64,000 nucleotides of DNA. Origin: Cytophagales bacterium. Lineage in GTDB: Bacteria; Bacteroidota; Bacteroidia; Cytophagales; Spirosomataceae. This document shows positions 1 to 64,000 of this stretch, piece after piece. Each line of letters starts with the position of its first letter. The stretch's first letter is position 1. The position numbers were made by a program, and so were the translations under genes. Where the stretch lies: positions 1-64,000 of the forward strand of contig JAAFJP010000013.1 of the NCBI GenBank assembly GCA_013298125.1. The letters run 5' to 3'. The notes under the pieces are model-generated. The model did no database searches, had not been told where the DNA came from, and saw nothing but the letters and a program-made list of their open reading frames with translations.

Positions 1-60
1 AATTGAAACTCAAAACAAAACTCAATCACTTTGAATTAAAGGCTAAAATTTATATCAAAG

Positions 61-121
61 CTCTCAAAGCCGCCTATGCGGAGCTAACAAATATTAAAAG
101 TCAGGCTATGCCTGCGTAACA
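61..121. repeat. Two adjacent small hairpin units
   Basis: Two related units stand side by side. The first contains CCGCCTATGCGG (70-81), the second CAGGCTATGCCTG (102-114). Each is a short stem around TAT and each is followed a few bases later by TAACA. They lie just beyond the 3' end of the acyltransferase gene, so they could sit in its transcript tail, but there is no T-tract typical of an intrinsic terminator. They look like degenerate copies of a small dispersed hairpin repeat. No further copy was seen in the window. Confidence 0.4.
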
Positions 122-144
122 TCAGTCATTAATTTAACAATGTT

Positions 145-1191
145 TTAGAAAGAAATGGACTTTAGTTTCAGTGCTTTCTCCTCGATTAAATGCCATGATA
201 ATACACTCAAGACTAATGATAACGAAAAACTTAGGATAAATAATTTGGAGATACTAATATCTGACCCGTAAAAATATACCAACATCTGTTGTATAGGATA
301 AGCATAAATATAAATTCCGTATGAAAAATCTCCCATGTTACCAAAATTATTTAGCTTCCCCTTAATATTTGCGAGGTACATGACGATATAAGGCAAGGCA
401 ATTAGCCCAATCATTTTAATAGCTCTGTCATTTCTGGTAACCTCCCACATTCCTAATCCAAACCATAAAAACACCATCAATATAAAATAACTAAACTTGT
501 ACTGTACTTTGTCTTTGAAGAGGAATAATAATGCTCCTGCCATAAAAAAAGAACCAAACTCTAAGGTACTGACAAATGATAAATGTATTACTGGGATGAG
601 TTTAGCCATATTTATATAAAAAAGAGCATAGTAGATAATTGGCATAGCAATAAAATACATCAAAAAAATTAGATATCGCTTATCGAAAACTTTTAAGTAT
701 TTCATCAAAAGTAGAGAAAGGTACATCGTAACCTCGTAAGGTAGCGTCCACAAAGAACTATTAATGTCGTTTTTTTCAGGTAAATTATCAAATACTCCTG
801 GTAAAGAGTCATATAAAAAAGGGTAAAGTTTTAACCACTTAAAAAACCGATATGTTTCGTATGAAGTAAAATAAGTTTTAAGTGGTAAAACTGTGCATAT
901 TGGACCAACGAAAAATACACAAAAAAGTAAGGCAAAAACAAGGGCTGGATATATTCTTAGAAATCTTTTCCAGAGAAAATTAGTGTACGTTTTTGAGTTC
1001 TGTAAACTTTGGCTAATTAAGTACCCACTCACAACGAAAAATATACAAACGCCCATATGGGCAGTTGGGAAAATACCAGTGGTAGCAATAGTTAAATAGT
1101 CGTAAGTACCTCTGCCAGTGAGAGGGTAACAGTGTCCAAAAAGAACTAAACTGGCTGCGACAAACCTGATTAGATGGAAGTTATTTTGCAT
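145..1191 (-). CDS. Acyltransferase 3 family membrane protein
   Basis: Predicted integral membrane O-acyltransferase of the OafA/YrhL (Acyl_transf_3) family, 348 residues, close to the normal length. The start carries the family signature: a charged N-terminus followed by LIRFVAASLVLFGHCYP, with the conserved His at about residue 20 expected to take part in acyl transfer. About ten hydrophobic segments follow, and the C-terminal helix reads LSWHLIEEKALKLK, typical of the family end. Such enzymes usually O-acetylate surface polysaccharide; the acceptor here cannot be inferred. The gene is divergent from tpiA and has no glycan-biosynthesis neighbour inside the window, though the left side is cut off at 1, so it may belong to a larger polysaccharide locus. 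Confidence 0.85.
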   Translation of the reverse strand: MQNNFHLIRFVAASLVLFGHCYPLTGRGTYDYLTIATTGIFPTAHMGVCIFFVVSGYLISQSLQNSKTYTNFLWKRFLRIYPALVFALLFCVFFVGPICTVLPLKTYFTSYETYRFFKWLKLYPFLYDSLPGVFDNLPEKNDINSSLWTLPYEVTMYLSLLLMKYLKVFDKRYLIFLMYFIAMPIIYYALFYINMAKLIPVIHLSFVSTLEFGSFFMAGALLFLFKDKVQYKFSYFILMVFLWFGLGMWEVTRNDRAIKMIGLIALPYIVMYLANIKGKLNNFGNMGDFSYGIYIYAYPIQQMLVYFYGSDISISKLFILSFSLSLVLSVLSWHLIEEKALKLKSISF

Positions 1192-1317
1192 AAAGAGAAA
1201 AGGGTGAGTAATTGAATTTCAAAATTAACGAATAATCGAAGGATTTATGAATTAGAGACGTTGTTGATTTACAAATGTATATTCTAAGTACGGAAAAAGG
1301 AAAAAAAAACGTTTAAT

Positions 1318-1348
1318 TCGGATTTAAAGATTTCAGTCAATAATTTTG
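1318..1348 (+). promoter_or_regulatory. Candidate promoter for tpiA
   Basis: TAATTTTG at 1341-1348 matches the Bacteroidota -7 box TAnnTTTG, 25 bases before the tpiA ATG. A weak -33 element (TTCG, 1317-1320) lies about 20 bases upstream. The call rests mainly on the -7 match and its position. Confidence 0.45.
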
Positions 1349-1372
1349 TGAGATTAATCAACCAAAAAAATA

Positions 1373-2134
1373 ATGAGAAAGAAAATTGTTGCAGGAAACT
1401 GGAAAATGAATAAGTCAATGGATGAAGCCATGATTTTGGCATCGGAAGTCGTACACATGGTGAAGGACGAAGTCAATACAGACGTTCAGGTTATTATTGC
1501 CCCACCAGCCATATATTTAACTACTTTACAAAAACACACCGACCCTGTTGCTAACATGGGAATTGCTGCTCAGAATTGTTCAAACAAGGCTTCTGGTGCA
1601 TATACGGGTGAAATTTCCGCTTCGATGTTGAAGTCAATTGGGGTTACGCACGTATTGGCGGGACACTCTGAACGTCGCCAATATTTCAATGAAAGTAATG
1701 AACAATTAGCTGAAAAAGTAAATATTGTTTTAGAAAACGGAATGACTCCTATTTTCTGTTGTGGAGAATCTTTGGAGCAACGTCAGGCTGAGGGTTTCTT
1801 TGAATTTGTGGCTTCACAATTGACAGATAGCCTTTTTCACCTTTCGGCTGAGGATTTTGGGAAAATCGTGATTGCATACGAGCCTATTTGGGCAATTGGT
1901 ACGGGTTTGACGGCTTCGTCGCAACAGGCACAAGATATGCACGCTTATTTGAGAGGACATTTAGCTTCAAAATATGGTCAAGAAGTAGCAAATAATACTT
2001 CAATTCTCTACGGTGGAAGTTGTAATGAAAAGAACGCCGAAGAACTTTTTGCTCAACCAGATGTGGACGGTGGATTGATTGGTGGAGCATCTCTAAAATC
2101 TCGTGAGTTTACGAATATTGCGAAGTCGTTTTAG
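1373..2134 (+). CDS. tpiA: Triosephosphate isomerase
   Basis: Interconverts dihydroxyacetone phosphate and glyceraldehyde 3-phosphate in glycolysis and gluconeogenesis, in the cytoplasm. The 253-residue product has the family length and all catalytic landmarks: GNWKMN near the N-terminus (substrate-binding Asn and Lys), GHSERR with the electrophilic His, AYEPIWAIGTG with the catalytic Glu, and the C-terminal phosphate-binding stretches YGGSC and GGLIGGASL. The ATG at 1373 starts the conserved MRKKIVAGNWK and follows a TAnnTTTG promoter box. The gene appears monocistronic, divergent from the acyltransferase and convergent with the next gene, with a degenerate heptamer repeat starting at the base after its stop codon. 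Confidence 0.98.
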   Translation: MRKKIVAGNWKMNKSMDEAMILASEVVHMVKDEVNTDVQVIIAPPAIYLTTLQKHTDPVANMGIAAQNCSNKASGAYTGEISASMLKSIGVTHVLAGHSERRQYFNESNEQLAEKVNIVLENGMTPIFCCGESLEQRQAEGFFEFVASQLTDSLFHLSAEDFGKIVIAYEPIWAIGTGLTASSQQAQDMHAYLRGHLASKYGQEVANNTSILYGGSCNEKNAEELFAQPDVDGGLIGGASLKSREFTNIAKSF

Positions 2135-2259
2135 TGATTAATTAGTGGTTGATTAGTTATTGGTTATTCGGATGTTGATAAAATATTTTGTTTTGGGAAT
2201 TCTATTTATGAAGAAAGATTATCTTAAATTTCCAGTAACTAATAACCAGTAACTAATCC
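2135..2259. repeat. Paired degenerate heptamer arrays after tpiA
   Basis: Directly after the tpiA stop, five 7-base units (TGATTAA, TTAGTGG, TTGATTA, GTTATTG, GTTATTC; 2135-2169) form one arm. A second arm at 2232-2259 has four units, CCAGTAA and CTAATAA alternating, in roughly the complementary sense. The arms can pair imperfectly and the structure lies between two convergent genes. See the heptamer-array finding. Confidence 0.65.
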
Positions 2260-2272
2260 CCAAATTATCTTG

Positions 2273-3349
2273 TCACTTAACCTCATACCGCCCTAAAATC
2301 GGAAAGTGGTCAGAGTAATCAATATCGCTAAAAGTCTTAAAATCAAGCACTTTGATAGATTCTGAACAAAATTGATTATCAATCCTGACGATAGTTGGGC
2401 TTCTATTTAACGTAAACCCAAAACCATTTCCAGCTTCTTCAAAGGCGTTTTTTAAACGGTCTCTGATATTACCATAAGCCGTTCCGTAGGGCGTTTCATT
2501 GAAATCTCCTGTGAGGATGACAGGATATGGGCTTTCTTCAATCAATTTCTCAATACTTTTTACTTCGTCGGCATGATGCTCAAATCCGTTGATTAGTGAG
2601 GCAATGATTCCTCTACTTTCTTTCTTGGCTTCTTCATAATCTTCGCCTTCAACTTCTCTTACTACTTTGTTTACTCGTATTCCCATTGAATAAAGTTGAA
2701 TGTTAATAACTCTAACGGTATCTGTTTTTCGGGCAATGTCAGCCAAAAGATAGCCGTTGGTATTTCGTCTTCCAAAAGTCTTTCCTTCGTGATGAATGAT
2801 AGGACGTTCCGAAAAAATCGCTAAACCAATCACTCCTTGTGTATCATTATTGCTGGTAATGAAATACGGATTTTCTACAATCATTTTATTCAAAGTCCTG
2901 AAACGATGATTGTCGTCTAAGTTATAAAACTCTTGAAAACATTTTATATCTGCCTCATAATCAACGGCATACTCCATCATTTTGTCGGCTTTGTCTTTGT
3001 TCTTGGTATAATCTTCCCCGTAAAAACCAAAAACATTATAACTAAAAACCGACAAAGAATTCTCTGCTTTTTGAGGGTCTTTGAAGACAATGGTACGTTT
3101 GATAAAAGGATAACCTAATGCCAAAATACAAATCGGCAAAATGGCTCTGGCAGGACGAATAAACAACCACGTGAAGGCGATAATGAAACATCCAAACATA
3201 GCAAAAGGCAGGGACATCATAATAAATCCCGCCGACCAATGGTCAAGCACAAGCGTGTAGGAGAGCAAGTACGTAATGAGCGTAAAAATGCACACAGGCA
3301 AGCTGGTAAGCCAAAGTAAGGATGTCGCAATTTTTTTAAACATTATCAA
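2273..3349 (-). CDS. Membrane-anchored endonuclease/exonuclease/phosphatase-fold protein
   Basis: A 358-residue protein with three N-terminal membrane helices (about residues 5-30, 33-65 and 67-80) followed by an extracytoplasmic catalytic domain of the EEP superfamily (DNase I/sphingomyelinase fold). Visible motifs are SYNVFGF at the domain start, the metal-binding Glu in CFQEFY, ILTGDFNETPYG (Asp/Asn catalytic pair) and the terminal SDHFPILG with the catalytic His. This architecture is common in Bacteroidota and is usually annotated as endonuclease/exonuclease/phosphatase; the substrate may be nucleic acid, a phospholipid or a sugar phosphate. Two nearby ATGs (3349 and 3343) could serve as start. 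It is convergent with tpiA. Confidence 0.85.
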   Translation of the reverse strand: MIMFKKIATSLLWLTSLPVCIFTLITYLLSYTLVLDHWSAGFIMMSLPFAMFGCFIIAFTWLFIRPARAILPICILALGYPFIKRTIVFKDPQKAENSLSVFSYNVFGFYGEDYTKNKDKADKMMEYAVDYEADIKCFQEFYNLDDNHRFRTLNKMIVENPYFITSNNDTQGVIGLAIFSERPIIHHEGKTFGRRNTNGYLLADIARKTDTVRVINIQLYSMGIRVNKVVREVEGEDYEEAKKESRGIIASLINGFEHHADEVKSIEKLIEESPYPVILTGDFNETPYGTAYGNIRDRLKNAFEEAGNGFGFTLNRSPTIVRIDNQFCSESIKVLDFKTFSDIDYSDHFPILGRYEVK

Positions 3350-3406
3350 AAATGATTAGTAGTAGGCAAAAGTACAAAGATTATTGAATTTTATTTCCTC
3401 AATAAA

Positions 3407-3437
3407 TTGTATGCTTACGAAAAAATCTCTAATTTTG
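3407..3437 (+). promoter_or_regulatory. Promoter for rpmB
   Basis: TAATTTTG at 3430-3437 matches the Bacteroidota -7 consensus and TTG at 3407-3409 is correctly spaced for the -33 element. It is the best promoter seen in the window, about 85 bases upstream of the L28 start, leaving a leader of roughly 80 bases. Confidence 0.6.
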
Positions 3438-3522
3438 CATTCCAATTCAGAATTCACTGAAAATCAAGTCAAATACATCACTCTGGAAAGTGATTTTATA
3501 TAATTAAAAACAAGGATTAATC

Positions 3523-3762
3523 ATGGCTAAGGTTTGTCAATTAACAGGAAGAAAAACTCAAGTAGGAAATAACGTATCACACGCTAATAACAAAACTAAG
3601 CGTAAATTTTTCCCTAATCTTCACACAAAGAAATTCTTTTTAGAATCAGAAGGCGTTTGGGTACAATTAAAAGTATCTGGAAAAGCTATCCGTACTATCA
3701 ACAGACTCGGTTTAGAGGCTTCATTGGTTTCGGCAGCTCGCAAAGGAACTTTGACTTTGTAA
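3523..3762 (+). CDS. rpmB: 50S ribosomal protein L28
   Basis: Structural protein of the large ribosomal subunit, 79 residues, the usual length. The N-terminus MAKVCQLTGRKTQVGN and the internal NKTKRKFFPNLH stretch are diagnostic of bacterial L28; the C-terminus (TINRLGLEASLVSAARKGTL) also fits. The structural zinc cysteine pairs of some L28 proteins are absent apart from Cys5, as is common in Bacteroidota. A promoter lies upstream and a strong intrinsic terminator immediately downstream, so it is probably transcribed alone. rpmG, a frequent partner, is not here. Confidence 0.97.
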   Translation: MAKVCQLTGRKTQVGNNVSHANNKTKRKFFPNLHTKKFFLESEGVWVQLKVSGKAIRTINRLGLEASLVSAARKGTLTL

Positions 3763-3786
3763 TTCATCGTCAATAAAAATATTAAG

Positions 3787-3818
3787 AACCTTCCTAACGT
3801 TGTTAGGAAGGTTTTTTT
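3787..3818 (+). terminator. Intrinsic terminator of rpmB
   Basis: A perfect 12-bp stem (AACCTTCCTAAC, 3787-3798, with its complement at 3802-3813), a 3-base loop and a run of T. A classic rho-independent terminator 25 bases after the rpmB stop. Confidence 0.9.
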
Positions 3819-3932
3819 ATGTAAATTTATCTCATAAACCGTACTTTTAAGTAAACAATTCAATCAAAACGACCTTTTAATTTTCTGTAAAGGACTGGTG
3901 TTCAAGTGTTTGAAATACTAATCTCTATTTAT

Positions 3933-5057
3933 ATGCTCTCTCCCTCCGAAAAAAATCGTTATCAAAAACATTTATTACTTCCTCAAATTGGAGAAGAAGG
4001 ACAACTGAAACTCAAAAACGCTAAGGTCTTGGTCGTGGGAGCTGGTGGTTTGGGTTGTCCTGTTTTGCTGTATTTAGTAGCGGCTGGAATTGGAAAAATT
4101 GGTATCATGGATGCAGATGTTGTGGATTTGACGAATCTGCAAAGACAAGTTTTGTATAAAGTCGAAGACATTGGAAACCCCAAAGCTACTACGGCTGCCC
4201 ATCATCTCGCAAAATTGAATGATACTATTGAATATGAGGCTGTTAAACAAAATCTAAAAACTGAAAATGCAGAGGTTTTTATCAAAAATTATGATATTGT
4301 AGTCGATTGTACCGACAATTTCACAGCCCGTTATTTGATAAATGACTACTGTGTTAAGCTCAATAAGCCTTTTGTCTATGGAGCAATTCATCAGTTTGAA
4401 GGACAGGTTTCTGTTTTTAATTTTAAAGATGCAGCAGGAAATCTTGGTCCAACTTATCGTTGTCTTTTTCCAGAACAACCTTCTGAATTAGAAATCCCGA
4501 ATTGTGCTACGATTGGGGTCTTGGGAATCCTGCCAGGAATGTTGGGAATGTACCAAGCCAATGAAGTCGTGAAGATGATTACGGGTATTGGCACAGTGCT
4601 AAGTGGACAGCTTTTGATGTTAGATTTATTGGAAAATACTTCTCAGAAAATCAAAGTAAAACGGAGAAAAGAGGCAGAGCAAATGATTTTTCCAGAAGGT
4701 GAAAAAATGCCAAAAGGTATTGATAATCAGGAATTTAAGAAAACTGTAACCGTTGATGAGTTAAACAAAAGACTGCAAAATCAAGAAGATATTTTTCTAT
4801 TGGATGTCAGAAATTTGAACGAGTACGAAACCTGTCGAATCGAAGGTTCTGTTTTGATTCCGATGAGTAATATTCCGAGTAATATAAAGCATATTCCCAA
4901 AGACAAAAGCGTTGTCGTCTATTGCCATCATGGCTTTCGGTCTGCGAGTGTGATTGAGTATTTGTCTCAAAATCATGGATTTACAAACCTCCAAAATCTC
5001 ACAGGTGGTATCAATGCTTGGGCAAATGAGATTGATAAGACGATGGCGGTTTATTAG
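3933..5057 (+). CDS. E1-like adenylyltransferase (MoeB/ThiF) fused to rhodanese
   Basis: Two-domain sulfur-carrier activating enzyme. The N-terminal ThiF/MoeB domain (about residues 1-245) shows the nucleotide-binding loop VLVVGAGGLGCPV, the DLTNLQRQ arginine motif and VDCTDNF. The C-terminal rhodanese domain (about 265-374) has the active-site loop CHHGFRS with its persulfide Cys. This is the architecture of MOCS3/MoeZ-type proteins that adenylate a ubiquitin-like carrier and pass sulfur to it for molybdopterin, thiamine or tRNA thiolation. The zinc site looks lost: the first CxxC reads TYRC and no second pair is visible. The ATG at 3933 (MLSPSEKNRYQKH) is preferred over an upstream in-frame GTG at 3906. 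No molybdenum or thiamine genes are adjacent. Confidence 0.85.
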   Translation: MLSPSEKNRYQKHLLLPQIGEEGQLKLKNAKVLVVGAGGLGCPVLLYLVAAGIGKIGIMDADVVDLTNLQRQVLYKVEDIGNPKATTAAHHLAKLNDTIEYEAVKQNLKTENAEVFIKNYDIVVDCTDNFTARYLINDYCVKLNKPFVYGAIHQFEGQVSVFNFKDAAGNLGPTYRCLFPEQPSELEIPNCATIGVLGILPGMLGMYQANEVVKMITGIGTVLSGQLLMLDLLENTSQKIKVKRRKEAEQMIFPEGEKMPKGIDNQEFKKTVTVDELNKRLQNQEDIFLLDVRNLNEYETCRIEGSVLIPMSNIPSNIKHIPKDKSVVVYCHHGFRSASVIEYLSQNHGFTNLQNLTGGINAWANEIDKTMAVY

Positions 5058-5166
5058 TTTAGGGAAATTGTAAAATTAAAAGTGCCATATTTGTTTAGTA
5101 TAGATTTGCCAATTTTTTAAAAATTGGCAAATCTAACTTGGTACTTTATTATTTACAATTTCCCTT
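5058..5166. repeat. Nested hairpins between convergent genes
   Basis: An inner A/T-rich hairpin, TAGATTTGCC... (5101-5118) pairing with 5119-5135, lies within imperfect outer arms. GGGAAATTGTAAA near 5064 pairs with TTTACAATTTCCC near 5151, and AGTGCCA pairs with TGGTACT. The pair separates two genes that end head-on, so the structure may act as a bidirectional terminator. It does not show the 7-base period of other intergenic repeats here. Confidence 0.55.
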
Positions 5167-5185
5167 AATTTAACCCAAATTAAAT

Positions 5186-6493
5186 CTAAACCAAATCCCC
5201 ATACAAATCAAATTCCTCCGCACGATTGATTTTAACATTCGCAAAATCGCCCAATCTAACAAACTGAGTTGCTGGGATAAGTACCTCATTGTCGACCTCT
5301 GGCGAGTCAAATTGAGTTCTTCCGATAAAATTTCCACCCTCTTTTCTATCAAACAAAACTTTGTAGGTATTGCCCACTTTGGTCTGGTTCAGCTCCATCG
5401 AAATATCTTGTTGCATTGCCATAATTTCATCGGCACGCTCTTGTTTTACTTCTGCTGGGACATCGTCCTCGAACGAGTGCGAATGCGTTTGGTCTTCGTG
5501 TGAGTAAGTGAACACGCCCAAACGGTCAAAACGCATTTTTTCTACAAATTGATAGGTCTCTTCATAATCCGCTTCGGTCTCGCCTGGATGTCCTGCAATG
5601 AGCGTCGTTCTCAGAGCAATATTTGGTACTTTATCACGAATAGCATTGATTAAATCTTCGGTTTTTTCACGGGTAATTCCACGACGCATTTTTTTCAAAA
5701 CTTCAGTCGAACCACTCTGTAAAGGCATATCTAAATATTTGCAAATATTTGATTTTGAATTCATTACGTCCAAAATGTCCATCGGAAATCCTGCTGGGTA
5801 GGCATATTGCAAACGAATCCAGTCAAGTCCTTCGATGTCAGAGAAATGCTCTAATAGCTCAGAAAGATTGCGTTTTTTGTAAATATCTAATCCGTAATAA
5901 GTCAAGTCTTGGGCAATCAAAATCAATTCTTTTGTACCTCTTCTGACCAATGATTTTGCCTCAACTACCAAGTCTTCTATCGTCCTCGAAACGTGTCCTC
6001 CACGCATCAAAGGGATAGCACAAAATGAACATGGACGGTCACAACCTTCGGCAATTTTTAGATAAGCATAATGAGTAGGAGTAGTCAAAAGACGTTCACC
6101 GATAAGTTCGTGTTTGTAGTCGGCTTTGAGGGTTTTCAGAAGTCTTGGTAACTCATTTGTTCCAAAAAAAGCATCTACCAAAGGTATTTCAGCCTCTAAT
6201 TCGTCTTTGTAACGATGTGACAAACAACCTGTTACGTACAATTTATCAATCACGCCCGCTTCTTTGGCATCAACGTATCGGAGGATGGTGTCGATAGATT
6301 CTTGTTTGGCATTATCAATAAAACCACAGGTATTTACGATAACAATATTCGAGTCGTCCTTTTTAGATTCATGGCTAACATTCATACCATTACCTTTCAG
6401 TTGGGTATAAATCACCTCCGAATCCACCAAGTTTTTGCTACAACCAAGCGTGACGATATTGACTTTATTTTTTAATTGTGTTTTAGTTTTCAT
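5186..6493 (-). CDS. rimO: Ribosomal protein S12 methylthiotransferase RimO
   Basis: Radical-SAM enzyme that methylthiolates the conserved Asp of ribosomal protein S12. The 435-residue product has the family length and order: the N-terminal UPF0004 domain with cluster cysteines at about 18 (GCSKNLVDSE), 56 (VNTCGFI) and 90 (GCLSHRY); the radical-SAM CxxxCxxC at 151-158 (CDRPCSFC); and a C-terminal TRAM domain. RimO rather than MiaB is indicated by the GCSKNLVDSE start, the FFGTNELPRLL region and the IALRTTLIAGHPGET segment. The ATG at 6493 begins MKTKTQLKNKVNIV. Right upstream lies a heptamer array and a tiny membrane protein gene on the same strand. Confidence 0.95.
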   Translation of the reverse strand: MKTKTQLKNKVNIVTLGCSKNLVDSEVIYTQLKGNGMNVSHESKKDDSNIVIVNTCGFIDNAKQESIDTILRYVDAKEAGVIDKLYVTGCLSHRYKDELEAEIPLVDAFFGTNELPRLLKTLKADYKHELIGERLLTTPTHYAYLKIAEGCDRPCSFCAIPLMRGGHVSRTIEDLVVEAKSLVRRGTKELILIAQDLTYYGLDIYKKRNLSELLEHFSDIEGLDWIRLQYAYPAGFPMDILDVMNSKSNICKYLDMPLQSGSTEVLKKMRRGITREKTEDLINAIRDKVPNIALRTTLIAGHPGETEADYEETYQFVEKMRFDRLGVFTYSHEDQTHSHSFEDDVPAEVKQERADEIMAMQQDISMELNQTKVGNTYKVLFDRKEGGNFIGRTQFDSPEVDNEVLIPATQFVRLGDFANVKINRAEEFDLYGDLV

Positions 6494-6500
6494 TTGAAAA

Positions 6501-6535
6501 AGCTGTGAGCTTTGAGCGATGAGAAATGAGCTTTT
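6501..6535. repeat. Heptamer array upstream of rimO
   Basis: Five consecutive 7-base units: AGCTGTG, AGCTTTG, AGCGATG, AGAAATG, AGCTTTT. It sits 7 bases upstream of the rimO start on the opposite sense. The same unit family recurs at 46459-46493, likewise just upstream of a minus-strand start. Confidence 0.7.
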
Positions 6536-6664
6536 CGGTAAAAATTTAGCTCATATTTTATGAAATAGTGTGCAATTTACGACAATGTGCTGGTAAGTCG
6601 AAATGGGAAAGAAAGAAGTATTTGTAAGTCGTTAATTTTCAAAGACTTATCTTGTTTAATTTAT

Positions 6665-6790
6665 TTATTTAAAATACTCACTAAAAAGGTAAAAAAGGGC
6701 AATCATCAGTCCTAAATTACCCACAAGAAGCCAGTATAATTGTCGCCAAGATTTGACGAAAGGGGGCAATGATTTATCTTTTTGTTGCAT
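6665..6790 (-). CDS. Small single-pass membrane protein, 41 residues
   Basis: A short reading frame starting MQQKDKSLPPFVKSWRQLYW and ending in a hydrophobic segment LLVGNLGLMIALFYLF followed by SEYFK. The layout is a basic/aromatic N-terminus (KSWRQLYW) followed by one membrane helix with the C-terminus just across the membrane. Small proteins of this look are common in Bacteroidota, and my recollection is that they often sit next to sodium/solute symporter genes, but no symporter is present here. The reading frame is intact and codon use resembles its neighbours. Function unknown. Confidence 0.65.
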   Translation of the reverse strand: MQQKDKSLPPFVKSWRQLYWLLVGNLGLMIALFYLFSEYFK

Positions 6791-6884
6791 GAAATTTAAT
6801 TATTACGATTCTATCAAAATTTATTCCGTAAAGAAATAATACTTTGCAAATTTAGCTATATTTTTACCAATAAAATCAAAAATC

Positions 6885-7379
6885 ATGGAACAAACGCCCT
6901 CATCATACCGCCCAGTCAGTCGCCCACGGCAAAAATTAAAAATGCCCCTTTTCGGAAATATGTTCGGGGGCGGCGGAGGTGGACCACGCCCTTCAAACGA
7001 AGAGCCTCATCCATTGACGAAAAAAATCACTCCCATCATCATTGGCATTGCCGTAATAGCGTTTGGGATTGATTATTTTATGAAAAGTAATGCTCCAAAA
7101 ACCTCCTTTCGGGGTGTCGATGAAATGAAAATGGCAGCGTTTAGTGGTAAAATTCTGAGAAAATGGTACAACGTAATTCCACCAAGTAATGATGTCGAAT
7201 ACGTGGTGGAAATATTGACTCCTAAAAACGAAAAAAGAGTTGTCAGTTTTCTAAATGAAAAGTCAAATATTGGAGATTTTGTGTTACCCAATAATTCCAT
7301 CGAAAAAAAGGAAGGGAGCTTAGATTTGACTATCAAACGTTATTTCAAAGCTGATACCGTTTTGACAATGAAATACTGA
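6885..7379 (+). CDS. Hypothetical single-pass membrane protein
   Basis: A 164-residue protein I do not recognise. It has a proline/glycine-rich N-terminal tail with a run of glycines (about 28-33), a single membrane segment at about 48-66 (ITPIIIGIAVIAFGIDYF), and a C-terminal domain of about 95 residues rich in beta-prone stretches (VEYVVEILTPKNEKRVVSF) ending KYFKADTVLTMKY in style. The topology suggests the C-terminal domain is outside the cytoplasmic membrane. The gene stands alone, divergent from the 41-residue membrane protein. No catalytic motif is visible. Confidence 0.7.
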   Translation: MEQTPSSYRPVSRPRQKLKMPLFGNMFGGGGGGPRPSNEEPHPLTKKITPIIIGIAVIAFGIDYFMKSNAPKTSFRGVDEMKMAAFSGKILRKWYNVIPPSNDVEYVVEILTPKNEKRVVSFLNEKSNIGDFVLPNNSIEKKEGSLDLTIKRYFKADTVLTMKY

Positions 7380-7689
7380 TTTTTTGACCCTCAAAATTGT
7401 GCATAAAAGTATAAAATTGCACGTAAGAACGTGATTATAAACAAATAACGAAAAAAAGTATTAGATTTTGCAAAAAAGTAATAAATTTGAATGGTAAATC
7501 TCAAAAGCAAACCGCCATTCGCTTCTTGACTCATTTTGAGCGTGTTATTCTTATTGTCCTTTCTGTTTCGGCGGTGGTACAAATTTCAATAGTTATAAAT
7601 TCTGAAAATCATTCAATTTCATGTCTTTTCTTGGCATAAAATTTGTGGTTATTTTGGTTAGCTATTTCCTAATTATTTCCTTACAACCC
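7380..7689. other. 310-bp intergenic region
   Basis: Non-coding as far as can be told. It contains TAAATTTG at 7482-7489, a possible -7 box about 200 bases upstream of the TonB-like gene. A 50-codon frame without an ATG (TTG at 7487 to the stop at 7637-7639) has a hydrophobic centre but no convincing start; it was not annotated. Confidence 0.4.
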
Positions 7690-8559
7690 ATGAAAAAGAT
7701 ACTGTTTTTGAGCATTGTGATATGCTTTTTTAGCGTAATATCCTTCGCACAATATATCGTAAAACCTGCTGGTACAGCCAAGGTTGACTCTTCGTCTGTA
7801 ATATCTCCAAAAAAATCTTCCGAAAGTACGTCCGCTCCAATGGCAGGTGCAGTTAAAACTGTTGTTCCAAAAACGAATATTGAGCAATATCAAGATGAAG
7901 ATGAGTTGGACGAAAAAGAATTGGATGAATTAGAAGCCAGTATTGCCAAAGCAAAAGCTACTTTGGGCTTAAAGACTGTTTCTGCCACTACATCGTCCAA
8001 AAGTGTACCTTCGAAAAGTAAAGAACCTGTCAGTAAAGTAGAAGAACAAAAACCAATTGCACCTCCCACAACTACCTATGATGTTCCTTCTTTAATGACC
8101 AACGGACGTGCTTCCAACAAACCAAAAGTAGAATTTAAGCAAATGGTTCTGACAGAAGAAGAAAAGAAATTTTATAATGAAGGAGGTTTGAAAGTAGTTA
8201 ATAATGATGAAGATATTGATAGAGACTCGATTTATGTTAGCCCTACGATTCCACCAAGTTTTACGGGTGGCATAGATGCGATGAAGACCTTTTTTGCTCA
8301 GAATTTGAAAGTTCCAGAGGTATTGAAAGGACAGGAAATCAAAGGGCGTGTTTTTGTGAGATTTGTGGTAAGAAAAGATGGAAGATTGGACAAAGTTCAT
8401 TTAGTGAAAGGTCCAAATGATGAGTGCAATTCGGAAGCAATCAGAGTAATTAAACTCATGCCAGCTTGGACACCCGCAATGGATAGAGGCGATGCCGTGA
8501 GTTCGTATCATGTGTTGCCAATCTCATTTACGACAGCCCCTCCTGCTACAAAGAAGTAG
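7690..8559 (+). CDS. TonB C-terminal domain protein (energy transducer-like)
   Basis: A 289-residue secreted protein: signal peptide MKKILFLSIVICFFSVISFAQ, a long low-complexity Ser/Lys/Glu/Pro linker with an acidic coiled patch (EDELDEKELDELEASI), then a C-terminal TonB-like domain of about 85 residues. That domain shows the hallmark GRVFVRFVVRKDGRLDKVHLV, ECNSEAIRVIKLMPAWTPA and a final beta strand. The N-terminus looks like a cleavable signal rather than a membrane anchor, so it may be a periplasmic or outer-membrane-associated TonB relative rather than a classical transducer. The ATG at 7690 is preferred over 7621 because it begins the signal peptide. A terminator follows. Confidence 0.8.
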   Translation: MKKILFLSIVICFFSVISFAQYIVKPAGTAKVDSSSVISPKKSSESTSAPMAGAVKTVVPKTNIEQYQDEDELDEKELDELEASIAKAKATLGLKTVSATTSSKSVPSKSKEPVSKVEEQKPIAPPTTTYDVPSLMTNGRASNKPKVEFKQMVLTEEEKKFYNEGGLKVVNNDEDIDRDSIYVSPTIPPSFTGGIDAMKTFFAQNLKVPEVLKGQEIKGRVFVRFVVRKDGRLDKVHLVKGPNDECNSEAIRVIKLMPAWTPAMDRGDAVSSYHVLPISFTTAPPATKK

Positions 8560-8582
8560 AATTGGATTAAAAATACATAAAC

Positions 8583-8619
8583 AAAGGTCTTTCAAGGTTA
8601 TTGGAAGACCTTTCTTTTT
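8583..8619 (+). terminator. Intrinsic terminator of the TonB-like gene
   Basis: Stem AAAGGTCTT (8583-8591) with AAGACCTTT (8605-8613), extended by wobble and A-T pairs toward a small loop, then CTTTTTG. It lies 24 bases after the stop codon. Confidence 0.8.
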
Positions 8620-8736
8620 GATGTGAACGATTTATTTTATCTCCTGAAAACAACTACTCATCGACAGAAAATAATGAGACGTGATAATCTGTTTTATTGA
8701 TGCTAAGGTTTCATTAGATTTGTAAAAACAATTTCC

Positions 8737-9756
8737 ATGAAAACCACACTTCCAAAATATCAAATCATTTTCTTGCACTTGGCTTTTTGGGCTTTTATAT
8801 TGGCATTGCCATTTTTGTTGAAGCCTTCGACAATGCCTCTAAGTCCTCCTACAAGACCTATTCCAAGGTTTTCATTCACTGAACTTTTTGCAATTTTTAC
8901 ACTTATAAACATCCCAGTTTTTTACATCAATAGTGAAATTTTAATTTCAAAAATATTTCAAAAAAAAGGAATTTTAGCCTACTTACTTACTGCCATTGTA
9001 CTTATTGTAGGTATATTTTTTTTACAAACCTTAGTCAAAGATATTTTTTTCCCAGATCAGTATTTACCTCGTACGGGTCTTTCGTTTCAATTACTTTTCT
9101 TCTTAGCCATCAGTGCATCGTACAGGATTATTTCCGATAATCTCAAAAATGAGCAAGAGAAAAAAGAACAAGAAACTGAGAAGTTGAAGTCAGAATTGTC
9201 CTTTTTACGTTCTCAGATTAGTCCACATTTTATCTTTAATGTCTTGAATAGTATTGTCTCGCTGTCGAGAAGGAAGCCCGAACGAGTTGAACCTGTGGTA
9301 GTGAAACTTTCGGATTTGATGCGATATATGTTGTATGAGTCTGACGATGCGAAGGTTTCTTTGGAGCGTGAATCACAATATCTGAGAGCGTATATTGAAC
9401 TCCAACAATTACGATTTGGGGATGATATTGAGATTCATTTTGATATGAATAATTTGGATGAAACCCAAACCATCGAGCCGATGTTGTTGATTCCCTTTGT
9501 AGAAAATGCCTTCAAACATGGTGTGGGAATGATTGAAAAACCTACGATTGATATTGATTTACACACAAAAAGTAATCAGTTAATTTTTGAAGTAAAAAAT
9601 AAAGTAAATCGGCAATTTAAAGAAACCAAAGACAGTGCCTCGGGGATTGGTTTGAACAATGTAAAACGTAGATTGGAATTATTATATCCTGATAGTCACC
9701 AACTTACGATTAAAGATGAAGAGGATTTTTACTTGATTCATTTGGTAATTGGATAA
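8737..9756 (+). CDS. LytS/YehU-type sensor histidine kinase
   Basis: Membrane sensor kinase of the His_kinase (PF06580) type, 339 residues. Four hydrophobic segments (about 10-28, 48-70, 78-100, 115-132) form a small sensor. A coiled coil (NEQEKKEQETEKLKSELSFL) leads to the phosphoacceptor motif SQISPHFIFNVLNSI with His164. The ATPase part shows the N-box IPFVENAFKHG and a glycine box SGIGLNNVKRRLELLYP. It is encoded 15 bases upstream of a LytTR response regulator, its evident partner. No large ligand-binding domain is present, so the signal is probably sensed within the membrane. A TAGATTTG box (8715-8722) upstream is a possible -7 element. Confidence 0.93.
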   Translation: MKTTLPKYQIIFLHLAFWAFILALPFLLKPSTMPLSPPTRPIPRFSFTELFAIFTLINIPVFYINSEILISKIFQKKGILAYLLTAIVLIVGIFFLQTLVKDIFFPDQYLPRTGLSFQLLFFLAISASYRIISDNLKNEQEKKEQETEKLKSELSFLRSQISPHFIFNVLNSIVSLSRRKPERVEPVVVKLSDLMRYMLYESDDAKVSLERESQYLRAYIELQQLRFGDDIEIHFDMNNLDETQTIEPMLLIPFVENAFKHGVGMIEKPTIDIDLHTKSNQLIFEVKNKVNRQFKETKDSASGIGLNNVKRRLELLYPDSHQLTIKDEEDFYLIHLVIG

Positions 9757-9771
9757 TAAAATAAAGAGAAT

Positions 9772-10485
9772 ATGCTCAACTGTATAGCCGTCGATGACGA
9801 AAATCTTGCCCTTGATTTGATTGAGGACAATATCAATAAAGTACCTTTCTTAAACCTCATAAAGCGGTGTAAAAACCCTTTTGAGGCTATGGAGGTGCTT
9901 CAAAATCAGGATATTGACTTGATTTTCTTGGATATTCAGATGCCAGGTATCACGGGCGTACAATTTTTACAAAGTCTCACCAATAGCCCCATGGTGATTT
10001 TTGTGACGGCTTACAAACAATATGCTTTGGAGGGATTTAACCTTAACGTGATTGATTATTTGTTGAAACCCATCGACTTTGAACGTTTTTTGAAAGCCGT
10101 CAATAAAGCCTCAGAATTACATAATCTGAAACATAAAGTTGCTGTAAATGAGACAGTTCCAGAATCTAAAACTTCAACTATTTTCGTCAATGCTGATTAT
10201 TCATTAGTCAAAATAAAAACGGATGAAATTACTTTCGTGGAAGGCTTGAAAGATTATGTCAAAATACATCTCAATTCATCCAATAAGCCCATCGTCACCC
10301 GTATGACCATGAAGGCTGTGGAAGAAAAATTACCCTCCACCGAATTCTTCCGAGTACATAAGTCTTTCATTGTTTCTTTGGACAAAATAGAATCCATCCG
10401 TAATCTGAAGATCAAAATTGGTAATGCTCAAATTCCTGTGAGTGAGAGTTATTCAGAGGAATTTTTTAAGATGATTGGGCAGTAG
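9772..10485 (+). CDS. LytTR-family response regulator
   Basis: Transcriptional regulator of 237 residues pairing with the kinase just upstream. The receiver domain (1-120) has the acidic pair Asp8-Asp9, phosphoacceptor Asp54 (LIFLDIQMPG), the conserved Thr (FVTAY) and Lys in YLLKPID. The LytTR DNA-binding domain (about 145-237) shows VEGLKDYVKIHL and FFRVHKSFIVSLDKI, typical of the fold. LytTR proteins bind direct repeats upstream of target genes, often for cell-surface functions; targets are not evident here. The gene is convergent with the phosphoesterase, the two stops being only four bases apart. Confidence 0.95.
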   Translation: MLNCIAVDDENLALDLIEDNINKVPFLNLIKRCKNPFEAMEVLQNQDIDLIFLDIQMPGITGVQFLQSLTNSPMVIFVTAYKQYALEGFNLNVIDYLLKPIDFERFLKAVNKASELHNLKHKVAVNETVPESKTSTIFVNADYSLVKIKTDEITFVEGLKDYVKIHLNSSNKPIVTRMTMKAVEEKLPSTEFFRVHKSFIVSLDKIESIRNLKIKIGNAQIPVSESYSEEFFKMIGQ

Positions 10486-10489
10486 AAAT

Positions 10490-13291
10490 TCATTTCTTCT
10501 TCTTCCGACTCTTATACAATCTCGGATTTGACTGAAATTCTTTTGCTTCCAGTTCTTTCCTGTCTTCTTCTTCACGGTCTTTGAAAAGGTAATCATCATC
10601 ATCCATAACTGGCGATTCTTTTAGTGCTTTCCAGTCAAATTTTTCATCAATTGGTGTGAGTGCTTTTTGTGGGTCAAAAATGCGTTTGTCCACGTTTACA
10701 GCATCGTAGGGCGTAAAATCGGGTTGGTCTGTGAAGAAATCCGAGAAGTCGGTAGCTCCTGCATCGTATTGATTTAGGTAAGGTATTGCTAAGACATTCC
10801 ACATCGTTTTGAAAATACTTCCAAAGCTAAAATGCTGATGGCTGACATAGTTTTTCTTGGCATAAGGTGAATAAATTTGCAAAATGCTGCGGTGTGCATC
10901 CACGTGGTCAATGCCGCCTTGCGAATCGTCTTCTGTAACGATAATCATCATATTTTTCCAGTATGTCGTATGACTCAAAAACTCTACAACTCGCCCAACC
11001 GCCAAGTCGTTATCTGCCATATAACTTTCTCTGAATGGAAAACCCGCCTTGGGTCTTTCGCCCGCCCCATGGTCGTTTGGAAGCATCAAAGGCACAACTT
11101 GGGGCATAGTTTTGCCTTCGCCGATGAATTTTTTGGTAAAATCTTTGATGAAAATATCCGCCCTAAATTGGTCAGGAATTGCCATGTTGTAGGTCGGGAA
11201 TTGCCATTCGGTATTTTTGTACATGGCATTGGGCAATGGATAATTTACGCCGTACATTTCACCTCCAAATTTCATGGTCGAATCGTTGAAATTTCCTTCT
11301 TGTTCAGTCGTAAACCCGTAGTTGTGGAAGGTGATATTGTGTCGTTCAAAATGCTCCCACATCGAGCCGTCTTGGTTATAATCTTCGGGATAAAAACTGC
11401 CCGATGAACCATTCAAAGCAAAATGACCTGGGGCTTTGGACTCTTGTTTGTATTCACGCTTGCCCCCGTAGGCGGCAGATACGTGCGTTTCCATCCACTC
11501 GTTGGGGTAAACTCCTGATAACCAACGATGTCCATCGGCAGAATGGTCAGCATCGACATAGAAATTATCAGCCGTTCCAAATCTTTTTGATAAGGCTAAA
11601 TGGTTTGGCATGACGGTACATTTGGTGATTTTTTGGGTATTTTCTTTATTTGAAAACGTAGAATTTATGCCATATCGGGCAATGGATGGGTCGCCATTTC
11701 CTTGCTTAATTTGTCCAAAAACCTCATCATACGTTCGGTTTTCTTTGGAAATATATACAATGTATTTGATGGGCGATTCTTTCTCTTTCGGATAGCTTGG
11801 AATGGGATTATTTTCACTCTTTTTTAGGTCTTCAAATTTAAAATTATAGGCAATTGTCTTGGCAGTTTCCGCCCGTAAATCTTCATCTTTCGGAATGTCC
11901 AAAACCGTTACCGAACCTTTCATCAAACTGCCGATGTAGCTTCCCTCCTCCCCTACTTTAAACTTCGCACCACCATTTGGACCAGATCCAAAACCTTTGG
12001 CATTTGCCACGACTAATTTTTGATTATCCTTACTGACTTTTAGTTTGGAAGGAAACCAACCTACGGGCAAATGTCCCAAGGTTTTCATGGATTCAATATC
12101 AACAACTCCAACTGCATTAATGCCCGATTCTGCGACGTAGAGCCGTTTTTGGTCGGGTGAAAGAGCTAATCCGAAAGGAATTACGCCTTTCCAACGTCCT
12201 AAACGCTCATCTAATTGGAGGTCAATCGTGTTGGTTATTTTGCCTAATTTTGGGTCAATTACCGAGATATTATCGTTGTTTCCGTTACTCACAAAAACGT
12301 ATTTATCAGTCGCTACCAAGGAATTTGGACTCGACCCACCCACGGCTGGAATGCCCTCAATCATTTCACCAACCAAGATTCCTGTCTTGATTTTGTTCGT
12401 AACTTTTGGCTTTCCTGTAAGGTCATACGCCCATACTGAAAACGACTCAGGAGCGTTTGGATCGCCTAATCCTGGCACTTCTTTATCCTCAATTTTCACC
12501 CCCTCTCGCATCTCTTTGGTATCGAAACCGAAGGCAGGTTTTTTCAAATAAGTGTTCTTGTTTTTAGGGTCAAGATTTTTAACGAGACTATATTCAAACA
12601 TTCCGACATTAGCAACGTACAAGGATTTTTCATCGGGTGAAAGCGTCACGCCAAAAGGATAACGACCCGTTTTTACATTGTCAATTACTGTCTTTTTTTT
12701 CACATCAATCACCACAATTCTGAAACCGATTTGGTCAAGCACATAGAGTTTTGAACCGTCGGCAGTTATGGTCATATCACCCAAATAAGCATCCGAATAA
12801 TCTTGGTCGTCTAAGGAAATATTACAATTTATCTCACCTACTTTTTTTCCAGATTTTATGTCAAAAATAAAGACCTTGTTTGTTTGTCCGCCCGCTACAT
12901 ACACAAGGCAATTATCGGGAGAAATTGCCAAGCCCATAAACACCGCAGCAAGCAAATTATCATCCGTTTTAGAAGTTTTAGGAATCTGTTTGATGATGGG
13001 TTTATCCGTAAAAATATTTTGTAAAATACTGATAGAGAAAGGATTAGTGCCAGAATTAGCGGTAATGATAGTTTTGCCATCGTGACTCATTACCATTCCG
13101 TAAGGATGCGGAGCAATGCGATACGTTTTACCCAAAGGCTTAATAATTCGACCATTGGGAATAATGGTTTCACCCGCAGGATTGACCACACAATAACGAC
13201 TTTCGGCAGGAGCAGAAATACGCCATTGTGCATGAATAAAAATTGGAATAATGCAAATTTTGAGGAGCAATAAAAATCGTTTCATAATCAA
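10490..13291 (-). CDS. Secreted beta-propeller phosphoesterase
   Basis: A 933-residue secreted protein with signal peptide MKRFLLLLKICIIPIFIHAQ. The N-terminal half (about 40-450) is a YVTN-type beta-propeller with repeated blade ends such as LYVANVGM, VYVAGGQ and LYVAESGIN. The C-terminal half (about 500-900) is a phosphoesterase of the acid phosphatase/phospholipase C type (PF04185), with SKENRTYDEVFG, ADNFYVDADHSADGHRW and the metal-binding DDSQGGIDHVDAHRS. The fusion is widespread in Bacteroidota; the substrate is unknown and likely an extracellular phosphodiester or monoester. The C-terminus is a lysine-rich tail (SRKKKK) with no type IX sorting domain seen. Confidence 0.88.
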   Translation of the reverse strand: MIMKRFLLLLKICIIPIFIHAQWRISAPAESRYCVVNPAGETIIPNGRIIKPLGKTYRIAPHPYGMVMSHDGKTIITANSGTNPFSISILQNIFTDKPIIKQIPKTSKTDDNLLAAVFMGLAISPDNCLVYVAGGQTNKVFIFDIKSGKKVGEINCNISLDDQDYSDAYLGDMTITADGSKLYVLDQIGFRIVVIDVKKKTVIDNVKTGRYPFGVTLSPDEKSLYVANVGMFEYSLVKNLDPKNKNTYLKKPAFGFDTKEMREGVKIEDKEVPGLGDPNAPESFSVWAYDLTGKPKVTNKIKTGILVGEMIEGIPAVGGSSPNSLVATDKYVFVSNGNNDNISVIDPKLGKITNTIDLQLDERLGRWKGVIPFGLALSPDQKRLYVAESGINAVGVVDIESMKTLGHLPVGWFPSKLKVSKDNQKLVVANAKGFGSGPNGGAKFKVGEEGSYIGSLMKGSVTVLDIPKDEDLRAETAKTIAYNFKFEDLKKSENNPIPSYPKEKESPIKYIVYISKENRTYDEVFGQIKQGNGDPSIARYGINSTFSNKENTQKITKCTVMPNHLALSKRFGTADNFYVDADHSADGHRWLSGVYPNEWMETHVSAAYGGKREYKQESKAPGHFALNGSSGSFYPEDYNQDGSMWEHFERHNITFHNYGFTTEQEGNFNDSTMKFGGEMYGVNYPLPNAMYKNTEWQFPTYNMAIPDQFRADIFIKDFTKKFIGEGKTMPQVVPLMLPNDHGAGERPKAGFPFRESYMADNDLAVGRVVEFLSHTTYWKNMMIIVTEDDSQGGIDHVDAHRSILQIYSPYAKKNYVSHQHFSFGSIFKTMWNVLAIPYLNQYDAGATDFSDFFTDQPDFTPYDAVNVDKRIFDPQKALTPIDEKFDWKALKESPVMDDDDYLFKDREEEDRKELEAKEFQSNPRLYKSRKKKK

Positions 13292-13377
13292 GGGAATGTT
13301 TGGAAACGAAATTTAAGGGTTTGATTTTTGAAAGGCTAATTTTTGGGGTTATTATTTGGTTAAGTTGATTGGCTTTT

Positions 13378-14469
13378 TTACAAATCCACCTGATACCCAA
13401 CACTCCGCCCACCACCTTTCGCTGTCATAATCCCTTTCTCCACCAAATCCGCTAAATCTCTGGTGGCAGTAGCTTTTGAGGTTTTGGCAATGGCTGAATA
13501 TTTGCGGGCATTCATCCCTCCAACGAACTCATTTTCACCTTCTTGCAACATTCGTTGGATAACCTTTTGTTGTCTTTCGTTCAGTAAAGATTTATTGGAA
13601 TCGAAAAAAGCCGCTTTTTTGATGGAGAAAAGAATCGTTTGGTTAAAATCTCTCTGGGCATCAATAATTACTTGGGCAAAATATTCAATCCAATCATTAA
13701 TTTCATTGGAACTTTGCCCTTTTTGTAAGGCTGAATAATACCCATTTTTATTGGCTTCAATGGTCTTGGAAATACTCATCAAAATGGGTCGATTTAGGGA
13801 TTGTGAGAGCGTTTTCTCCGCAATAATTCTACCAATTCTTCCATTCCCATCTTCAAAAGGATGAATACTCTCGAAATACAAATGAGCCACTGCCGAACGA
13901 ATTAAGGGATTTTTGATGGTCGTTTTTGATTCATTAAACCAATCAAAAAACTGGTTCATTTCTTTGGATAAAATTTCGGAGGGAGGAGCTTCAAAATGTA
14001 CTTTTTCTATACCCATTGCCCCAGAAACGACTTGCATGGGTTCGATGTGAGTTCGCCATTTGCCAATTTCTACTGAATAACTACCTTGCATCAGAAGTTT
14101 ATGCCAGTCAAAAAGCATTTCTTCGGACAGATTTTCTGCAAAATTTTCTCTGGACGAAATCAACAAATTAGCAATTCCCAATGAACGTTGGTCTTTGATA
14201 ATGATAGATTCTGTCGGATAACCCAAATTTTTACGTATAGATGAAATCAAATCAATTCGACTGATAAATTCACCCTCAATTTCAGAAGTTTTTATCGCTT
14301 CATTTACCAATAAATTAATGATAGATTCCTCTTTAATTCCTTGCGAAGACGATTTCATAAAACCTTCACTTTCACCCGCAATCGTGATGAACTCTATCCA
14401 CATTTTTTCAAAAAGCGATTCATCATATTGAAAATTTGTCCAATCCTTTTGTTGCCAATTATACGCCAT
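13378..14469 (-). CDS. Fic-domain protein, self-inhibited class, with C-terminal winged helix
   Basis: Predicted AMP-transferase (filamentation-induced-by-cAMP family), 363 residues from the start chosen. The N-terminal Fic-associated region carries the inhibitory helix motif TSEIEG (about 61-66), matching the [S/T]xxxE[G/N] pattern, so activity is held in check within the chain (class II). The catalytic loop HPFEDGNGRIGR begins at about residue 203. The C-terminal 60 residues (AKTSKATATRDLADLVEKG, then GGGRSVGY) look like a winged helix that could bind DNA. The ATG at 14469 is preferred to 14535 because the protein family starts with MAYNWQ-like sequence and the intervening 66 bases hold a large palindrome. 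Targets unknown. Confidence 0.92.
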   Translation of the reverse strand: MAYNWQQKDWTNFQYDESLFEKMWIEFITIAGESEGFMKSSSQGIKEESIINLLVNEAIKTSEIEGEFISRIDLISSIRKNLGYPTESIIIKDQRSLGIANLLISSRENFAENLSEEMLFDWHKLLMQGSYSVEIGKWRTHIEPMQVVSGAMGIEKVHFEAPPSEILSKEMNQFFDWFNESKTTIKNPLIRSAVAHLYFESIHPFEDGNGRIGRIIAEKTLSQSLNRPILMSISKTIEANKNGYYSALQKGQSSNEINDWIEYFAQVIIDAQRDFNQTILFSIKKAAFFDSNKSLLNERQQKVIQRMLQEGENEFVGGMNARKYSAIAKTSKATATRDLADLVEKGIMTAKGGGRSVGYQVDL

Positions 14470-14532
14470 GAGCCGATTATTTACTTTATTCGGCTCAAAT
14501 ATAAGCATTTTTTGAGCCGAATAGAGTAAATA
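14469..14532. promoter_or_regulatory. Large palindromic operator candidate at the fic start
   Basis: Two 22-base arms (14478-14499 and 14511-14532) are inverted repeats with a single mismatch, separated by 11 bases. The core is TTCGGCTCAAA and its complement. A third half-site, TGAGCCGA (14469-14476), overlaps the fic ATG and forms a second palindrome with TCGGCTCA at 14490-14497. Three alternating half-sites directly over the start suggest a repressor-binding region, plausibly autoregulation by the Fic protein's winged helix. Confidence 0.6.
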
Positions 14533-14533
14533 C

Positions 14534-14575
14534 AAACAAAAAATCCCTCCAAATCATCATCATTTGGAGGGATTT
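14534..14575 (-). terminator. Intrinsic terminator of the DUF4377/META gene
   Basis: A perfect 14-bp stem (AAATCCCTCCAAAT at 14541-14554 with its complement at 14562-14575) and a 7-base loop. On the minus strand the hairpin is followed by a T-rich run, so it ends the transcript of the gene at 14596-15321 before fic. Confidence 0.85.
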
Positions 14576-14595
14576 TGGATAGATTTTTGAGAATT

Positions 14596-15321
14596 TTATC
14601 GTCTTCTAAATGCCATAATTAATTCTGTTCCATGATATACGTACATTCTCTCACCCTCAATTACATAGTTGCGGGTGAGAGGCAAAAGGTCAAAAAAGGC
14701 TTTTTCTTTCTCCGTAAAATCACAAGCTGATTTAGTATTGCCGATATTTTCAAAGCGTACACGGTTTTTTTCTAAGTCTCGCAATGTACCAGCATAACGA
14801 CTGCATGGTCCTTGTCCAAAAACTTTTTTCTGGGCAAAATCCAAGGTCATGGTTGCTTCAAATCCTTTGGCTTCGAGTCCATTATTTTTATAAATAAAAT
14901 CTGTCAAAACCCATTCTGTGGCTCGACTTTTGCTGACTGGGGCAGTCGTATTTGGAGTGACTACACTACTCGACATTTTATTGGATTCGATGGCGGTTTT
15001 ACTGATAACACGCTTCAAAACATACTTAAATAATGAACCGTCTTCAAGCCCTTCGGGGACATCTACAATTTCGATAAGTAACTGATACTCATAGCCTTGT
15101 TCATGTTTAAAGCCTTCGATTTGGTCATAAAAAAACTCCCAATTCTTCTCGGGCGAATTCTTTACCATCATACATTTATTTTTACCTTCACCCGAACAAT
15201 CGACGGTTTTAGCACCAATAAATAATTTCCGAAAAGGGGATTTAACTTTAAATTTAGGGGATTTAGTGGGAGTAAAGCACAAGAAAAATGCACTCAAACA
15301 GATTAGTAGTTTGACTTTCAT
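14596..15321 (-). CDS. Secreted DUF4377/META domain protein
   Basis: A 241-residue exported protein: signal peptide MKVKLLICLSAFFLCF, then a DUF4377 domain (about 30-108) recognisable by GAKTVDCSGEGKNKCMMVK, WEFFYDQIEGFKHEQGYEY and a final LKRVISK, then a META/HslJ-like domain (about 130-241). The latter shows EATMTLDFAQKKVFGQGPCS, a conserved-cysteine region (SACDFTEKEKAFFDLL) and MYVYHGTELIMAF. Both domains occur together in Bacteroidota envelope proteins of unknown function; META domains are linked to stress or antibiotic tolerance in other phyla. It has no lipobox. It has its own terminator downstream. Confidence 0.8.
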   Translation of the reverse strand: MKVKLLICLSAFFLCFTPTKSPKFKVKSPFRKLFIGAKTVDCSGEGKNKCMMVKNSPEKNWEFFYDQIEGFKHEQGYEYQLLIEIVDVPEGLEDGSLFKYVLKRVISKTAIESNKMSSSVVTPNTTAPVSKSRATEWVLTDFIYKNNGLEAKGFEATMTLDFAQKKVFGQGPCSRYAGTLRDLEKNRVRFENIGNTKSACDFTEKEKAFFDLLPLTRNYVIEGERMYVYHGTELIMAFRRR

Positions 15322-15885
15322 ACAATTTTTAAGGGTTTATTAATTCTTACTTTATGTTACCTCAAAACCTACAAAAATGATGCCTTTTGTGAAGAGATTA
15401 TAAAAAATAAATCCCATCCTCAATAAGGATGGGATTTATGAAAATATCCAAAAACAATCTCAAAAAATTAAAAGATTCATTAATTTATCCGAACAGGACT
15501 AATATAATTTGGTTGATGAAGTGTTAGTTCAAAAAAGGAACTAAGGAATTATACTTAGATAAAATTTGTCTTGTTATTAGAAAAAATTAACGCTCATTTC
15601 AATTATTTATCTATTTTACTACTTAAAAATTGAAGTCCAATTTTTTTCAAATAAAAATCTTTCTTGAAAATAAATATTCTAAAAATGATACAAAAAAGTA
15701 TGGATAAAAGTATAAATATTCAAAGAAATAGCCTCGTCCAAAATCTTAACCATAGATTATAAGAAAAACTAAAACACTTCTTTCAATCAATTCTTGTAAG
15801 TATATTTACTCATCTGGTTGATAAAACTATAATTTAGAATATTCTGTACATTTGTATTAATTCAATAATAAAATCAAATAAAATC
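15322..15885. other. 564-bp AT-rich intergenic region
   Basis: No intact gene was found. The region holds a minus-strand-oriented terminator (15401-15439) with no known gene feeding it, and upstream of that a short minus-strand frame of about 20 codons lacking a start and ending in a stop at about 15485. It may be the remains of a gene or encode a small RNA. TACATTTG at 15847-15854 resembles a -7 box for the YfiT-like gene. Confidence 0.45.
15401..15439 (-). terminator. Orphan minus-strand terminator
   Basis: A perfect 14-bp stem (ATAAATCCCATCCT, 15407-15420, and complement at 15426-15439) with a 5-base loop. The T-run follows on the minus strand only. There is no recognised minus-strand gene upstream of it between 15440 and 15885. 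Confidence 0.7.
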
Positions 15886-16428
15886 ATGCAAGAATCAACC
15901 TTAGAACAACTCCGCTACCCCATCGGAACTTTCCAAAAACCAGTCGAAATATCAGTTGAAATGTTAGCTAACTGGATAATTGATATTGAGGCTCTTCCCG
16001 AATTATTACGTAAGTCAGTTGAGGGATTAAATGAGGAACAATTATTGCTACCTTATCGCCCAGGAGGATGGACTATTCGCCAGACGGTTAATCATGTGGC
16101 AGATTCTCATGCCAATGCTTTTATCCGTTTTAAATTGGCTCTCACAGAAAATACTCCTACGATAAAACCTTACGAAGAACAACTATGGGCAGAATTGGAA
16201 GACGGTAAAAATGCTCCCATCGAATGGTCATTGACGATGTTAGAAATGATGCACAAACGTTGGGTGATGTTATTGAAATCAATGTCTGAGGAGCAATTTG
16301 ATTGTAAATTCATGCACCCAGAGACCAAACATATCAACTCTTTACGTACCGTTACGGGTATGTACTCGTGGCACGGTAAACATCACACCGCACACATCAC
16401 CGAATTGCGTAAACGGATGGGGATATGA
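15886..16428 (+). CDS. YfiT/DinB-family putative metal-dependent transferase
   Basis: A 180-residue four-helix-bundle protein of the YfiT (BstA-like) group in the DinB superfamily. It has the typical start LRYPIGTFQKP, the PYRPGGWTIRQTVNHVADSH motif with the first metal-binding His, and the C-terminal WHGKHHTAHI with the other two. Members are annotated as bacillithiol S-transferases or metal hydrolases; whether this organism makes bacillithiol cannot be judged here. The gene is single. A TAnnTTTG box lies 32 bases upstream of the ATG. Confidence 0.9.
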   Translation: MQESTLEQLRYPIGTFQKPVEISVEMLANWIIDIEALPELLRKSVEGLNEEQLLLPYRPGGWTIRQTVNHVADSHANAFIRFKLALTENTPTIKPYEEQLWAELEDGKNAPIEWSLTMLEMMHKRWVMLLKSMSEEQFDCKFMHPETKHINSLRTVTGMYSWHGKHHTAHITELRKRMGI

Positions 16429-16501
16429 AAAAAGTCGCTTAGTTTTTAAATTAAAAAGCTGAGGCTAATGTTTAACAACTTAGGTTTTCTGACAATTTTC
16501 T

Positions 16502-16697
16502 GTGGTAGGGGCGTATAGCATACCAATGCTGTCAACTTAAGGATTTACTTTTGTCAAAATATATTTAATAACCCCGTTTGAACGCTAGTAGGGTTTTGAA
16601 CCCTACCAGCGTTAGTCGGACAAATTTCTTAAATTGACAGCATTGGTATAGCATACGTCCATTTCGTTCGAGGGCGTATGCGATACGCCCCTACATA
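16502..16697. repeat. Dispersed palindromic repeat, copy 1 (interrupted)
   Basis: Left arm GTAGGGGCGTATAGCATA (16505-16522) resumes as CGTCC at 16656-16660 after an inserted element. The right arm GGGCGTATGCGATACG... runs 16672-16694. With the insert removed the arms match at 21 of 23 positions around an 11-base loop. The uninterrupted copy at 40086-40158 lies in the opposite orientation with the same loop core (ATTTCGT). Confidence 0.8.
16523..16646. mobile_element. MITE-like element, 124 bp, nested in a palindromic repeat
   Basis: Terminal inverted repeats of 19 bp begin CCAATGCTGTCAAC (16523-16541) and match the complement of 16628-16646 at 18 positions. The element is flanked by a perfect 9-bp target duplication TATAGCATA (16514-16522 and 16647-16655). 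Inside is a 15-bp stem with one mismatch (AACGCTAGTAGGGTT, 16581-16595, against 16599-16613). There is no room for a transposase, so it must have been mobilised in trans by an unidentified element. Confidence 0.85.
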
Positions 16698-16835
16698 CTG
16701 TTATCCATAAAAACTGTCATAGAACCACAACTTATCAACTTAGAACTTATCAATTCTTTTTTTGACCGATTACTCATTAAATTTGCATAAATCCTGACCA
16801 TTAATCGTTATAATGACGAATCATACAAAATAGTG

Positions 16836-17921
16836 ATGAAACAAATTATAATCCATAACACCCCAAAGGGTATGAATAGAAGGATTTTCTTCTTCCTCAT
16901 GCTTTTGACTTTGTCTTCTTCTTGCTTTGCTCAATCATTTTTTTCTAAATTATTAAATCAAGACGGTTCGAGACGAAAAAGTTTATACGAACGGCATTCA
17001 GATATTTCGTTTGGGTTTGGTGCGTCCAATTATTACGGTGACATAGTTCTCTTGTCTCGTCCTGTACCATCTACTTTACAGAATATTAATTGGAATCTTG
17101 CTTTTGATTTTACTCGACATTTTAACCCCCATTTTAGCGGACGAGTAAGCCTAACATGGGCAAGAATTTCGGGGGATGACAATAAATTTGAGGATATAGC
17201 TGGTTTTGAGAGACTGTATATGCGTAACCTGCATTTTAGAAATGATATTCAAGAATTGGCGGTTACGGGAGTTTATAATTTAGTAGCTCAGTCAAGGAGC
17301 TATCGAAATCGTCCCAAGGTAATTCCTTATGTATTTGCAGGAATAGCCCTTTTTCATCATAATCCAGAAGCAAAAGCTCCCAAAGATTACGGTGGAACGG
17401 AGACTTCCCCTGGCGAGTGGGTCAGTTTGCAACCACTCAATACAGAGGGACAAGGCTTACCCAATTATACCGACCAACCGTATAGTTTGATTAATGTAAG
17501 TGTCCCATTTGGGGCGGGTGTGAGGTACAAACTCAATCGAAATCTTGACTTGGGTTTTGAAGTGGGCTTACGTTACACTTTTACTGATTATTTGGATGAT
17601 ATAGGAGGGGCTATTGCCGACAAAGGGGATTTACAAACTCAAATCAGTAATTTATCCGCTGCAATGGGGCATCGTGAAAATGAAAAATTTGCGGCATTAA
17701 CGGGTAGAGATAGAGAGGCTATTGCCCGAAATTACTATGTCTCAAAAGGTTTTGCTATTTCAGACCCTGTCTTATTCTCACCAAGTAGTTTTCCCGAACT
17801 TGATGAATCGCTTGGAGGAGCCAGAAACAGCTCGCCCAAGTTGAATGATATTTATATGTTGACGAGTTTCAAAATTATTTATCATATAGCACCAAGCATC
17901 AAATGTCCTGTGATTAGGTAG
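16836..17921 (+). CDS. DUF6089/PorG-like outer-membrane barrel protein
   Basis: A 361-residue outer-membrane beta-barrel protein. The features ISFGFGASNYYGDIV, a PVPSTLQNINWNLAFDF segment, HFSGRVSLTWARISGDD and LRYTFTDYLDDIGG are those of the DUF6089 family, which includes PorG, an outer-membrane component of type IX secretion. The signal peptide is preceded by a short charged stretch; a second in-frame ATG at 16872 (MNRRIFFFLMLL) would give a more usual signal and is an equally good start. The gldKLMN genes lie 46 kb away. It could be PorG itself or one of the several paralogues such genomes carry. Confidence 0.7.
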   Translation: MKQIIIHNTPKGMNRRIFFFLMLLTLSSSCFAQSFFSKLLNQDGSRRKSLYERHSDISFGFGASNYYGDIVLLSRPVPSTLQNINWNLAFDFTRHFNPHFSGRVSLTWARISGDDNKFEDIAGFERLYMRNLHFRNDIQELAVTGVYNLVAQSRSYRNRPKVIPYVFAGIALFHHNPEAKAPKDYGGTETSPGEWVSLQPLNTEGQGLPNYTDQPYSLINVSVPFGAGVRYKLNRNLDLGFEVGLRYTFTDYLDDIGGAIADKGDLQTQISNLSAAMGHRENEKFAALTGRDREAIARNYYVSKGFAISDPVLFSPSSFPELDESLGGARNSSPKLNDIYMLTSFKIIYHIAPSIKCPVIR

Positions 17922-17939
17922 TAAGACTTGATATTTCAA

Positions 17940-17985
17940 AAAAGGGGTGAGATTTTCTGAGAAAATCTTACCCCTTTTATTTTCT
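17940..17985 (+). terminator. Intrinsic terminator of the PorG-like gene
   Basis: An 18-bp stem with one G-T wobble (17940-17957 with 17961-17978; core AAAAGGGGTGAGATTTTC) and a 3-base loop, ending in TTTTATTTT. Confidence 0.85.
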
Positions 17986-18138
17986 ACCTTGTCCATTATC
18001 GAACAGAATTGTATCAAAATCGGACACTTTTAAAATCACAAATTTCTTCAAATATCTGATAATCAGAATCTTAAACCTTTGGCATAGCATTAGATAAAAG
18101 TAAGGTAGCACGTTTCAAACTTTACCTTCTTCAATACT

Positions 18139-20517
18139 ATGTTACAAAACTATCTAAAAATCGCCCTACGAAATCTCTTAAAAAATAAGACTTTTTCGTT
18201 TATAAATATCGCTGGGCTTGCCGTTGGTTTGGCTTCTACAATGCTTCTTGCCCTTTGGGTTTTGGACGAATATTCTTTTGAGAATTTCCAAGAAAAGAGA
18301 GACGTATTATTTCAAGGAAAACGTAATTTTAAGGAATCTGAAACCAGTATTTGGACTTCTTCCTCACAAAGCGGCAATACCGCTGAATATATCCGTAAAA
18401 ATTTTCCAGAAGTAAAAAATGCTGTTCTGACTGACTGGGGAAATAATGTTACGATTAGTTACGGTGAAAAAAGCCTCAAAAAGACTTGGTTTTCCGTTGA
18501 AACGCCATTTTTTGAGATGTTTACTTTCCCATTCGTGCAGGGTTCGGCAAAGACAGCTTTCATTGATGTTAATTCGGTAGTTCTCACGGAAAGCATGGCA
18601 AAATCTCTTTTTGGTGATGAAGATCCGATGAATAAATTGGTAAAAATTAACCTCAAACATTCCCTCAAAGTAACGGGAGTTTTGAAGGATTTACCAAAAA
18701 ATACTCGCTTTAACTTTGATTATTTAACGTCTATAAAATTCTTGGATAGTATTGGCGAAACGTATTACGGTTGGTCGGCAAATAACTTTCAATTATGGGT
18801 AGAGCTTCGCCCTGACGCAAATTTGGAAGCGGTCAATAAAAAGATGTTGAAGGTTTATAAAAGTAATGCCGATGGGTTCAGTAATGGAGATTTATTCCTT
18901 TACCCACTTTCACGATTAAGACTGTTCAATAAATTTAACAATGGTGTCGAATCAGGTGAAGGGCTCAATAGTTTGGTAAGCCTTTTTAGTATTATTTCCA
19001 TCGTTATTCTAGTCATTGCCTGCATCAATTTCATGAATTTGAGTACGGCTCGTTCTGAAAAAAGAGCCAAAGAAGTAGGCGTTCGTAAAGTTACAGGGGC
19101 AACTCGTGGGAGTCTAATTAGCTTATTTTTAAGTGAATCTTTATTAATTACAATCTTAGCTTTTGGCTTGGCGATTTTGATGGTTACGCTATTGCTCCCA
19201 GCTTTTAATGATTTGATAGGCAAGCAATTAACTATTCCTTTTGGAAATATCAATTACGTTTTGGGTGCTATTATTTTAGTTTTATTCACAGGCTTTATGT
19301 CAGGTAGTTACCCTGCATTTTTCTTGTCTTCGTTCAAACCAATCAAGGTTTTGAAAGGCACAATGCAGTTGGGGCGTGGGGCAAGTTTACCCCGAAAAAT
19401 TTTAGTGGTTATTCAATTTTGTTTTTCGATTGTGCTAATAATTTTTACGATTTTAGTCTATCAACAAATCCGTTTTGGACAAAATCAACCTCTCGGCTAT
19501 GACCAAAAGAATTTGATGTATTTTGAAATGCCAGGCGAAATGTACAAGCAATTTACACCCATGAAGCAAGACCTCTTGGCTTCGGGTGTGGTGATGAGTG
19601 CCTACTCGACCAATCAACCCATGAATGCAACGGGTAATAATAGCTGGGGTTATGAATGGAAAGGGCAAAAACCTGAACAAAAGAATCAAATATTTGATAA
19701 TGTGCGAGTTACGTTAGACTTTTTGAAAACAACTGGCATAAAATTAAAGGAAGGAAGAGATTATTCACCACAATTTATGGCAGATACCATTCATTCCGTT
19801 TTGGTTAATGAAGCGGCTGTGAAAGCAATGGGACTGAAAAATCCGTTGGGAGAAATCATCCGCCGACAAAGAGATGGAAATTATACAATCGTGGGAGTTT
19901 TACAGGATTTTGTGTTTGGAAATCCCTTCGAGGACAAGCAACCGATGATGGTTCAATTGATGCCAGACTCTCAGTCTGCCTCTAATGTTGTTTTACGGTT
20001 AAATCCTCAAAAAAGTGCTACGGAGTGTTTGGAGAAAATTAGTACTATTTTCAAAAAATATGAATCAGTTGCTCCTTTCGACTATGAATTTGTGGATACA
20101 GAATTTGAAAAGAAATTTTCAAAAGAGACCCTTTTGAGAAATCTGGCGTACCTTTTTGGTGGATTAGCCATTTTCGTTTCATGCTTAGGATTATTTGGAT
20201 TAGCCTCTTTCATGGCTGAAAGAAGAACCAAAGAAATAGGTATTCGTAAAGTTTTGGGAGCAAGTATTTCGGGAATCGTAATGATGCTTTCTAAGGACTT
20301 TTTGAAATTGGTGGGAATTGCTACAATCGTTTCCTTCCCGATTGCATGGTGGTTAGGCAATAAATTTTTAGAATATTACCCAAAACATATCAATTTTGCT
20401 TGGTGGATATTTGCTGTTTCTGGAATAATGGCGGGTGTAATTGCTTTATTAACAGTGAGTTATCAGGCAATAAAAGCGGCAGTGGCAAATCCTGTGAAGA
20501 GTTTACGGACGGAGTAG
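18139..20517 (+). CDS. MacB/FtsX-type ABC transporter permease
   Basis: A 792-residue permease in the typical Bacteroidota arrangement: N-terminal cytoplasmic/first helix (MLQNYLKIALRNLLKNK, helix FINIAGLAVGLASTMLLALWV), a periplasmic MacB-like domain, an FtsX domain around 290-400 (NFMNLSTARSEKRAKEVGVRK), a second periplasmic domain and a second FtsX domain at the C-terminus (MAERRTKEIGIRKVLGAS) ending NPVKSLRTE. The ATPase 129 bases downstream on the same strand is the obvious partner. Such transporters move lipopeptides, toxins or envelope components, or sense antimicrobial peptides; the substrate is unknown. It is more like the permease at 28585-30972 than the one at 24978-27389. Confidence 0.92.
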   Translation: MLQNYLKIALRNLLKNKTFSFINIAGLAVGLASTMLLALWVLDEYSFENFQEKRDVLFQGKRNFKESETSIWTSSSQSGNTAEYIRKNFPEVKNAVLTDWGNNVTISYGEKSLKKTWFSVETPFFEMFTFPFVQGSAKTAFIDVNSVVLTESMAKSLFGDEDPMNKLVKINLKHSLKVTGVLKDLPKNTRFNFDYLTSIKFLDSIGETYYGWSANNFQLWVELRPDANLEAVNKKMLKVYKSNADGFSNGDLFLYPLSRLRLFNKFNNGVESGEGLNSLVSLFSIISIVILVIACINFMNLSTARSEKRAKEVGVRKVTGATRGSLISLFLSESLLITILAFGLAILMVTLLLPAFNDLIGKQLTIPFGNINYVLGAIILVLFTGFMSGSYPAFFLSSFKPIKVLKGTMQLGRGASLPRKILVVIQFCFSIVLIIFTILVYQQIRFGQNQPLGYDQKNLMYFEMPGEMYKQFTPMKQDLLASGVVMSAYSTNQPMNATGNNSWGYEWKGQKPEQKNQIFDNVRVTLDFLKTTGIKLKEGRDYSPQFMADTIHSVLVNEAAVKAMGLKNPLGEIIRRQRDGNYTIVGVLQDFVFGNPFEDKQPMMVQLMPDSQSASNVVLRLNPQKSATECLEKISTIFKKYESVAPFDYEFVDTEFEKKFSKETLLRNLAYLFGGLAIFVSCLGLFGLASFMAERRTKEIGIRKVLGASISGIVMMLSKDFLKLVGIATIVSFPIAWWLGNKFLEYYPKHINFAWWIFAVSGIMAGVIALLTVSYQAIKAAVANPVKSLRTE

Positions 20518-20522
20518 AATCA

Positions 20523-20637
20523 GGAGAAATGGAGGAAGGAGGAATGGAGGAAAATAAATTCAATTTTTAAATTAAATGGAGTAATAGATAGTTTTAAGGA
20601 GTATTACTTTCCTCCTTTCTCCTATCTTCCTTTCTCC
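20523..20637. repeat. Paired purine/pyrimidine degenerate arrays
   Basis: Units of 7-8 bases, GGAGAAAT, GGAGGAA, GGAGGAAT, GGAGGAA (20523-20552), are mirrored by CCTCCTTT...TTTCTCC (20611-20637), giving a long imperfect hairpin in the space between permease and ATPase genes. Confidence 0.65.
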
Positions 20638-20645
20638 CCAAAACT

Positions 20646-21305
20646 ATGCTACAACTCAAAAACATTTTCCGCTGGTACAATTCGGGTGCAAACCGTGCTT
20701 TTGTACTGCGTGATGTAAGTCTCGAAATCCAAAAAGGAGAGTTCGTTTCTATCATGGGACCGTCGGGTTCGGGCAAGTCCACGCTCTTGCACGTATTAGG
20801 TATGATGGACGAACCCAATGAAGGACAATATCTCTTTTTAGACAATAACGTCTTGAATATCAAGGAGAAACAACGAGCCGAACTCTATAAAAAACATATC
20901 GGTTTTGTTTTTCAAGCCTATCATCTGATTGATGAATTGACAGTTTATGAAAACATCGAAACGCCTTTGCTCTATCACGGATTCAATTCGTCCGAACGTA
21001 AATCTATGGTTGCCGATGTCTTGGACAGATTCAATATCGTTGGCAAAAAAGACCTTTTCCCCAATCAATTATCGGGCGGTCAGCAACAATTGGTAGGCAT
21101 CGCCAGAGCCGTGATTACGAAGCCAGATTTAATTTTGGCAGATGAACCAACGGGCAATCTGAACTCTAAACAAGGCGAAGAAATCATGGATTTATTCAAG
21201 ACTCTAAACCAAGAAGGCGTAACGATTGTACAAGTGACGCATTCAGAAAAAAATGCTGCCGTTGGGAGTAGAATTGTGAATTTGTTGGATGGGCGGGTGG
21301 TGTAG
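20646..21305 (+). CDS. ABC transporter ATP-binding protein (MacB/LolD type)
   Basis: A 219-residue ATPase with every expected motif: Walker A GPSGSGKST, Q-loop region GFVFQAYHLIDELT, signature LSGGQQQ, Walker B LILADEPTGNL and the switch His in VTHSEKNA. Length and motifs place it in the LolD/MacB group that drives FtsX-like permeases. It is the only ATPase in the window although three such permeases are present, so it may serve the permeases at 24978 and 28585 as well as its neighbour at 18139. The ATG follows a purine/pyrimidine hairpin by 8 bases. Confidence 0.95.
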   Translation: MLQLKNIFRWYNSGANRAFVLRDVSLEIQKGEFVSIMGPSGSGKSTLLHVLGMMDEPNEGQYLFLDNNVLNIKEKQRAELYKKHIGFVFQAYHLIDELTVYENIETPLLYHGFNSSERKSMVADVLDRFNIVGKKDLFPNQLSGGQQQLVGIARAVITKPDLILADEPTGNLNSKQGEEIMDLFKTLNQEGVTIVQVTHSEKNAAVGSRIVNLLDGRVV

Positions 21306-21407
21306 GATTAACCGCAAGGACGCAAGGGCGGGAGGTTTTTTTACGACCATTTGGTCATTAAAGTTTTCATCTCGTAATAAATACAAACATCTTAAATTTT
21401 CTAAAAA

Positions 21408-22226
21408 ATGAAATCAATAAACGTAATTCTCACAATCTTATTTTTCTCATTTTCAGGTGTAGCACAAAACAGTGTCAAACCTAAGACCAAAGTATTCCTA
21501 TTGGGTGTATTTCATTTTGATAATCCTGGAATGGATTTCTCCAAAACAAAGGATACTGATATACTTTCAGAAAAAAGTCAGCATGAAATTCAGGATATTG
21601 TTGATATTATTGCAAGAACAAACCCCGAGAAAGTTTTTTTAGAAGGCACTCCTTCTTACCAGCCTAAGATGGATAGTTTGTACTCAGTATTTCTCAATGG
21701 AGGGCTTAAAAATGATAAAGACGAAAGCACTCAAATCGGTTTTAGACTGATGAAACAGCTTAGTCTCAAAAAGTCATTTTGTGTTGATGTAAGTATGCCT
21801 TTCTCTGCGGACTCACTTATCAACACATGGAAAATGAGTAAACAGGATGCTTATTTTGATGAATTTATGAGTGATATTAAAAGTTTTGAAAAAAGAGTAA
21901 ATAGTGAAATCGAATCTGGGATGAGCATAAAACAACGACTTCATAATGTAAATACACAAAGATCAAGAAACCATGACTTAGCTACTTACACGTTCACAGG
22001 AGCTATGAAAGCTGGCAAAAAGGGTAATTTTATTGGGGCAGATGTTGCGTCTGAATGGTATGTTCGCAATATCCGAATCTACTCAAATATTCTTCGGGAA
22101 CTTGATGGTAACGAAAAGTCAATTTTCGTAATGTTTGGTTCAAGCCATCAATCTATTCTTTATCATTTATTCGCCTTACATCCAAATGAGTTTGAACTAA
22201 TTGACGTTCCTAAATTATTAAAATGA
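21408..22226 (+). CDS. Secreted DUF5694 protein
   Basis: A 272-residue exported protein (signal peptide ending near GVAQNS). Features KVFLLGVFHFDNPGMD, KVFLEGTPSYQPK and a terminal FVMFGSSHQSILYHLF match what I know of the DUF5694 family, which is distantly reminiscent of TraB/ChaN-like folds with conserved His and Glu residues near the ends. No activity is established. It is in the same direction as the ABC ATPase and the DUF4097 gene, with gaps of about 100 bases on either side and no terminator seen between, so they may be co-transcribed. Confidence 0.75.
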   Translation: MKSINVILTILFFSFSGVAQNSVKPKTKVFLLGVFHFDNPGMDFSKTKDTDILSEKSQHEIQDIVDIIARTNPEKVFLEGTPSYQPKMDSLYSVFLNGGLKNDKDESTQIGFRLMKQLSLKKSFCVDVSMPFSADSLINTWKMSKQDAYFDEFMSDIKSFEKRVNSEIESGMSIKQRLHNVNTQRSRNHDLATYTFTGAMKAGKKGNFIGADVASEWYVRNIRIYSNILRELDGNEKSIFVMFGSSHQSILYHLFALHPNEFELIDVPKLLK

Positions 22227-22322
22227 AATTTAAGTTTACCCTAAATGCAACTAAACCTACTATCCCAGCATCTTTATAAATATTAACGGAAATCATTTCA
22301 ACAATATAACCTTTATCTCAAA

Positions 22323-23357
22323 ATGAAAACTTTGAACGTATTACTCGCAATCCTATTTATTTCATTCGCTTCTTTCGCTCAAAAAGAAAATGAAAAACCC
22401 TACATAGTAAAAACCTTCTCGGCAAATGCCATCAAAAACCTCAAAATGAATACTTCGGGAGGTAGTTTGAGCGTAACAGGTACTAATGATTCAGAAGCTC
22501 GAATTGAAGTTTATATTCAACCAAATAATTGGAATGGAAGTGGTGGAAATCTATCCAAAGAAGAATTGGAAGAACGCCTCAAAAATTATGAATTGAGTGT
22601 TACCCAAGATGGTAATGGAATCGTGGCTTACTCGAAAAATAAAACCAACAATTGGGGTAAAAAGTCCCTCAGTATTGCATTTAAAGCCTTTGTACCTGAA
22701 AAAGTAACCACCGATTTGAATACCTCTGGCGGTAGTATTTATGTAAAAGGCATTACAGGAAATGCCTCTGGACGAACCTCTGGCGGTAGTATTTCTGTAA
22801 GAAATTGTAAAAATAAAATTGGTTTATCAACATCTGGGGGCAGTATTTCTGCCGATAATTGTTCGGGAGATATTGACCTAAATACATCAGGTGGAAGTAT
22901 CTCTGCAAGCGACCTTGACGGTACAATCGACCTCCGAACATCAGGCGGAAGTATCAGCTTAGATGCCTTGAAAGGAAACATCAAAGCCGTCACATCGGGC
23001 GGAAGCATCAAAGCCACAGAGCTACGAGGTGAGTCAATGGTGAAAACCTCTGGTGGCTCAATTGTTTTACGTGAAATTTATGGAACATTAGATGCTGCCA
23101 CGAGTGCAGGAAGTTTGGATGCGGAGATTTTAGAATTGGGTAAATCTTTGAATCTCAGCGTTTCAGCGGGTAGTATGACCGTAAAAATGCCGATGAATAA
23201 AGGCATAGATTTAGATTGTTCAGCCCAAAAAATCCATGCTGGTTCACTCAATAATTTTAGTGGTTCTTTCGATAAAACATACATCAAAGGTAAACTCAAC
23301 GGTGGTGGAATTCCTGTGAATTTGAGAGTTAGCACAGGCTCACTTACGATGAAATAG
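22323..23357 (+). CDS. DUF4097 beta-solenoid protein with 18-residue repeats
   Basis: A 344-residue secreted protein (signal peptide to about residue 19) of the DUF4097 beta-strand-repeat family. The middle is strikingly regular: six consecutive rungs of exactly 18 residues, each opening TSGGSI (for example TSGGSISADNCSGDIDLN), flanked by degenerate TSGGSL, TSAGSL and VSAGSM rungs. This predicts a right-handed parallel beta-solenoid. Function is unknown; relatives are called putative adhesins and are often located beside anti-sigma or envelope-stress genes, which are not seen here. It ends with a good terminator. Confidence 0.85.
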   Translation: MKTLNVLLAILFISFASFAQKENEKPYIVKTFSANAIKNLKMNTSGGSLSVTGTNDSEARIEVYIQPNNWNGSGGNLSKEELEERLKNYELSVTQDGNGIVAYSKNKTNNWGKKSLSIAFKAFVPEKVTTDLNTSGGSIYVKGITGNASGRTSGGSISVRNCKNKIGLSTSGGSISADNCSGDIDLNTSGGSISASDLDGTIDLRTSGGSISLDALKGNIKAVTSGGSIKATELRGESMVKTSGGSIVLREIYGTLDAATSAGSLDAEILELGKSLNLSVSAGSMTVKMPMNKGIDLDCSAQKIHAGSLNNFSGSFDKTYIKGKLNGGGIPVNLRVSTGSLTMK

Positions 23358-23372
23358 TTAAGTGAAATTTTC

Positions 23373-23459
23373 AATGCTCAATTTATAATATTCAAGTGAA
23401 ATTTTCTTGTAACTATTTGATAAACAAATACTTGAACATTAAGCATTGAAAATTAAACA
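23373..23459. repeat. Paired heptamer arrays after the DUF4097 gene
   Basis: Left array AATGCTC, AATTTAT, AATATTC, AAGTGAA (23373-23400); right array TTGAACA, TTAAGCA, TTGAAAA, TTAAACA (23432-23459). The two are imperfect inverted complements, foldable over a 31-base spacer. Confidence 0.65.
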
Positions 23460-23508
23460 CTTTATCATCAAAATCAATCAGATATTAATTTAGTTTTGGT
23501 TAAGTAGT

Positions 23509-23543
23509 AGTCGCTCGATGATTTTCACTGAGCGACTTTTTTA
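23509..23543 (+). terminator. Intrinsic terminator
   Basis: AGTCGCTC (23509-23516) pairs with GAGCGACT (23530-23537), followed by TTTTTT. It ends transcription from the DUF4097 side and abuts the convergent VOC pseudogene. Confidence 0.75.
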
Positions 23544-23909
23544 CTAAATCTCCATCCCAAACATCATTCTGTGTCCATCAATAGTTTCGATACCAAACTC
23601 CCTCATTTTCCACGGTTTATCTTCTATTTTTCCGAGCAATTTTATGCCTTTCAACTCAAATTCTTCGTATAATATATCAATGTTTTCAACCTCTAAATAC
23701 GCAAAATAAGAATGACAGCCCGTCTCAAAAGCAGGAACATCATCAGGACATTCGCCCAACATAATTTGGCAAGAATCTCTTACTACAAAACACCAACCAT
23801 CATCTTCCCAAAAGAGTTAAAAACCAAGCATTTCTGTATAAAACTGAATTGATTTCTTTAAATTCTGCACGGCAAGAACGTATCTTGAACCTGCGATTTT
23901 TGTTTTCAT
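23544..23909 (-). pseudogene. VOC-family (glyoxalase/bleomycin resistance) gene with one in-frame stop
   Basis: The frame from the ATG at 23909 reads MKTKIAGSRYVLAVQNLKKS, IQFYTEMLGF, a TAA stop (codon 31, 23817-23819), then continues in the same frame with LFWEDDGWCFVV through CHSYFAYLEVENIDILYEEF to a normal end MFGMEI (121 codons in all). This is a complete vicinal-oxygen-chelate protein apart from the stop, so the mutation is probably recent, or a sequencing error. The start is three bases after the stop of the S41 gene, suggesting translational coupling in the past. Re-initiation at the internal ATG (23762) would give only a 72-residue fragment. Confidence 0.8.
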
Positions 23910-23912
23910 AAA

Positions 23913-24884
23913 CTATTCTTTCAGCCAAGCAATCGCTTGTTGTAAATATACCTCTTGGTTTTGTTCAACAACGTCAGGAATGACCCTGCCACCATACATT
24001 TTTCTTGTTCTATCTGCCATCGTTGAAACTGTTAAAATTAACGTTGCTCCATCCGAAAGAGGAAACCCCTGATTGGCAGTAGAAAGCCCACAGGTAGCAT
24101 TTCCAAGGCTTTTTGTATTTTTTCGTGTTTTAAAAGCAATAGCAACGGCTTCTCCTGAACTTGCTGTTGATTGATCTGTGAGTACAGCTACTTTTGGGTT
24201 AGGTTTCAGAAGCGTGTATTGCTCTGTAATCGTTATACCATTCGTTTGTCCAATTGCATAATAGCTACATTGATACTCGCTACCGTCTGGACCGATAAAA
24301 TACCCAAAAAGACCTTCACCTAAAATAGGGCTAACTCCTGCAATCATGGGCCACATATTCCCTCCTAAATTTCCTCGCAAATCAATAATCCATCCTTTTA
24401 TCTTTGGGCTATCAGCATTTTTAATAGTGGCTTGAATATTTTGAGCGAAATTATTTGCACTATTTCCACTACCTGAAAAGCCTGAAATTTTCACATAACC
24501 TATTTCATTATCCAGACTTGGTAATATAGGAGTAACATCTTTGCAGGAAACGCCGTTTAGTGTATTAACAATATAGCTCCCACTACTGGTTTGGTAAAGA
24601 CTATGATTGTCTTGTAATAGGTTAAGAGCCACGACAATAGCCTCTTTAACTTTGGCATCACTGATGTTTTGAGACCCCTTGGCGGCATCTAATACCTTAG
24701 TTTTAAAGTCATTCCAGTCAATTTTATTCCGATTGATAGAATTAGTTTTCATAATTGAAATCATGCTATTCAAATAAGTCTCAACTACCGTGGAAGAAGT
24801 TACTTGTGGCTCTGGTGAATCTTTACAGGCAAAAAGAAATACCCAGAGTAATAAAAGAAGATAAAATTTATAGGAATTTTTCAT
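23913..24884 (-). CDS. S41-family peptidase lipoprotein (copy a)
   Basis: A 323-residue lipoprotein: signal peptide MKNSYKFYLLLLLWVFLF with lipobox Cys20 (FACKDSPEP). The C-terminal part is an S41 (tail-specific protease/retinol-binding-like) domain: IGYVKISGFSG, GWIIDLRGNLGGNMWP, VLTDQSTASSGEAVAIAF with the nucleophile Ser in the TASSGE stretch, and GLSTANQGF. No PDZ domain is seen. An upstream in-frame ATG at 24923 was rejected because it lengthens the signal peptide unnaturally. It is almost identical to the gene at 27530-28501 and is placed likewise, just downstream of an ABC permease. Confidence 0.88.
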   Translation of the reverse strand: MKNSYKFYLLLLLWVFLFACKDSPEPQVTSSTVVETYLNSMISIMKTNSINRNKIDWNDFKTKVLDAAKGSQNISDAKVKEAIVVALNLLQDNHSLYQTSSGSYIVNTLNGVSCKDVTPILPSLDNEIGYVKISGFSGSGNSANNFAQNIQATIKNADSPKIKGWIIDLRGNLGGNMWPMIAGVSPILGEGLFGYFIGPDGSEYQCSYYAIGQTNGITITEQYTLLKPNPKVAVLTDQSTASSGEAVAIAFKTRKNTKSLGNATCGLSTANQGFPLSDGATLILTVSTMADRTRKMYGGRVIPDVVEQNQEVYLQQAIAWLKE

Positions 24885-24977
24885 GATAAAATATTTAAAA
24901 GATTTGGTTTGACTATATGACAAATATAATTCAAATAACCCCTAATACTTCACTAAGTTTATGCTATCCTCCATAAA

Positions 24978-27389
24978 CTAATCTACCCGCAAAGATTTCA
25001 CAGGATTTGCCAATGCCACTTTATAAGTCTGAAACGATACAAACATAATAATTACCAAACAAAACAGAAATCCTACGGACATAAAAATTTGCCAATTTAG
25101 GTCTATTCTGTACGCATAATTGGTGAGCCACGCATTCATACTCATTACACCCAAAGGAAAAGAAATGACGATGGCAATTGCCATTAACAACACAAATTCT
25201 TTCAAAAAAAGCATCATAATACTCCCGCTCGAAGCTCCTAAAACTTTCCTGATTCCTAACTCTTTGGTACGGCGAGTGATGCTCAACGATACCATGCCTA
25301 ATATTCCTAAGAGGACAATAATAATAGCCAAAATCGTTGCCACAAAAGATGCCTTTTTGAGTTGTACTTCTGACTGATACATCTTTTGGAGGGTATCGTC
25401 CATAAAAGTATATTCAAACACAGAATTGGGCATTAATTGTTTCCATTTTTGCTCAATATTTGCCATAGATTCTGGAAGACTTCCCGCCTGAATTTTGAAG
25501 GATAAATATCTATACAATGGATTATCTTTTACATTTATAAAGAAAAGAGGCGTAATAGTTTTGTGCATCGAACTCACATGAAAATCCTTCGTAACGCCCG
25601 TAATCGTGTATGATTGCGGGGCGTAGTGCATCCGAATCATCTTTCCAACGGCATCTTCGGGCTTTTTGAATCCTAATGCCTTTGATGCAGATTCGTTCAA
25701 GACTAATCTCATAGACTGATAATTGGTTTGTTTTGCCTGAAAAAACTCGCCTGCCAACATCGGAATTTGATAAGTTTCAGCATATTTTTCGTCGGAGGTA
25801 AGTGTCTGAATAAAAACGGCTTGGGTGGAATCCTGACCCATTCTGTAAAGGGCATTGCTATTGCCTGGGCTACCGTCGGGAATGTCGTAGGAAATACTAA
25901 CTTGGCTGACTTCTTTCAGTCGGGCAAATTCGTTTCTGATAGTTTCCATTTTAGCAATCCCTGCGGGTGACCAATCACGGGGAACTCTTGCCGAAACGAT
26001 AGATTCCTTGTTATAACCCAAATCTTTATTGAAAAAATAATTGACTTGTTTAGAAATCACCACTGCACCCACGAAGACAAAAAGGGCAATCGTAAACTGT
26101 GAAACGATTAATAATCTTCGGAAAAGAATATTCTCTTTAATGGATTTTAGTTTTCCTTTCAGCGAATCAATAGAAGGCAGACTTGACAATACAAAAGCTG
26201 GATAAACACCTGATAATAAGCCAATTGATAAGGATAATAATAAACAGATTCCATAAAAATAGGGTGAAATTAATCGTAAAGAAGGGATTTCTTTATTCAA
26301 AATTTGCCCGAAAAAAGGTTGGGATATTTCGTATAAAATCAAGGAAACGATGAGGCTAAATAAGGAAATCAAAACCGATTCTGCCAAAAATTGACGAATG
26401 ATTTGCCCTTTCAAACTACCCAACATTTTCCTCACCCCAATTTCTTTTATTCTGGTAAATGAGTTGCCGATTGAGATATTTACGAAGTTCACAATCGCCA
26501 TCAACAGAATGAATAATGCCACCATCGTAAGCGTAAAGACCGTTTTTCTCACGACTCCATTATTCGCTTCCAAGTAAACATCTTTTACTGGTACGAGGTA
26601 AGGCGTAAGATTTTCTGCCAAATTTTGAGGAGCATTTGTCTTGATTAATTGAGCCATTGGCTTGTCTAAATCCGCTGGTTTTACCCCTTTTTTGAGTTCG
26701 ATATAACCTACAATGTAAGGATTTTGCCACGTAAAACCTTGTTGCCTTCCCCAAAAATCATTGCTACTCACGAAGGACATCAAAATTGGTGTTTTAGGGC
26801 TAACAAAATTCGTCACGGAATTGGTAGGAGTATCACCCAATACGCCCGTAACCATAAAGTCTCGCTTGCTTCCAGCATTGGATTCGACGGTCAAAGTTTT
26901 ACCCACAACGTCCAATTTTCCAAAATATTTAATGGCTTGTTCCGAAGAAATTACCATCGTATTAGGTTGATTCAGAGCGGTTTGCGGATTTCCGAAGAGG
27001 AGTTTGAAGCCATACATTTTCAGTAAGGTAGAATCACCGACTTGTATGTCTTCTCTGAAAATTTTATCTCCGTTAGCAATCACCGAAGTAATGCCATCGA
27101 AACTGTAATAATTTTCAACTAAATCAGGGAAGTTTGCTTTCAGAGATTTCGCCATTGGGGCAAGGGTCGTAATCTCCAAACCAATGTCAGATTTCTTCCA
27201 TTTACTTTGAATAACATACTGATTTTCAACGTTTTTTAACTCAGAATTTACCCGTAATTCTCCCCAAATATACGTGCCAACAAGGAGCGTAAAAGTAATA
27301 CCAACCGACAAACCAAAAATAGAAACCAGCGAATAAAACTTCCGTTTCATCAAGTTTCGCCAAGCAATTTTGAAGTAATTTTGAATCAT
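24978..27389 (-). CDS. MacB/FtsX-type ABC transporter permease
   Basis: An 803-residue permease with two FtsX domains (VNISIGNSFTRIKEIGVRKML near 300; TRRTKELGIRKVLGAS near 700) and two periplasmic MacB-like regions; C-terminus NPVKSLRVD. It differs clearly from the other two permeases in the window: the N-terminus reads MIQNYFKIAWRNLMKRKFYS and the first FtsX motif lacks the STARSEKRAKE stretch. No ATPase is adjacent on this strand. Upstream and downstream lie the two S41 lipoprotein genes, suggesting a repeated permease-peptidase unit. Confidence 0.9.
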   Translation of the reverse strand: MIQNYFKIAWRNLMKRKFYSLVSIFGLSVGITFTLLVGTYIWGELRVNSELKNVENQYVIQSKWKKSDIGLEITTLAPMAKSLKANFPDLVENYYSFDGITSVIANGDKIFREDIQVGDSTLLKMYGFKLLFGNPQTALNQPNTMVISSEQAIKYFGKLDVVGKTLTVESNAGSKRDFMVTGVLGDTPTNSVTNFVSPKTPILMSFVSSNDFWGRQQGFTWQNPYIVGYIELKKGVKPADLDKPMAQLIKTNAPQNLAENLTPYLVPVKDVYLEANNGVVRKTVFTLTMVALFILLMAIVNFVNISIGNSFTRIKEIGVRKMLGSLKGQIIRQFLAESVLISLFSLIVSLILYEISQPFFGQILNKEIPSLRLISPYFYGICLLLSLSIGLLSGVYPAFVLSSLPSIDSLKGKLKSIKENILFRRLLIVSQFTIALFVFVGAVVISKQVNYFFNKDLGYNKESIVSARVPRDWSPAGIAKMETIRNEFARLKEVSQVSISYDIPDGSPGNSNALYRMGQDSTQAVFIQTLTSDEKYAETYQIPMLAGEFFQAKQTNYQSMRLVLNESASKALGFKKPEDAVGKMIRMHYAPQSYTITGVTKDFHVSSMHKTITPLFFINVKDNPLYRYLSFKIQAGSLPESMANIEQKWKQLMPNSVFEYTFMDDTLQKMYQSEVQLKKASFVATILAIIIVLLGILGMVSLSITRRTKELGIRKVLGASSGSIMMLFLKEFVLLMAIAIVISFPLGVMSMNAWLTNYAYRIDLNWQIFMSVGFLFCLVIIMFVSFQTYKVALANPVKSLRVD

Positions 27390-27529
27390 GTTTTCTGCCG
27401 TTTATTTTGCTAACATGAAGATAATCAATAGAATAGCGTTTGGTTTTGGCTTAACATTTTTTAACAAAAAATCCTGTAAAACTTATCATCTTACAGGCGT
27501 TTTGTATATTTTTGAAAAAATCTTAAAAA

Positions 27530-28501
27530 CTACTCCTTCAACCAAGTGATAGCTTGTCGTAAATATACCTCTTGATTTTGTTCAAGAACATCTGGAACAA
27601 CACGATTCCCATACATTTTTTTTGTTCTATCCGCCATTGTTGAAACGGTCAAAATTAATACTGCTCCATCCGAAAGATTAAATCCTTGATTGGCTGTTGA
27701 AAGTCCGCAAGTTGCATTTCCAAAGCTTTTAGTATTTGCCCTTGTTTTAAAAGCAATAGTTACGGCTTCCCCTGAACTTGCTGTTGCTTGGTCTGTAAGT
27801 ACCGCTACTTTTGGATTTGGTTTTAAAAGATTGTACTGCTCTGTAATCGTTATACCATTCGTTTGTCCAATTGCATAATAGCTACATTGATACTCGCTAC
27901 CGTCTGGACTGATAAAATACCCAAAAAGACCTTCACCTAAAATAGGGCTAACTCCTGCAATCATGGGCCACATATTCCCTCCTAAATTTCCTCGCAAATC
28001 AACAATCCATCCTTTTATCTTTGGGCTATCAGCATTTTTAATAGTGGCTTGAATATTTTGAGCGAAATTATTTGCACTATTTCCACTACCTGAAAAGCCT
28101 GAAATTTTCACATAACCTATTTCATTATCCAGACTTGGTAATATAGGAGTAACATCTTTGCAGGAAACGCCGTTTAATGTATTAACAATATAGTTTCCAT
28201 TACTGGTTTGATAAAGACTATGATTATCTTGTAATAAATTAAGAGCCACAACAATAGCCTCTTTTACTTTGGCATCACTAATATTTTGAGCACCCTTAGC
28301 GGCATCTAATACCTTAGTTTTAAAGATATTCCAATCAATTTTATTACGATTTATAGAATTAGTTTTCATAATTGAAATCATGCTATTCAAATAGGTTTCA
28401 ACTACCGTGGAAGAAGTTGCTGTTGGCTCTGGTGAATCTTTGCAAGCATAAATGGTTGCTAAAAGGAATAAAAGCAGATAATATTTATAGGAGTTTTTCA
28501 T
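27530..28501 (-). CDS. S41-family peptidase lipoprotein (copy b)
   Basis: A 323-residue lipoprotein with lipobox Cys20 (IYACKDSPEP) and the same S41 motifs as the copy at 23913-24884, including TASSGEAVTIAF. The two proteins differ at few positions. At DNA level a central block of about 357 bp (27837-28193) has only three differences from 24220-24576, while the flanking parts carry many silent changes, a pattern of gene conversion. It lies between two permease genes; the upstream leader (GACAAATATA and AACCCCTAAT) is also shared with the other copy, so the promoter region was duplicated too. Confidence 0.88.
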   Translation of the reverse strand: MKNSYKYYLLLFLLATIYACKDSPEPTATSSTVVETYLNSMISIMKTNSINRNKIDWNIFKTKVLDAAKGAQNISDAKVKEAIVVALNLLQDNHSLYQTSNGNYIVNTLNGVSCKDVTPILPSLDNEIGYVKISGFSGSGNSANNFAQNIQATIKNADSPKIKGWIVDLRGNLGGNMWPMIAGVSPILGEGLFGYFISPDGSEYQCSYYAIGQTNGITITEQYNLLKPNPKVAVLTDQATASSGEAVTIAFKTRANTKSFGNATCGLSTANQGFNLSDGAVLILTVSTMADRTKKMYGNRVVPDVLEQNQEVYLRQAITWLKE

Positions 28502-28584
28502 AATAATTTTTTTAAAAAGATTTGAATTGTCTACATGACAAATATAGTTGAAATAACCCCTAATAATTCACTGATGTTATAATA

Positions 28585-30972
28585 TTATTCCGTCCGCAAC
28601 GACTTCACAGGATTAGCCAAGCCCGCCTTTATCGCCTGATAACTCACTGTCGATAAGGCAATTACAATCGCAACTACCATCACTATTATAAAAACACCCG
28701 CCCCAATTTCAATGCGATAATCATAATCTTGCAACCAATTTTTCATCGTAAAATAAGCAATTGGCGAAGCAATCACGATAGAGATTATTACCAATTTTAA
28801 GAAGTCTTTTGATAATAAAGTAGTGATATTCAACACCGTAGCTCCTAATACTTTGCGAACGCCAATTTCCTTCGTGCGTTGTTCAGCCATGAAAGATGCC
28901 AAGCCAAATAAACCCAAACATGAAATGAAAATGGCTAAAAATGCAACTGCCAAAGACAAGTTTCCGATGAGTTCTAAATAGTTAAATTTCTTAGCGTATT
29001 GCTCATCTGTAAACTGATAATCGAACGGAAAACCAGGATTATATTTATCAAAAATTGGAGTCATTTTTTTGATAGCTGCGGAGGCTGAAACGTTGGGGTT
29101 CATTCTTACACAAATCAGATTTACCCAATCCTTAGCAAAAATAATTACCGTTGGACGAATGACCTCAAAAGGGGAATCCATCTGCATATTAGGCATAACG
29201 CCAATGACTTTCAGAGACTTCCCCATTCCTTTTACCATTTCTCCAATTGGTTCTTTAAGTCCCATTCTTTTCACGGCAGCTTCATTCAGAATCACACCCG
29301 AAGAATCCGAAGCAAATTCTCTTGAAAAGTCTCGACCAGCTTTCAGTTTTATACCCACCGTTTTGGTATAATCATAATCAGAGGCAATTATATTAAATAG
29401 TGCTGATTCATCTTCTGGTTTTGAGCCTTTCCATGACCACCCTCTATTATTACTCCACGTTTGATAAGGCGGACAAGAAGATTTGCAAATTGATGACACA
29501 GCACCCGAAGCCAATAATTCAGTACGAAGTGGATCATAATTTTTGATTAAATCAGATGAACTAAATACTGAAATTAATCCCTTACTATCAAAGCCAATTG
29601 GTCGATTTTTACCGTGTTGAATTTGTTGATAAATAATCACCGTTCCAATCATTAAAGCAATAGAAAATGAGAACTGCAAAACCACTAAAACCTGACGGGG
29701 TAATGAAGCATTTTTACCCAAACGAATTGTACCTTTCAACACTCGCACAGGGTTGAATGAAGACAAATAAAGTGCTGGATAACTTCCTGCCAAGAGTCCT
29801 GTAAACATCGTAAATATTAGCATGATACCCCAGAAAAGAGGATTTGCTAATTGTAGAGAAACTTCCTTATCAGTAAGTTTATTGAAAGACGGCAAAATCA
29901 ATTCAACCAAGATTAAAGCCAACGCCAAAGCAATAAAAGAAATCACCAAAGACTCACTCAAAAACTGCCCAATCAATTGTCCACGGTCAGACCCCATCGC
30001 TTTTCTTACACCCACTTCTTTCGCCCGTTTTTCAGAACGAGCCGTACTCAAATTCATAAAATTGATACAGGCAATTAAGAGAACTATCAAGCCAAAAATG
30101 CCAAAAAGTTTCACATATTTGATGAATCCCCCTGTATTTATGCCATCCGTAAAATCGCCATAAAGCCTCCATTTAGCCATTGGGTGCAAGAAAACCTGTG
30201 GCTTAATACTCGTCTGCATCAACTTGTCATCCTTAGCATGGTTCAATACAATATTCTTAATGTTAGTGTTAGTCTTTTCTGGATTTACGCCATCTTTTAA
30301 TTGTACATAAACCTGGAATGAATTACTGCCCCACGCATCTTGTTGATTTTTGATGTAATCCAATACTTTAATTTGTAAGTCCCAAGGCAATAAATAATCA
30401 AACTGCAAGGTGGCATTTTTAGGCTGTTTTCCCACCACTGCCGTTACTTTCAAATCTACAACATTGTCCATTTTCAAAACCTTACCAATAGGGTCTTGAT
30501 TACCAAATAAAGTGGTGGCTAATTCCTCCGTCAAAACAATTGAAGTTGGGTCTTTCAAAGGATTTTTATCACCTTTTAAAATATTCAAAGAAAACATATC
30601 AACACCTTGTTCACCCAAGTAATGTCCGAACTTGCTAAACTTCTGGTTGCCCATCACCAACGAATGATCACTCCCCCAATCACACATCGCAACTGCCTTA
30701 AAATCAGGATATTTAGTCCTTAATTCTTCGCCCATTGGGTAAGGAAGAGCCGTTTGCGAACCACGATGTCCATCAAAAGTTTGGTGCATCATTACTTGAT
30801 AAACTGAATCAAAATTCTTATGATGTTTGTTGGCAGAAAGCTCATCAATCATCCACAAGCCAATGAGCATTGCCACCGCCATTCCCACCGCCAAACCAGC
30901 GATATTGATAAAAGAATATACCTTGTTTTTGACAAGATTCCGTAGGGCGATTTTTAAATAATTTTGTAACAT
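28585..30972 (-). CDS. MacB/FtsX-type ABC transporter permease
   Basis: A 795-residue permease closely resembling the one at 18139-20517: the same MLQNYLKIALRNL start, FINIAGLAVGMAVAMLIGLW helix, NFMNLSTARSEKRAKEVGVRK first FtsX motif, MAEQRTKEIGVRKVLGA second FtsX motif and NPVKSLRTE end. No ATPase accompanies it. It probably shares the ATPase at 20646. It is divergent from the Uma2 gene; TATATTTG (30989-30996) in the gap may be the -7 box for the latter. Confidence 0.92.
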   Translation of the reverse strand: MLQNYLKIALRNLVKNKVYSFINIAGLAVGMAVAMLIGLWMIDELSANKHHKNFDSVYQVMMHQTFDGHRGSQTALPYPMGEELRTKYPDFKAVAMCDWGSDHSLVMGNQKFSKFGHYLGEQGVDMFSLNILKGDKNPLKDPTSIVLTEELATTLFGNQDPIGKVLKMDNVVDLKVTAVVGKQPKNATLQFDYLLPWDLQIKVLDYIKNQQDAWGSNSFQVYVQLKDGVNPEKTNTNIKNIVLNHAKDDKLMQTSIKPQVFLHPMAKWRLYGDFTDGINTGGFIKYVKLFGIFGLIVLLIACINFMNLSTARSEKRAKEVGVRKAMGSDRGQLIGQFLSESLVISFIALALALILVELILPSFNKLTDKEVSLQLANPLFWGIMLIFTMFTGLLAGSYPALYLSSFNPVRVLKGTIRLGKNASLPRQVLVVLQFSFSIALMIGTVIIYQQIQHGKNRPIGFDSKGLISVFSSSDLIKNYDPLRTELLASGAVSSICKSSCPPYQTWSNNRGWSWKGSKPEDESALFNIIASDYDYTKTVGIKLKAGRDFSREFASDSSGVILNEAAVKRMGLKEPIGEMVKGMGKSLKVIGVMPNMQMDSPFEVIRPTVIIFAKDWVNLICVRMNPNVSASAAIKKMTPIFDKYNPGFPFDYQFTDEQYAKKFNYLELIGNLSLAVAFLAIFISCLGLFGLASFMAEQRTKEIGVRKVLGATVLNITTLLSKDFLKLVIISIVIASPIAYFTMKNWLQDYDYRIEIGAGVFIIVMVVAIVIALSTVSYQAIKAGLANPVKSLRTE

Positions 30973-31018
30973 GACCTTATTTTTTATGTATATTTGAAAA
31001 AAATAAATAGTATTAAAT

Positions 31019-31510
31019 ATGGAACTATTATTAGAGACCGTAGTCGAGAGAGAATTATCTGCCTACGAAATAGAAAGAAATAAACCAATGCCAACATTAT
31101 TACATGGAGCAATTCAGCTTAATATAGGTTCTGAATTAAAGATTAAATACCCTAAACAATTTCGCTTAGCGAGCGAAGTATTGTTAGATACTCAGCCAAA
31201 TGGAAGTACGCCAGATATAATAGCGTATCCCTATTCGGAATTAGATTTTCAAAACGACCCTTCACGTCGTACAGATGCCCCTTTACTTTGTATTGAGATT
31301 CAATCAGGTTCACAAAGTACCAAAGACATGACCAGTAAATTAGAACCGTATTTCAGTTTCGGAATAAAATCTTGTTGGATTGTTGTTCCAGAACTTAAAG
31401 CTGTTATTGTTTATGATAGTCCTTATCATTACAATTTTTTTCACGAAAACGAGATTGTAAAAGATTCTGTACTCGGTATTGAAATTTCAGTAGAAAAGAT
31501 ATTTGAATAA
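31019..31510 (+). CDS. Uma2-family (DUF820) putative endonuclease
   Basis: A 163-residue protein of the Uma2 family, a PD-(D/E)XK nuclease-like fold abundant in cyanobacteria and Bacteroidota. Visible core: ASEVLLDTQ, TPDIIAYPYS with the metal-binding Asp, LLCIEIQSGSQSTKDMTSK with Glu and Lys, and GIKSCWIVVPELKAVIVY. The family's biological role is unknown; despite the endonuclease label, activity is not established for most members. A different member is encoded at 40175-40816. A terminator follows 69 bases downstream. Confidence 0.85.
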   Translation: MELLLETVVERELSAYEIERNKPMPTLLHGAIQLNIGSELKIKYPKQFRLASEVLLDTQPNGSTPDIIAYPYSELDFQNDPSRRTDAPLLCIEIQSGSQSTKDMTSKLEPYFSFGIKSCWIVVPELKAVIVYDSPYHYNFFHENEIVKDSVLGIEISVEKIFE

Positions 31511-31578
31511 TCATTTCTCCAAACCTATGCCAAAAATACAACTATTTGATTTTCAATATTTTAAAAATAATCCAAAAA

Positions 31579-31608
31579 CAAAAAGTGTCCGAAAACGGAC
31601 ACTTTTTG
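31579..31608 (+). terminator. Intrinsic terminator of the Uma2 gene
   Basis: A perfect 13-bp stem (CAAAAAGTGTCCG with its complement) and an AAAA loop; the descending arm ends in TTTTTG. Its A/T symmetry lets it work in either direction. Confidence 0.8.
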
Positions 31609-31623
31609 TGCGTAAACAGACAC

Positions 31624-31659
31624 CCTAATTACCTAATCCCCAATCCCTAATCCCTAATA
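31624..31659. repeat. Heptamer array upstream of the DUF177 operon
   Basis: Five units of the CCTAATC type with one base of phase slip (CCTAATT, CCTAATC, CCCAATC, CCTAATC, CCTAATA). It lies between the Uma2 terminator and the operon promoter. Only one arm is present here. Confidence 0.7.
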
Positions 31660-31695
31660 TTTCAAACTTTCCTTTTCTTTCTAAAAAAAACTCCG

Positions 31696-31703
31696 TAATT
31701 TTG
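31696..31703 (+). promoter_or_regulatory. -7 box of the DUF177-rpmF operon
   Basis: TAATTTTG, an exact TAnnTTTG match, 22 bases before the GTG start at 31725; it is preceded by a pyrimidine-rich stretch in place of a clear -33 TTTG. Confidence 0.5.
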
Positions 31704-31724
31704 CAGTCTTTTCAATAGAATACC

Positions 31725-32417
31725 GTGAAAAAGAGCGTATTAAATACATTCAAAATTGACATCTTCCGCCTCGAAAACAAGCAACATTTGCATGAATTTG
31801 AAGGAGATGATAGTTTCTTTGAAGAGCTTGAACAAGATTTAATCACGAAAGGACATTTCAAAGCCACAGTGAGCTTAGATAAGTCCGAGACGATGATTCA
31901 GGTGGTTTATAAAATCGTCGGAAGCGTTGAATTAACTTGTGATAGAAGCCTTGATTTATTCGATTTCCCAGTAAATATTACTCAGAAAATGATTCTAAAA
32001 TTTTCTGACCACAACGAAGAAATCACAGATGAATTGATGTTGATTGACCGAAATGCACAGTACATTAACGTCGCCCAAGATATTTTTGAATTTATAGGAT
32101 TACAAATTCCCATCAAAAAACTACATCCAAGGTTCGTCAAAGAAGAAATCACTTACGAAAGTTTGATGAAAAAATTTGAGGATGAATACGAGGAAGAAGA
32201 TTTGGATGATGACGATTTAGACGACGATGATGATTTAGACTTTGGAGATGAGGATGATAACGATGGAGATTTTGAATTTGAGGACGATGAAATCTTGGAA
32301 GTTGAAGGAGAATTAGTTTATACAACGTTAAAAGAAGAGGAGGGAGACGTAAAAAATACCAACGAAAAGCCCATTGATCCACGTTGGGAGGCTTTGATGA
32401 AATTAAGAGAAAATTGA
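31725..32417 (+). CDS. DUF177 (YceD-like) protein with acidic tail
   Basis: A 230-residue protein of the DUF177/YceD family, whose genes precede rpmF in most bacteria and which is implicated in 23S rRNA/large-subunit accumulation. The core (about 1-150) contains VELTCDRSLDLFDFPVNI and the family's terminal DPRWEALMKLREN at the extreme C-terminus. Between them lies an unusual run of about 45 residues that are almost all Asp or Glu (about 152-197), which separates the usual C-terminal motif from the core. Translation begins at GTG 31725 (MKKSVLNTFKID); no better ATG exists. It is the first gene of the rpmF-plsX-fabH operon. Confidence 0.88.
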   Translation: MKKSVLNTFKIDIFRLENKQHLHEFEGDDSFFEELEQDLITKGHFKATVSLDKSETMIQVVYKIVGSVELTCDRSLDLFDFPVNITQKMILKFSDHNEEITDELMLIDRNAQYINVAQDIFEFIGLQIPIKKLHPRFVKEEITYESLMKKFEDEYEEEDLDDDDLDDDDDLDFGDEDDNDGDFEFEDDEILEVEGELVYTTLKEEEGDVKNTNEKPIDPRWEALMKLREN

Positions 32418-32422
32418 TTTTT

Positions 32423-32457
32423 AGGTGATAGGGGTTAGGTTTTAGGGGATAGTGGAG
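32423..32457. repeat. Heptamer array between DUF177 and rpmF
   Basis: Units AGGTGAT, AGGGGTT, AGGTTTT, AGGGGAT, AGTGGAG, beginning five bases after the DUF177 stop. A single arm. Confidence 0.7.
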
Positions 32458-32538
32458 TTGAAAATTAGTTTTAAAGTATCAGTAAACAAGTATATTAATA
32501 AAATAAATAACGAATCATAAATTTAAGGAAATAAAGAA

Positions 32539-32733
32539 ATGGCACATCCTAAACGGAGAATTTCGACAACTCGCAGAGATAAAAGACGTTCACACGACTT
32601 TGGTACTCCAAAAACAATCACAACTGACCCAACCACTGGCGAAATTCATTTACGTCACCGTGCTCACGTATTCGAGGGAAACCTTATGTACAAAGGCAAA
32701 ATGGTTGTAGAAGGATACGCTCCACAGGCGTAA
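32539..32733 (+). CDS. rpmF: 50S ribosomal protein L32
   Basis: Large-subunit ribosomal protein, 64 residues. MAHPKRRISTTRRDKRRSHD is the standard start; HLRHRAHVFEGNLMYKGK is typical of the Bacteroidota version. The zinc cysteines of some L32 proteins are absent (the C-minus form). It sits in the conserved order DUF177-rpmF-plsX-fabH. Flanked on both sides by heptamer arrays. Confidence 0.97.
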   Translation: MAHPKRRISTTRRDKRRSHDFGTPKTITTDPTTGEIHLRHRAHVFEGNLMYKGKMVVEGYAPQA

Positions 32734-32739
32734 GTTTTT

Positions 32740-32808
32740 AGGTGTAAGGTTTTAGATATGAGGTGTTAGTTTATTGCTATCACCCAACACCTAAAACCTT
32801 ACACCTAA
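32740..32808. repeat. Paired heptamer arrays between rpmF and plsX
   Basis: Left units AGGTGTA, AGGTTTT, AGATATG, AGGTGTT (32740-32767); right units CACCCAA, CACCTAA, AACCTTA, CACCTAA (32781-32808). The arms pair almost fully (for example TTAGGTGTAAGG with CCTTACACCTAA) over a loop of about 13 bases. Confidence 0.75.
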
Positions 32809-32889
32809 TTTTTTTTACGAAAAATACCAATTAACACTTCATTAGTTGTTAAATTTGTGGTTATATTATTTAACCTGAAAAATACATTA

Positions 32890-33828
32890 ATGAAGATAGG
32901 TATAGATGCAATGGGCGGAGATTTTGCCCCCAACGCAATCGTAGAAGGAATCATTTTAGCGGCACAAGAATTACCCGAAGACTCTACCATCGTTTTGATT
33001 GGTAAAGTACAGGATATTCAACAAATACTTGATAATCAGAATTTTAAGGGATCAAACATCGAAATCGTTGAAGCTAATGAGACTATTGAAATGGGTGAAC
33101 ATCCTGTTCGGGCATTACAATCTAAACCCAATTCCAGCATCGGAGTTGGGTTTAAACTTTTAAAGACAGGTGAGATTGATGTATTCGCTTCGGCGGGTAG
33201 CACGGGGGCGATGATGGTGGGTTCTTTATTCTCCATCAAAACCATCGAAGGCGTACAACGTCCACCGATTGCAGGTTTTGCTCCGCAGGTGGACGGTAAC
33301 TTAGCCGTCATTCTGGACATTGGAGCAAATGCTGATGTCAAACCCGAAATGTTAGCTCAATTTGGAGTTTTGGGTTCAATTTATGCCGAGGCAACTATGA
33401 AAATTGAATCGCCAAGAGTAGCTTTGATGAATATTGGCGAGGAGGAAGAAAAAGGTTCATTGGTAGCTCAACAGGCTTATAAGTTGATGAAAGAGAACAA
33501 ATCCATCAATTTTATTGGCAATATTGAAGGCAAGGATTTTTTCAAAGGAAAAGCTGATGTCATTGTTACAGACGGTTTTACAGGAAACATTATCCTAAAA
33601 ATGGGCGAGTCTCTCTACGGAATTATGAAGGACAAAGGCATCAGAGACGAGTTTTTAGACAAAACAAATTATGAAGCCGTGGGTGGCAGTCCGATAATTG
33701 GGGTAAACGGAAATGTTATTATCGCACACGGTTCGTCGTCATCAACGGCGGCAAAAAATATGGTTCACCTCTGTTACAAGATAGTTGAATCCAATTTATT
33801 GAAAAAAATTAAAGAAGCACTACAGTAG
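32890..33828 (+). CDS. plsX: Phosphate acyltransferase PlsX
   Basis: Converts acyl-ACP to acyl-phosphate, the first step of membrane phospholipid synthesis with PlsY. The 312-residue product has the family start MKIGIDAMGGDFAPNAIVEG, the internal SAGSTGAMM and the VIVTDGFTGNIILKMGE motif. The ATG at 32890 is preferred to 32857 because conserved sequence begins there. In the operon order rpmF-plsX-fabH, linking ribosome and lipid supply. It is followed immediately by a paired heptamer array. Confidence 0.97.
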   Translation: MKIGIDAMGGDFAPNAIVEGIILAAQELPEDSTIVLIGKVQDIQQILDNQNFKGSNIEIVEANETIEMGEHPVRALQSKPNSSIGVGFKLLKTGEIDVFASAGSTGAMMVGSLFSIKTIEGVQRPPIAGFAPQVDGNLAVILDIGANADVKPEMLAQFGVLGSIYAEATMKIESPRVALMNIGEEEEKGSLVAQQAYKLMKENKSINFIGNIEGKDFFKGKADVIVTDGFTGNIILKMGESLYGIMKDKGIRDEFLDKTNYEAVGGSPIIGVNGNVIIAHGSSSSTAAKNMVHLCYKIVESNLLKKIKEALQ

Positions 33829-33962
33829 GTATGAGGTATGAGGTCGTAGGTATGAGGTAAAAGAAAATCGCAAATTTTATGTTTGGTGAACACTAAAACT
33901 GTGAAATTGAAGATGTTTTTCTTCCCAATACCTCAAACCTACGACCTCATACCTCATACCTC
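33829..33962. repeat. Paired heptamer arrays between plsX and fabH
   Basis: The left array starts at the base after the plsX stop: GGTATGA twice, GGTCGTA, GGTATGA, GGTAAAA (33829-33863). The right array ATACCTC, AAACCTA, CGACCTC, ATACCTC, ATACCTC (33928-33962) is its near complement and ends 10 bases before the fabH ATG. Even the odd unit (GGTCGTA against CGACCTC with its neighbour) is mirrored. Confidence 0.8.
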
Positions 33963-33972
33963 AGAAAACATT

Positions 33973-34962
33973 ATGACCAAAATTACAGCTGCAATTACAG
34001 GCGTGCAGGGATACGTTCCCGAAGATATTTTGACCAATGCCGACCTTGCGACACTTGTTGATACCACTGATGAATGGATAACATCTCGGACTGGAATCAA
34101 ACAACGTCACATCCTCAGAGGCGAAGGTAAGGGTACGTCCGTAATGGCAATCGAGGCAGTCAGAGGCTTATTAGCCAAAACTAACACCCAGCCCGAAGAA
34201 ATTGATTTATTGATTTGTGCCACTATTTCACCAGACCATTTTTTCCCAGCCACCGCCAATTTGATTTGTGAAGGTGTTGGGATAAAAAATATTGGTTCTT
34301 ACGATATTGCTGCGGCTTGTTCGGGCTTTATCAATGCCTTGACTACGGGTGCAATGTTCATAGAATCAGGACGTTACAAGAAAATTGTGGTAGTTGGGGC
34401 AGATAAAATGTCGTCTATCGTGGACTACACAGACCGTACCACTTGTGTATTGTTTGGCGATGGGGCAGGGGCAGTTTTGTTGGAAGCCAATTATGAAGGT
34501 TTGGGTATTCAAGATTTTATTTTGAGGTCAGACGGCGTAGGGGCAAATCATTTGATTCAAAAAGCTGGCGGTAGTGCATACCCACCTACGCACGAGACGA
34601 TTGATGCCAAACAACATTTTATTCACCAAGACGGTCAGACGGTTTATAAATTTGCGGTGACAAAAATGGCAGATGTCTCGGCAGAAATCATGGAAAGGAA
34701 TAATTTGACGGGTGATGATATAGCATTTTTAGTACCACACCAAGCCAATAAACGCATCATTGACGCAACGGCAAATAGAATGGGAGTAGGTCCAGAAAAA
34801 GTAATGATGACCATTCAAAAATACGGAAATACCACCGCAGCCACGATTCCACTGTGTTTATGGGATTATGAATCTCAATTGAAAAAAGGAGATAATTTAA
34901 TCTTGGCGGCTTTTGGAGGAGGATTTACTTGGGGAAGTGTTTATTTGAAATGGGCGATATAG
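33973..34962 (+). CDS. fabH: 3-oxoacyl-ACP synthase III (FabH)
   Basis: Condenses acetyl-CoA with malonyl-ACP to start fatty-acid synthesis. From the ATG at 33973 the protein is 329 residues with the catalytic triad: Cys116 (AAACSGF), His in [11 protein letters not shown] and Asn in [11 protein letters not shown] longer frame back to 33883 was rejected because the additional 30 codons run through the heptamer repeat. In related genomes efp follows directly; here a 2.3-kb island intervenes. Confidence 0.97.
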
Positions 34963-34992
34963 GATTAATTGGTTACTGGTTTATTGGTTGAA
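34962..34992. repeat. Degenerate array after fabH
   Basis: Units of 7-8 bases: GGATTAATT, GGTTACT, GGTTTATT, GGTTGAA, beginning at the fabH stop codon. Weaker than the other arrays; single arm. Confidence 0.5.
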
Positions 34993-35012
34993 GGACTTAA
35001 ATATTCGCAAAA

Positions 35013-35231
35013 ATGATACAAACAATTGACTTTGAGCAAGTTATTATTCAAGGAATAAAAGATTTGCCTAAACAATATCTTGGAGAAGTTGCTGATTTTG
35101 TCGTTTTTTTACGTCAAAAATCTTTAAAATCGTATGACTTTAAAGAAGAATTGAGTTTGATGAACGACCAACAAATTAAACATTTGGAAGAAGAATTTAA
35201 AGATTTTGATAAGGAATTTCCGAAAGAATGA
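35013..35231 (+). CDS. DUF2281/VapB-like antitoxin
   Basis: A 72-residue acidic protein (MIQTIDFEQVIIQGIKDLPK, then QYLGEVADFVVFLRQK) resembling the DUF2281 family of putative antitoxins: a short helical N-terminus that folds or dimerises and a charged C-terminal tail (EEEFKDFDKEFPKE) suited to wrapping the toxin. It overlaps the PIN-domain gene by four bases (ATGA), the usual coupling of a type II toxin-antitoxin pair. First gene of the island between fabH and efp. Confidence 0.75.
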   Translation: MIQTIDFEQVIIQGIKDLPKQYLGEVADFVVFLRQKSLKSYDFKEELSLMNDQQIKHLEEEFKDFDKEFPKE

Positions 35232-35617
35232 AGCAATATGTAACTGATACAATGGCGATTGTATCATATCTTGGCAAAAGAAAATTACCACCGTCCGTTA
35301 AGCAAATTTTTCAATCTGCCGATTTGGGTTTAGTACAAATATTAATCCCTTCGATTGTATTCGTTGAAATTGGTTATCTTTCCGAAAAAGGTAGAATAGA
35401 TGTAGGTTTGAATGATGTACTGAAACACATTGCTGAATTTCCTACTTACTTAGAACAAGTTTTGGCATTCAATATTGTCGTTGAATCTTACAAAATTTCA
35501 GATATTCCAGAACTTCATGACCGCTTAATTGGAGGAACAGCTAATTTTTTAGATTTAGAACTTATCACAAACGACCCTTTTATTCAAGCATCTACATTTG
35601 TTAAAACGGTTTGGTAA
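35228..35617 (+). CDS. PIN-domain ribonuclease toxin (VapC-like)
   Basis: A 129-residue PIN-domain protein. The acidic active-site residues are in place: Asp7 (YVTDTMAIV), Glu47 (IVFVEIGYL), Asp98 (ELHDRLIGG) and Asp116 (LITNDPFI). The size and the four-base overlap with the antitoxin-like gene indicate a VapBC-type module; PIN toxins cut tRNA or rRNA when released. Slightly shorter spacing and the HDRLIGGTA motif resemble Bacteroidota/cyanobacterial PIN proteins. Confidence 0.85.
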   Translation: MKQYVTDTMAIVSYLGKRKLPPSVKQIFQSADLGLVQILIPSIVFVEIGYLSEKGRIDVGLNDVLKHIAEFPTYLEQVLAFNIVVESYKISDIPELHDRLIGGTANFLDLELITNDPFIQASTFVKTVW

Positions 35618-35702
35618 TAACAAGTGTATTCGCTGACGGAAAATCATTTTGTCTTGACTCCGAACATGGGAAGAAAGAGTATTTATTTTAAATTACAAAA
35701 TC

Positions 35703-36353
35703 ATGATTCAAAGTAATTTCAAAGACTGGACATTAGAGAAAATAGATGAATCATTTGGTGTGAGACAGGTTTTTAATACAACACTGTTAGATGATTTAAT
35801 GAATTATGACAAGCAACTTTCTGATTTTGAAAAGCAATATATAAAAAACCTACAAGCCCATTTTATTCTTGGCGGTGACGATTGGAATGAGGTTGAATTA
35901 GAAAACAAATTCATCAGTCCTCTTATCATGTTTTCATCTAAACCAACTGAACTATTTTCCTATTTTTTAGAGCGAGATTTGACTTTTGACATAGAAGACT
36001 ATCATCTTACTGGTAGAGTTGATGGAATGATAGCATCAGGTTTTAGAAGCCCCAAAAAACCGTATTTTTGTTTAAACGAGTATAAGAAGGGGATAGACCC
36101 CACAATGGATATTGCCAATGGAGACCCAAGGGGACAGGCTCTGATTTCTATGTTGGTTGCACAGAAATTGAATGACAATAAGTTCCCTATTTATGGATGT
36201 TATATTATTGGTAGAAATTGGTATTTTATGATTTTAGAAGGAAAAGAATATGCCATTAGCAATGACTTTTCTTGTGTAAATGAAGAGGTCTATGACATCT
36301 ATCAAATTCTTAAAAACTTGAATGTTCAAATTGAGAAGTTGTTATCGTTATAA
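35703..36353 (+). CDS. PD-(D/E)XK nuclease-like protein of unknown function
   Basis: A 216-residue protein. The central segment has the appearance of a restriction-endonuclease-like fold: LENKFISPLIMF, YHLTGRVDGMIAS (candidate Asp), PYFCLNEYKKGIDP (candidate Glu-x-Lys), GDPRGQALISMLVAQ, and a closing YGCYIIGRNWYFMILEGKEY. Proteins with this pattern recur in Bacteroidota as stand-alone genes; no function is established. It lies in the accessory island just after the VapBC-like pair. The fold assignment is from motif order, not a search. Confidence 0.5.
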   Translation: MIQSNFKDWTLEKIDESFGVRQVFNTTLLDDLMNYDKQLSDFEKQYIKNLQAHFILGGDDWNEVELENKFISPLIMFSSKPTELFSYFLERDLTFDIEDYHLTGRVDGMIASGFRSPKKPYFCLNEYKKGIDPTMDIANGDPRGQALISMLVAQKLNDNKFPIYGCYIIGRNWYFMILEGKEYAISNDFSCVNEEVYDIYQILKNLNVQIEKLLSL

Positions 36354-36384
36354 AATACTCGTAACTAATTGATAATCAAACATT

Positions 36385-36421
36385 AAACTATTCGCCCGCT
36401 TGTTGGTGGAATAGTTTTAAA
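36385..36421 (+). terminator. Probable terminator of the nuclease-like gene
   Basis: AAACTATTC (36385-36393) pairs with GAATAGTTT (36409-36417) around a 15-base loop that includes short GC pairs; followed by TAAA rather than a long T-run. Confidence 0.5.
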
Positions 36422-36440
36422 CAATAAATTAACCAGTGTA

Positions 36441-37139
36441 ATGAATACCAATACTCGCCTTTCAACAAGTTTTACTTATGCGTTACCTGCATTTGTACTA
36501 TTATTCACGAGTCTAATAACTGTATCATTCTTTTTAGGGAATAATGTATTTGATACAAATTCATATGATTCAAACCCTATAATATTGATTTTACTGATCC
36601 CTTTTATACTGTATTTTATTTTTAGAATTCTTGTTACAAAAATTAGTTCCAATATTATTTTATATACTATTATAACCATTATCGTCCTAATTTTAGGAAC
36701 TTCGAGTTTATTCTATTATCAATCTGATAGTGGTTTTGACGATGGATTTAGTCTTGACTCATCGATTGCTTTAATGGCTATTTTAAGTTTGTTATATTTT
36801 TGGACCATTAAATTGTTCAAAGGTCGGTGTACAGCTTCGATGAATGATAAAGTAATAAATTACAAGAATTTATTTGGACAGAAAGGTGAAATTGACCTTA
36901 AATTAATAACAATGTTAGAACAGGATAAAAACCCTTTATCATTGTTAAGATACCTTAGATTTTTAAATTTTTCTAAGAAAACGGAAATAACGTTTAAAAT
37001 TGAGAATGATGAAGAAGATGGAGAGTATGCGATATATTTTTTTCCAAGGAGTACCCAAAAAAGAAACTCTACTTTTTCATTAATTATTCAAAAAGCAAAA
37101 GAATGTGGTAATGATTCAATTAGACAGTATGTTGTATAA
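36441..37139 (+). CDS. Hypothetical membrane protein, four helices
   Basis: A 232-residue protein I do not recognise. Four hydrophobic segments (about 13-32, 47-65, 72-92, 110-125) are followed by a cytoplasmic-looking domain of about 105 residues with beta-prone stretches (GRCTASMNDKVINYKNLFGQ; KKTEITFKIENDEEDGEYAIYFF), similar in style to PH-like membrane-associated domains. Notably rich in Ile, Leu and Ser and AT-rich in base composition. Last full gene of the island before efp; a small ORF overlaps its 3' end in another frame. Confidence 0.65.
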   Translation: MNTNTRLSTSFTYALPAFVLLFTSLITVSFFLGNNVFDTNSYDSNPIILILLIPFILYFIFRILVTKISSNIILYTIITIIVLILGTSSLFYYQSDSGFDDGFSLDSSIALMAILSLLYFWTIKLFKGRCTASMNDKVINYKNLFGQKGEIDLKLITMLEQDKNPLSLLRYLRFLNFSKKTEITFKIENDEEDGEYAIYFFPRSTQKRNSTFSLIIQKAKECGNDSIRQYVV

Positions 37140-37257
37140 AGCAAAATCAAAGACATTTTTAGTTAGCGAAATAAAACAAGCCGTAAAAGAAATAAAACTA
37201 ATAAAATCAGGAAAAAAGAATGCTCGAAATGCTGAGGATTTTTTGAATGAATTATAA
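37111..37257 (+). CDS. Small antitoxin-like protein, 48 residues
   Basis: Reads MIQLDSMLYKAKSKTFLVSE then IKQAVKEIKLIKSGKKNARN and ends AEDFLNEL. The second half matches, as I recall it, the common C-terminus of short Bacteroidota antitoxin-like proteins (a helix with Kxxx-G-K-K then A-x-DFLNEL). It overlaps the last 29 bases of the membrane protein gene in a different frame, implying translational coupling or that the upstream gene has been joined to it by a deletion. A second ATG (37129) would give 42 residues. No matching toxin gene follows, efp being next, so it may be a remnant. Confidence 0.55.
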   Translation: MIQLDSMLYKAKSKTFLVSEIKQAVKEIKLIKSGKKNARNAEDFLNEL

Positions 37258-37281
37258 AAGAATACAGTAAAAAAACATAAA

Positions 37282-37848
37282 ATGGCAACTACCGCAGACA
37301 TTAAAAACGGATTAGTAATTAAATTCAATAACGATTTGTTTTCGATTATTGAATTTTTACACGTAAAACCTGGCAAAGGTCCAGCTTTTGTGAGAACAAA
37401 GTTGAAGTCCTTGAACACGGGTAGAGTAATTGATAATACCTTCAACTCAGGCGTAACGATTTACCCTGTGCGTGTGGAACGTCGAGTGTATCAATATCTT
37501 TATGCAGAAGAATTTGGATTTACCTTCATGGATAATATCACATTCGAGCAAGTAACATTGAACAAAGAAATGGTACAGGCTTCCGATTTGATGAAGGAAG
37601 GTCAAGAAGTAGAAATCTTGATGAATACTGAAACTGATTTACCTATTTCGTGTGAAATGCCCCTATTCGTTGAATTGGTGGTAACATATACTGAAAATGG
37701 TATCAAAGGTGACACTGCCAACGCCCCTAAAAAACCCGCAACGGTTGAAACAGGAGCAACTATCACTGTTCCATTATTTATCCAAACAGACGAAAAAATT
37801 AAAGTAGATACTCGTACGTATGAGTATGTTGAACGAGTTAAAGGTTAG
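37282..37848 (+). CDS. efp: Elongation factor P
   Basis: Relieves ribosome stalling at consecutive prolines. 188 residues, normal length, three OB-like domains. The tip of domain I reads HVKPGKGPAFVRTKL, with Lys32 at the position modified in many bacteria (no modification genes in this window). C-terminus shows VPLFIQTDEKIKVDTRTYEYVERVKG, diagnostic of EF-P. Part of the fabH-efp-accB-accC order. Confidence 0.97.
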   Translation: MATTADIKNGLVIKFNNDLFSIIEFLHVKPGKGPAFVRTKLKSLNTGRVIDNTFNSGVTIYPVRVERRVYQYLYAEEFGFTFMDNITFEQVTLNKEMVQASDLMKEGQEVEILMNTETDLPISCEMPLFVELVVTYTENGIKGDTANAPKKPATVETGATITVPLFIQTDEKIKVDTRTYEYVERVKG

Positions 37849-37853
37849 TTTTG

Positions 37854-38020
37854 AGTTAAAGAAGTTATAGAGTTGTACAGTTAAAAAGTTACAGAGTTAA
37901 AGAAGTTAAAAAAACATATCACGATTATTTTTTAACTCTATAACTTTTAACTCTATAACTTCTCTAACTCTATAACTTTTCAACTCTATAACTTCTTTAA
38001 CTCTATAACTTTTCTAACTC
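37854..38020. repeat. Paired octamer arrays between efp and accB
   Basis: The left array has 8-base units AGTTATAG, AGTTGTAC, AGTTAAAA, AGTTACAG, AGTTAAAG (37854-37910). The right array alternates AACTCTAT and AACTTTT-like units of 7-9 bases (37932-38020), roughly complementary. It ends six bases before the accB ATG. It is the longest array in the window. Confidence 0.75.
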
Positions 38021-38025
38021 CCAAA

Positions 38026-38499
38026 ATGGAAAACAAAGAAATTCAAAAACTCCTTGACTTCATAGCACAGTCAACCCTTGATGAGGTAAATATTGAGACC
38101 TCCGAACTGAAATTATCTGTCAAAAGATATGGTGCTGCTCCCGTAGTTCAGCAAGTTGTAGCGGCTGCTCCTGTGGCGGTGGTACAAGCTCCTGTTGCTG
38201 CTCCCGTATCTCAGGCTGCTGCTCCTGTTGCCCCTGTGGCAGCACCCGTAGCTGCCTCGAACAGAGTAACCATCAAATCTCCGATGATTGGAACATTCTA
38301 TCGTTCTTCAAGTCCAGACCGTCCTTCATTGGTGGAAATTGGCTCTGAAATCTCGAAAGGAAGTCCCGTTTGTATCATCGAAGCGATGAAATTATTTAAC
38401 GAAATCGAGTCTGAAATCTCAGGACGTATCGTTGAAGTATTGGTAGAAAATGCCACCCCAGTAGAATTTGACCAACCTCTTTTTGTTGTAGAACAGTAA
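38026..38499 (+). CDS. accB: Acetyl-CoA carboxylase biotin carboxyl carrier protein
   Basis: Biotin carrier of acetyl-CoA carboxylase, 157 residues. N-terminal helical segment (IQKLLDFIAQSTLDEVNIE), a long Ala/Pro/Val-rich flexible linker (about 46-83), and the biotinyl domain with the biotin-accepting Lys in IIEAMKLFNEIESE. Immediately upstream of accC as in most bacteria. Confidence 0.97.
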   Translation: MENKEIQKLLDFIAQSTLDEVNIETSELKLSVKRYGAAPVVQQVVAAAPVAVVQAPVAAPVSQAAAPVAPVAAPVAASNRVTIKSPMIGTFYRSSSPDRPSLVEIGSEISKGSPVCIIEAMKLFNEIESEISGRIVEVLVENATPVEFDQPLFVVEQ

Positions 38500-38501
38500 T
38501 T

Positions 38502-38610
38502 CAATTAACAGTTAACAATTAATAATTAACAGTTTTCATATAAAGTCCTTTGTGGATTCTCCTTGTGAACTGCTAATTGTTAATTGTTAATCGTTAATTG
38601 TTAATTGATA
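38502..38610. repeat. Paired heptamer arrays between accB and accC
   Basis: Left array CAATTAA, CAGTTAA, CAATTAA, TAATTAA, CAGTTTT (38502-38536). Right array ACTGCTA, ATTGTTA twice, ATCGTTA, ATTGTTA, ATTGATA (38569-38610), its complement. The right arm ends five bases before the GTG start of accC. Confidence 0.8.
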
Positions 38611-38615
38611 AAAAC

Positions 38616-39959
38616 GTGTTTAAAAAAATACTAATTGCCAATCGTGGTGAGATTGCTCTTCGCATCATTAGGACGTGTAGAGAAATGGGCATCAGGACGG
38701 TTGCGGTTTATTCAACTGCTGACCGTGAAAGTCTGCACGTAAGATTTGCGGACGAAGCCGTTTGTATTGGACCTGCTCCAAGCCGACAGTCATATCTAAA
38801 TATTCCTGCTATCATTTCAGCCGCCGAGGTTACGGGAGCTGATGCGATTCACCCAGGATATGGATTTTTGTCTGAAAATGCTGAGTTTTCGAGAATTTGT
38901 GCGGAGTATGATATCAAATTTATCGGAGCAACAGCCGACCAAATCAATTCAATGGGCGACAAGGCAACTGCCAAAGCAACCATGAAAAACTCAGGCGTTC
39001 CCGTAATTCCAGGGTCAGAGGGTTTGATTGATACGGTTGAGGAAGCCAAAGCCTTAGCCAAAGAAATCAAATATCCTGTTATCATCAAAGCTACGGCTGG
39101 TGGTGGTGGACGTGGTATGCGTATCATTCGTCACGAAGGTGAATTTGAAAAACTTTGGGACGATGCCAAGACTGAATCAGCGGCGGCTTTTGCCAACGAT
39201 GGTTTGTACATGGAAAAATACGTTGAAGAACCACGCCACATCGAAATCCAAATCGTGGGAGACCAGTTCGGAACGGTTTGCCATTTATCAGAACGTGATT
39301 GTTCGATTCAGCGTCGTCATCAAAAATTGTGTGAAGAAACTCCTTCGCCCGCCCTTACGCCTGAGTTGCGTGAGCGTATGGGAACGGCAGCCGTGAAAGG
39401 TGCGGCAGCCATCAAGTACGAAGGTGCTGGTACGATAGAGTTCTTGTTGGATAAACACGGAGAGTTTTATTTTATGGAAATGAATACTCGTATCCAAGTG
39501 GAACATCCTATTACTGAGGAGGTTACAGATTTTGACTTAATTAAAGAGCAAATAAAAGTAGCGGCAGGTGTTCCGATTTCAGGTAAAAACTATACGCCAA
39601 AACTATTTGCTTTGGAATGTAGAATTAATGCCGAAGACCCCGCTAATGGATTCCGTCCATCGCCTGGGAAGATTACCAATTTGCATTTGCCAGGCGGTCA
39701 TGGTGTGAGAATTGACAGCCACGTTTATTCAGGATATACCATTCCACCAAACTATGATTCGATGATTGCGAAAGTGATTGTGTCGGGACAAAGCCGTGAG
39801 GAGGTATTGTTGAGAATGAAACGAGCCTTGCAGGAATTTGTGATTGAAGGAATAAAAACTACGATTCCATTCCACATCAAATTAATGGACGATGAACGTT
39901 TCAAATCTGGTAATTTTACTACTTCTTTTATGGAAGGGTTTGATTTGACGAATTTGTAG
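38616..39959 (+). CDS. accC: Biotin carboxylase subunit of acetyl-CoA carboxylase
   Basis: ATP-dependent carboxylation of BCCP-bound biotin. From the GTG at 38616 ([16 protein letters not shown]) the protein has 447 residues, the family length. Motifs: GDKATAK, the glycine loop [46 protein letters not shown] with catalytic residues, and FRPSPGKI. A frame back to a TTG at 38598 runs into the heptamer array and is not used. A strong terminator ends the operon. Confidence 0.97.
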
Positions 39960-40027
39960 GAAATATTAGTGATTAGGTTTAAGGAAAAAGATATTTCTTT
40001 ATTATCCTAAAACGATGTTTGAACTGC

Positions 40028-40066
40028 AAAAAAGCCCTCTGAAATTAATTTCAGAGGGCTTTTGCT
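40028..40066 (+). terminator. Terminator of the rpmF-accC operon
   Basis: A self-complementary 34-base run (arms AAAAGCCCTCTGAAATT at 40030-40046 and its complement to 40063) closing the operon about 70 bases after accC. Works in both directions by symmetry. Confidence 0.85.
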
Positions 40067-40085
40067 ATTTATTTGGTTCTCCGAC

Positions 40086-40158
40086 ATTTTGTGGTAGGGG
40101 GCGTATCGCATACGCCCTCTGACGAAATGGGCGTATGCGATACGCCCCTACCACAAAA
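40086..40158. repeat. Dispersed palindromic repeat, copy 2 (intact)
   Basis: Left arm GTGGTAGGGGGCGTATCGCA... (40091-40117) and right arm GGGCGTATGCGATACGCCCC... (40129-40154) are complementary but for one extra G; the loop is TCTGACGAAAT. Flanking A/T bases extend the stem. Same family as the interrupted copy at 16502-16697, in inverse orientation. It lies between the accC terminator and the convergent Uma2 gene. Confidence 0.85.
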
Positions 40159-40174
40159 ATTGTACGAAATCCAT

Positions 40175-40816
40175 TTATTCTTTAAGAATTACTTTATGAT
40201 ATATTTCCTTCATTGAAATATCAACACCATCAATTTTAACCGTTCCATCCAAGTCATCATAATCATCATTAAACCAGTGTTGAATACTTTGATTTTTAGT
40301 ATAAATCGTGATGTAAGGTTTATTTTGTTCGATATAAATAATTTGATGAATGGAGTCTAATTTTTTGTAACAAGGCAATTTTTTCTTCATATCAAATTCT
40401 TCGGTAGAATCGGAGTGAATCTCAACTAAAATATAGGGATTGATGATTCCCGCAACTTTACGTTTTCTTGGAAACAGTAAAGACTCGCCCTTCATCACCA
40501 AAGCATCAGGATTGAATGCCATTTCACAATCTGGGACATAGACTGTTTTAGCACTCCCCATTGCTTTGTAATCTTCTTTTTCGAGGTAAATGTTTCTCAG
40601 AATTGCCAAAATATTAGCTACAATTGTTTCGTGGTTATCGCTTGCTTGACTCATTTTTGCTTTGATTTCTCCATTAATATATTCAAGGGTGTATGGTTCG
40701 TCCGCCATTTCCTCTAAAACATCCCAATATTCCTCTAATGAAGCGGGTATAAAAATGACTCGTTCTTCCTCCAAACGTTCAATGATACTTTCAGAAAGAC
40801 TTGCAACAGCTATCAT
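40175..40816 (-). CDS. Uma2-family (DUF820) putative endonuclease
   Basis: A 213-residue Uma2 protein with an N-terminal extension. Core landmarks: the YTLEYINGEIKAKMSQASDNHE segment, MAFNPDALVMKGE with the metal-binding Asp, NPYILVEIHSDSTEEFDMKKKL with Glu and Lys, and HQIIYIEQNKPYITIYTK. It differs substantially from the other Uma2 gene at 31019, so it is not a recent duplicate. Function unknown. Confidence 0.85.
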   Translation of the reverse strand: MIAVASLSESIIERLEEERVIFIPASLEEYWDVLEEMADEPYTLEYINGEIKAKMSQASDNHETIVANILAILRNIYLEKEDYKAMGSAKTVYVPDCEMAFNPDALVMKGESLLFPRKRKVAGIINPYILVEIHSDSTEEFDMKKKLPCYKKLDSIHQIIYIEQNKPYITIYTKNQSIQHWFNDDYDDLDGTVKIDGVDISMKEIYHKVILKE

Positions 40817-40980
40817 AATGTTATTGTTTTTTGTAAAAATAAGAAATCTAAACTATAACTCAAAAACAGGCTTACAATATGATTTTGTGGAATCCTATCT
40901 ACTTTATTGTATTTGCCAACGAGATGATTCATACATTTTATGTTATTTTTACGAAACGAAAAATATAGTCGGAAATACGT

Positions 40981-42624
40981 ATGAAATTATTTAAAAAAGA
41001 TCAAATATTCATGAGCGATTGGCTCAAACTAAAACCTTATCCAAATGCGAATTTGAGATATGATACTTTTTATCTAAATCTGTGCAATGAGGTTTATGAA
41101 TTACTCAAAAGTGAGGAAGATTTTTTTGATGAGAAAGAGATGGAACGAGAGCAAATCAAGCAATTGGCTTGTGTGATTGTATCTTATTACGAAGATTTTA
41201 TTTCTGAAATAGGGATTTGGAATGCTTTTACGGAACATAATAAGCAAACGATTGGTGAATATTTGCCTTTTTACTCGTTAAAAGATTACGATAAAGAATA
41301 CATTAATTGGCAAGATATTGCGTATTTGATTTGGCATTATTCAATCAAATGGTATGATGAAACGGTGCATCCTGCTGACTATCGTGTATTTGTTGAATTA
41401 GGGAAAGAGATTGTTGAGTTGTTTGAAGAATATATTGATGAATCCCCAGCGACAGAGTTATACGATAAGCTGTTTACTATAGAACCTGACAGCAACTATT
41501 TTGAGTTTAAGTCCACTCTCAATTGGTTTTCAACAGAAGCCTACACGATGGGTATTGAATTTGGGAATAGTATTAAAAAGCAATTGGACGAGTTATCATT
41601 TAAGCACAAATTGAATCCAAATTTTGGAGCAATGTTGTATCAAGTGAAGGAAGAATTCTTGTGTAGGAAAAGAAGTTCTTTTGGAGCTTTGAATGCTCCT
41701 GAGTGGATGGCGATGATTTGTAAATGTAGTGAAGATAAAAAACAGGAAATCAGAAAGTTATCAGAACGGCATTACAAACATTTTGTTCATGAAGGTATTG
41801 CTTCAAAGGATTTTATAAAGTTCCGTCACTATGTTACTGAAAGAGAATATTTAGTTTACAGGGACTCGTTTCAAGCAAATATAGGTAAGATAAAAGAGAG
41901 TGATATTTGCGAAATGTACTTGGTTCAGTGGGATAAAAAATGGTGGTTATCAGGGGCAATGATGTCTTATCCACAGAGTTCTGCTAAAAAAGAATTGAGA
42001 GGAGTAAAATTGAAACAGCTTGAAAATCAGTGGATTCTGGATGAAAAAGCACTTGCTTCCAATAAGGAATCCGCTATTGATATGGAGAAAGCATTTGTTC
42101 AATTATACGGGAGTAGATTGAAATTGTGTAGTTCAGTAGAAGAAATACAAGAAATTTTGATGGATGTATCTGAGCAGAATGCAAAAAATAAAGGCACTCA
42201 TGATAAGTTCGCCGAAAGAAAAAAGGAAAACAATGCTAATGACAGTCAAATAGTAGCATCTTTAAAAAAAGAGTTTGGAAAAAGCACAGATTTGGCAGTC
42301 TTCTTCTTGAAAGCACAAGGTACTCAGATGCTCATTGGTACAAAGGAGACGATAGATGCCTTGCAAGCTAAAACACTTTCAAGAGAAGATAGTACGGAGC
42401 TTTTTATTAGTTTGTCGAATGGCTATCATCCTCAAGTTGCTCAATATTTTTTAGAAAATTACCCGACTATAAATATTAAAATGCCAGGGTTATCTCAAAT
42501 AAATGCCCTAAAAAATATGCCTTATTTTTGGCGTTTTAATAGCCCCGAAGAGTTTGATAAAGCATATCCTTTATATACAACCTTGAGTGATGAACAGGTT
42601 AAAGAAATGGAGAAAATGAAGTAA
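40981..42624 (+). CDS. DUF3843-like protein of unknown function
   Basis: A 547-residue cytoplasmic protein without signal or membrane segments. The start (DQIFMSDWLKLKPY, then YDTFYLNLCNEVYELL) and the ALACVIVSYYEDF-like helix following it recall the DUF3843 family of Bacteroidota, which I identify from memory only. The chain is mostly helical and rich in Glu and Lys, with a conserved-looking WDKKWWLSGAMM in the middle. No catalytic motif was recognised. Alternative start at 41011 (MSDWLKLK). It is a single gene on its strand with a weak terminator downstream. Confidence 0.5.
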   Translation: MKLFKKDQIFMSDWLKLKPYPNANLRYDTFYLNLCNEVYELLKSEEDFFDEKEMEREQIKQLACVIVSYYEDFISEIGIWNAFTEHNKQTIGEYLPFYSLKDYDKEYINWQDIAYLIWHYSIKWYDETVHPADYRVFVELGKEIVELFEEYIDESPATELYDKLFTIEPDSNYFEFKSTLNWFSTEAYTMGIEFGNSIKKQLDELSFKHKLNPNFGAMLYQVKEEFLCRKRSSFGALNAPEWMAMICKCSEDKKQEIRKLSERHYKHFVHEGIASKDFIKFRHYVTEREYLVYRDSFQANIGKIKESDICEMYLVQWDKKWWLSGAMMSYPQSSAKKELRGVKLKQLENQWILDEKALASNKESAIDMEKAFVQLYGSRLKLCSSVEEIQEILMDVSEQNAKNKGTHDKFAERKKENNANDSQIVASLKKEFGKSTDLAVFFLKAQGTQMLIGTKETIDALQAKTLSREDSTELFISLSNGYHPQVAQYFLENYPTINIKMPGLSQINALKNMPYFWRFNSPEEFDKAYPLYTTLSDEQVKEMEKMK

Positions 42625-42700
42625 AGCAAGATATAAAAAAGCCCACAGAAATTTGTGGTATTTTGTGAATGTTTAGGAAGCCTGTAATAGTTGCTATCCT

Positions 42701-42736
42701 AAGTAGCTTCGAGTTCTTACTTAGAGCTACTTTTTT
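42701..42736 (+). terminator. Possible terminator of the DUF3843-like gene
   Basis: AAGTAGCT (42701-42708) pairs with AGCTACTT (42725-42732), then TTTT. The stem is only 8 bp with a 16-base loop, 76 bases after the stop. Confidence 0.45.
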
Positions 42737-42848
42737 GTAATCAGGGGGTAACTCTAAGTTCTTCAAGCCCTCACAAATCTCGTACACTAATTGATTGACT
42801 ATGTTAAAATAGAAAATGATTTACCATTTTACAATTCTCAGCGAAAGT

Positions 42849-42883
42849 AAAAGCCCTTTACCTGCGTTAGGAAAAGGGCTTTT
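42849..42883 (-). terminator. Intrinsic terminator of the serine-pathway fusion gene
   Basis: A 14-base stem with one A-A mismatch (AAAAGCCCTTTACC at 42849-42862 against 42870-42883), 11 bases beyond the stop on the minus strand and followed by a T-rich stretch there. Confidence 0.75.
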
Positions 42884-42894
42884 GAATTTTACTA

Positions 42895-44805
42895 CTAATA
42901 CAACATCCGAAATTTAATCGTATTATCAATATCCTTCAATTCCGCCACGATTTCATCAGCGTATTCTTTGGCGATGTCCGTAATTACGTAACCGATTTCG
43001 TTGGTCGTTTTCAGATACTGTCCTTTGATATTGACGTTGTATTTGGCAAAAACATTATTGATTTTTGCTAAAATCCCAGGGACGTTTTGATGAATGTGCA
43101 ATAAACGGTGGGCGTCTTCCAAAGGTGGCAATTGTAGCTCAGGGAAGTTCACCGAGCCATACGTGCTACCATTGTTCATGAATTGCAACAATTTGCTTGG
43201 TACAAATTCGCCAATATTTGCTTGTGCTTCTTCCGTTGAACCGCCTACGTGTGGAGTCAAAATTACTCTTGGTAAACCTCTCAATTCGTTGATAAATTCT
43301 TCGTCATTAGTCTTGGGTTCGTAGGGAAATACGTCCACGGCTGCACCCCAAACTTTTCCAGATTTTAGGGCATTTACCAAGGCAGGAATCTCCACGACGT
43401 GTCCACGAGAAAGATTTACGAAGATTACGTTGTCTTTCATTTGGGCAAATTCAGGCTCACCAATGATATTTGAGTTCGATTTACGCCCGTCCACGTGAAG
43501 GGAAATAAAATCAGAAATATTCAGTAACTCTTGTAATGTTCTACATTTTTTGGCATTTCCGAGAGCTAATTTATCGACAATATCATAGAAATAAACTTCC
43601 ATTCCGAGGGCTTCGGCAATGACCGATATTTGTGTTCCGATGCTTCCGTAGCCCACTAAACCTAACTTTTTACCTCTGATTTCGTAAGAATTTTTTGCTG
43701 ACTTATCCCAAATGCCTTCGTGCATTTTGTTAGATTTGGTCACAATGTCACGGGTTAGCATAATCATTTCACCAATCGCCATTTCTACTACCGAACGAGT
43801 ATTTGAGTACGGAGCATTGAAAACGGCAATCCCACGACGTTCGCATTCATCCAAATTGATTTGGTTCGTGCCAATACAAAACGCTCCGACTGCCATCAAA
43901 CGACTGGCGTTTGGATGTTCCAAAATTCGTTTGGTCAAATTGGTTTTTGAGCGTAAACCCAAGATAGAAACGCCTTTTATTTTCTCAATTAGCTCGTCTT
44001 CATCCAAAGCACCTTTCAATAATTCGACCTGAAAACCCTCTGATTTGAAGGCTTTTACACCATTTGGATGGACGTTTTCCAATAATAAAACCTTGATTTT
44101 TGATTTTGGATAAGATTGAGCTCTGTTCAAATCGTTAATGTACAAAAACTCATCGAAAGAAGCCACCACTTCATCGGCTACGTCGGTTACTTTTTTACGA
44201 GAAACGTTTTCGGTGAAGGCAAAAAATTTGTTTGCCAAACCAGATTCACGTAATTCATAATCTGTGTAACCATCGCCAATGGCGTATATATCTCCCTCAA
44301 AATCAAGAGATTGCAATAATTTTACTTTGCCTTTGTCTTGTGAAAGAAGATTGCTTTCGTCGTAACCCGTAATGTTTCCATCGGCATCATAGACGAAGGT
44401 ATTGGCGTAAATATTTTCTTCCAAAACACCCATTGATTTTGCCACTGGGACAATAAAATCTTTGAAACCAGAGGAAACAATGTAAACCGAAGGGGCATTT
44501 TCACGTAAAAATGCTTCGTTACGGGCGAAGGAATCGGAGATTTTACCCATCAAAAACTCAATCAAATCCGCTACGTGCGTACGATTGGCAGGTAGAAGGG
44601 CAACCCGTGCTTTGAGGGATTCGGCAAAACCGATTTCACCAGCCATTCCTCGGTCAGTGATGGCTTTGATTTCACCCACGATTTTATCACGGTCTTTGTG
44701 ACCTTTGAGGGCAATCGCTGCCAATTCGTCAAGTCCTTCTACTTTTGTAAAAGTTGAGTCAAAATCAATGACGTAAATAATTTCTTGTGCTGTGTTGGTT
44801 AACAT
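42895..44805 (-). CDS. serA: Phosphoserine phosphatase-phosphoglycerate dehydrogenase fusion
   Basis: A 636-residue two-enzyme protein of serine synthesis. Residues 1-225 are a HAD-type phosphoserine phosphatase (SerB): DFDST with nucleophile Asp14 and Asp16, the VYIVSSGFKDF motif and the IGDGYTDYEL metal site. Residues 236-550 are D-3-phosphoglycerate dehydrogenase (SerA): GLRSKTNLT, NAD-binding LVGYGSIGTQ, and catalytic His in LTPHVGGST. The last 80 residues form an ACT domain (HIHQNVPGILAKINNVFAKY), probably the serine sensor. So steps 1 and 3 of the pathway are joined while the transaminase SerC is not in the window. The fusion is known in Cytophagales. Confidence 0.93.
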   Translation of the reverse strand: MLTNTAQEIIYVIDFDSTFTKVEGLDELAAIALKGHKDRDKIVGEIKAITDRGMAGEIGFAESLKARVALLPANRTHVADLIEFLMGKISDSFARNEAFLRENAPSVYIVSSGFKDFIVPVAKSMGVLEENIYANTFVYDADGNITGYDESNLLSQDKGKVKLLQSLDFEGDIYAIGDGYTDYELRESGLANKFFAFTENVSRKKVTDVADEVVASFDEFLYINDLNRAQSYPKSKIKVLLLENVHPNGVKAFKSEGFQVELLKGALDEDELIEKIKGVSILGLRSKTNLTKRILEHPNASRLMAVGAFCIGTNQINLDECERRGIAVFNAPYSNTRSVVEMAIGEMIMLTRDIVTKSNKMHEGIWDKSAKNSYEIRGKKLGLVGYGSIGTQISVIAEALGMEVYFYDIVDKLALGNAKKCRTLQELLNISDFISLHVDGRKSNSNIIGEPEFAQMKDNVIFVNLSRGHVVEIPALVNALKSGKVWGAAVDVFPYEPKTNDEEFINELRGLPRVILTPHVGGSTEEAQANIGEFVPSKLLQFMNNGSTYGSVNFPELQLPPLEDAHRLLHIHQNVPGILAKINNVFAKYNVNIKGQYLKTTNEIGYVITDIAKEYADEIVAELKDIDNTIKFRMLY

Positions 44806-45122
44806 TTATTTCTTAAATCTTTTATTGCTTGATTTCGTTTTTCTATAATTTTGCAAAGAACAAAGACGGCTTCGAACGTAGGAGTGAGGATTCTGCAAAG
44901 AAGTACATTAGCTCGTTGTTTGTTCTAAGGTTGAGCTTCTCCGAAGCTATCTGTTACTCACATTGACTTTCTACAAAGGTTGTGCTTCTCCGAAGTATTA
45001 CGAAACTCTTTTACTTCGGAGAAGTGCAACCTTTGTAGTAGAGTAGTTAAAAACAGCGACAAAGCTTCGGAGAAGCTCAACCTTAAACTCAAATAATCTC
45101 TTTTCTTCCCCACCTTATATTC
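44806..45122. other. 317-bp intergenic region
   Basis: No gene found. The right half is filled by a four-arm nested palindrome (44926-45085), described separately; the left half (44806-44925) shows nothing recognisable beyond AT-rich sequence. Confidence 0.6.
44926..45085. repeat. Nested four-arm palindrome
   Basis: Outer arms (44926-44948 and 45063-45085, starting TAAGGTTGAGCTTCTCC) are perfectly complementary over 23 bp. Inner arms (44971-44997 and 45012-45038, starting CTACAAAGGTTGTGC) are complementary over 27 bp with two mismatches. All four share the core GCTTCTCCGAAG or a near version. A structure of two nested copies of the same repeat family. Confidence 0.8.
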
Positions 45123-45425
45123 TCATAAACTCAAAGTCATTAAATCCTTTTTATAACTTTCCACAACATCCAAAGACGTTTCCCAAATCATACTGTCGTC
45201 TTCTTTTTCAGTAATAGAATGATTTTTTATGGATGAAAATTTATCACAAAATTCAGTAAATTTCAAAGCATATTTTTGCTCAAAAAAGTCTATCCTACTT
45301 TGATAATAAGCTATTTTTTGTTGCAAAATATTCTTTGCTTGCTCTTTTGCAAACACATCAACATTGGCATATCCCCAACCTTGAACGGTCTGACTGAGTG
45401 TTTCAAATCCTAATGATGTTGCCAT
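45123..45425 (-). CDS. Hypothetical small helical protein
   Basis: A 100-residue protein, mostly alpha-helical, with a likely coiled coil at about 20-60 (FAKEQAKNILQQKIAYYQSR, then IDFFEQKYALKFTEF). It ends with an acidic patch EKEDDSMIWETSLDVVESYKK. Proteins of this shape occur in Bacteroidota and cyanobacteria in association with toxin-antitoxin-like gene pairs, but no second gene of such a pair is seen here. The ATG at 45425, 17 bases after the stop of the YheT gene, is preferred to 45455 which would overlap it. Probably co-transcribed with YheT. Confidence 0.6.
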   Translation of the reverse strand: MATSLGFETLSQTVQGWGYANVDVFAKEQAKNILQQKIAYYQSRIDFFEQKYALKFTEFCDKFSSIKNHSITEKEDDSMIWETSLDVVESYKKDLMTLSL

Positions 45426-45442
45426 ATTTTTTGTTATTTTTA

Positions 45443-46450
45443 TTATGAAAACCACTCCAAAGCCCTTTTCTCAGACCACAAAACCCCTTGATAATCAACA
45501 GGATAAAAACCACAATGTCCGCCCATTTCGGGGGCTTGGAAATAGATTTTTTCCATAGATTTTATCTTCTCAAAAGGGAAACATTCCTTCGAGAGAAAAG
45601 GGTCATTTTTTGCGTTGATGATTAAAGTTGGGATATTAATTTTATCCAAAAAGTACAGCGAACTGTTACGCTCGTAGTAATCTTCGGCATCTATAAATCC
45701 ATGTAGTTGTGAAGTATATGCATCATCGAAATCTTTTAATGTTTTGATATTCGGGATGTATGAAGTGTTAAGCTGAAACTCTGGGAAACGTTGAGATTTC
45801 TCCAAAATCTTTTTATTCAATGAACGACAAAACCGTTTGGTATAAAGCCAGCCAATCGTTTTGCCACTACTTGAAAGGTGCAAAGGTACTGAAAAAGTGA
45901 CTGCCTTCTGAATTTCTGGATAAAGATTTTGCCCTTTTTCTCCTAAGTATTTCAAGGTTAAATTACCCCCAAGGCTAAACCCGACTAAGTATATTTTTTG
46001 ATAACCTTTTGATAATGAATGCTTTATGATAGTTTCTAAATCATCCGTTGCTCCGCTGTGATAGAATTTTTTGGTCTGATTCATTTCACCAGAACAACTC
46101 CTAAAATTCCAAGCCAAACAATCAAAACCGTGAGCGTTGAAGTTTTTGACCATGCCCGTAATGTACTGGCGTGAGGTATCGCCTTCGAGTCCGTGGGAAA
46201 GAATGACAATAGCCCCCTCCGCCCCCAGTGGGAGAACTTTCTTGTCAGATTTATAATCCGTTTTTGACTCCCCCTCTGGGGGGTGGGGGGCTATATCCAA
46301 ATCAAGAAAATCTCCATCTGGTGTGCTGATTCTTTCACGTACGTAATTTACGCCTGTTACTTTACGAAAAACAGAGGGAAAAATCGTTTGTGAATGACCT
46401 TCGGGCAACCAAGAAGGTGCTTGATAATCAGCGTTTTGGATTAATGGCAT
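45443..46450 (-). CDS. YheT-family alpha/beta hydrolase with in-frame palindromic insert
   Basis: A 335-residue cytoplasmic hydrolase of the YheT/ABHD1-3 group. Family features: ADYQAPSWLPEGHSQTIFPS at the start, ILSHGLEGDTSRQY (oxyanion region), WNFRSCSG, the nucleophile elbow GFSLGGNLTLKY, and the late AKNDPFLS Asp and GGHCGF His. Residues about 54-80 (HPPEGESKTDYK to LPLGAEGA) are not part of the family; they are encoded by a C/G-rich palindromic element (46211-46292) placed between DLDI and IVILSHG, in a surface loop. The substrate is unknown (relatives act on lipid esters). Confidence 0.88.
   Translation of the reverse strand: MPLIQNADYQAPSWLPEGHSQTIFPSVFRKVTGVNYVRERISTPDGDFLDLDIAPHPPEGESKTDYKSDKKVLPLGAEGAIVILSHGLEGDTSRQYITGMVKNFNAHGFDCLAWNFRSCSGEMNQTKKFYHSGATDDLETIIKHSLSKGYQKIYLVGFSLGGNLTLKYLGEKGQNLYPEIQKAVTFSVPLHLSSSGKTIGWLYTKRFCRSLNKKILEKSQRFPEFQLNTSYIPNIKTLKDFDDAYTSQLHGFIDAEDYYERNSSLYFLDKINIPTLIINAKNDPFLSKECFPFEKIKSMEKIYFQAPEMGGHCGFYPVDYQGVLWSEKRALEWFS
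46211..46292. repeat. In-frame palindromic element, copy A (inside yheT-like gene)
   Basis: Arms AGCCCCCTCCGCCCCCAGTG... (46211-46234) and CTCCCCCTCTGGGGGG... (46268-46292) are imperfect complements, separated by 33 bases. The same element with the same order of motifs occurs in the CRTAC1-like gene at 48988-49065. Here it encodes 27 residues ending LPLGAEGA. Confidence 0.75.
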
Positions 46451-46458
46451 TTGTTTTA

Positions 46459-46493
46459 AGCTATGAGCGGTGAGCTTTGGGTTATGAGTTTTT
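46459..46493. repeat. Heptamer array upstream of the YheT gene
   Basis: Units AGCTATG, AGCGGTG, AGCTTTG, GGTTATG, AGTTTTT, starting nine bases upstream of the YheT start, in the same relative position and unit family as the array upstream of rimO (6501-6535). Confidence 0.7.
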
Positions 46494-46636
46494 CAACTTA
46501 GTTTTTATTGCTCTTTACGAAAACTTAAATTTACAGTGAATCTTTGAATAGTCGTATATTTTAAATAAAATAATCAACTTTTAATTGGAATAATTATATT
46601 TTAATTTTTTCCTTGCAAAGTATAATATTCTGTAAT

Positions 46637-46644
46637 TAACTTTG
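46637..46644 (+). promoter_or_regulatory. Candidate -7 box for the OmpA-like lipoprotein
   Basis: TAACTTTG, matching TAnnTTTG, with TTG at 46613-46615 spaced as a -33 element would be; 71 bases before the ATG. Confidence 0.45.
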
Positions 46645-46714
46645 CTCCTGAATAGAAGATTTATTAGGCTATCTATTCAATTTACCACTATTTTACTCAA
46701 AACGATTAACCATT

Positions 46715-47635
46715 ATGTTACGTAAAATTATGATTTTGGAATCATTATTTGTGATGATTCTGTGTATTTCCTGTGGCAAAGTTAGTAAGCAAATGATGAT
46801 TGCTAACAAGCAAATGTTTGAAAATCTTTATGCCAAAGACCAGCGTGTCCGTGAAGCCGCCAGCAAGGTGGATAGCGTGGCAAAAGCGAAGTTGGAAGAG
46901 GGGATGATTGATGATGAAATTGAGAAAATATTTTCGATGAATGCCCTCATCGTTCAAAAAAATATTGCCGAACGTGACAGCGTAATGAGACGTAATGCAA
47001 CCGATGAAAAAGCCCTTAAAGAGACTTTAAAGAACGATTTAGAAGGAAAGTCTAACGTTGTGGCAGAACTCAGAGCTAAGGCAATGGACGATTCCTTGAC
47101 CTTGTTAATCATTCAGGAAGGTATGCGAAATAGTACCATTTATAAGATTCCGAATGAGATTGTTTTTACGGGGGGAGGGTATAGAATTACGGATAAAAAT
47201 TTGCCCAAAATGGAACAATTTTTTGAGCCAATTCTTGATTCGATTGTCGTATCTGCCAACAAGTATATCAACAAAAAATTGCGGGTAAAAATCGTTGTGT
47301 ATGGTTACGCAGATGCTGACCCAATTGGAACGAAAACAAAACTTTACGACGAAATCGCCCGAAGCCTCTACCACGAAACAGTGGATAGTTCATTGCTAAC
47401 CAATTCATCAAGACTCAATCAGGAATTATCAAGACTTAGAGCTGAGGAAGTAGGTGGTTTGGTAAATACCATGACCTTCGATAAACTCAACTATATCACG
47501 GGCGTGAAATCTATTTTTGTGGATTTGCAAAAAGAAGGAAAAGGGGAGGAATTACCCGATAATAGAATCCAATATAACGTAACCGATGCCAGACGTAGAA
47601 TCGTGAAATTTTATTGGAAAATATTACCGCAGTGA
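46715..47635 (+). CDS. OmpA-like lipoprotein
   Basis: A 306-residue lipoprotein: signal peptide and lipobox LCISC with Cys20, a charged helical region (about 25-130, AKDQRVREAASKVDSVAKAK and similar), and a C-terminal domain of about 150 residues whose KLRVKIVVYGYADADPIGTK and LNQELSRLRAEEVGGLV resemble an OmpA peptidoglycan-binding domain with insertions. It probably sits in the outer membrane facing the periplasm. The family was not identified more closely. Confidence 0.65.
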   Translation: MLRKIMILESLFVMILCISCGKVSKQMMIANKQMFENLYAKDQRVREAASKVDSVAKAKLEEGMIDDEIEKIFSMNALIVQKNIAERDSVMRRNATDEKALKETLKNDLEGKSNVVAELRAKAMDDSLTLLIIQEGMRNSTIYKIPNEIVFTGGGYRITDKNLPKMEQFFEPILDSIVVSANKYINKKLRVKIVVYGYADADPIGTKTKLYDEIARSLYHETVDSSLLTNSSRLNQELSRLRAEEVGGLVNTMTFDKLNYITGVKSIFVDLQKEGKGEELPDNRIQYNVTDARRRIVKFYWKILPQ

Positions 47636-47644
47636 TTAGTTGCT

Positions 47645-47675
47645 AAGTTTTAAGTCTGTAAGTTATTAAGTTAAA
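47645..47675. repeat. Octamer array after the OmpA-like gene
   Basis: Units AAGTTTT, AAGTCTGT, AAGTTATT, AAGTTAAA, starting 10 bases after the stop codon; a single arm with mostly 8-base period. Confidence 0.6.
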
Positions 47676-47804
47676 AACACGTAAATTCCTGATGATTACA
47701 TGATTATAGACAGTTTTGTATTTCAAATTACATGGAGTATTTCTCAATGAATACTAATTTTTACTTTGGTACTTTAAAATAGAAGTTTAAATCTGCCTTG
47801 GGGT

Positions 47805-47837
47805 AACTTCCCGAAAGTTAAAAACTTTCGGGAAGTT
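47805..47837. repeat. Perfect hairpin between convergent genes
   Basis: AACTTCCCGAAAGTT (47805-47819) and its exact complement (47823-47837) with an AAA loop. No T-run follows on either strand, so it is either an atypical terminator or a copy of a dispersed hairpin repeat. Confidence 0.6.
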
Positions 47838-47871
47838 GATAGGTAACTACTTGTATTTTCCCTTTTTACAA

Positions 47872-50800
47872 CTATAAGATTCTTTTATTTCCTTGATAAT
47901 CAATTACTTCTGCCGATTTTATCATCGGCGAAAGCAATATACTCCTTGATGATTGGGATAAAAATGAAGTCCCGTAACCCACTTCTACTTTACGAGTTTT
48001 TCCATTTTTTAATTTTTCAAAAACAATAGCATCGTTGGTTTGCAATGCCTTAGTTTTTAAGTCTTTCAATCCCCTATATGTTCTCAATTCAGCCTTATTC
48101 TGACTTGCCATTATCATTGGATTTCCAAAAGAATTTGTTACTCTAACTAAGCCTTTGGCATCTCCTTTTACACAGAAAGCACTTTCAGAAAGGGTTTGTG
48201 GTTTGAATTTCCCATTGCCATCACCTTTTAACAATAAACCATTAAAAGCATCCAAACGCCCTACTGAAACCTCATTCCCAAAATCATTACCCACCATCAA
48301 TACATCAAGGTTTCCGTCTATGTCAAAATCTTCTACTAACATTCCATTAATTGGAGCAGTTTGGGCTTGTGTTGGTAAGGCTGAGATTTTAAACTTTCCT
48401 CCTCCCAAATTTTCTATATAACTGGTTTTTAGATAATTGGCTTTTAGAATAATTGCGTCTTTCAGTTCTTCGGCAGATAAAAAATCGCTTACAGTTGCAT
48501 TGGCAAGTTTTTTATAATTATCAAATTTCCTGCGAGTAGTGTTCATTTGTTTTGATAAATCATCTCGCCCATTGAAAGTAACTTCTTTGCGTTTTCCAGA
48601 AGCATCTTGATAGAATACCGTTGGGATGGCATCATAAATTCCGTCTGTATTAAAATCTTTTCCATAAATACTTATCGGGTACTCGTCTGAGGCTCTGTGG
48701 AGATTATTTTCACCCACATTGCCTGCGATGTAATCCATATCCCCATCATTATCAAAATCTCCCGCCGAAAGGCTATTCCAAATACCTTTTTGTTGATTAA
48801 GCTCTTGATTGTCAATTATTTTTAGCGATTTTCCATTGCTATTTTTTAATAACGTAATGGGCATCCACTCACCCGCAAGCATCAAATCTTGCCAACCGTC
48901 ATTGTCATAATCCGTCCAAAGGGCATCGCAAACTAAGCCTATATTTTTGAGATTTGGAGCAAATTGTTGAGTAACATCCGTAAATTTAGCCCCTCCCGCC
49001 CCCAGAGGGGGAGCTTTCGAGTCCAATTTTGTTGAAATTCTCCCTCTGGGGGTTAGGGGGCGGCTATCATTCCTCAAAATATAGCTACTCACAGGCTTCG
49101 GGTAGGCATTCACCTCCACACGCCCACCCACGAAGAGGTCGAGGTCGCCGTCGTGGTCAAAATCGGTTGCTTTTACACACGAACCACTTTTCAAAAATTG
49201 CGGTAAAGCATCTTTCTTTTGTTTGAAATGCCCTTTTCCATCATTTTCATAAAACCTATCTTGATACTCTGGTGAGTCTTTGGGTAATTCATTACTTCCG
49301 CCCACAATGTACAAATCAAGGTCATTGTCGAGGTCAGCATCGAAGAGCAAAACGCCCATGTCTTCGGCTAATTTTTTATCGTTCGTTTCATTCAAAATTA
49401 GGTCAGACTTCACAAATTTTCCCACTTTATTCTGTAATAAAAAAGTTCCTTTATGATATGCTGAACCACCCACAAAAACATCTTCTAAACCATCACCATT
49501 CACATCACCTACCGCAAGTGAAGGACCAGATTGAGAGAATTTATGAGGTATCAATTTTTGAACATTATAATCAATCGCATCTGTTTCTTGATGAATGTAA
49601 TTTATTGATAATGAATCTGTTACATCTTTTAAAATTGGAAATTGGTTATTGGTCATTGGAAATTGGTTATTACTAACAGCCAATCTTTCATCAATTATCA
49701 ATACTTGATTTACTGGAATATCTTTTAAGATTTGGGACTTTCCACTTTGCCAAGTTACTTTTACTTCATCTATTTTATTTGTTTTTCCGAGTCCAAAATG
49801 AGCAATATTTTCGATGGTTGATAGATATCCACGATAAGGCGTGTTTTCATAGATTTGCTTTTGTCCGTTATCGTAAGAAATCTCAATAAAAGCCCCAATT
49901 CCGTTGATATTATTTTGTAAACCATTCAGTTTTACACGTAAATAATTACTTTCTTCTGGTTTCAGTTGGATGGAATTATTGCGATAAACAGAGGCAGAAT
50001 CGTTGATATTATTGACAACATAATCCAAATCTCCATCATTGTCTAAATCAGCATAGGCAGCCCCATTCGAGAAACTGGGCTGATTCATACCCCAATCTTT
50101 GGTAACATTCTCAAAGTTCAAGCCCCCCTTATTTTTAAAAGCAAAATTTGAAATTTTAACTGAGGGAATAAAATCTAATTGCATTATTGTACTCATCAAA
50201 TTAGAAACTTCCGCCCGATAAGCCACAAAATCTTGGTCAGTAATATCCCTCGGAAATCCATTAGTGATAATGATGTCTCTGAAACCATCGTTGTCAAAAT
50301 CCGTTACCATCGGAGTCCAACTCCAATCGGTTTCGGCAATGCCAGCCAATAAGCCCACTTCACTAAAAACGGGTTTGCCCGTAACAGGATTCACCCCTTG
50401 GTTTACTTGTAAAGTATTTCGGGGATATTGGTAGGCATAATGGTATTGTTCATTATTTTGGTAGGTTAGATAGTTATTGGCAGAAATCATCATTTTTTTA
50501 CGATAATTATCGGCTGGCATCATGTCCACCGCCAAAATATCCACCAGCCCATCGTTATTCAAATCTTCGACTTCGTTACCCATCGCTGAATAAGATGTAT
50601 GTTTGAGATAGTCAGCAGCTTGGTCTGTGAATGTACCATTTTTATTATTGATATAAAGTAAATCATTGGTCAAATAATCGTTGGTAACATAAATATCCTT
50701 CCATCCATCACGGTTAATATCGGTAATATTTACGCCCAAACCATAACCTTCAATCAAGATTCCTGCCTCTTTACTGACATCCGTAAAAACGGGATGATTA

Positions 50801-51486
50801 AGCGTCTTAGAAAAATCGTTTCTGTATAATCTATCCGTTCGTTTGGAAGAACCATCCACAATTTTATCGTGGTATTTGTTCGGAAAACGGCTATCATCCA
50901 TCTCATTCACGAGTACGTAAAGGTCTAAATCTCCATCATTATCATAGTCAAAAAATACGGAGTTAGTCGTATGAGTAGTGTCCGCAACGCCATATTCTTG
51001 AGCCATTTCCTTAAAAATAGGCACACCGTCCTTTCCAGCACCTTGATTGACATACAATAGGTTAGCACGCTCAGAAGCCACTTTTTTGACAGTAGCACTC
51101 ACATAAATATCCAATAATTTATCGTTGTTAATGTCCACCAAAGCCACACCCGAACACCATTTCCCTTTAGCTTCTACGTTGGCTTTTTGAGAGACATCTG
51201 TAAATTTGAAATCTCCTTTATTAAGATACAGCTTATTATCTACTTGATTCCCAGTAAAATAAACATCCACTAAATTATCATTATTAAAATCTCCCAAAGC
51301 TACCCCACCCCCATTGTGTACATACTCGAATGTGAGGACGTTCATGGTATCGTGTTCTGTGATTCCGTTTGAAAAAGTAATATTAGTTTCTTCGACGGGG
51401 AGTTTTGTGAAAACCTTATCATTTCCACACGAATATAGAAATAGAGAAGAAATGAATGATAAAAATGGCAAAAATTTAGTAGTCAT
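47872..51486 (-). CDS. FG-GAP/VCBS and ASPIC/UnbV (CRTAC1-like) lipoprotein
   Basis: A 1204-residue outer-membrane or surface lipoprotein (lipobox Cys20, FLYSCGN). It is made of many FG-GAP/VCBS repeats forming beta-propeller blades, with calcium-binding runs such as VDINNDKLLDIYV, DFDNDGFRDI, DLDNDGDLDYVV and DFDNDGDMDYI, and an ASPIC/UnbV-like segment near 520-600 (NGIGAFIEISYDNGQK, VTWQSGKSQI). Two stretches are foreign to the family: NNQFPM...QFPIL at 606-619, coded by exactly six heptamers, and RPLTPRGRISTK...PPLGAGGA at about 808-833, coded by a palindromic element. It is encoded downstream of SusC/SusD, as such proteins often are, and probably binds or holds glycan or peptide at the surface. 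Confidence 0.9.
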   Translation of the reverse strand: MTTKFLPFLSFISSLFLYSCGNDKVFTKLPVEETNITFSNGITEHDTMNVLTFEYVHNGGGVALGDFNNDNLVDVYFTGNQVDNKLYLNKGDFKFTDVSQKANVEAKGKWCSGVALVDINNDKLLDIYVSATVKKVASERANLLYVNQGAGKDGVPIFKEMAQEYGVADTTHTTNSVFFDYDNDGDLDLYVLVNEMDDSRFPNKYHDKIVDGSSKRTDRLYRNDFSKTLNHPVFTDVSKEAGILIEGYGLGVNITDINRDGWKDIYVTNDYLTNDLLYINNKNGTFTDQAADYLKHTSYSAMGNEVEDLNNDGLVDILAVDMMPADNYRKKMMISANNYLTYQNNEQYHYAYQYPRNTLQVNQGVNPVTGKPVFSEVGLLAGIAETDWSWTPMVTDFDNDGFRDIIITNGFPRDITDQDFVAYRAEVSNLMSTIMQLDFIPSVKISNFAFKNKGGLNFENVTKDWGMNQPSFSNGAAYADLDNDGDLDYVVNNINDSASVYRNNSIQLKPEESNYLRVKLNGLQNNINGIGAFIEISYDNGQKQIYENTPYRGYLSTIENIAHFGLGKTNKIDEVKVTWQSGKSQILKDIPVNQVLIIDERLAVSNNQFPMTNNQFPILKDVTDSLSINYIHQETDAIDYNVQKLIPHKFSQSGPSLAVGDVNGDGLEDVFVGGSAYHKGTFLLQNKVGKFVKSDLILNETNDKKLAEDMGVLLFDADLDNDLDLYIVGGSNELPKDSPEYQDRFYENDGKGHFKQKKDALPQFLKSGSCVKATDFDHDGDLDLFVGGRVEVNAYPKPVSSYILRNDSRPLTPRGRISTKLDSKAPPLGAGGAKFTDVTQQFAPNLKNIGLVCDALWTDYDNDGWQDLMLAGEWMPITLLKNSNGKSLKIIDNQELNQQKGIWNSLSAGDFDNDGDMDYIAGNVGENNLHRASDEYPISIYGKDFNTDGIYDAIPTVFYQDASGKRKEVTFNGRDDLSKQMNTTRRKFDNYKKLANATVSDFLSAEELKDAIILKANYLKTSYIENLGGGKFKISALPTQAQTAPINGMLVEDFDIDGNLDVLMVGNDFGNEVSVGRLDAFNGLLLKGDGNGKFKPQTLSESAFCVKGDAKGLVRVTNSFGNPMIMASQNKAELRTYRGLKDLKTKALQTNDAIVFEKLKNGKTRKVEVGYGTSFLSQSSRSILLSPMIKSAEVIDYQGNKRIL
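48988..49065. repeat. In-frame palindromic element, copy B (inside CRTAC1-like gene)
   Basis: Arms AGCCCCTCCCGCCCCCAGAG... (48988-49013) and CTCCCTCTGGGGGTTAGG... (49040-49065) with a 26-base centre; 78 bp in all, a multiple of three. It encodes SRPLTPRGRI...SKAPPLGAGGA and shares the terminal PLGAxGA reading with copy A. Confidence 0.8.
49630..49671. repeat. Heptamer array inside a coding sequence
   Basis: On the minus strand: AATAACC, AATTTCC, AATGACC, AATAACC, AATTTCC, AATTTTA; six units of seven bases, 42 bp, read in frame as 14 residues (NNQFPMTNNQFPIL). Confidence 0.8.
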
Positions 51487-51517
51487 TTGTTAATATTTTA
51501 TGGGCATTTTTTTTTGA

Positions 51518-51578
51518 AGAAAGTTATATAAAAATAATATGATTTTTGGAAACGCTAATTATTTTTATATAACTTTCT
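51518..51578. promoter_or_regulatory. Perfect 21-bp inverted repeat upstream of the CRTAC1-like gene
   Basis: AGAAAGTTATATAAAAATAAT (first 20 bases shown to 51537; arm 51518-51538) is exactly complementary to 51558-51578, with a 19-base spacer, located 32-92 bases upstream of the 51486 start. Either a protein-binding palindrome or an RNA hairpin in the leader between SusD and this gene. Confidence 0.55.
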
Positions 51579-51582
51579 ATAT

Positions 51583-51619
51583 AAAAAAAGGAGACAAACT
51601 TAAAGCTGTCTCCTTTTTT
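51583..51619 (-). terminator. Intrinsic terminator of susC-susD
   Basis: AAAAAAAGGAGACA (51583-51596) pairs with TGTCTCCTTTTTT (51607-51619), 20 bases after the SusD stop. The T-run is present on both strands. It separates susCD from the CRTAC1-like gene transcriptionally. Confidence 0.8.
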
Positions 51620-51638
51620 AAATAAAAATTTACTTGAA

Positions 51639-53384
51639 TTAATAACTTGGATTTTGCTTCAATACTTCTTTTCCTTGAAGGTCAATTTCACCCTGAGGAA
51701 TTGGCATATATTCTCTTCCCGCCACGAATTTAGCTCCACCAAATTTAGTCACTAAGAATTTCGATTCATTAGCCAAATACGCATTGATAGTTGACTCTAC
51801 AATACCCCAGCGGTTTAAGTCAAAGAAACGGTGTCCTTCACCTGAAAGTTCTAATTTTCTCTCGAAACGAACTGCTGTACGGGCAACATTTTTATCTGTC
51901 CAAGCAGCATCATAAGTACTGATATTATATTTAGCCGCAGGGTCAACACCATTTTTAGCTTTCACCCACGAAGCCTTATTTGCAGCTCTTGAACGCACAC
52001 GGTTTACATATTCACGTGCTTTTTCTAAACTTCCTACTTCAACCTCAGCTTCGGCAGCCATTAATAAAACATCTGCAAAACGAATAACTGTGTAATTCAT
52101 AGTAGAATATCCACGAGTCCATGAGCTACCGTCAGTTAAGGTATTCTCTTGTGATTTGTAGTAAACATATTTCTTTGGAGAATATGGTCCTGCATAAGTT
52201 TGGTCACGAATCCAGTTTTTACCAGGATGGTCTCTCCAGTCTAAATACTGAATACCTCTACGACCTACTGAATGGTCTAAGCGTGGGTCAAGATTTCCTG
52301 CATCTGGCGTGAATGGTTCAGAAGAAGCAATTTTGTAGTCATGCTTCACTGCATTTGCATCACTGTTATAAGAACCATCTAACAACGGTAAACCTTTAGC
52401 ATCTGTACGGAATGAATTTACCAATTCAAAACTTGGTTGGAAGAATCCACAACAGTTTCCAGGTCCTTCAGAACCAGTATTATATGGATAGTTCAAGTCA
52501 TCATAACCATTAGCATTGTTAGTACTACCCGTGTTCATAGATGATTGAGTAGCAAAAATTGACTCTTCGTGATTATCATTTTCAGCATTGTAAATCTGGG
52601 CATACTGTGGTACTAAGTTATATTTCTTACCATTTGCCGTTTTACCATTTGCGATGATTAAATCAAACAATGCTTTTGCTTCAGCAAATTTCTTCTGATA
52701 TAATTGTGCTTTTGCTAAGTATGAAGCGGCTGCCCATTTATTGGCTCTACCGGCTGCATTCATAGTTTCTCCCAAATTATCATAAGCAAATTTGAAATCT
52801 GCTTCAATTTTACCCCATAAATCTGGAGTATTCGCTACTTTTTCAATTCCTTTTCCATAATCAATGGTTTCATCAATGTAGGGAGCCGAATTAAAGATTT
52901 TCTTTAATTCAAAATAAAAGTGTCCTCTAATAAAACGAGCTTCACCTACGATTCTTGCTTTATCAGCCGCTGATAGAACTGTTGAAGCATTAGCCAATCT
53001 GATAGTGCTGTTACATCTGCTGATACCTTCGTATTTAGCATTCCAAACGCTATTTATGTCACCATTGGTAGGATCCACCTCGTAGCGTTGGATTGGGTTG
53101 ATGGCGGTGTAGTCACCCGCATCAGTACCCTTGTTGGCATCACCTCCTAAGATACTTCCCAATACCCAGTTATTTGGACCCGCCAAACGTGAGTAATTTT
53201 TACCCAATACCATTGAATAAGCACCGAGTAATGATCCTTCAACTCCAGCTTTGCTGGTTAATTGGGCTTCTCCAAGAGAACCTGTGGGTAGTATCTCTAA
53301 AAAACTATCCTTACAGGAAAATGTAATTGATGCTACTGCCAAGGTAGTTATCAATGTTTTTCTTAAGTTAATTTTGTTTTTCAT
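51639..53384 (-). CDS. SusD/RagB-family nutrient-binding lipoprotein
   Basis: A 581-residue surface lipoprotein that caps the SusC transporter at the outer membrane. Lipobox Cys24 (ITFSCKDSFLE). Typical features: LLGAYSMVLG and NSVWNAKYEGISRCN at the N-terminal TPR-like helices, ARFIRGHFYFELKKIF, YTVIRFADVLLMAAEAEVEVG, and the C-terminal VRFERKLELSGEGHRFFDLNRWG with YMPIPQGEIDL. It is encoded 89 bases after the SusC gene. The ligand (glycan, peptide) cannot be deduced, and no glycoside hydrolase or sulfatase is linked. Confidence 0.95.
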   Translation of the reverse strand: MKNKINLRKTLITTLAVASITFSCKDSFLEILPTGSLGEAQLTSKAGVEGSLLGAYSMVLGKNYSRLAGPNNWVLGSILGGDANKGTDAGDYTAINPIQRYEVDPTNGDINSVWNAKYEGISRCNSTIRLANASTVLSAADKARIVGEARFIRGHFYFELKKIFNSAPYIDETIDYGKGIEKVANTPDLWGKIEADFKFAYDNLGETMNAAGRANKWAAASYLAKAQLYQKKFAEAKALFDLIIANGKTANGKKYNLVPQYAQIYNAENDNHEESIFATQSSMNTGSTNNANGYDDLNYPYNTGSEGPGNCCGFFQPSFELVNSFRTDAKGLPLLDGSYNSDANAVKHDYKIASSEPFTPDAGNLDPRLDHSVGRRGIQYLDWRDHPGKNWIRDQTYAGPYSPKKYVYYKSQENTLTDGSSWTRGYSTMNYTVIRFADVLLMAAEAEVEVGSLEKAREYVNRVRSRAANKASWVKAKNGVDPAAKYNISTYDAAWTDKNVARTAVRFERKLELSGEGHRFFDLNRWGIVESTINAYLANESKFLVTKFGGAKFVAGREYMPIPQGEIDLQGKEVLKQNPSY

Positions 53385-53473
53385 TTGAAATATTTTGTTA
53401 ATGTTTTTAGAATGAATATGATAATTATACTTTTATCATACTCGAAACAATACATTTTGTGAATTAAAATTGT

Positions 53474-56400
53474 TTAAAAACTTAGATTTAAACCAAAATT
53501 GAAACTTCTTGTCACTGGGTAGTTACCTACATCAATTCCAAAGTTTGTATCTGCGGCACCACCTACACCTGGGTCAAGACCTGAATATGACGTAATGGTA
53601 AAGATATTATTTGCTGAACCACTAATACGAGCCTTCTTAATACCAATTTTAGAAGTCAAGCTTGATGGTAAAGTGTAACCCACTGTGAAGTTAGCCATTC
53701 TCAAATATGAACCATCTTCAACATACCAAGAGTTTTCTGCACCACTTGTACTAATGTTTGAAGCACTTTCCCAAATTGGAGCTTTTGCACTGTTACCCAA
53801 AGCAGGAGTCCATGAGTCTTTGGCTCTAACTCCCTTTCCAGAACCTTCAAATGTACCATGGAAATCTGTAAACCATTTAGACATATTGAAAATTTTGTTG
53901 CCTAAAGAAGTGTAAAGAAAAGTTGTCAAATCCCAGTTTTTGTATTTCAAATCTAAGGTAATACCACCTGTGTAAGTTGGTACTGGACTTCCTATGAAAG
54001 TTCTATCGTCTGGTGTGATTTTTCCATCACCGTTCACATCAGCGTATTTAAAACGTCCTATGCCTGCACCAGCTTGAGCAGGAGAATTTTTAACGTCTTC
54101 TGCCGAACTAAAATATCCAATTTGTTGATAACCGAAGAATGAAGAAATGCTTTGACCCACTGCGTTTCTGATTGGGCTAATGCCACGGTAACCATTACCT
54201 CCAAAGAATGAAATATTAGGAGCTAAGTACGTAATTTTATTACTTAGGAATGAACTGTTCCAAGTAACATCAAACTTAACATCTCTACCAATTTTTCCAT
54301 GACCAATAATTTGCAAGTCAAGACCTTCGTTACGCATACTGGCAATGTTTACTGCTGGGGCAGAAGCCTGTGTACCTACTACCCCTGGGAGTGGTACAGT
54401 AAACAACAAATCTTTTGTGTCTTTTCTCCAAAAGTCTAATGCTATTTCGAATTTATTGCTTAGCAACGAAACATCAATACCTATATTAGTAGATGTACTG
54501 GTTTCCCATTTAGCATCAGGATTACCGATTCGTGTTCTAAAATATCCTTCATCAGCACCACTATTAGTTCCTGAAATTGGATAGAAAGAGCTTGATCTGT
54601 TTGAACCAAATAATGAATATTGGTTATTAGGATTTACGTTATTTGAGTTACCCATTTCGCCATATCCTAATCTTAGTTTTAAATCAGAAATGGCTGGAAT
54701 TTCTTTCATGAAATCCTCACTACTTACACGCCAAGCGGCTGAAAATGCGGGGAATACCCCATAGCGAGAGTTAGCACCAAATCTTGAAGAACCATCACGA
54801 CGAACCAAAGCTGTCAAATAATATTTTTCTTTCCAGTTATATTTAACTTCCGAGAACAACGAGTAAAAATTAACGCCACTAAATAAGTTAGAATTAACCT
54901 GTGGATTATTAACTAAACTTAAATTTACGTAGTCTAAATCCGTCGAGAATGGATTAATACCTGAACCGCCAATGTTTCTACCAAAACCAGTATTCAAAGA
55001 CTCAATACCTGCTAAAACTCCTATTGAGTGACTACCCAATTTTAATTTATAAGCCGCAGTATTTGTGAAAGTCCAACCAAAGAAATATCCACTACCTTCA
55101 CTAAAAGAATCACTTGCTTCTGGTTCAGAATCTCCCAAATATCTGTAATTATAATCTTTGAAATAATAATTAGCGTAATTACCGCCAATACTTGAACGCA
55201 ACGTAAGATTTTGAATTGGGTCATATTCTATGTACAAATTACCTAATCCTTGTAAACTGAAACTTCCATCATTAGAGTTATTTCTTTGTAATCTTCTTAC
55301 TGGATTTCGAGGATTGTTGAATCCCGCTGCTTTTGTACTGGCATAATTTCCTAATTCGTCAAAAACAGGGATAACCGTTGGCATACGATAGGCAGCTAAA
55401 ACTTCTGATTCTGAATCGGCAATCCCTAAGCCATTGTTACCACCCGCTTGTCCTAACGCCGAACGATAAGTAAACTGGATGTTTTCTCCAATTCTTACTT
55501 TTTTCCCTAAGTCAAATTCTGAATTTGCTCTGAATGAGTATCTTTTGAAATTGTTTGCAATTAAGATACCTGCTTGTTCTTGGGCTGTAAGTCCGAAGTA
55601 ATAACGGCTATTTTCTGAACCACCACTAAATCCAAGACTATGACGCATAATTGATGCCGTTCTTGTGATTTCGTCATACCAGTTTGTCCCTGCCAAGTTT
55701 GGTTTAATCAAGAATACGCCAAAAGGGTCTGCTGCTGCTGCTGCTTGAATAGCTGCTAAATCAACTGAACCTCTCACACCATTCTGTCCGTTGGCGTGTA
55801 AATAATCGGGCAAAGTTGCCTGAGCACTTGTTCCGTATTGTGGGTGAGTGTAAGCTACTGGAGTCCCATTTGCTGCGGCATTATTACGATACGCAATGTG
55901 TGTCCAATCAGCTTGTTCTTGTGGAGATAGCATTTTTGGAGCACCCGCTACGTTAGGGTCAGTTACTCCGTACAGCCCATCATACGTAACTTCCATCTGA
56001 CGGGCTTTCTTCGTGCCTTTTTTAGTGGTAAAAACAATTACACCATTGGCAGCACGAGCACCATAAATTGAAGCTGCTGCTGCATCCTTCAATACGGTGG
56101 TTGTTTCAATATCATTGGGAGCTAAGAATTCAGTATTTCCCACTGGTAATCCGTCCACAATGTATAAAGGTTCATTACCACCCAAAGCACCAAAACCACG
56201 TACACGAATGATTGACGAAGTGCCAGGCTGTCCGTTTGTAATAAGAGTTACACCCGCAACACGACCTTGTAATTGTTGTTCAACGTTTCCAGAGGGAATT
56301 ACTTGCAAATCTTTTGCTTTAACAGTTGCAACCGCTGCCGTAGATTCTTTTTTGTTACTGCTCGAATATCCAGTGACCACTACTTCATCTAAAGCTGAAA

Positions 56401-56713
56401 CATCCTCGGTCATCGTAACATTAACTGATGTTTGAGTTCCAACTTTGACTTCCGTACTTTTGAAACCTATTCCTGAAAAAGCTAAAACATCTTTTCCTGA
56501 CTTTAAATTAATTGCAAATGCCCCGCTTGCATCGGTTGAAGTACCTGTTTGTGTTCCTTTTAAAAGAACTGATACCCCAGGAATTCCCTGACCATCGCTT
56601 CCAGTGACTTTTCCCGTCACTCGTCTGTCTTGTGCTAATGTTAAGAACGCACTCAGTAAGAATACGCTTAACAAAAGTAAACTCTTCATAGGAGAGTAAA
56701 ATTTTGTGTTCAT
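53474..56713 (-). CDS. SusC/RagA-family TonB-linked outer membrane protein
   Basis: A 1079-residue TonB-dependent transporter. Signal peptide (KSLLLLSVFLLSAFLTLAQ), carboxypeptidase-like regulatory domain (RRVTGKVTGSDGQGIPGVSV), TonB-box/plug with the SusC signature DEVVVTGYSS, VIRVRGFGALGGNEPLYIVD and ATSIYGARAANGVI-like DAAAASIYGARAANGVIVF, then the 22-strand barrel ending in VTRSFNFGLNLSF. It works with the SusD-like lipoprotein encoded next. Start may also be at 56689 (MKSLLLL). No ECF sigma/anti-sigma pair is linked, so regulation is unclear. Confidence 0.95.
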   Translation of the reverse strand: MNTKFYSPMKSLLLLSVFLLSAFLTLAQDRRVTGKVTGSDGQGIPGVSVLLKGTQTGTSTDASGAFAINLKSGKDVLAFSGIGFKSTEVKVGTQTSVNVTMTEDVSALDEVVVTGYSSSNKKESTAAVATVKAKDLQVIPSGNVEQQLQGRVAGVTLITNGQPGTSSIIRVRGFGALGGNEPLYIVDGLPVGNTEFLAPNDIETTTVLKDAAAASIYGARAANGVIVFTTKKGTKKARQMEVTYDGLYGVTDPNVAGAPKMLSPQEQADWTHIAYRNNAAANGTPVAYTHPQYGTSAQATLPDYLHANGQNGVRGSVDLAAIQAAAAADPFGVFLIKPNLAGTNWYDEITRTASIMRHSLGFSGGSENSRYYFGLTAQEQAGILIANNFKRYSFRANSEFDLGKKVRIGENIQFTYRSALGQAGGNNGLGIADSESEVLAAYRMPTVIPVFDELGNYASTKAAGFNNPRNPVRRLQRNNSNDGSFSLQGLGNLYIEYDPIQNLTLRSSIGGNYANYYFKDYNYRYLGDSEPEASDSFSEGSGYFFGWTFTNTAAYKLKLGSHSIGVLAGIESLNTGFGRNIGGSGINPFSTDLDYVNLSLVNNPQVNSNLFSGVNFYSLFSEVKYNWKEKYYLTALVRRDGSSRFGANSRYGVFPAFSAAWRVSSEDFMKEIPAISDLKLRLGYGEMGNSNNVNPNNQYSLFGSNRSSSFYPISGTNSGADEGYFRTRIGNPDAKWETSTSTNIGIDVSLLSNKFEIALDFWRKDTKDLLFTVPLPGVVGTQASAPAVNIASMRNEGLDLQIIGHGKIGRDVKFDVTWNSSFLSNKITYLAPNISFFGGNGYRGISPIRNAVGQSISSFFGYQQIGYFSSAEDVKNSPAQAGAGIGRFKYADVNGDGKITPDDRTFIGSPVPTYTGGITLDLKYKNWDLTTFLYTSLGNKIFNMSKWFTDFHGTFEGSGKGVRAKDSWTPALGNSAKAPIWESASNISTSGAENSWYVEDGSYLRMANFTVGYTLPSSLTSKIGIKKARISGSANNIFTITSYSGLDPGVGGAADTNFGIDVGNYPVTRSFNFGLNLSF

Positions 56714-57027
56714 AATAAAAAATTTGGGTTTTGATTGAAAAAATTAATTCCTTGGTTGAAAATCCTTATAAAGATACTTGAATTTTCAAGGATGGGCAAA
56801 AAAAATACTTAAAATTTTGCTATTTTTTACTTATAAAGTCCTGTATTACTAAGAACTACTCATTGTAATCGAATGTATCTGTATGATTATCAGTTCTATA
56901 CAGTTCTATCTGCCTTTTTTCGGCGATTAAAAATAATCATTCGTTTAGTATTTAAAATTTAATATAAAATATCACTTTTTAATTATTGGCGTAAATTTGT
57001 GTGTTTCTAAATGATATTTTTAAATAT
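56714..57027. other. 314-bp divergent intergenic region (susC/uvrC)
   Basis: No gene. AT-rich; TAAATTTG at 56992-56999 is a likely -7 box for uvrC and supports the uvrC start at 57028 rather than the GTG at 57001. Nothing else was recognised. Confidence 0.5.
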
Positions 57028-58839
57028 ATGTCCGAGTTTGACCATAAATCTGCCTTAGCCAAAGTTCCTGAAGAACCTGGGGTGTATCGTTACTTCGATG
57101 AAGAGGGAACAATTATCTACGTCGGGAAGGCTAAAAATCTGAAAAATAGAGTCAGTAGTTACTTCGCTAAGTCAAATCAACATGACCGAAAGACGAAACG
57201 ATTAGTGTCTCAAATTCGGAATCTTGAATTTACGATTGTCCATACTGAATTTGATGCGTTGTTGTTGGAGAATACTTTAATCAAAAAGCATCAACCTAAA
57301 TTCAATATCCTCTTGCGTGATGATAAGATGTACCCTTTCATTTGCGTAACCAACGAGCCTTTTCCAAAAATCATAACCATTCGTAGAGTTGATAAAAAAT
57401 TAGGAACTTTCTTTGGACCTTTTGCCAATCAAAAAGCGATGTATTCTATTTTGGATATGTTCAAGCAACTTTATAAATTCAGAACTTGTAATTTGAATCT
57501 TTCCGAAAAAAATATCAAAGAACGAAAATTTAAAGTCTGTCTCGAATACCACATCGGGAATTGCAAAGGTCCTTGCGAGGGACTGCAACCTGAGAATGAA
57601 TATTTAGAAGAGATAGAATTGGTAAAAAATACTCTGAAAGGAAACTTAGGATTACCTCGACAGTACTTTGAATCAAAAATGTTGGAAGCTGCCGCAAAAC
57701 TCAATTTTGAAGAAGCTCAGGAATTTAAGGAGAAGTTGGCGTATTTGGTTAATTTCCAAAGTAAATCCACGGTTGTCAATCCTAATATTAAAGATGTTGA
57801 TGTGTTTTCAGTGGTTTCTGACGAAGAATCTTTCTATTTTAATTTTATGAAGATTTTGAACGGATTTATTACACAATCACAATCTTTGGAAGTAAAAAAG
57901 AAATTGGATGAAACCGAAGAAGATGTACTGACGATGATGGTTTGGGAAATGCGGGATAAATACGAAAGTGAAGCGAAGGAAGTCATCACAAACATTCCTC
58001 TATCCATTGAACTGAAAGGTGTTGAAAATACTATTCCTCAGATTGGTGACAAACGGAAACTCTTGGATATGTCTCTGAAAAACGTTTTGTATTTCCGTAA
58101 AGAAAAAGCTGATAGACAAGCATCCGAAGAAAGTGCGGGTGATTCTAAAATGCGAATTCTTTTGACGTTGAAGAATGATTTACGAATAAAAACCGTTCCT
58201 AAACACATTGAATGTTTTGATAACTCCAATATTCAAGGGACAAATCCTGTGTCAGCGATGGTTTGTTTTAAGAATGGAGTACCTTCTAAAAAAGATTACA
58301 GACACTTTACGCCCAAAACCGTTGTAGGTCCAGATGACTTTGCGACTATGCGTGAGGTCATTACTCGTAGATACACAAGACTTTTAGAAGAGGAGGCTGC
58401 CTTGCCAGATTTAATCATTGTCGATGGTGGCAAAGGACAACTAAGTGCCGCCTGTGAAGCTCTAAAAAGTTTAGGATTATACGGAAAATTGCCCATCATT
58501 GGCATTGCCAAACGTTTGGAAGAAATCTATTTTCCAGAAGACAGTATTCCTTTATATATAGATAAAAAATCCGAATCACTCAAACTCATTCAAAGACTAC
58601 GTGACGAAGCCCACCGTTTTGGTATTACCAAACACCGTGATAAACGTTCTAAAAATTTCATCATCAGCCAATTAGAGAGTATTGAGGGTATCGGGAAAAG
58701 TACAGCGGAGAAGATGTTAAAGCATTTTGGAACAGTTAGCAATATTTATAAAGCAACCCCCGAAGAATTAGAACAACTGATGGGTAAAGCGAGAGCTTTG
58801 AAGATTAGACAACAATTGGAGATTGTGGGAGGGCAATAA
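57028..58839 (+). CDS. uvrC: Excinuclease ABC subunit C
   Basis: Makes both incisions in nucleotide excision repair. From ATG 57028 the product is 603 residues. It carries the GIY-YIG nuclease (PGVYRYFDEEGTIIYVGKAKNLKNR split over about 15-40), a UVR domain (about 200-240, LNFEEAQEFKEKLAYL), the RNase H-like endonuclease part (IECFDNSNIQGTNPVSAMVCF; LIIVDGGKGQLSAA) and C-terminal helix-hairpin-helix motifs (SIEGIGKSTAEKMLKHFG). The upstream GTG at 57001 lies within the promoter zone. A terminator hairpin overlaps the stop codon. Confidence 0.97.
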   Translation: MSEFDHKSALAKVPEEPGVYRYFDEEGTIIYVGKAKNLKNRVSSYFAKSNQHDRKTKRLVSQIRNLEFTIVHTEFDALLLENTLIKKHQPKFNILLRDDKMYPFICVTNEPFPKIITIRRVDKKLGTFFGPFANQKAMYSILDMFKQLYKFRTCNLNLSEKNIKERKFKVCLEYHIGNCKGPCEGLQPENEYLEEIELVKNTLKGNLGLPRQYFESKMLEAAAKLNFEEAQEFKEKLAYLVNFQSKSTVVNPNIKDVDVFSVVSDEESFYFNFMKILNGFITQSQSLEVKKKLDETEEDVLTMMVWEMRDKYESEAKEVITNIPLSIELKGVENTIPQIGDKRKLLDMSLKNVLYFRKEKADRQASEESAGDSKMRILLTLKNDLRIKTVPKHIECFDNSNIQGTNPVSAMVCFKNGVPSKKDYRHFTPKTVVGPDDFATMREVITRRYTRLLEEEAALPDLIIVDGGKGQLSAACEALKSLGLYGKLPIIGIAKRLEEIYFPEDSIPLYIDKKSESLKLIQRLRDEAHRFGITKHRDKRSKNFIISQLESIEGIGKSTAEKMLKHFGTVSNIYKATPEELEQLMGKARALKIRQQLEIVGGQ

Positions 58840-58880
58840 AAAAAGGGAGAATATCAAATCTGATATTTTCCCTTTTTTTA
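58838..58880 (+). terminator. Intrinsic terminator of uvrC (bidirectional)
   Basis: A 19-bp stem with one wobble (A-run, GGGAGAATATCA at 58838-58856, pairing with 58861-58879), AATC loop and a T-run; it also serves the convergent gldN side. Confidence 0.85.
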
Positions 58881-58910
58881 TCCGAAATCCGAAGTCGAAA
58901 ATCCGAAATC
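58880..58910. repeat. Heptamer array between uvrC and gldN
   Basis: ATCCGAA twice, GTCGAAA, ATCCGAA, ATC; four units plus a partial one, immediately before the gldN stop codon region. Confidence 0.7.
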
Positions 58911-58913
58911 AAT

Positions 58914-59834
58914 TTAATATTCCCAAAGGTTATGTTCTTTCTCCATCAACTCATATTCAATTTGTTGAGACATAATTAAGCCCTGTCTTGAACTTCCATA
59001 AATAGTATCTAAATCATCATCTTTTGAGTTTCCTTTCTTGATTAAACGAGCGTGGTGCAAACGTAAATCAAAAGCATCAGCCATATTTTTATGTTGAGCT
59101 TCATTTTGTTCGTTATACCAAACACAATTAGGATTACTACGGAATAATTTATCTAAATCTTTATATTTAAACGAAGCGACGTTCTTATCAAAACCTGCCG
59201 ATGTTTTATTGGCAGGAATAATAATTGTGATTGATTGAATATCATAATACAAACGTGAACGCTGTTTATCAAAAATAGCATCTTCTCTTATCTCTAAAAT
59301 AGATAATTCTTTTGCATAGTACAAATCTCCACCCGCAGACACAACTGGTTTTTGAGCAAAAGGATCATTTGCAGTTGTACCACCAGCAGCAGGAGTCTTT
59401 GGTTTTGGGTCTCCCCAACCATCATCTGCCCCTGCGGTAGTTCCTCCCGCTTCCGTTCCAAACCCCGCTGCCTTTTCTGCATCAGACAAAACATCAGCAC
59501 CAGAAGAGGCTTCAACTACCAGATTTTTCAGGAACTCTTCTTTTGTAATTTTAGTTTTCAAGGAGTCAGTTCTGTATGGTTGCAAAACACCACTTTGTAC
59601 CCACTCAATTAAATATTTTGTAATTTCGTTACCTTTTGAGAAGAAAGGCTGATTTTGCTTTTCATTCAAATCCATACGTCTCCACAGACGTTGTTTCCAC
59701 ATAATATTCGATTCGTCAATTGGACGAACTGAATCTGGATTTTTACCTTTATTGTCTTTTTCTTGGGCTGATACCCACGTGCAAGTAGCCATTGACAAAA
59801 GAGCTATACCTGCGATTTTACTAAGATTTTTCAT
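58914..59834 (-). CDS. gldN: Gliding motility / type IX secretion protein GldN
   Basis: Periplasmic component of the type IX secretion system that forms a ring with GldK under the outer membrane. 306 residues from the ATG at 59834, with signal peptide (NLSKIAGIALLSMATCTWVSA). Family features: DESNIMWKQRLWRRMDLNEKQN, PFFSKGNEITKYLIEWVQSG, and AKELSILEIREDAIFDKQRSR. A Gly/Thr/Ala-rich insert (about 130-170) is variable in the family. Last gene of the gldKLMN operon. Confidence 0.95.
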   Translation of the reverse strand: MKNLSKIAGIALLSMATCTWVSAQEKDNKGKNPDSVRPIDESNIMWKQRLWRRMDLNEKQNQPFFSKGNEITKYLIEWVQSGVLQPYRTDSLKTKITKEEFLKNLVVEASSGADVLSDAEKAAGFGTEAGGTTAGADDGWGDPKPKTPAAGGTTANDPFAQKPVVSAGGDLYYAKELSILEIREDAIFDKQRSRLYYDIQSITIIIPANKTSAGFDKNVASFKYKDLDKLFRSNPNCVWYNEQNEAQHKNMADAFDLRLHHARLIKKGNSKDDDLDTIYGSSRQGLIMSQQIEYELMEKEHNLWEY

Positions 59835-59932
59835 ACAATTATGGAATGACAAGTTTTACAATTAATTGATTTTCAAACATTTGTAAACTTATTGTTTCAT
59901 ATTTTGAATAACGAAAAGCGTGAATTTTTATT

Positions 59933-61522
59933 TTAATTCAATGGAATGTTTTTGACAATCGTCAATGGCGTTGTTTCAACTGTTCCACGGAAATTTCTTC
60001 TTTGGAATGAACGTACTTCAATGTAATAACGGTCACCAGCTTGAGCATTTTGTGATAAAGAGCCGATACTTCCACCTCCTTGTAACACTACCTCACCCAA
60101 ACGCTTACTTCCTCTTACTAAGGAAACTGAAACTTCTCCAGCACGATATTGTGCATCATCTGGATTGGTTGCTTTGAATGACTCTTCTGCAATTACACGG
60201 GCTTCAATACTTCTTAATCCAGTAGCACTTGCTCCACGTTTTTCATCCAATTCTCCACCATTACCAAATACTTTAACTTCTGGTTTTGGTATTCTACGAA
60301 CTCTGAATTTTTCAACGCCCAACAAAATACCCCCGTTGTTGATATTTAATTCTACCGAAGCAGCACTTGGAACAACCGTAATTTTACCTGCTCCGCCACC
60401 TGGAATTACATCACCACCATTGGCTGTAATATTTGGTTGCCACAAAGCACCTAAACCTGGGCTTACGATACTCAATTTATTAGCACAAGCCAAATACAAA
60501 GGCGGTAAACTACCCGCTTCAATGTTGTAGGTTGGTTTTAATACAAAATATTCTTGATCTACATTTCTGGTTTCAGCACCGTTTGGTCCATTGAAAGAGA
60601 TAGTTGCAGTATAAGTTTTTCTTGAAAGCCCACGACCGTCATATTGACCGCCTTGTGCTTTGAACTTAATTTGTCCCTTACCATCTTTCACAGGTACAGA
60701 TGAACCATTGAAACTCATTCGTGGTGTAATACCAGAAGAATAAGCGGCAATAAACATTTCAGCTTCATAGTCCATACCCGCAACAACTGTATTAGATTTC
60801 GCAGAAACCATTGCTAAGATTTTATCAAACTTGATGTCTTTCAAACCAATTTTCTGAGCCAATGCTGATAAAATGGTACTTTCATGACGACGAACTTCTG
60901 ATTGTTTTTGACTCAAAGTTGCCAAAGCGGCTGGTACAGGAGTTTCTGCAAAATTTAATTCTGCAAAATCCTTATTTTTATTATTAGCGTCTCTTGCAAC
61001 GGCTGGGTCTTCACTTCCTGACAATGCCAAAGGCTCAATTTTCATGCCTTTGTCGCCATACTTCAAAATTTTAGTAACATAATCATCTAACTTGGTTTTT
61101 AGTCCATAAGCTAAACCATCCTTTTTGCTACCAATCATCATTTCATAAACTTTCTCAGTTTCTTTCATTCCGACCAAAGCATTTGTCTCTTTGTCATAAC
61201 CTCCTGTTTTTTCAATAATCTGAGACTTGATATTTTCTAAATCTGCAACCATGCCATCAGCTATTTTATGGACTTCCTGTGCTTGTGTTATGTATTGAGC
61301 ATCATTAGCTTTATTAGCAGACTTTTCCAACAAGTCTTTCATTGTCAAAATAGTAGCTCCATTTTTTTGTCCAGCAGAGGCATTCGCTGTTTGCAAACTT
61401 TCGTTCAATAATACAAATTTTTGTAAAAGGGCATCACTTACCTGCAATGCAAGTAGGGCTGTTAGCACCAGATACATCATCCCAATCATCTTCTGACGGG
61501 GCGTTTCTTTCATTCCTGCCAT
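59933..61522 (-). CDS. gldM: Gliding motility / type IX secretion protein GldM
   Basis: Inner-membrane-anchored periplasmic shaft of the proton-driven motor that powers type IX secretion and gliding. 529 residues; single N-terminal membrane helix (KMIGMMYLVLTALLALQVSDALL), a helical region and then successive beta domains (for example SFNGSSVPVKDGKGQIKF, and the C-terminal GDRYYIEVRSFQRRNFRGT). It partners GldL in the motor and reaches the GldK/GldN ring. Spacing to gldN is 98 bases, to gldL 119. Confidence 0.96.
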   Translation of the reverse strand: MAGMKETPRQKMIGMMYLVLTALLALQVSDALLQKFVLLNESLQTANASAGQKNGATILTMKDLLEKSANKANDAQYITQAQEVHKIADGMVADLENIKSQIIEKTGGYDKETNALVGMKETEKVYEMMIGSKKDGLAYGLKTKLDDYVTKILKYGDKGMKIEPLALSGSEDPAVARDANNKNKDFAELNFAETPVPAALATLSQKQSEVRRHESTILSALAQKIGLKDIKFDKILAMVSAKSNTVVAGMDYEAEMFIAAYSSGITPRMSFNGSSVPVKDGKGQIKFKAQGGQYDGRGLSRKTYTATISFNGPNGAETRNVDQEYFVLKPTYNIEAGSLPPLYLACANKLSIVSPGLGALWQPNITANGGDVIPGGGAGKITVVPSAASVELNINNGGILLGVEKFRVRRIPKPEVKVFGNGGELDEKRGASATGLRSIEARVIAEESFKATNPDDAQYRAGEVSVSLVRGSKRLGEVVLQGGGSIGSLSQNAQAGDRYYIEVRSFQRRNFRGTVETTPLTIVKNIPLN

Positions 61523-61571
61523 GTTATTATGTGCTTATAGGATTTTTAAATTAGTTTAAGATTATTTTTAA

Positions 61572-61642
61572 GGTATGAGGTAGTAGTTATGAGGTATAAG
61601 GTAAAAAACTACTACCTCATAACTCATAACTCATACCTAAAC
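61572..61642. repeat. Paired heptamer arrays between gldL and gldM
   Basis: Left units GGTATGA, GGTAGTA, GTTATGA, GGTATAA, GGTAAAA (61572-61606); right units ACTACTA, CCTCATA, ACTCATA, ACTCATA, CCTAAAC (61608-61642), almost directly abutting. A long imperfect hairpin that reaches the gldL stop codon. Confidence 0.8.
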
Positions 61643-62427
61643 TACCCTTTCATTGCTGACAACATACTTCCATAAACGTTGTTTAATGAAGTCAAATTGG
61701 TTGTCAATTTAGATAATTCTTGCTTAAACTGTTGTGTATCCTTGCTTGCATCAGACATATTTTCCATAGCCGTTGTCAAGTTACCATAAAAAGCATTCAT
61801 TGCTTTTAAATGCTTGTTGGTATCTTGTAATTCTAATTCATAGACTGCGTTCAATGCTCCCATGTTTTGCGTAACTTTCTGGAATTGAACACGATAGTCT
61901 TTTGCATCCTGAGTTGCAGTTGTCATTTCTGCCATAGCATTCATCGTTGCTCCGTAAGACTTATTCATCTCAGTAATTGCTCCTGATGCAGTTTTTACAT
62001 TTTTTGCGTAATCGTTTGTTGCAACCGTTGCATCTGTCAAATCGCCAATTTTAGAAACAGTGTCTGTCAAAGACTTCATACCTCTTCCTAAATTATCAAA
62101 AATATCTGGCGTAATTTTTGAGTTTGCCAACATTTCATCCATCTTAGCAGTCAAGCCTAAACCTGCCGCTGGGGCAGATGTACTTCTTTTTGGCAATTCA
62201 CCCGTAAAATCTTTTGATAATTCTGGATAAACCCTCTCCCACTCATAATCCTTTCCTGATTTTGTCACTAAATATAGAACACCATACATGATAAAAATAC
62301 CTACTTCGGTAAGCATACCAAGCATCAACCAATTGTTTGCTCCATTCCAGTGAAGGATTTTAGCTAATGCTCCAAAAATTACTACTGCGGCTGCAAAACT
62401 TGCAATGACGTTTACGATTTTTTCCAT
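61642..62427 (-). CDS. gldL: Gliding motility / type IX secretion protein GldL
   Basis: Inner-membrane stator-like motor protein that converts proton flow into rotation of GldM. 261 residues: two membrane helices at about 4-24 and 30-53 (NVIASFAAAVVIFGALAKIL with conserved charged/polar residues; LMLGMLTEVGIFIMYGVLYL), the conserved Glu in the second helix, KDYEWERVYPEL at the membrane edge, then a long cytoplasmic coiled-coil tail. Normal length for the family. It lies downstream of an intrinsic terminator that separates it from gldK. Confidence 0.95.
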   Translation of the reverse strand: MEKIVNVIASFAAAVVIFGALAKILHWNGANNWLMLGMLTEVGIFIMYGVLYLVTKSGKDYEWERVYPELSKDFTGELPKRSTSAPAAGLGLTAKMDEMLANSKITPDIFDNLGRGMKSLTDTVSKIGDLTDATVATNDYAKNVKTASGAITEMNKSYGATMNAMAEMTTATQDAKDYRVQFQKVTQNMGALNAVYELELQDTNKHLKAMNAFYGNLTTAMENMSDASKDTQQFKQELSKLTTNLTSLNNVYGSMLSAMKG

Positions 62428-62499
62428 TGTGATTTAAAAGATAGTTTTGTTTTTAAGACTAATACCTGATTTTAATTTGAAGCGGGGTCGCCCGTGCGA

Positions 62500-62707
62500 T
62501 TTGAAAATGAGTTAATTTGAAAATGAGTTAGCTAAATCAAAATAAAACAGATTGAAATCTTCTTTATTATTTTTAAAAAAAGCGAGGGAACATTTCGTTA
62601 TTGGACGATTATCTTCCCTCGCTTTTTTATTTGATAATTTGGTAATTTTAATTATTGAACTATTTTAAAAATCTTCAAATTAACTAATTTCCAAATTTTC
62701 AAATTGA
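62500..62707. repeat. Paired octamer arrays between gldK and gldL
   Basis: Left array TTTGAAAA, TGAGTTAA, TTTGAAAA, TGAGTTAG (62500-62531); right array CAAATTAA, CTAATTTC, CAAATTTT, CAAATTGA (62676-62707), roughly complementary, bracketing the terminator in between. Confidence 0.6.
62575..62628 (-). terminator. Intrinsic terminator between gldK and gldL
   Basis: AAAAAAAGCGAGGGAA (62575-62590) pairs with TTCCCTCGCTTTTTT (62614-62628) over 15 bp with a 23-base loop; T-runs on both strands. On the minus strand it follows gldK and precedes gldL. Confidence 0.75.
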
Positions 62708-62710
62708 AAA

Positions 62711-63886
62711 TTATTTAAACTCTTTTCCTGATGAGCGACCTAAGTGGTTCATGGCACAACGGAATCCGATATATGAACGCTTTTTGTTTTCGTACTCATA
62801 CGAGCGTGTACCTGTTTCTAAGTAATACGCAACGTCTTTCCAAGAACCTCCACGGATAACTTTACGAGGTTCGTCTTTGTCGTCGTTCATCGTGTTTAAG
62901 TCCCAAGTGATGGCTACTGAGTTGTCTGCATAAGCATCTAATGTCCATTCAGAAACATTACCTGCCATGTTATACAAACCATAATCATTTGGATTAAACA
63001 TATTGGCGGGAGCTGTATAAGCATAGCCGTCAGCATCGTAGTTACCTCTGTGTGGTTTGAAGTTAGCTAACAAACAACCTTTTCCATTGGCTACATAAGG
63101 GTTACCCCAAGGATACTTAGCTGATGCTTTTCCTCCACGTGCTGCCCACTCCCACTCTGCCTCTGATGGCAAACGGAATCTTGGAGAAATATATTGACCT
63201 TCTGAGGTGCGATAATCATTATATGCTTTCGTTCTCCATTCGCAGAAATATCTTGCCGCCGTCCAACTGATACCTACTACTGGATACATATCAAACGCTG
63301 GGCTTGAAAAGTAATATTCAGTCATTGGGTCACCGTTGTGGTAGGTAAAGTCTTTGCTCCAAACGGTAGTATCAGGATAATATTCAGCAATGATTTTTTC
63401 TTCTCCTATTACAGAGATAGAATCTTTCATCATTACGTCTGTGAACTGACGATATTCGTTGTTGGTAATTTCAGTATCATCCATGTAAAATTGTGCAACT
63501 GTCACACGCTTATTGAAACTTACTGATGACGATGTTACATCTTCATCGGCTTGTCCCATCATGTACGAGCCAGAAGGAATCAAGACCATTCCGAGCGGAG
63601 TAGTTTGTTTCCAGCCTTTACGTGCAACTGCTGCGATTTCACCGTTTTGCATACCAACATCTTCTTTCTTGTTGCTTCGGCTATTTTTACCGCTTTTGCC
63701 TTTTCCTTTGGAGGCTACCTCACCTTTACCCTTGCTACTTCTTCCTTTGCTTGATTTGCTACTGGCAGTTGATTTACCACCCTTTCCTTTGCTTCCGCCA
63801 GAAGAGCTACAACTTTCCAAGAACAACACAGGAATAACTACCAAAAGTAGTAAAAATGATTTCCTGAAAATTCCACCGTAATTCAT
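62711..63886 (-). CDS. gldK: Gliding motility / type IX secretion lipoprotein GldK
   Basis: Outer-membrane lipoprotein of the type IX machinery, forming the periplasmic ring with GldN. From the ATG at 63886 it has 391 residues: signal peptide with lipobox Cys26 (FLESCSSSGG), a Gly/Ser/Lys-rich linker of about 45 residues (SKGKGGKSTASSKSSKGRSS), and a formylglycine-generating-enzyme-like sulfatase-modifying domain (VLIPSGSYMMGQADED; WEWAARGGKASAKYPWGN; NVSEWTLDAY; VIRGGSWKDVAYYLE) with catalytic function presumably lost. A longer frame to 63943 is rejected because the signal peptide begins at 63886. First gene of gldKLMN. Confidence 0.95.
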   Translation of the reverse strand: MNYGGIFRKSFLLLLVVIPVLFLESCSSSGGSKGKGGKSTASSKSSKGRSSKGKGEVASKGKGKSGKNSRSNKKEDVGMQNGEIAAVARKGWKQTTPLGMVLIPSGSYMMGQADEDVTSSSVSFNKRVTVAQFYMDDTEITNNEYRQFTDVMMKDSISVIGEEKIIAEYYPDTTVWSKDFTYHNGDPMTEYYFSSPAFDMYPVVGISWTAARYFCEWRTKAYNDYRTSEGQYISPRFRLPSEAEWEWAARGGKASAKYPWGNPYVANGKGCLLANFKPHRGNYDADGYAYTAPANMFNPNDYGLYNMAGNVSEWTLDAYADNSVAITWDLNTMNDDKDEPRKVIRGGSWKDVAYYLETGTRSYEYENKKRSYIGFRCAMNHLGRSSGKEFK

Positions 63887-64000
63887 AGTGTTATAAACTT
63901 TTTTGAATGATACCTGTAAATAATTTAGGCAATGTTTCTTCAAATGTGATTGTATTAAATTTTTAAATATCCTTACACTTTTATAAAATCTAACGAAATT

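Follow-up and report, generated by a model that had tools for sequence, protein, structure and literature searches.

The closest described systems are Rickettsia palindromic elements (RPEs) and repeats of the REP type. In the parts of the sources on which this comparison draws, RPEs form several palindromic families inserted within the reading frames of unrelated genes, where each family encodes a conserved peptide, and nearly half of them are in ORFs (PMC10969869), with a CGTC end tag reported for the RPEs of R. conorii (PMC3733652). REPINs are described there as two inverted REP-like units with a variable centre, found in extragenic space and associated with RAYT genes (PMC3116915). REPs tagged with GTAG/CGTC are mostly intergenic according to the sections consulted, but some are intragenic, often as dimers encoding 20-30 aa, including copies in uvrA and tRNA synthetase genes (PMC3733652). 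For subclass 2.4 tnpA-REP genes of Cyanobacteria and Bacteroidetes, the relevant passages describe in-frame GT[AG]G-tagged REPs in a peripheral extension of the transposase and mention REP insertions in unrelated genes as reported (PMC6006769).

Here we describe a palindromic element of a Cytophagales bacterium that lies in frame in many unrelated genes; the papers listed in searches of the open-access PMC literature, the sole literature searched, include no report of this family. What is new here is that the genic copies differ from the intergenic ones, with longer phase-fitting arms, a preferred frame and Asp/Ser/Lys-rich centres.

The element in the CRTAC1-like gene and its family in the genome

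The window, that is, the whole stretch of 64,000 nucleotides analysed, holds two copies of the element (Table 1). The sequence-only reading had seen copy B as a 78-bp palindrome with a 26-nt centre, in frame and adding ~26 residues, and our results confirm this: the 14-nt core arms are 93% complementary at a spacing of 26 nt, and 0 of 200 dinucleotide shuffles folded as well as 48980-49075 of the - strand, taken as single-stranded DNA (z -3.27). The two arms named in that reading are real, but the palindrome is longer, since the outer C/G-run segments pair too and the 14-nt arms are the core alone. Read in frame on the - strand of the 1204-aa ORF, the copy B peptide is SRPLTPRGRISTKLDSKAPPLGAGGA. 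The composition had been called foreign; the unit is indeed GC-rich against a window of ~37% GC, but the word is doubtful for a unit that belongs to a multi-copy repeat family of its own genome. The second copy, seen earlier in an unrelated gene 2.8 kb away, is also real and lies in frame in a hydrolase ORF. Within the window alone, arm cores with up to 3 mismatches number 5 against a mean of 1.47, a modest excess reached by 2 of 100 shuffles, and the genome-wide count is therefore the decisive evidence.

Table 1. Coordinates of the two copies in the window and of the ORFs that contain them
Feature	Positions	Strand	Remark
Copy B, palindromic element AGCC...GGCT	48988..49065	-	78 bp = 26 codons of the CRTAC1-like ORF
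Copy B, arm core CCCCCAGAGGGGGA	48999..49012	+	
Copy B, second arm core TCTCCCTCTGGGGG (1 mismatch)	49039..49052	-	
Copy B, centre, 26 nt	49013..49038	-	codes hydrophilic residues (ISTKLDSK region)
Copy B, host ORF, 1204 aa, FG-GAP_3 / UnbV_ASPIC (CRTAC1-like)	47872..51486	-	domain matches
Copy A, 82 bp, read IAPHPPEGESKTDYKSDKKVLPLGAEGA	46211..46292	-	second copy, in frame
Copy A, arm core (2 mismatches)	46222..46235	+	
Copy A, arm core (exact)	46269..46282	-	
Copy A, host ORF, 335 aa, alpha/beta hydrolase (Abhydrolase_1)	45443..46450	-	

The expectation of further copies, in and out of genes, was borne out when the search was extended to the whole 5.85-Mb genome (G000), whose genus we infer to be Arcicella. 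The core CCCCCAGAGGGGGA occurs there 98 times with at most 1 mismatch, and a reversed-pattern control 0 times. A covariance model (CM) built from 24 copies gave 128 matches at E<=0.1, both strands counted. The set of 52 copies examined consists of the 51 CM matches that reach 50 bits on one strand or both, plus C45:26384, which was recognised from its arms. Left out were C22:12560 (one arm), C14:96980 and C18:28740 (single arms), C2:37536 (other palindrome family) and C64:8692 (34 bits), and many of the weaker CM sites outside the set (~44 bits or less) are probably other hairpins. A copy was counted as internal when the open frame running across it had 150 aa or more and extended at least 15 aa beyond the element on either side; accordingly, 35 of the 52 copies are internal and in frame (36 by the rule, minus one antisense case), and 17 are not. 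C34:214092 was rejected as a genic copy: its ORF is antisense and has no NCBIfam match, and the element lies 6 nt upstream of a LutB-like gene.

The hosts named by NCBIfam/Pfam include leuS (two gene copies), valS, pheT, uvrA, argC, murD and nirB, together with methylmalonyl-CoA mutase, pbpC, lnt and a D-Ala-D-Ala-ligase-like protein; NCBIfam, run on 30 proteins, gave no match for L208, L212, L231 and the spurious ORF L241:2560-3258. At L214:1249-3402 the element stands between GT4-like and GT2-like glycosyltransferase domains in one open frame, as if fusing two genes. All 17 non-internal copies overlap an ORF (>=70 aa) or are within 18 nt of one, and 15 of them are placed between co-directional ORFs, so most of them are probably transcribed; at least 5 contain the start codon and 4 the stop codon of the neighbouring ORF. 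The window is ~86% ORF by simple count, and the family therefore does not shun genes.

Fit of the genic copies to translation

Each unit pairs two REP-like arms in inverted orientation, AGCCCCC-(TAA- or TCCG-like spacer)-CCCCC-xyz-GGGGGA, on either side of a variable centre. The insert adds ~20 to 35 amino acids to the host protein, and the recurrent peptide of the listed copies is (S or xA)P..P(R/K/D/E)GG ... PPxGxxGx or SPxGG... All three reading frames occur among genic copies, with one strongly preferred: in the own genome and three others (G004, G013, G014), 54 of 66 scorable genic copies have their 5' arm in the PRGG frame (p 7e-16 vs 1/3, this and the following p-values being optimistic because the copies share ancestry), and 43 of 62 have their 3' arm in the PPLG frame. 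Long arms, in which the core comes 1 nt later, make up 45/90 of the genic and 5/48 of the intergenic arms of G000 and G004 (p 2e-6), and long arms with a G-ending spacer 42/90 and 1/48, respectively (p 5e-9), 6 copies at ORF starts being left out of these counts. Arm length goes together with codon phase, in that 24 of 25 long 5' arms begin at phase 2 compared with 6 of 20 short ones (14/20 elsewhere; p 3e-6), and G013 repeats the pattern (long 5/5, short 2/16; p 0.001); by definition a genic copy has no in-frame stop, a rule that alone bars certain arm/phase combinations, so part of this fit follows from the class. The six short 5' arms at phase 2 are all free of TAA in this frame. The class definition does not account for the choice of PRGG over other open frames. 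The genic centres of G000 and G004 (435 residues) are rich in Ser (17%), Asp (9%), Lys (9%), Asn (8%) and Glu (7%), and shifting the frame lowers their Asp to 0.2% in one direction and 1.4% in the other.

At the level of the arms themselves, the three-base arm loops match within a copy in 64 of 81 scorable cases; shuffling within genomes gave 46 on average and 57 at most. Core mismatches at codon positions 1, 2 and 3 amount to 3.1, 3.7 and 5.1% in the genic copies of G000, to 7.3, 7.1 and 7.5% in G013 and to 7.7, 12.0 and 4.1% in G004, with no consistent excess of change at silent positions across these three genomes. Since silent positions are not clearly freer, these values suggest that the copying is recent or that the hairpin is constrained, and not protein-level selection on the arms alone. 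The earlier explanation, that the palindrome is tolerated because one frame has no stop, is not adequate, as all three frames occur and one is preferred; it also falls short of the phase-matched arm variants, stop-free spacers and protein-like centres of the genic copies.

Occupied loops in homologues and related genomes

The insert of the CRTAC1-like protein is missing in 12 of 12 aligned homologues, whose variable loop is much shorter, and close relatives of this gene are present in all 7 congeners searched. The hydrolase insert is missing in 9 of 9 aligned homologues, in which the loop is very variable in length and sequence. The insert peptides are thus no general property of the orthologues, as had been anticipated. 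AlphaFold models of moderate quality (mean pLDDT 63 for the CRTAC1-like C-terminal fragment 47875-49632, in which the insert is residues 191-216, and 67 for the hydrolase) place both inserts between two strands, mainly as coil, and most of each insert has pLDDT <50; the position in loops that had been raised earlier is supported to the extent that both models put the insert in a low-confidence one. Sequence alignments to the best PDB match of argC, murD, valS and methylmalonyl-CoA mutase products were gapped or poorly aligned over the insert.

The same sites are variously filled in congeners. The element is missing at the loci of the ABC transporter gene (C33:22924) in 7/7 congeners. Among five congeners with a comparable pbpC locus, G004 has an element variant at the same site, the loop of G002 holds another palindrome, CTCACCCC...GGGGTGAG, and three carry neither palindrome. 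In L311 and L314 the pbpC loop is coded by the simple repeat CACAACTCACAACTCACAATTC, which suggests that other repeats, too, occupy these loops. Six congeners lack the LeuS inserts of sites 293 and 540 (G004 gave no LeuS match at threshold) and 5 lack that of site 665, G006 not being alignable there; the alignable congeners have native sequence or other repeats at these sites. The two leuS genes of the genome, L211 (C2) and L213 (C3), code for ~96% identical proteins that have the site-665 insert in common and differ in the others. At site 540 the C2 gene copy and G007 hold a different palindrome, CACCCCTCTC...GGGGTGAGG, and at site 293 (L334, L335) the loop of G007 is built of CCCCTAACCCCCAACCCCTAACCCC, another C-rich repeat, G005 being similar. 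In DNA-level alignments the insert takes the place of some native loop residues and is not a clean addition, which counts against the explanation preferred below, because simple insertion does not predict such replacement.

Beyond the own genome, CM matches at E<=1e-5 are distributed patchily over 32 of 194 genomes of the order (own included) in ten families, although a CM match alone does not show that the family is the same, and G026 has a related but distinct form. In this genome, which belongs to another family, 6/6 copies examined are internal and measure 99 or 111 bp. These copies, in six ORFs (L384-L389), represent the related coding palindrome and mostly read SPPKSP.RGDF...KVPP.GGFRGA. 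Internal in-frame copies number 10/23 in G004 and 3/4 in G014, where all matches at E<=1e-5 were counted, and 21/22 in G013, 6/17 in G083 and 14/16 in G103, where the counts are of copies fetched and not of every match; the five genomes pooled give 54 of 82 fetched copies. The less genic G004 and G083 count against a gene-adapted reading. Members of the family are found in G013, of another genus, in LeuS at all three loops filled in G000 (that at site 540 being the 44.5-bit match C142:39422) and in ValS at the same loop, and three further sites are common to G000 and G004. Shared sites have different arm loops or centres, and the occurrence of native or unrelated loops in intervening congeners speaks for recurrent insertion, with vertical inheritance and loss as a less probable alternative. 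The core CCCCCAGAGGGGGA..TCCCCCTCTGGGGG occurs with different outer arms at many Caulobacter and some Hydrogenophaga/Ramlibacter loci among the matches listed (L035-L114), a likeness that may reflect shared origin or convergence.

Probable movement, rival explanations and comparison with known systems

The explanation that we favour, at a probability of roughly 0.7, is that these are non-autonomous, probably mobile short palindromes adapted to living in translated DNA. New copies would arise by copying into new sites; those that break a protein would be lost, those that add a flexible P/G-rich loop would survive, and surviving genic copies could seed further ones, leading to a gene-adapted sub-population. 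We infer the movement of the family, since there is no clear target duplication and no linked transposase. The mobile palindrome of the sequence-only reading accordingly stands as to being multi-copy, in frame and absent from orthologues, but its movement has been deduced and not seen. Hairpin arms without clear target duplication fit single-strand (HUH-type) or template-switch movement better than a DDE transposase, and a route of the former kinds would be preferred here. No direct repeat of at least 4 nt was found in 106 flank pairs; in these pairs 3-nt direct matches number 6 against 2.1 expected (p 0.01, weak), and inverted flanks have a weak excess at 1-2 nt and nothing beyond. By eye, the 98 arms listed are either solitary or in tight +/- pairs, with no gene-sized +/- pair (a contig gap could hide one), and a plasmid search with the insert peptide gave no match. 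It is conceivable, though we hold this only tentatively, that the family is a selfish repeat with coding sequence as its main habitat, having two arm lengths for codon phases, a hydrophilic centre and safe loops of essential enzymes that are recolonised, such as the three LeuS loops in two genera. Competition among mobile palindromes would then be the main driver of hypervariable loop evolution in these bacteria.

A population of REPINs that a host RAYT/TnpA-REP (Y1) transposase mobilises, and that lands in genes by chance, would account for the inverted arm doublets with hairpins and for the lack of clear target-site duplication, and Y1_Tnp genes are present in 34 of 39 genomes, with 5 matches in the own genome. 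We nevertheless consider it unlikely, because no element match at E<=0.1 lay within ~1.5 kb in 24 Y1_Tnp loci (the own genome's full set of 5, plus 19 from the many that relatives have), the best sub-threshold matches having E 0.28 and 0.69, both at L288, while R1 matches are found in 15 of the 39 genomes (E<=0.01, some few and weak) against Y1 in 34. Moreover, most copies are genic, and the ends show no enrichment of GTAG, with 17/104 in the own genome against 13.2 expected from base frequencies, the AG being constant, and 7/46, 1/44 and 0/8 in G004, G013 and G014. One own Y1 gene (L030:1020-2180) has arrays of a different REP, GTCGCCCCGATGGGGC, on both sides in a REPtron-like layout, which also speaks against this transposase serving the element. 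In L229, L257 and L364, one end is GGTCGCCC (or its complement) instead of AGCCCCC, like the end of a Y1-linked REP; such copies are a possible hint of a Y1 link.

Ancient inserts that do not move, but passed down vertically, disappeared from most lineages and were kept alike by gene conversion, could explain the LeuS and ValS loops filled in two genera, the three further G000/G004 sites and the site-665 insert common to both leuS copies, but they are improbable given that congeners have native loop sequences in common at these sites, that shared sites differ in arm loops or centres, and that matches range within one genus from 0 (G006) to 52 (both strands, G004). An RNA-level element, in which an mRNA hairpin acts as a terminator, pausing or stability signal under selection on expression, draws on the placement of the non-internal copies beside and between co-directional ORFs; internal copies in the middle of housekeeping genes, aligned orthologues that do without the element and an Rfam search of the window without a match make it quite improbable. 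Convergent low-complexity P/G-rich linkers selected for protein function, with the palindrome as a by-product, would predict the S/D/K-rich loop centres and the strongly preferred frame, yet the unit also lies between genes, all three frames occur, silent core positions are about as conserved as others and arm loops co-vary, so that this origin is hardly credible.

Compared with known systems, the element works like RPEs and REPINs, but the defining features of both that were tested (tags, extragenic location, transposase link) were not found. It differs from a MITE in the lack of a target-site duplication of 4 nt or more in the flank pairs. It resembles REPINs and REPs as an inverted doublet of palindromic units with a variable spacer, but differs from them in being mostly genic here (35/52, and 21/22 in G013, though 10/23 in G004 and 6/17 in G083), in the lack of enrichment of a GTAG-type guide tetranucleotide at the hairpin foot and in the lack of a RAYT link at the Y1_Tnp loci examined. 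Like intragenic REPs it has copies inside ORFs, including uvrA and tRNA synthetase genes, but unlike GTAG/CGTC-tagged ones it has no tag in its consensus and a genic majority in G000, G013 and G103, not in G004 and G083. The insertions of subclass 2.4 tnpA-REP genes are likewise in-frame palindromes, but those are described for the transposase gene itself and are GT[AG]G-tagged.

The parallel with Rickettsia drawn in the sequence-only reading, here compared by description, holds for behaviour, an in-frame palindrome in many unrelated genes with a conserved encoded peptide, but not for the CGTC tag: the element consensus ends in AGCCCC and GGGGCT, and 4 of 101 copies have CGTC at ~10 nt or less from an end. 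Unlike RPEs, the hosts are Cytophagales (Arcicella and other genera, by presumptive names) and not Rickettsia, the internal share is 35/52 here and 21/22 in G013, arm variants fit the codon phase, and genic copies differ from intergenic ones. The family offers a source of loop insertions in essential enzymes that can be put to the test, and culturable strains with recent insertions, if there are any, would make it possible to study the mechanism of movement. In-frame palindromes were already known from Rickettsia and from some REPs; this family brings in another phylum, with dozens of copies in this bacterium and some relatives, mostly genic in several genomes, and with signs of adaptation to translation.
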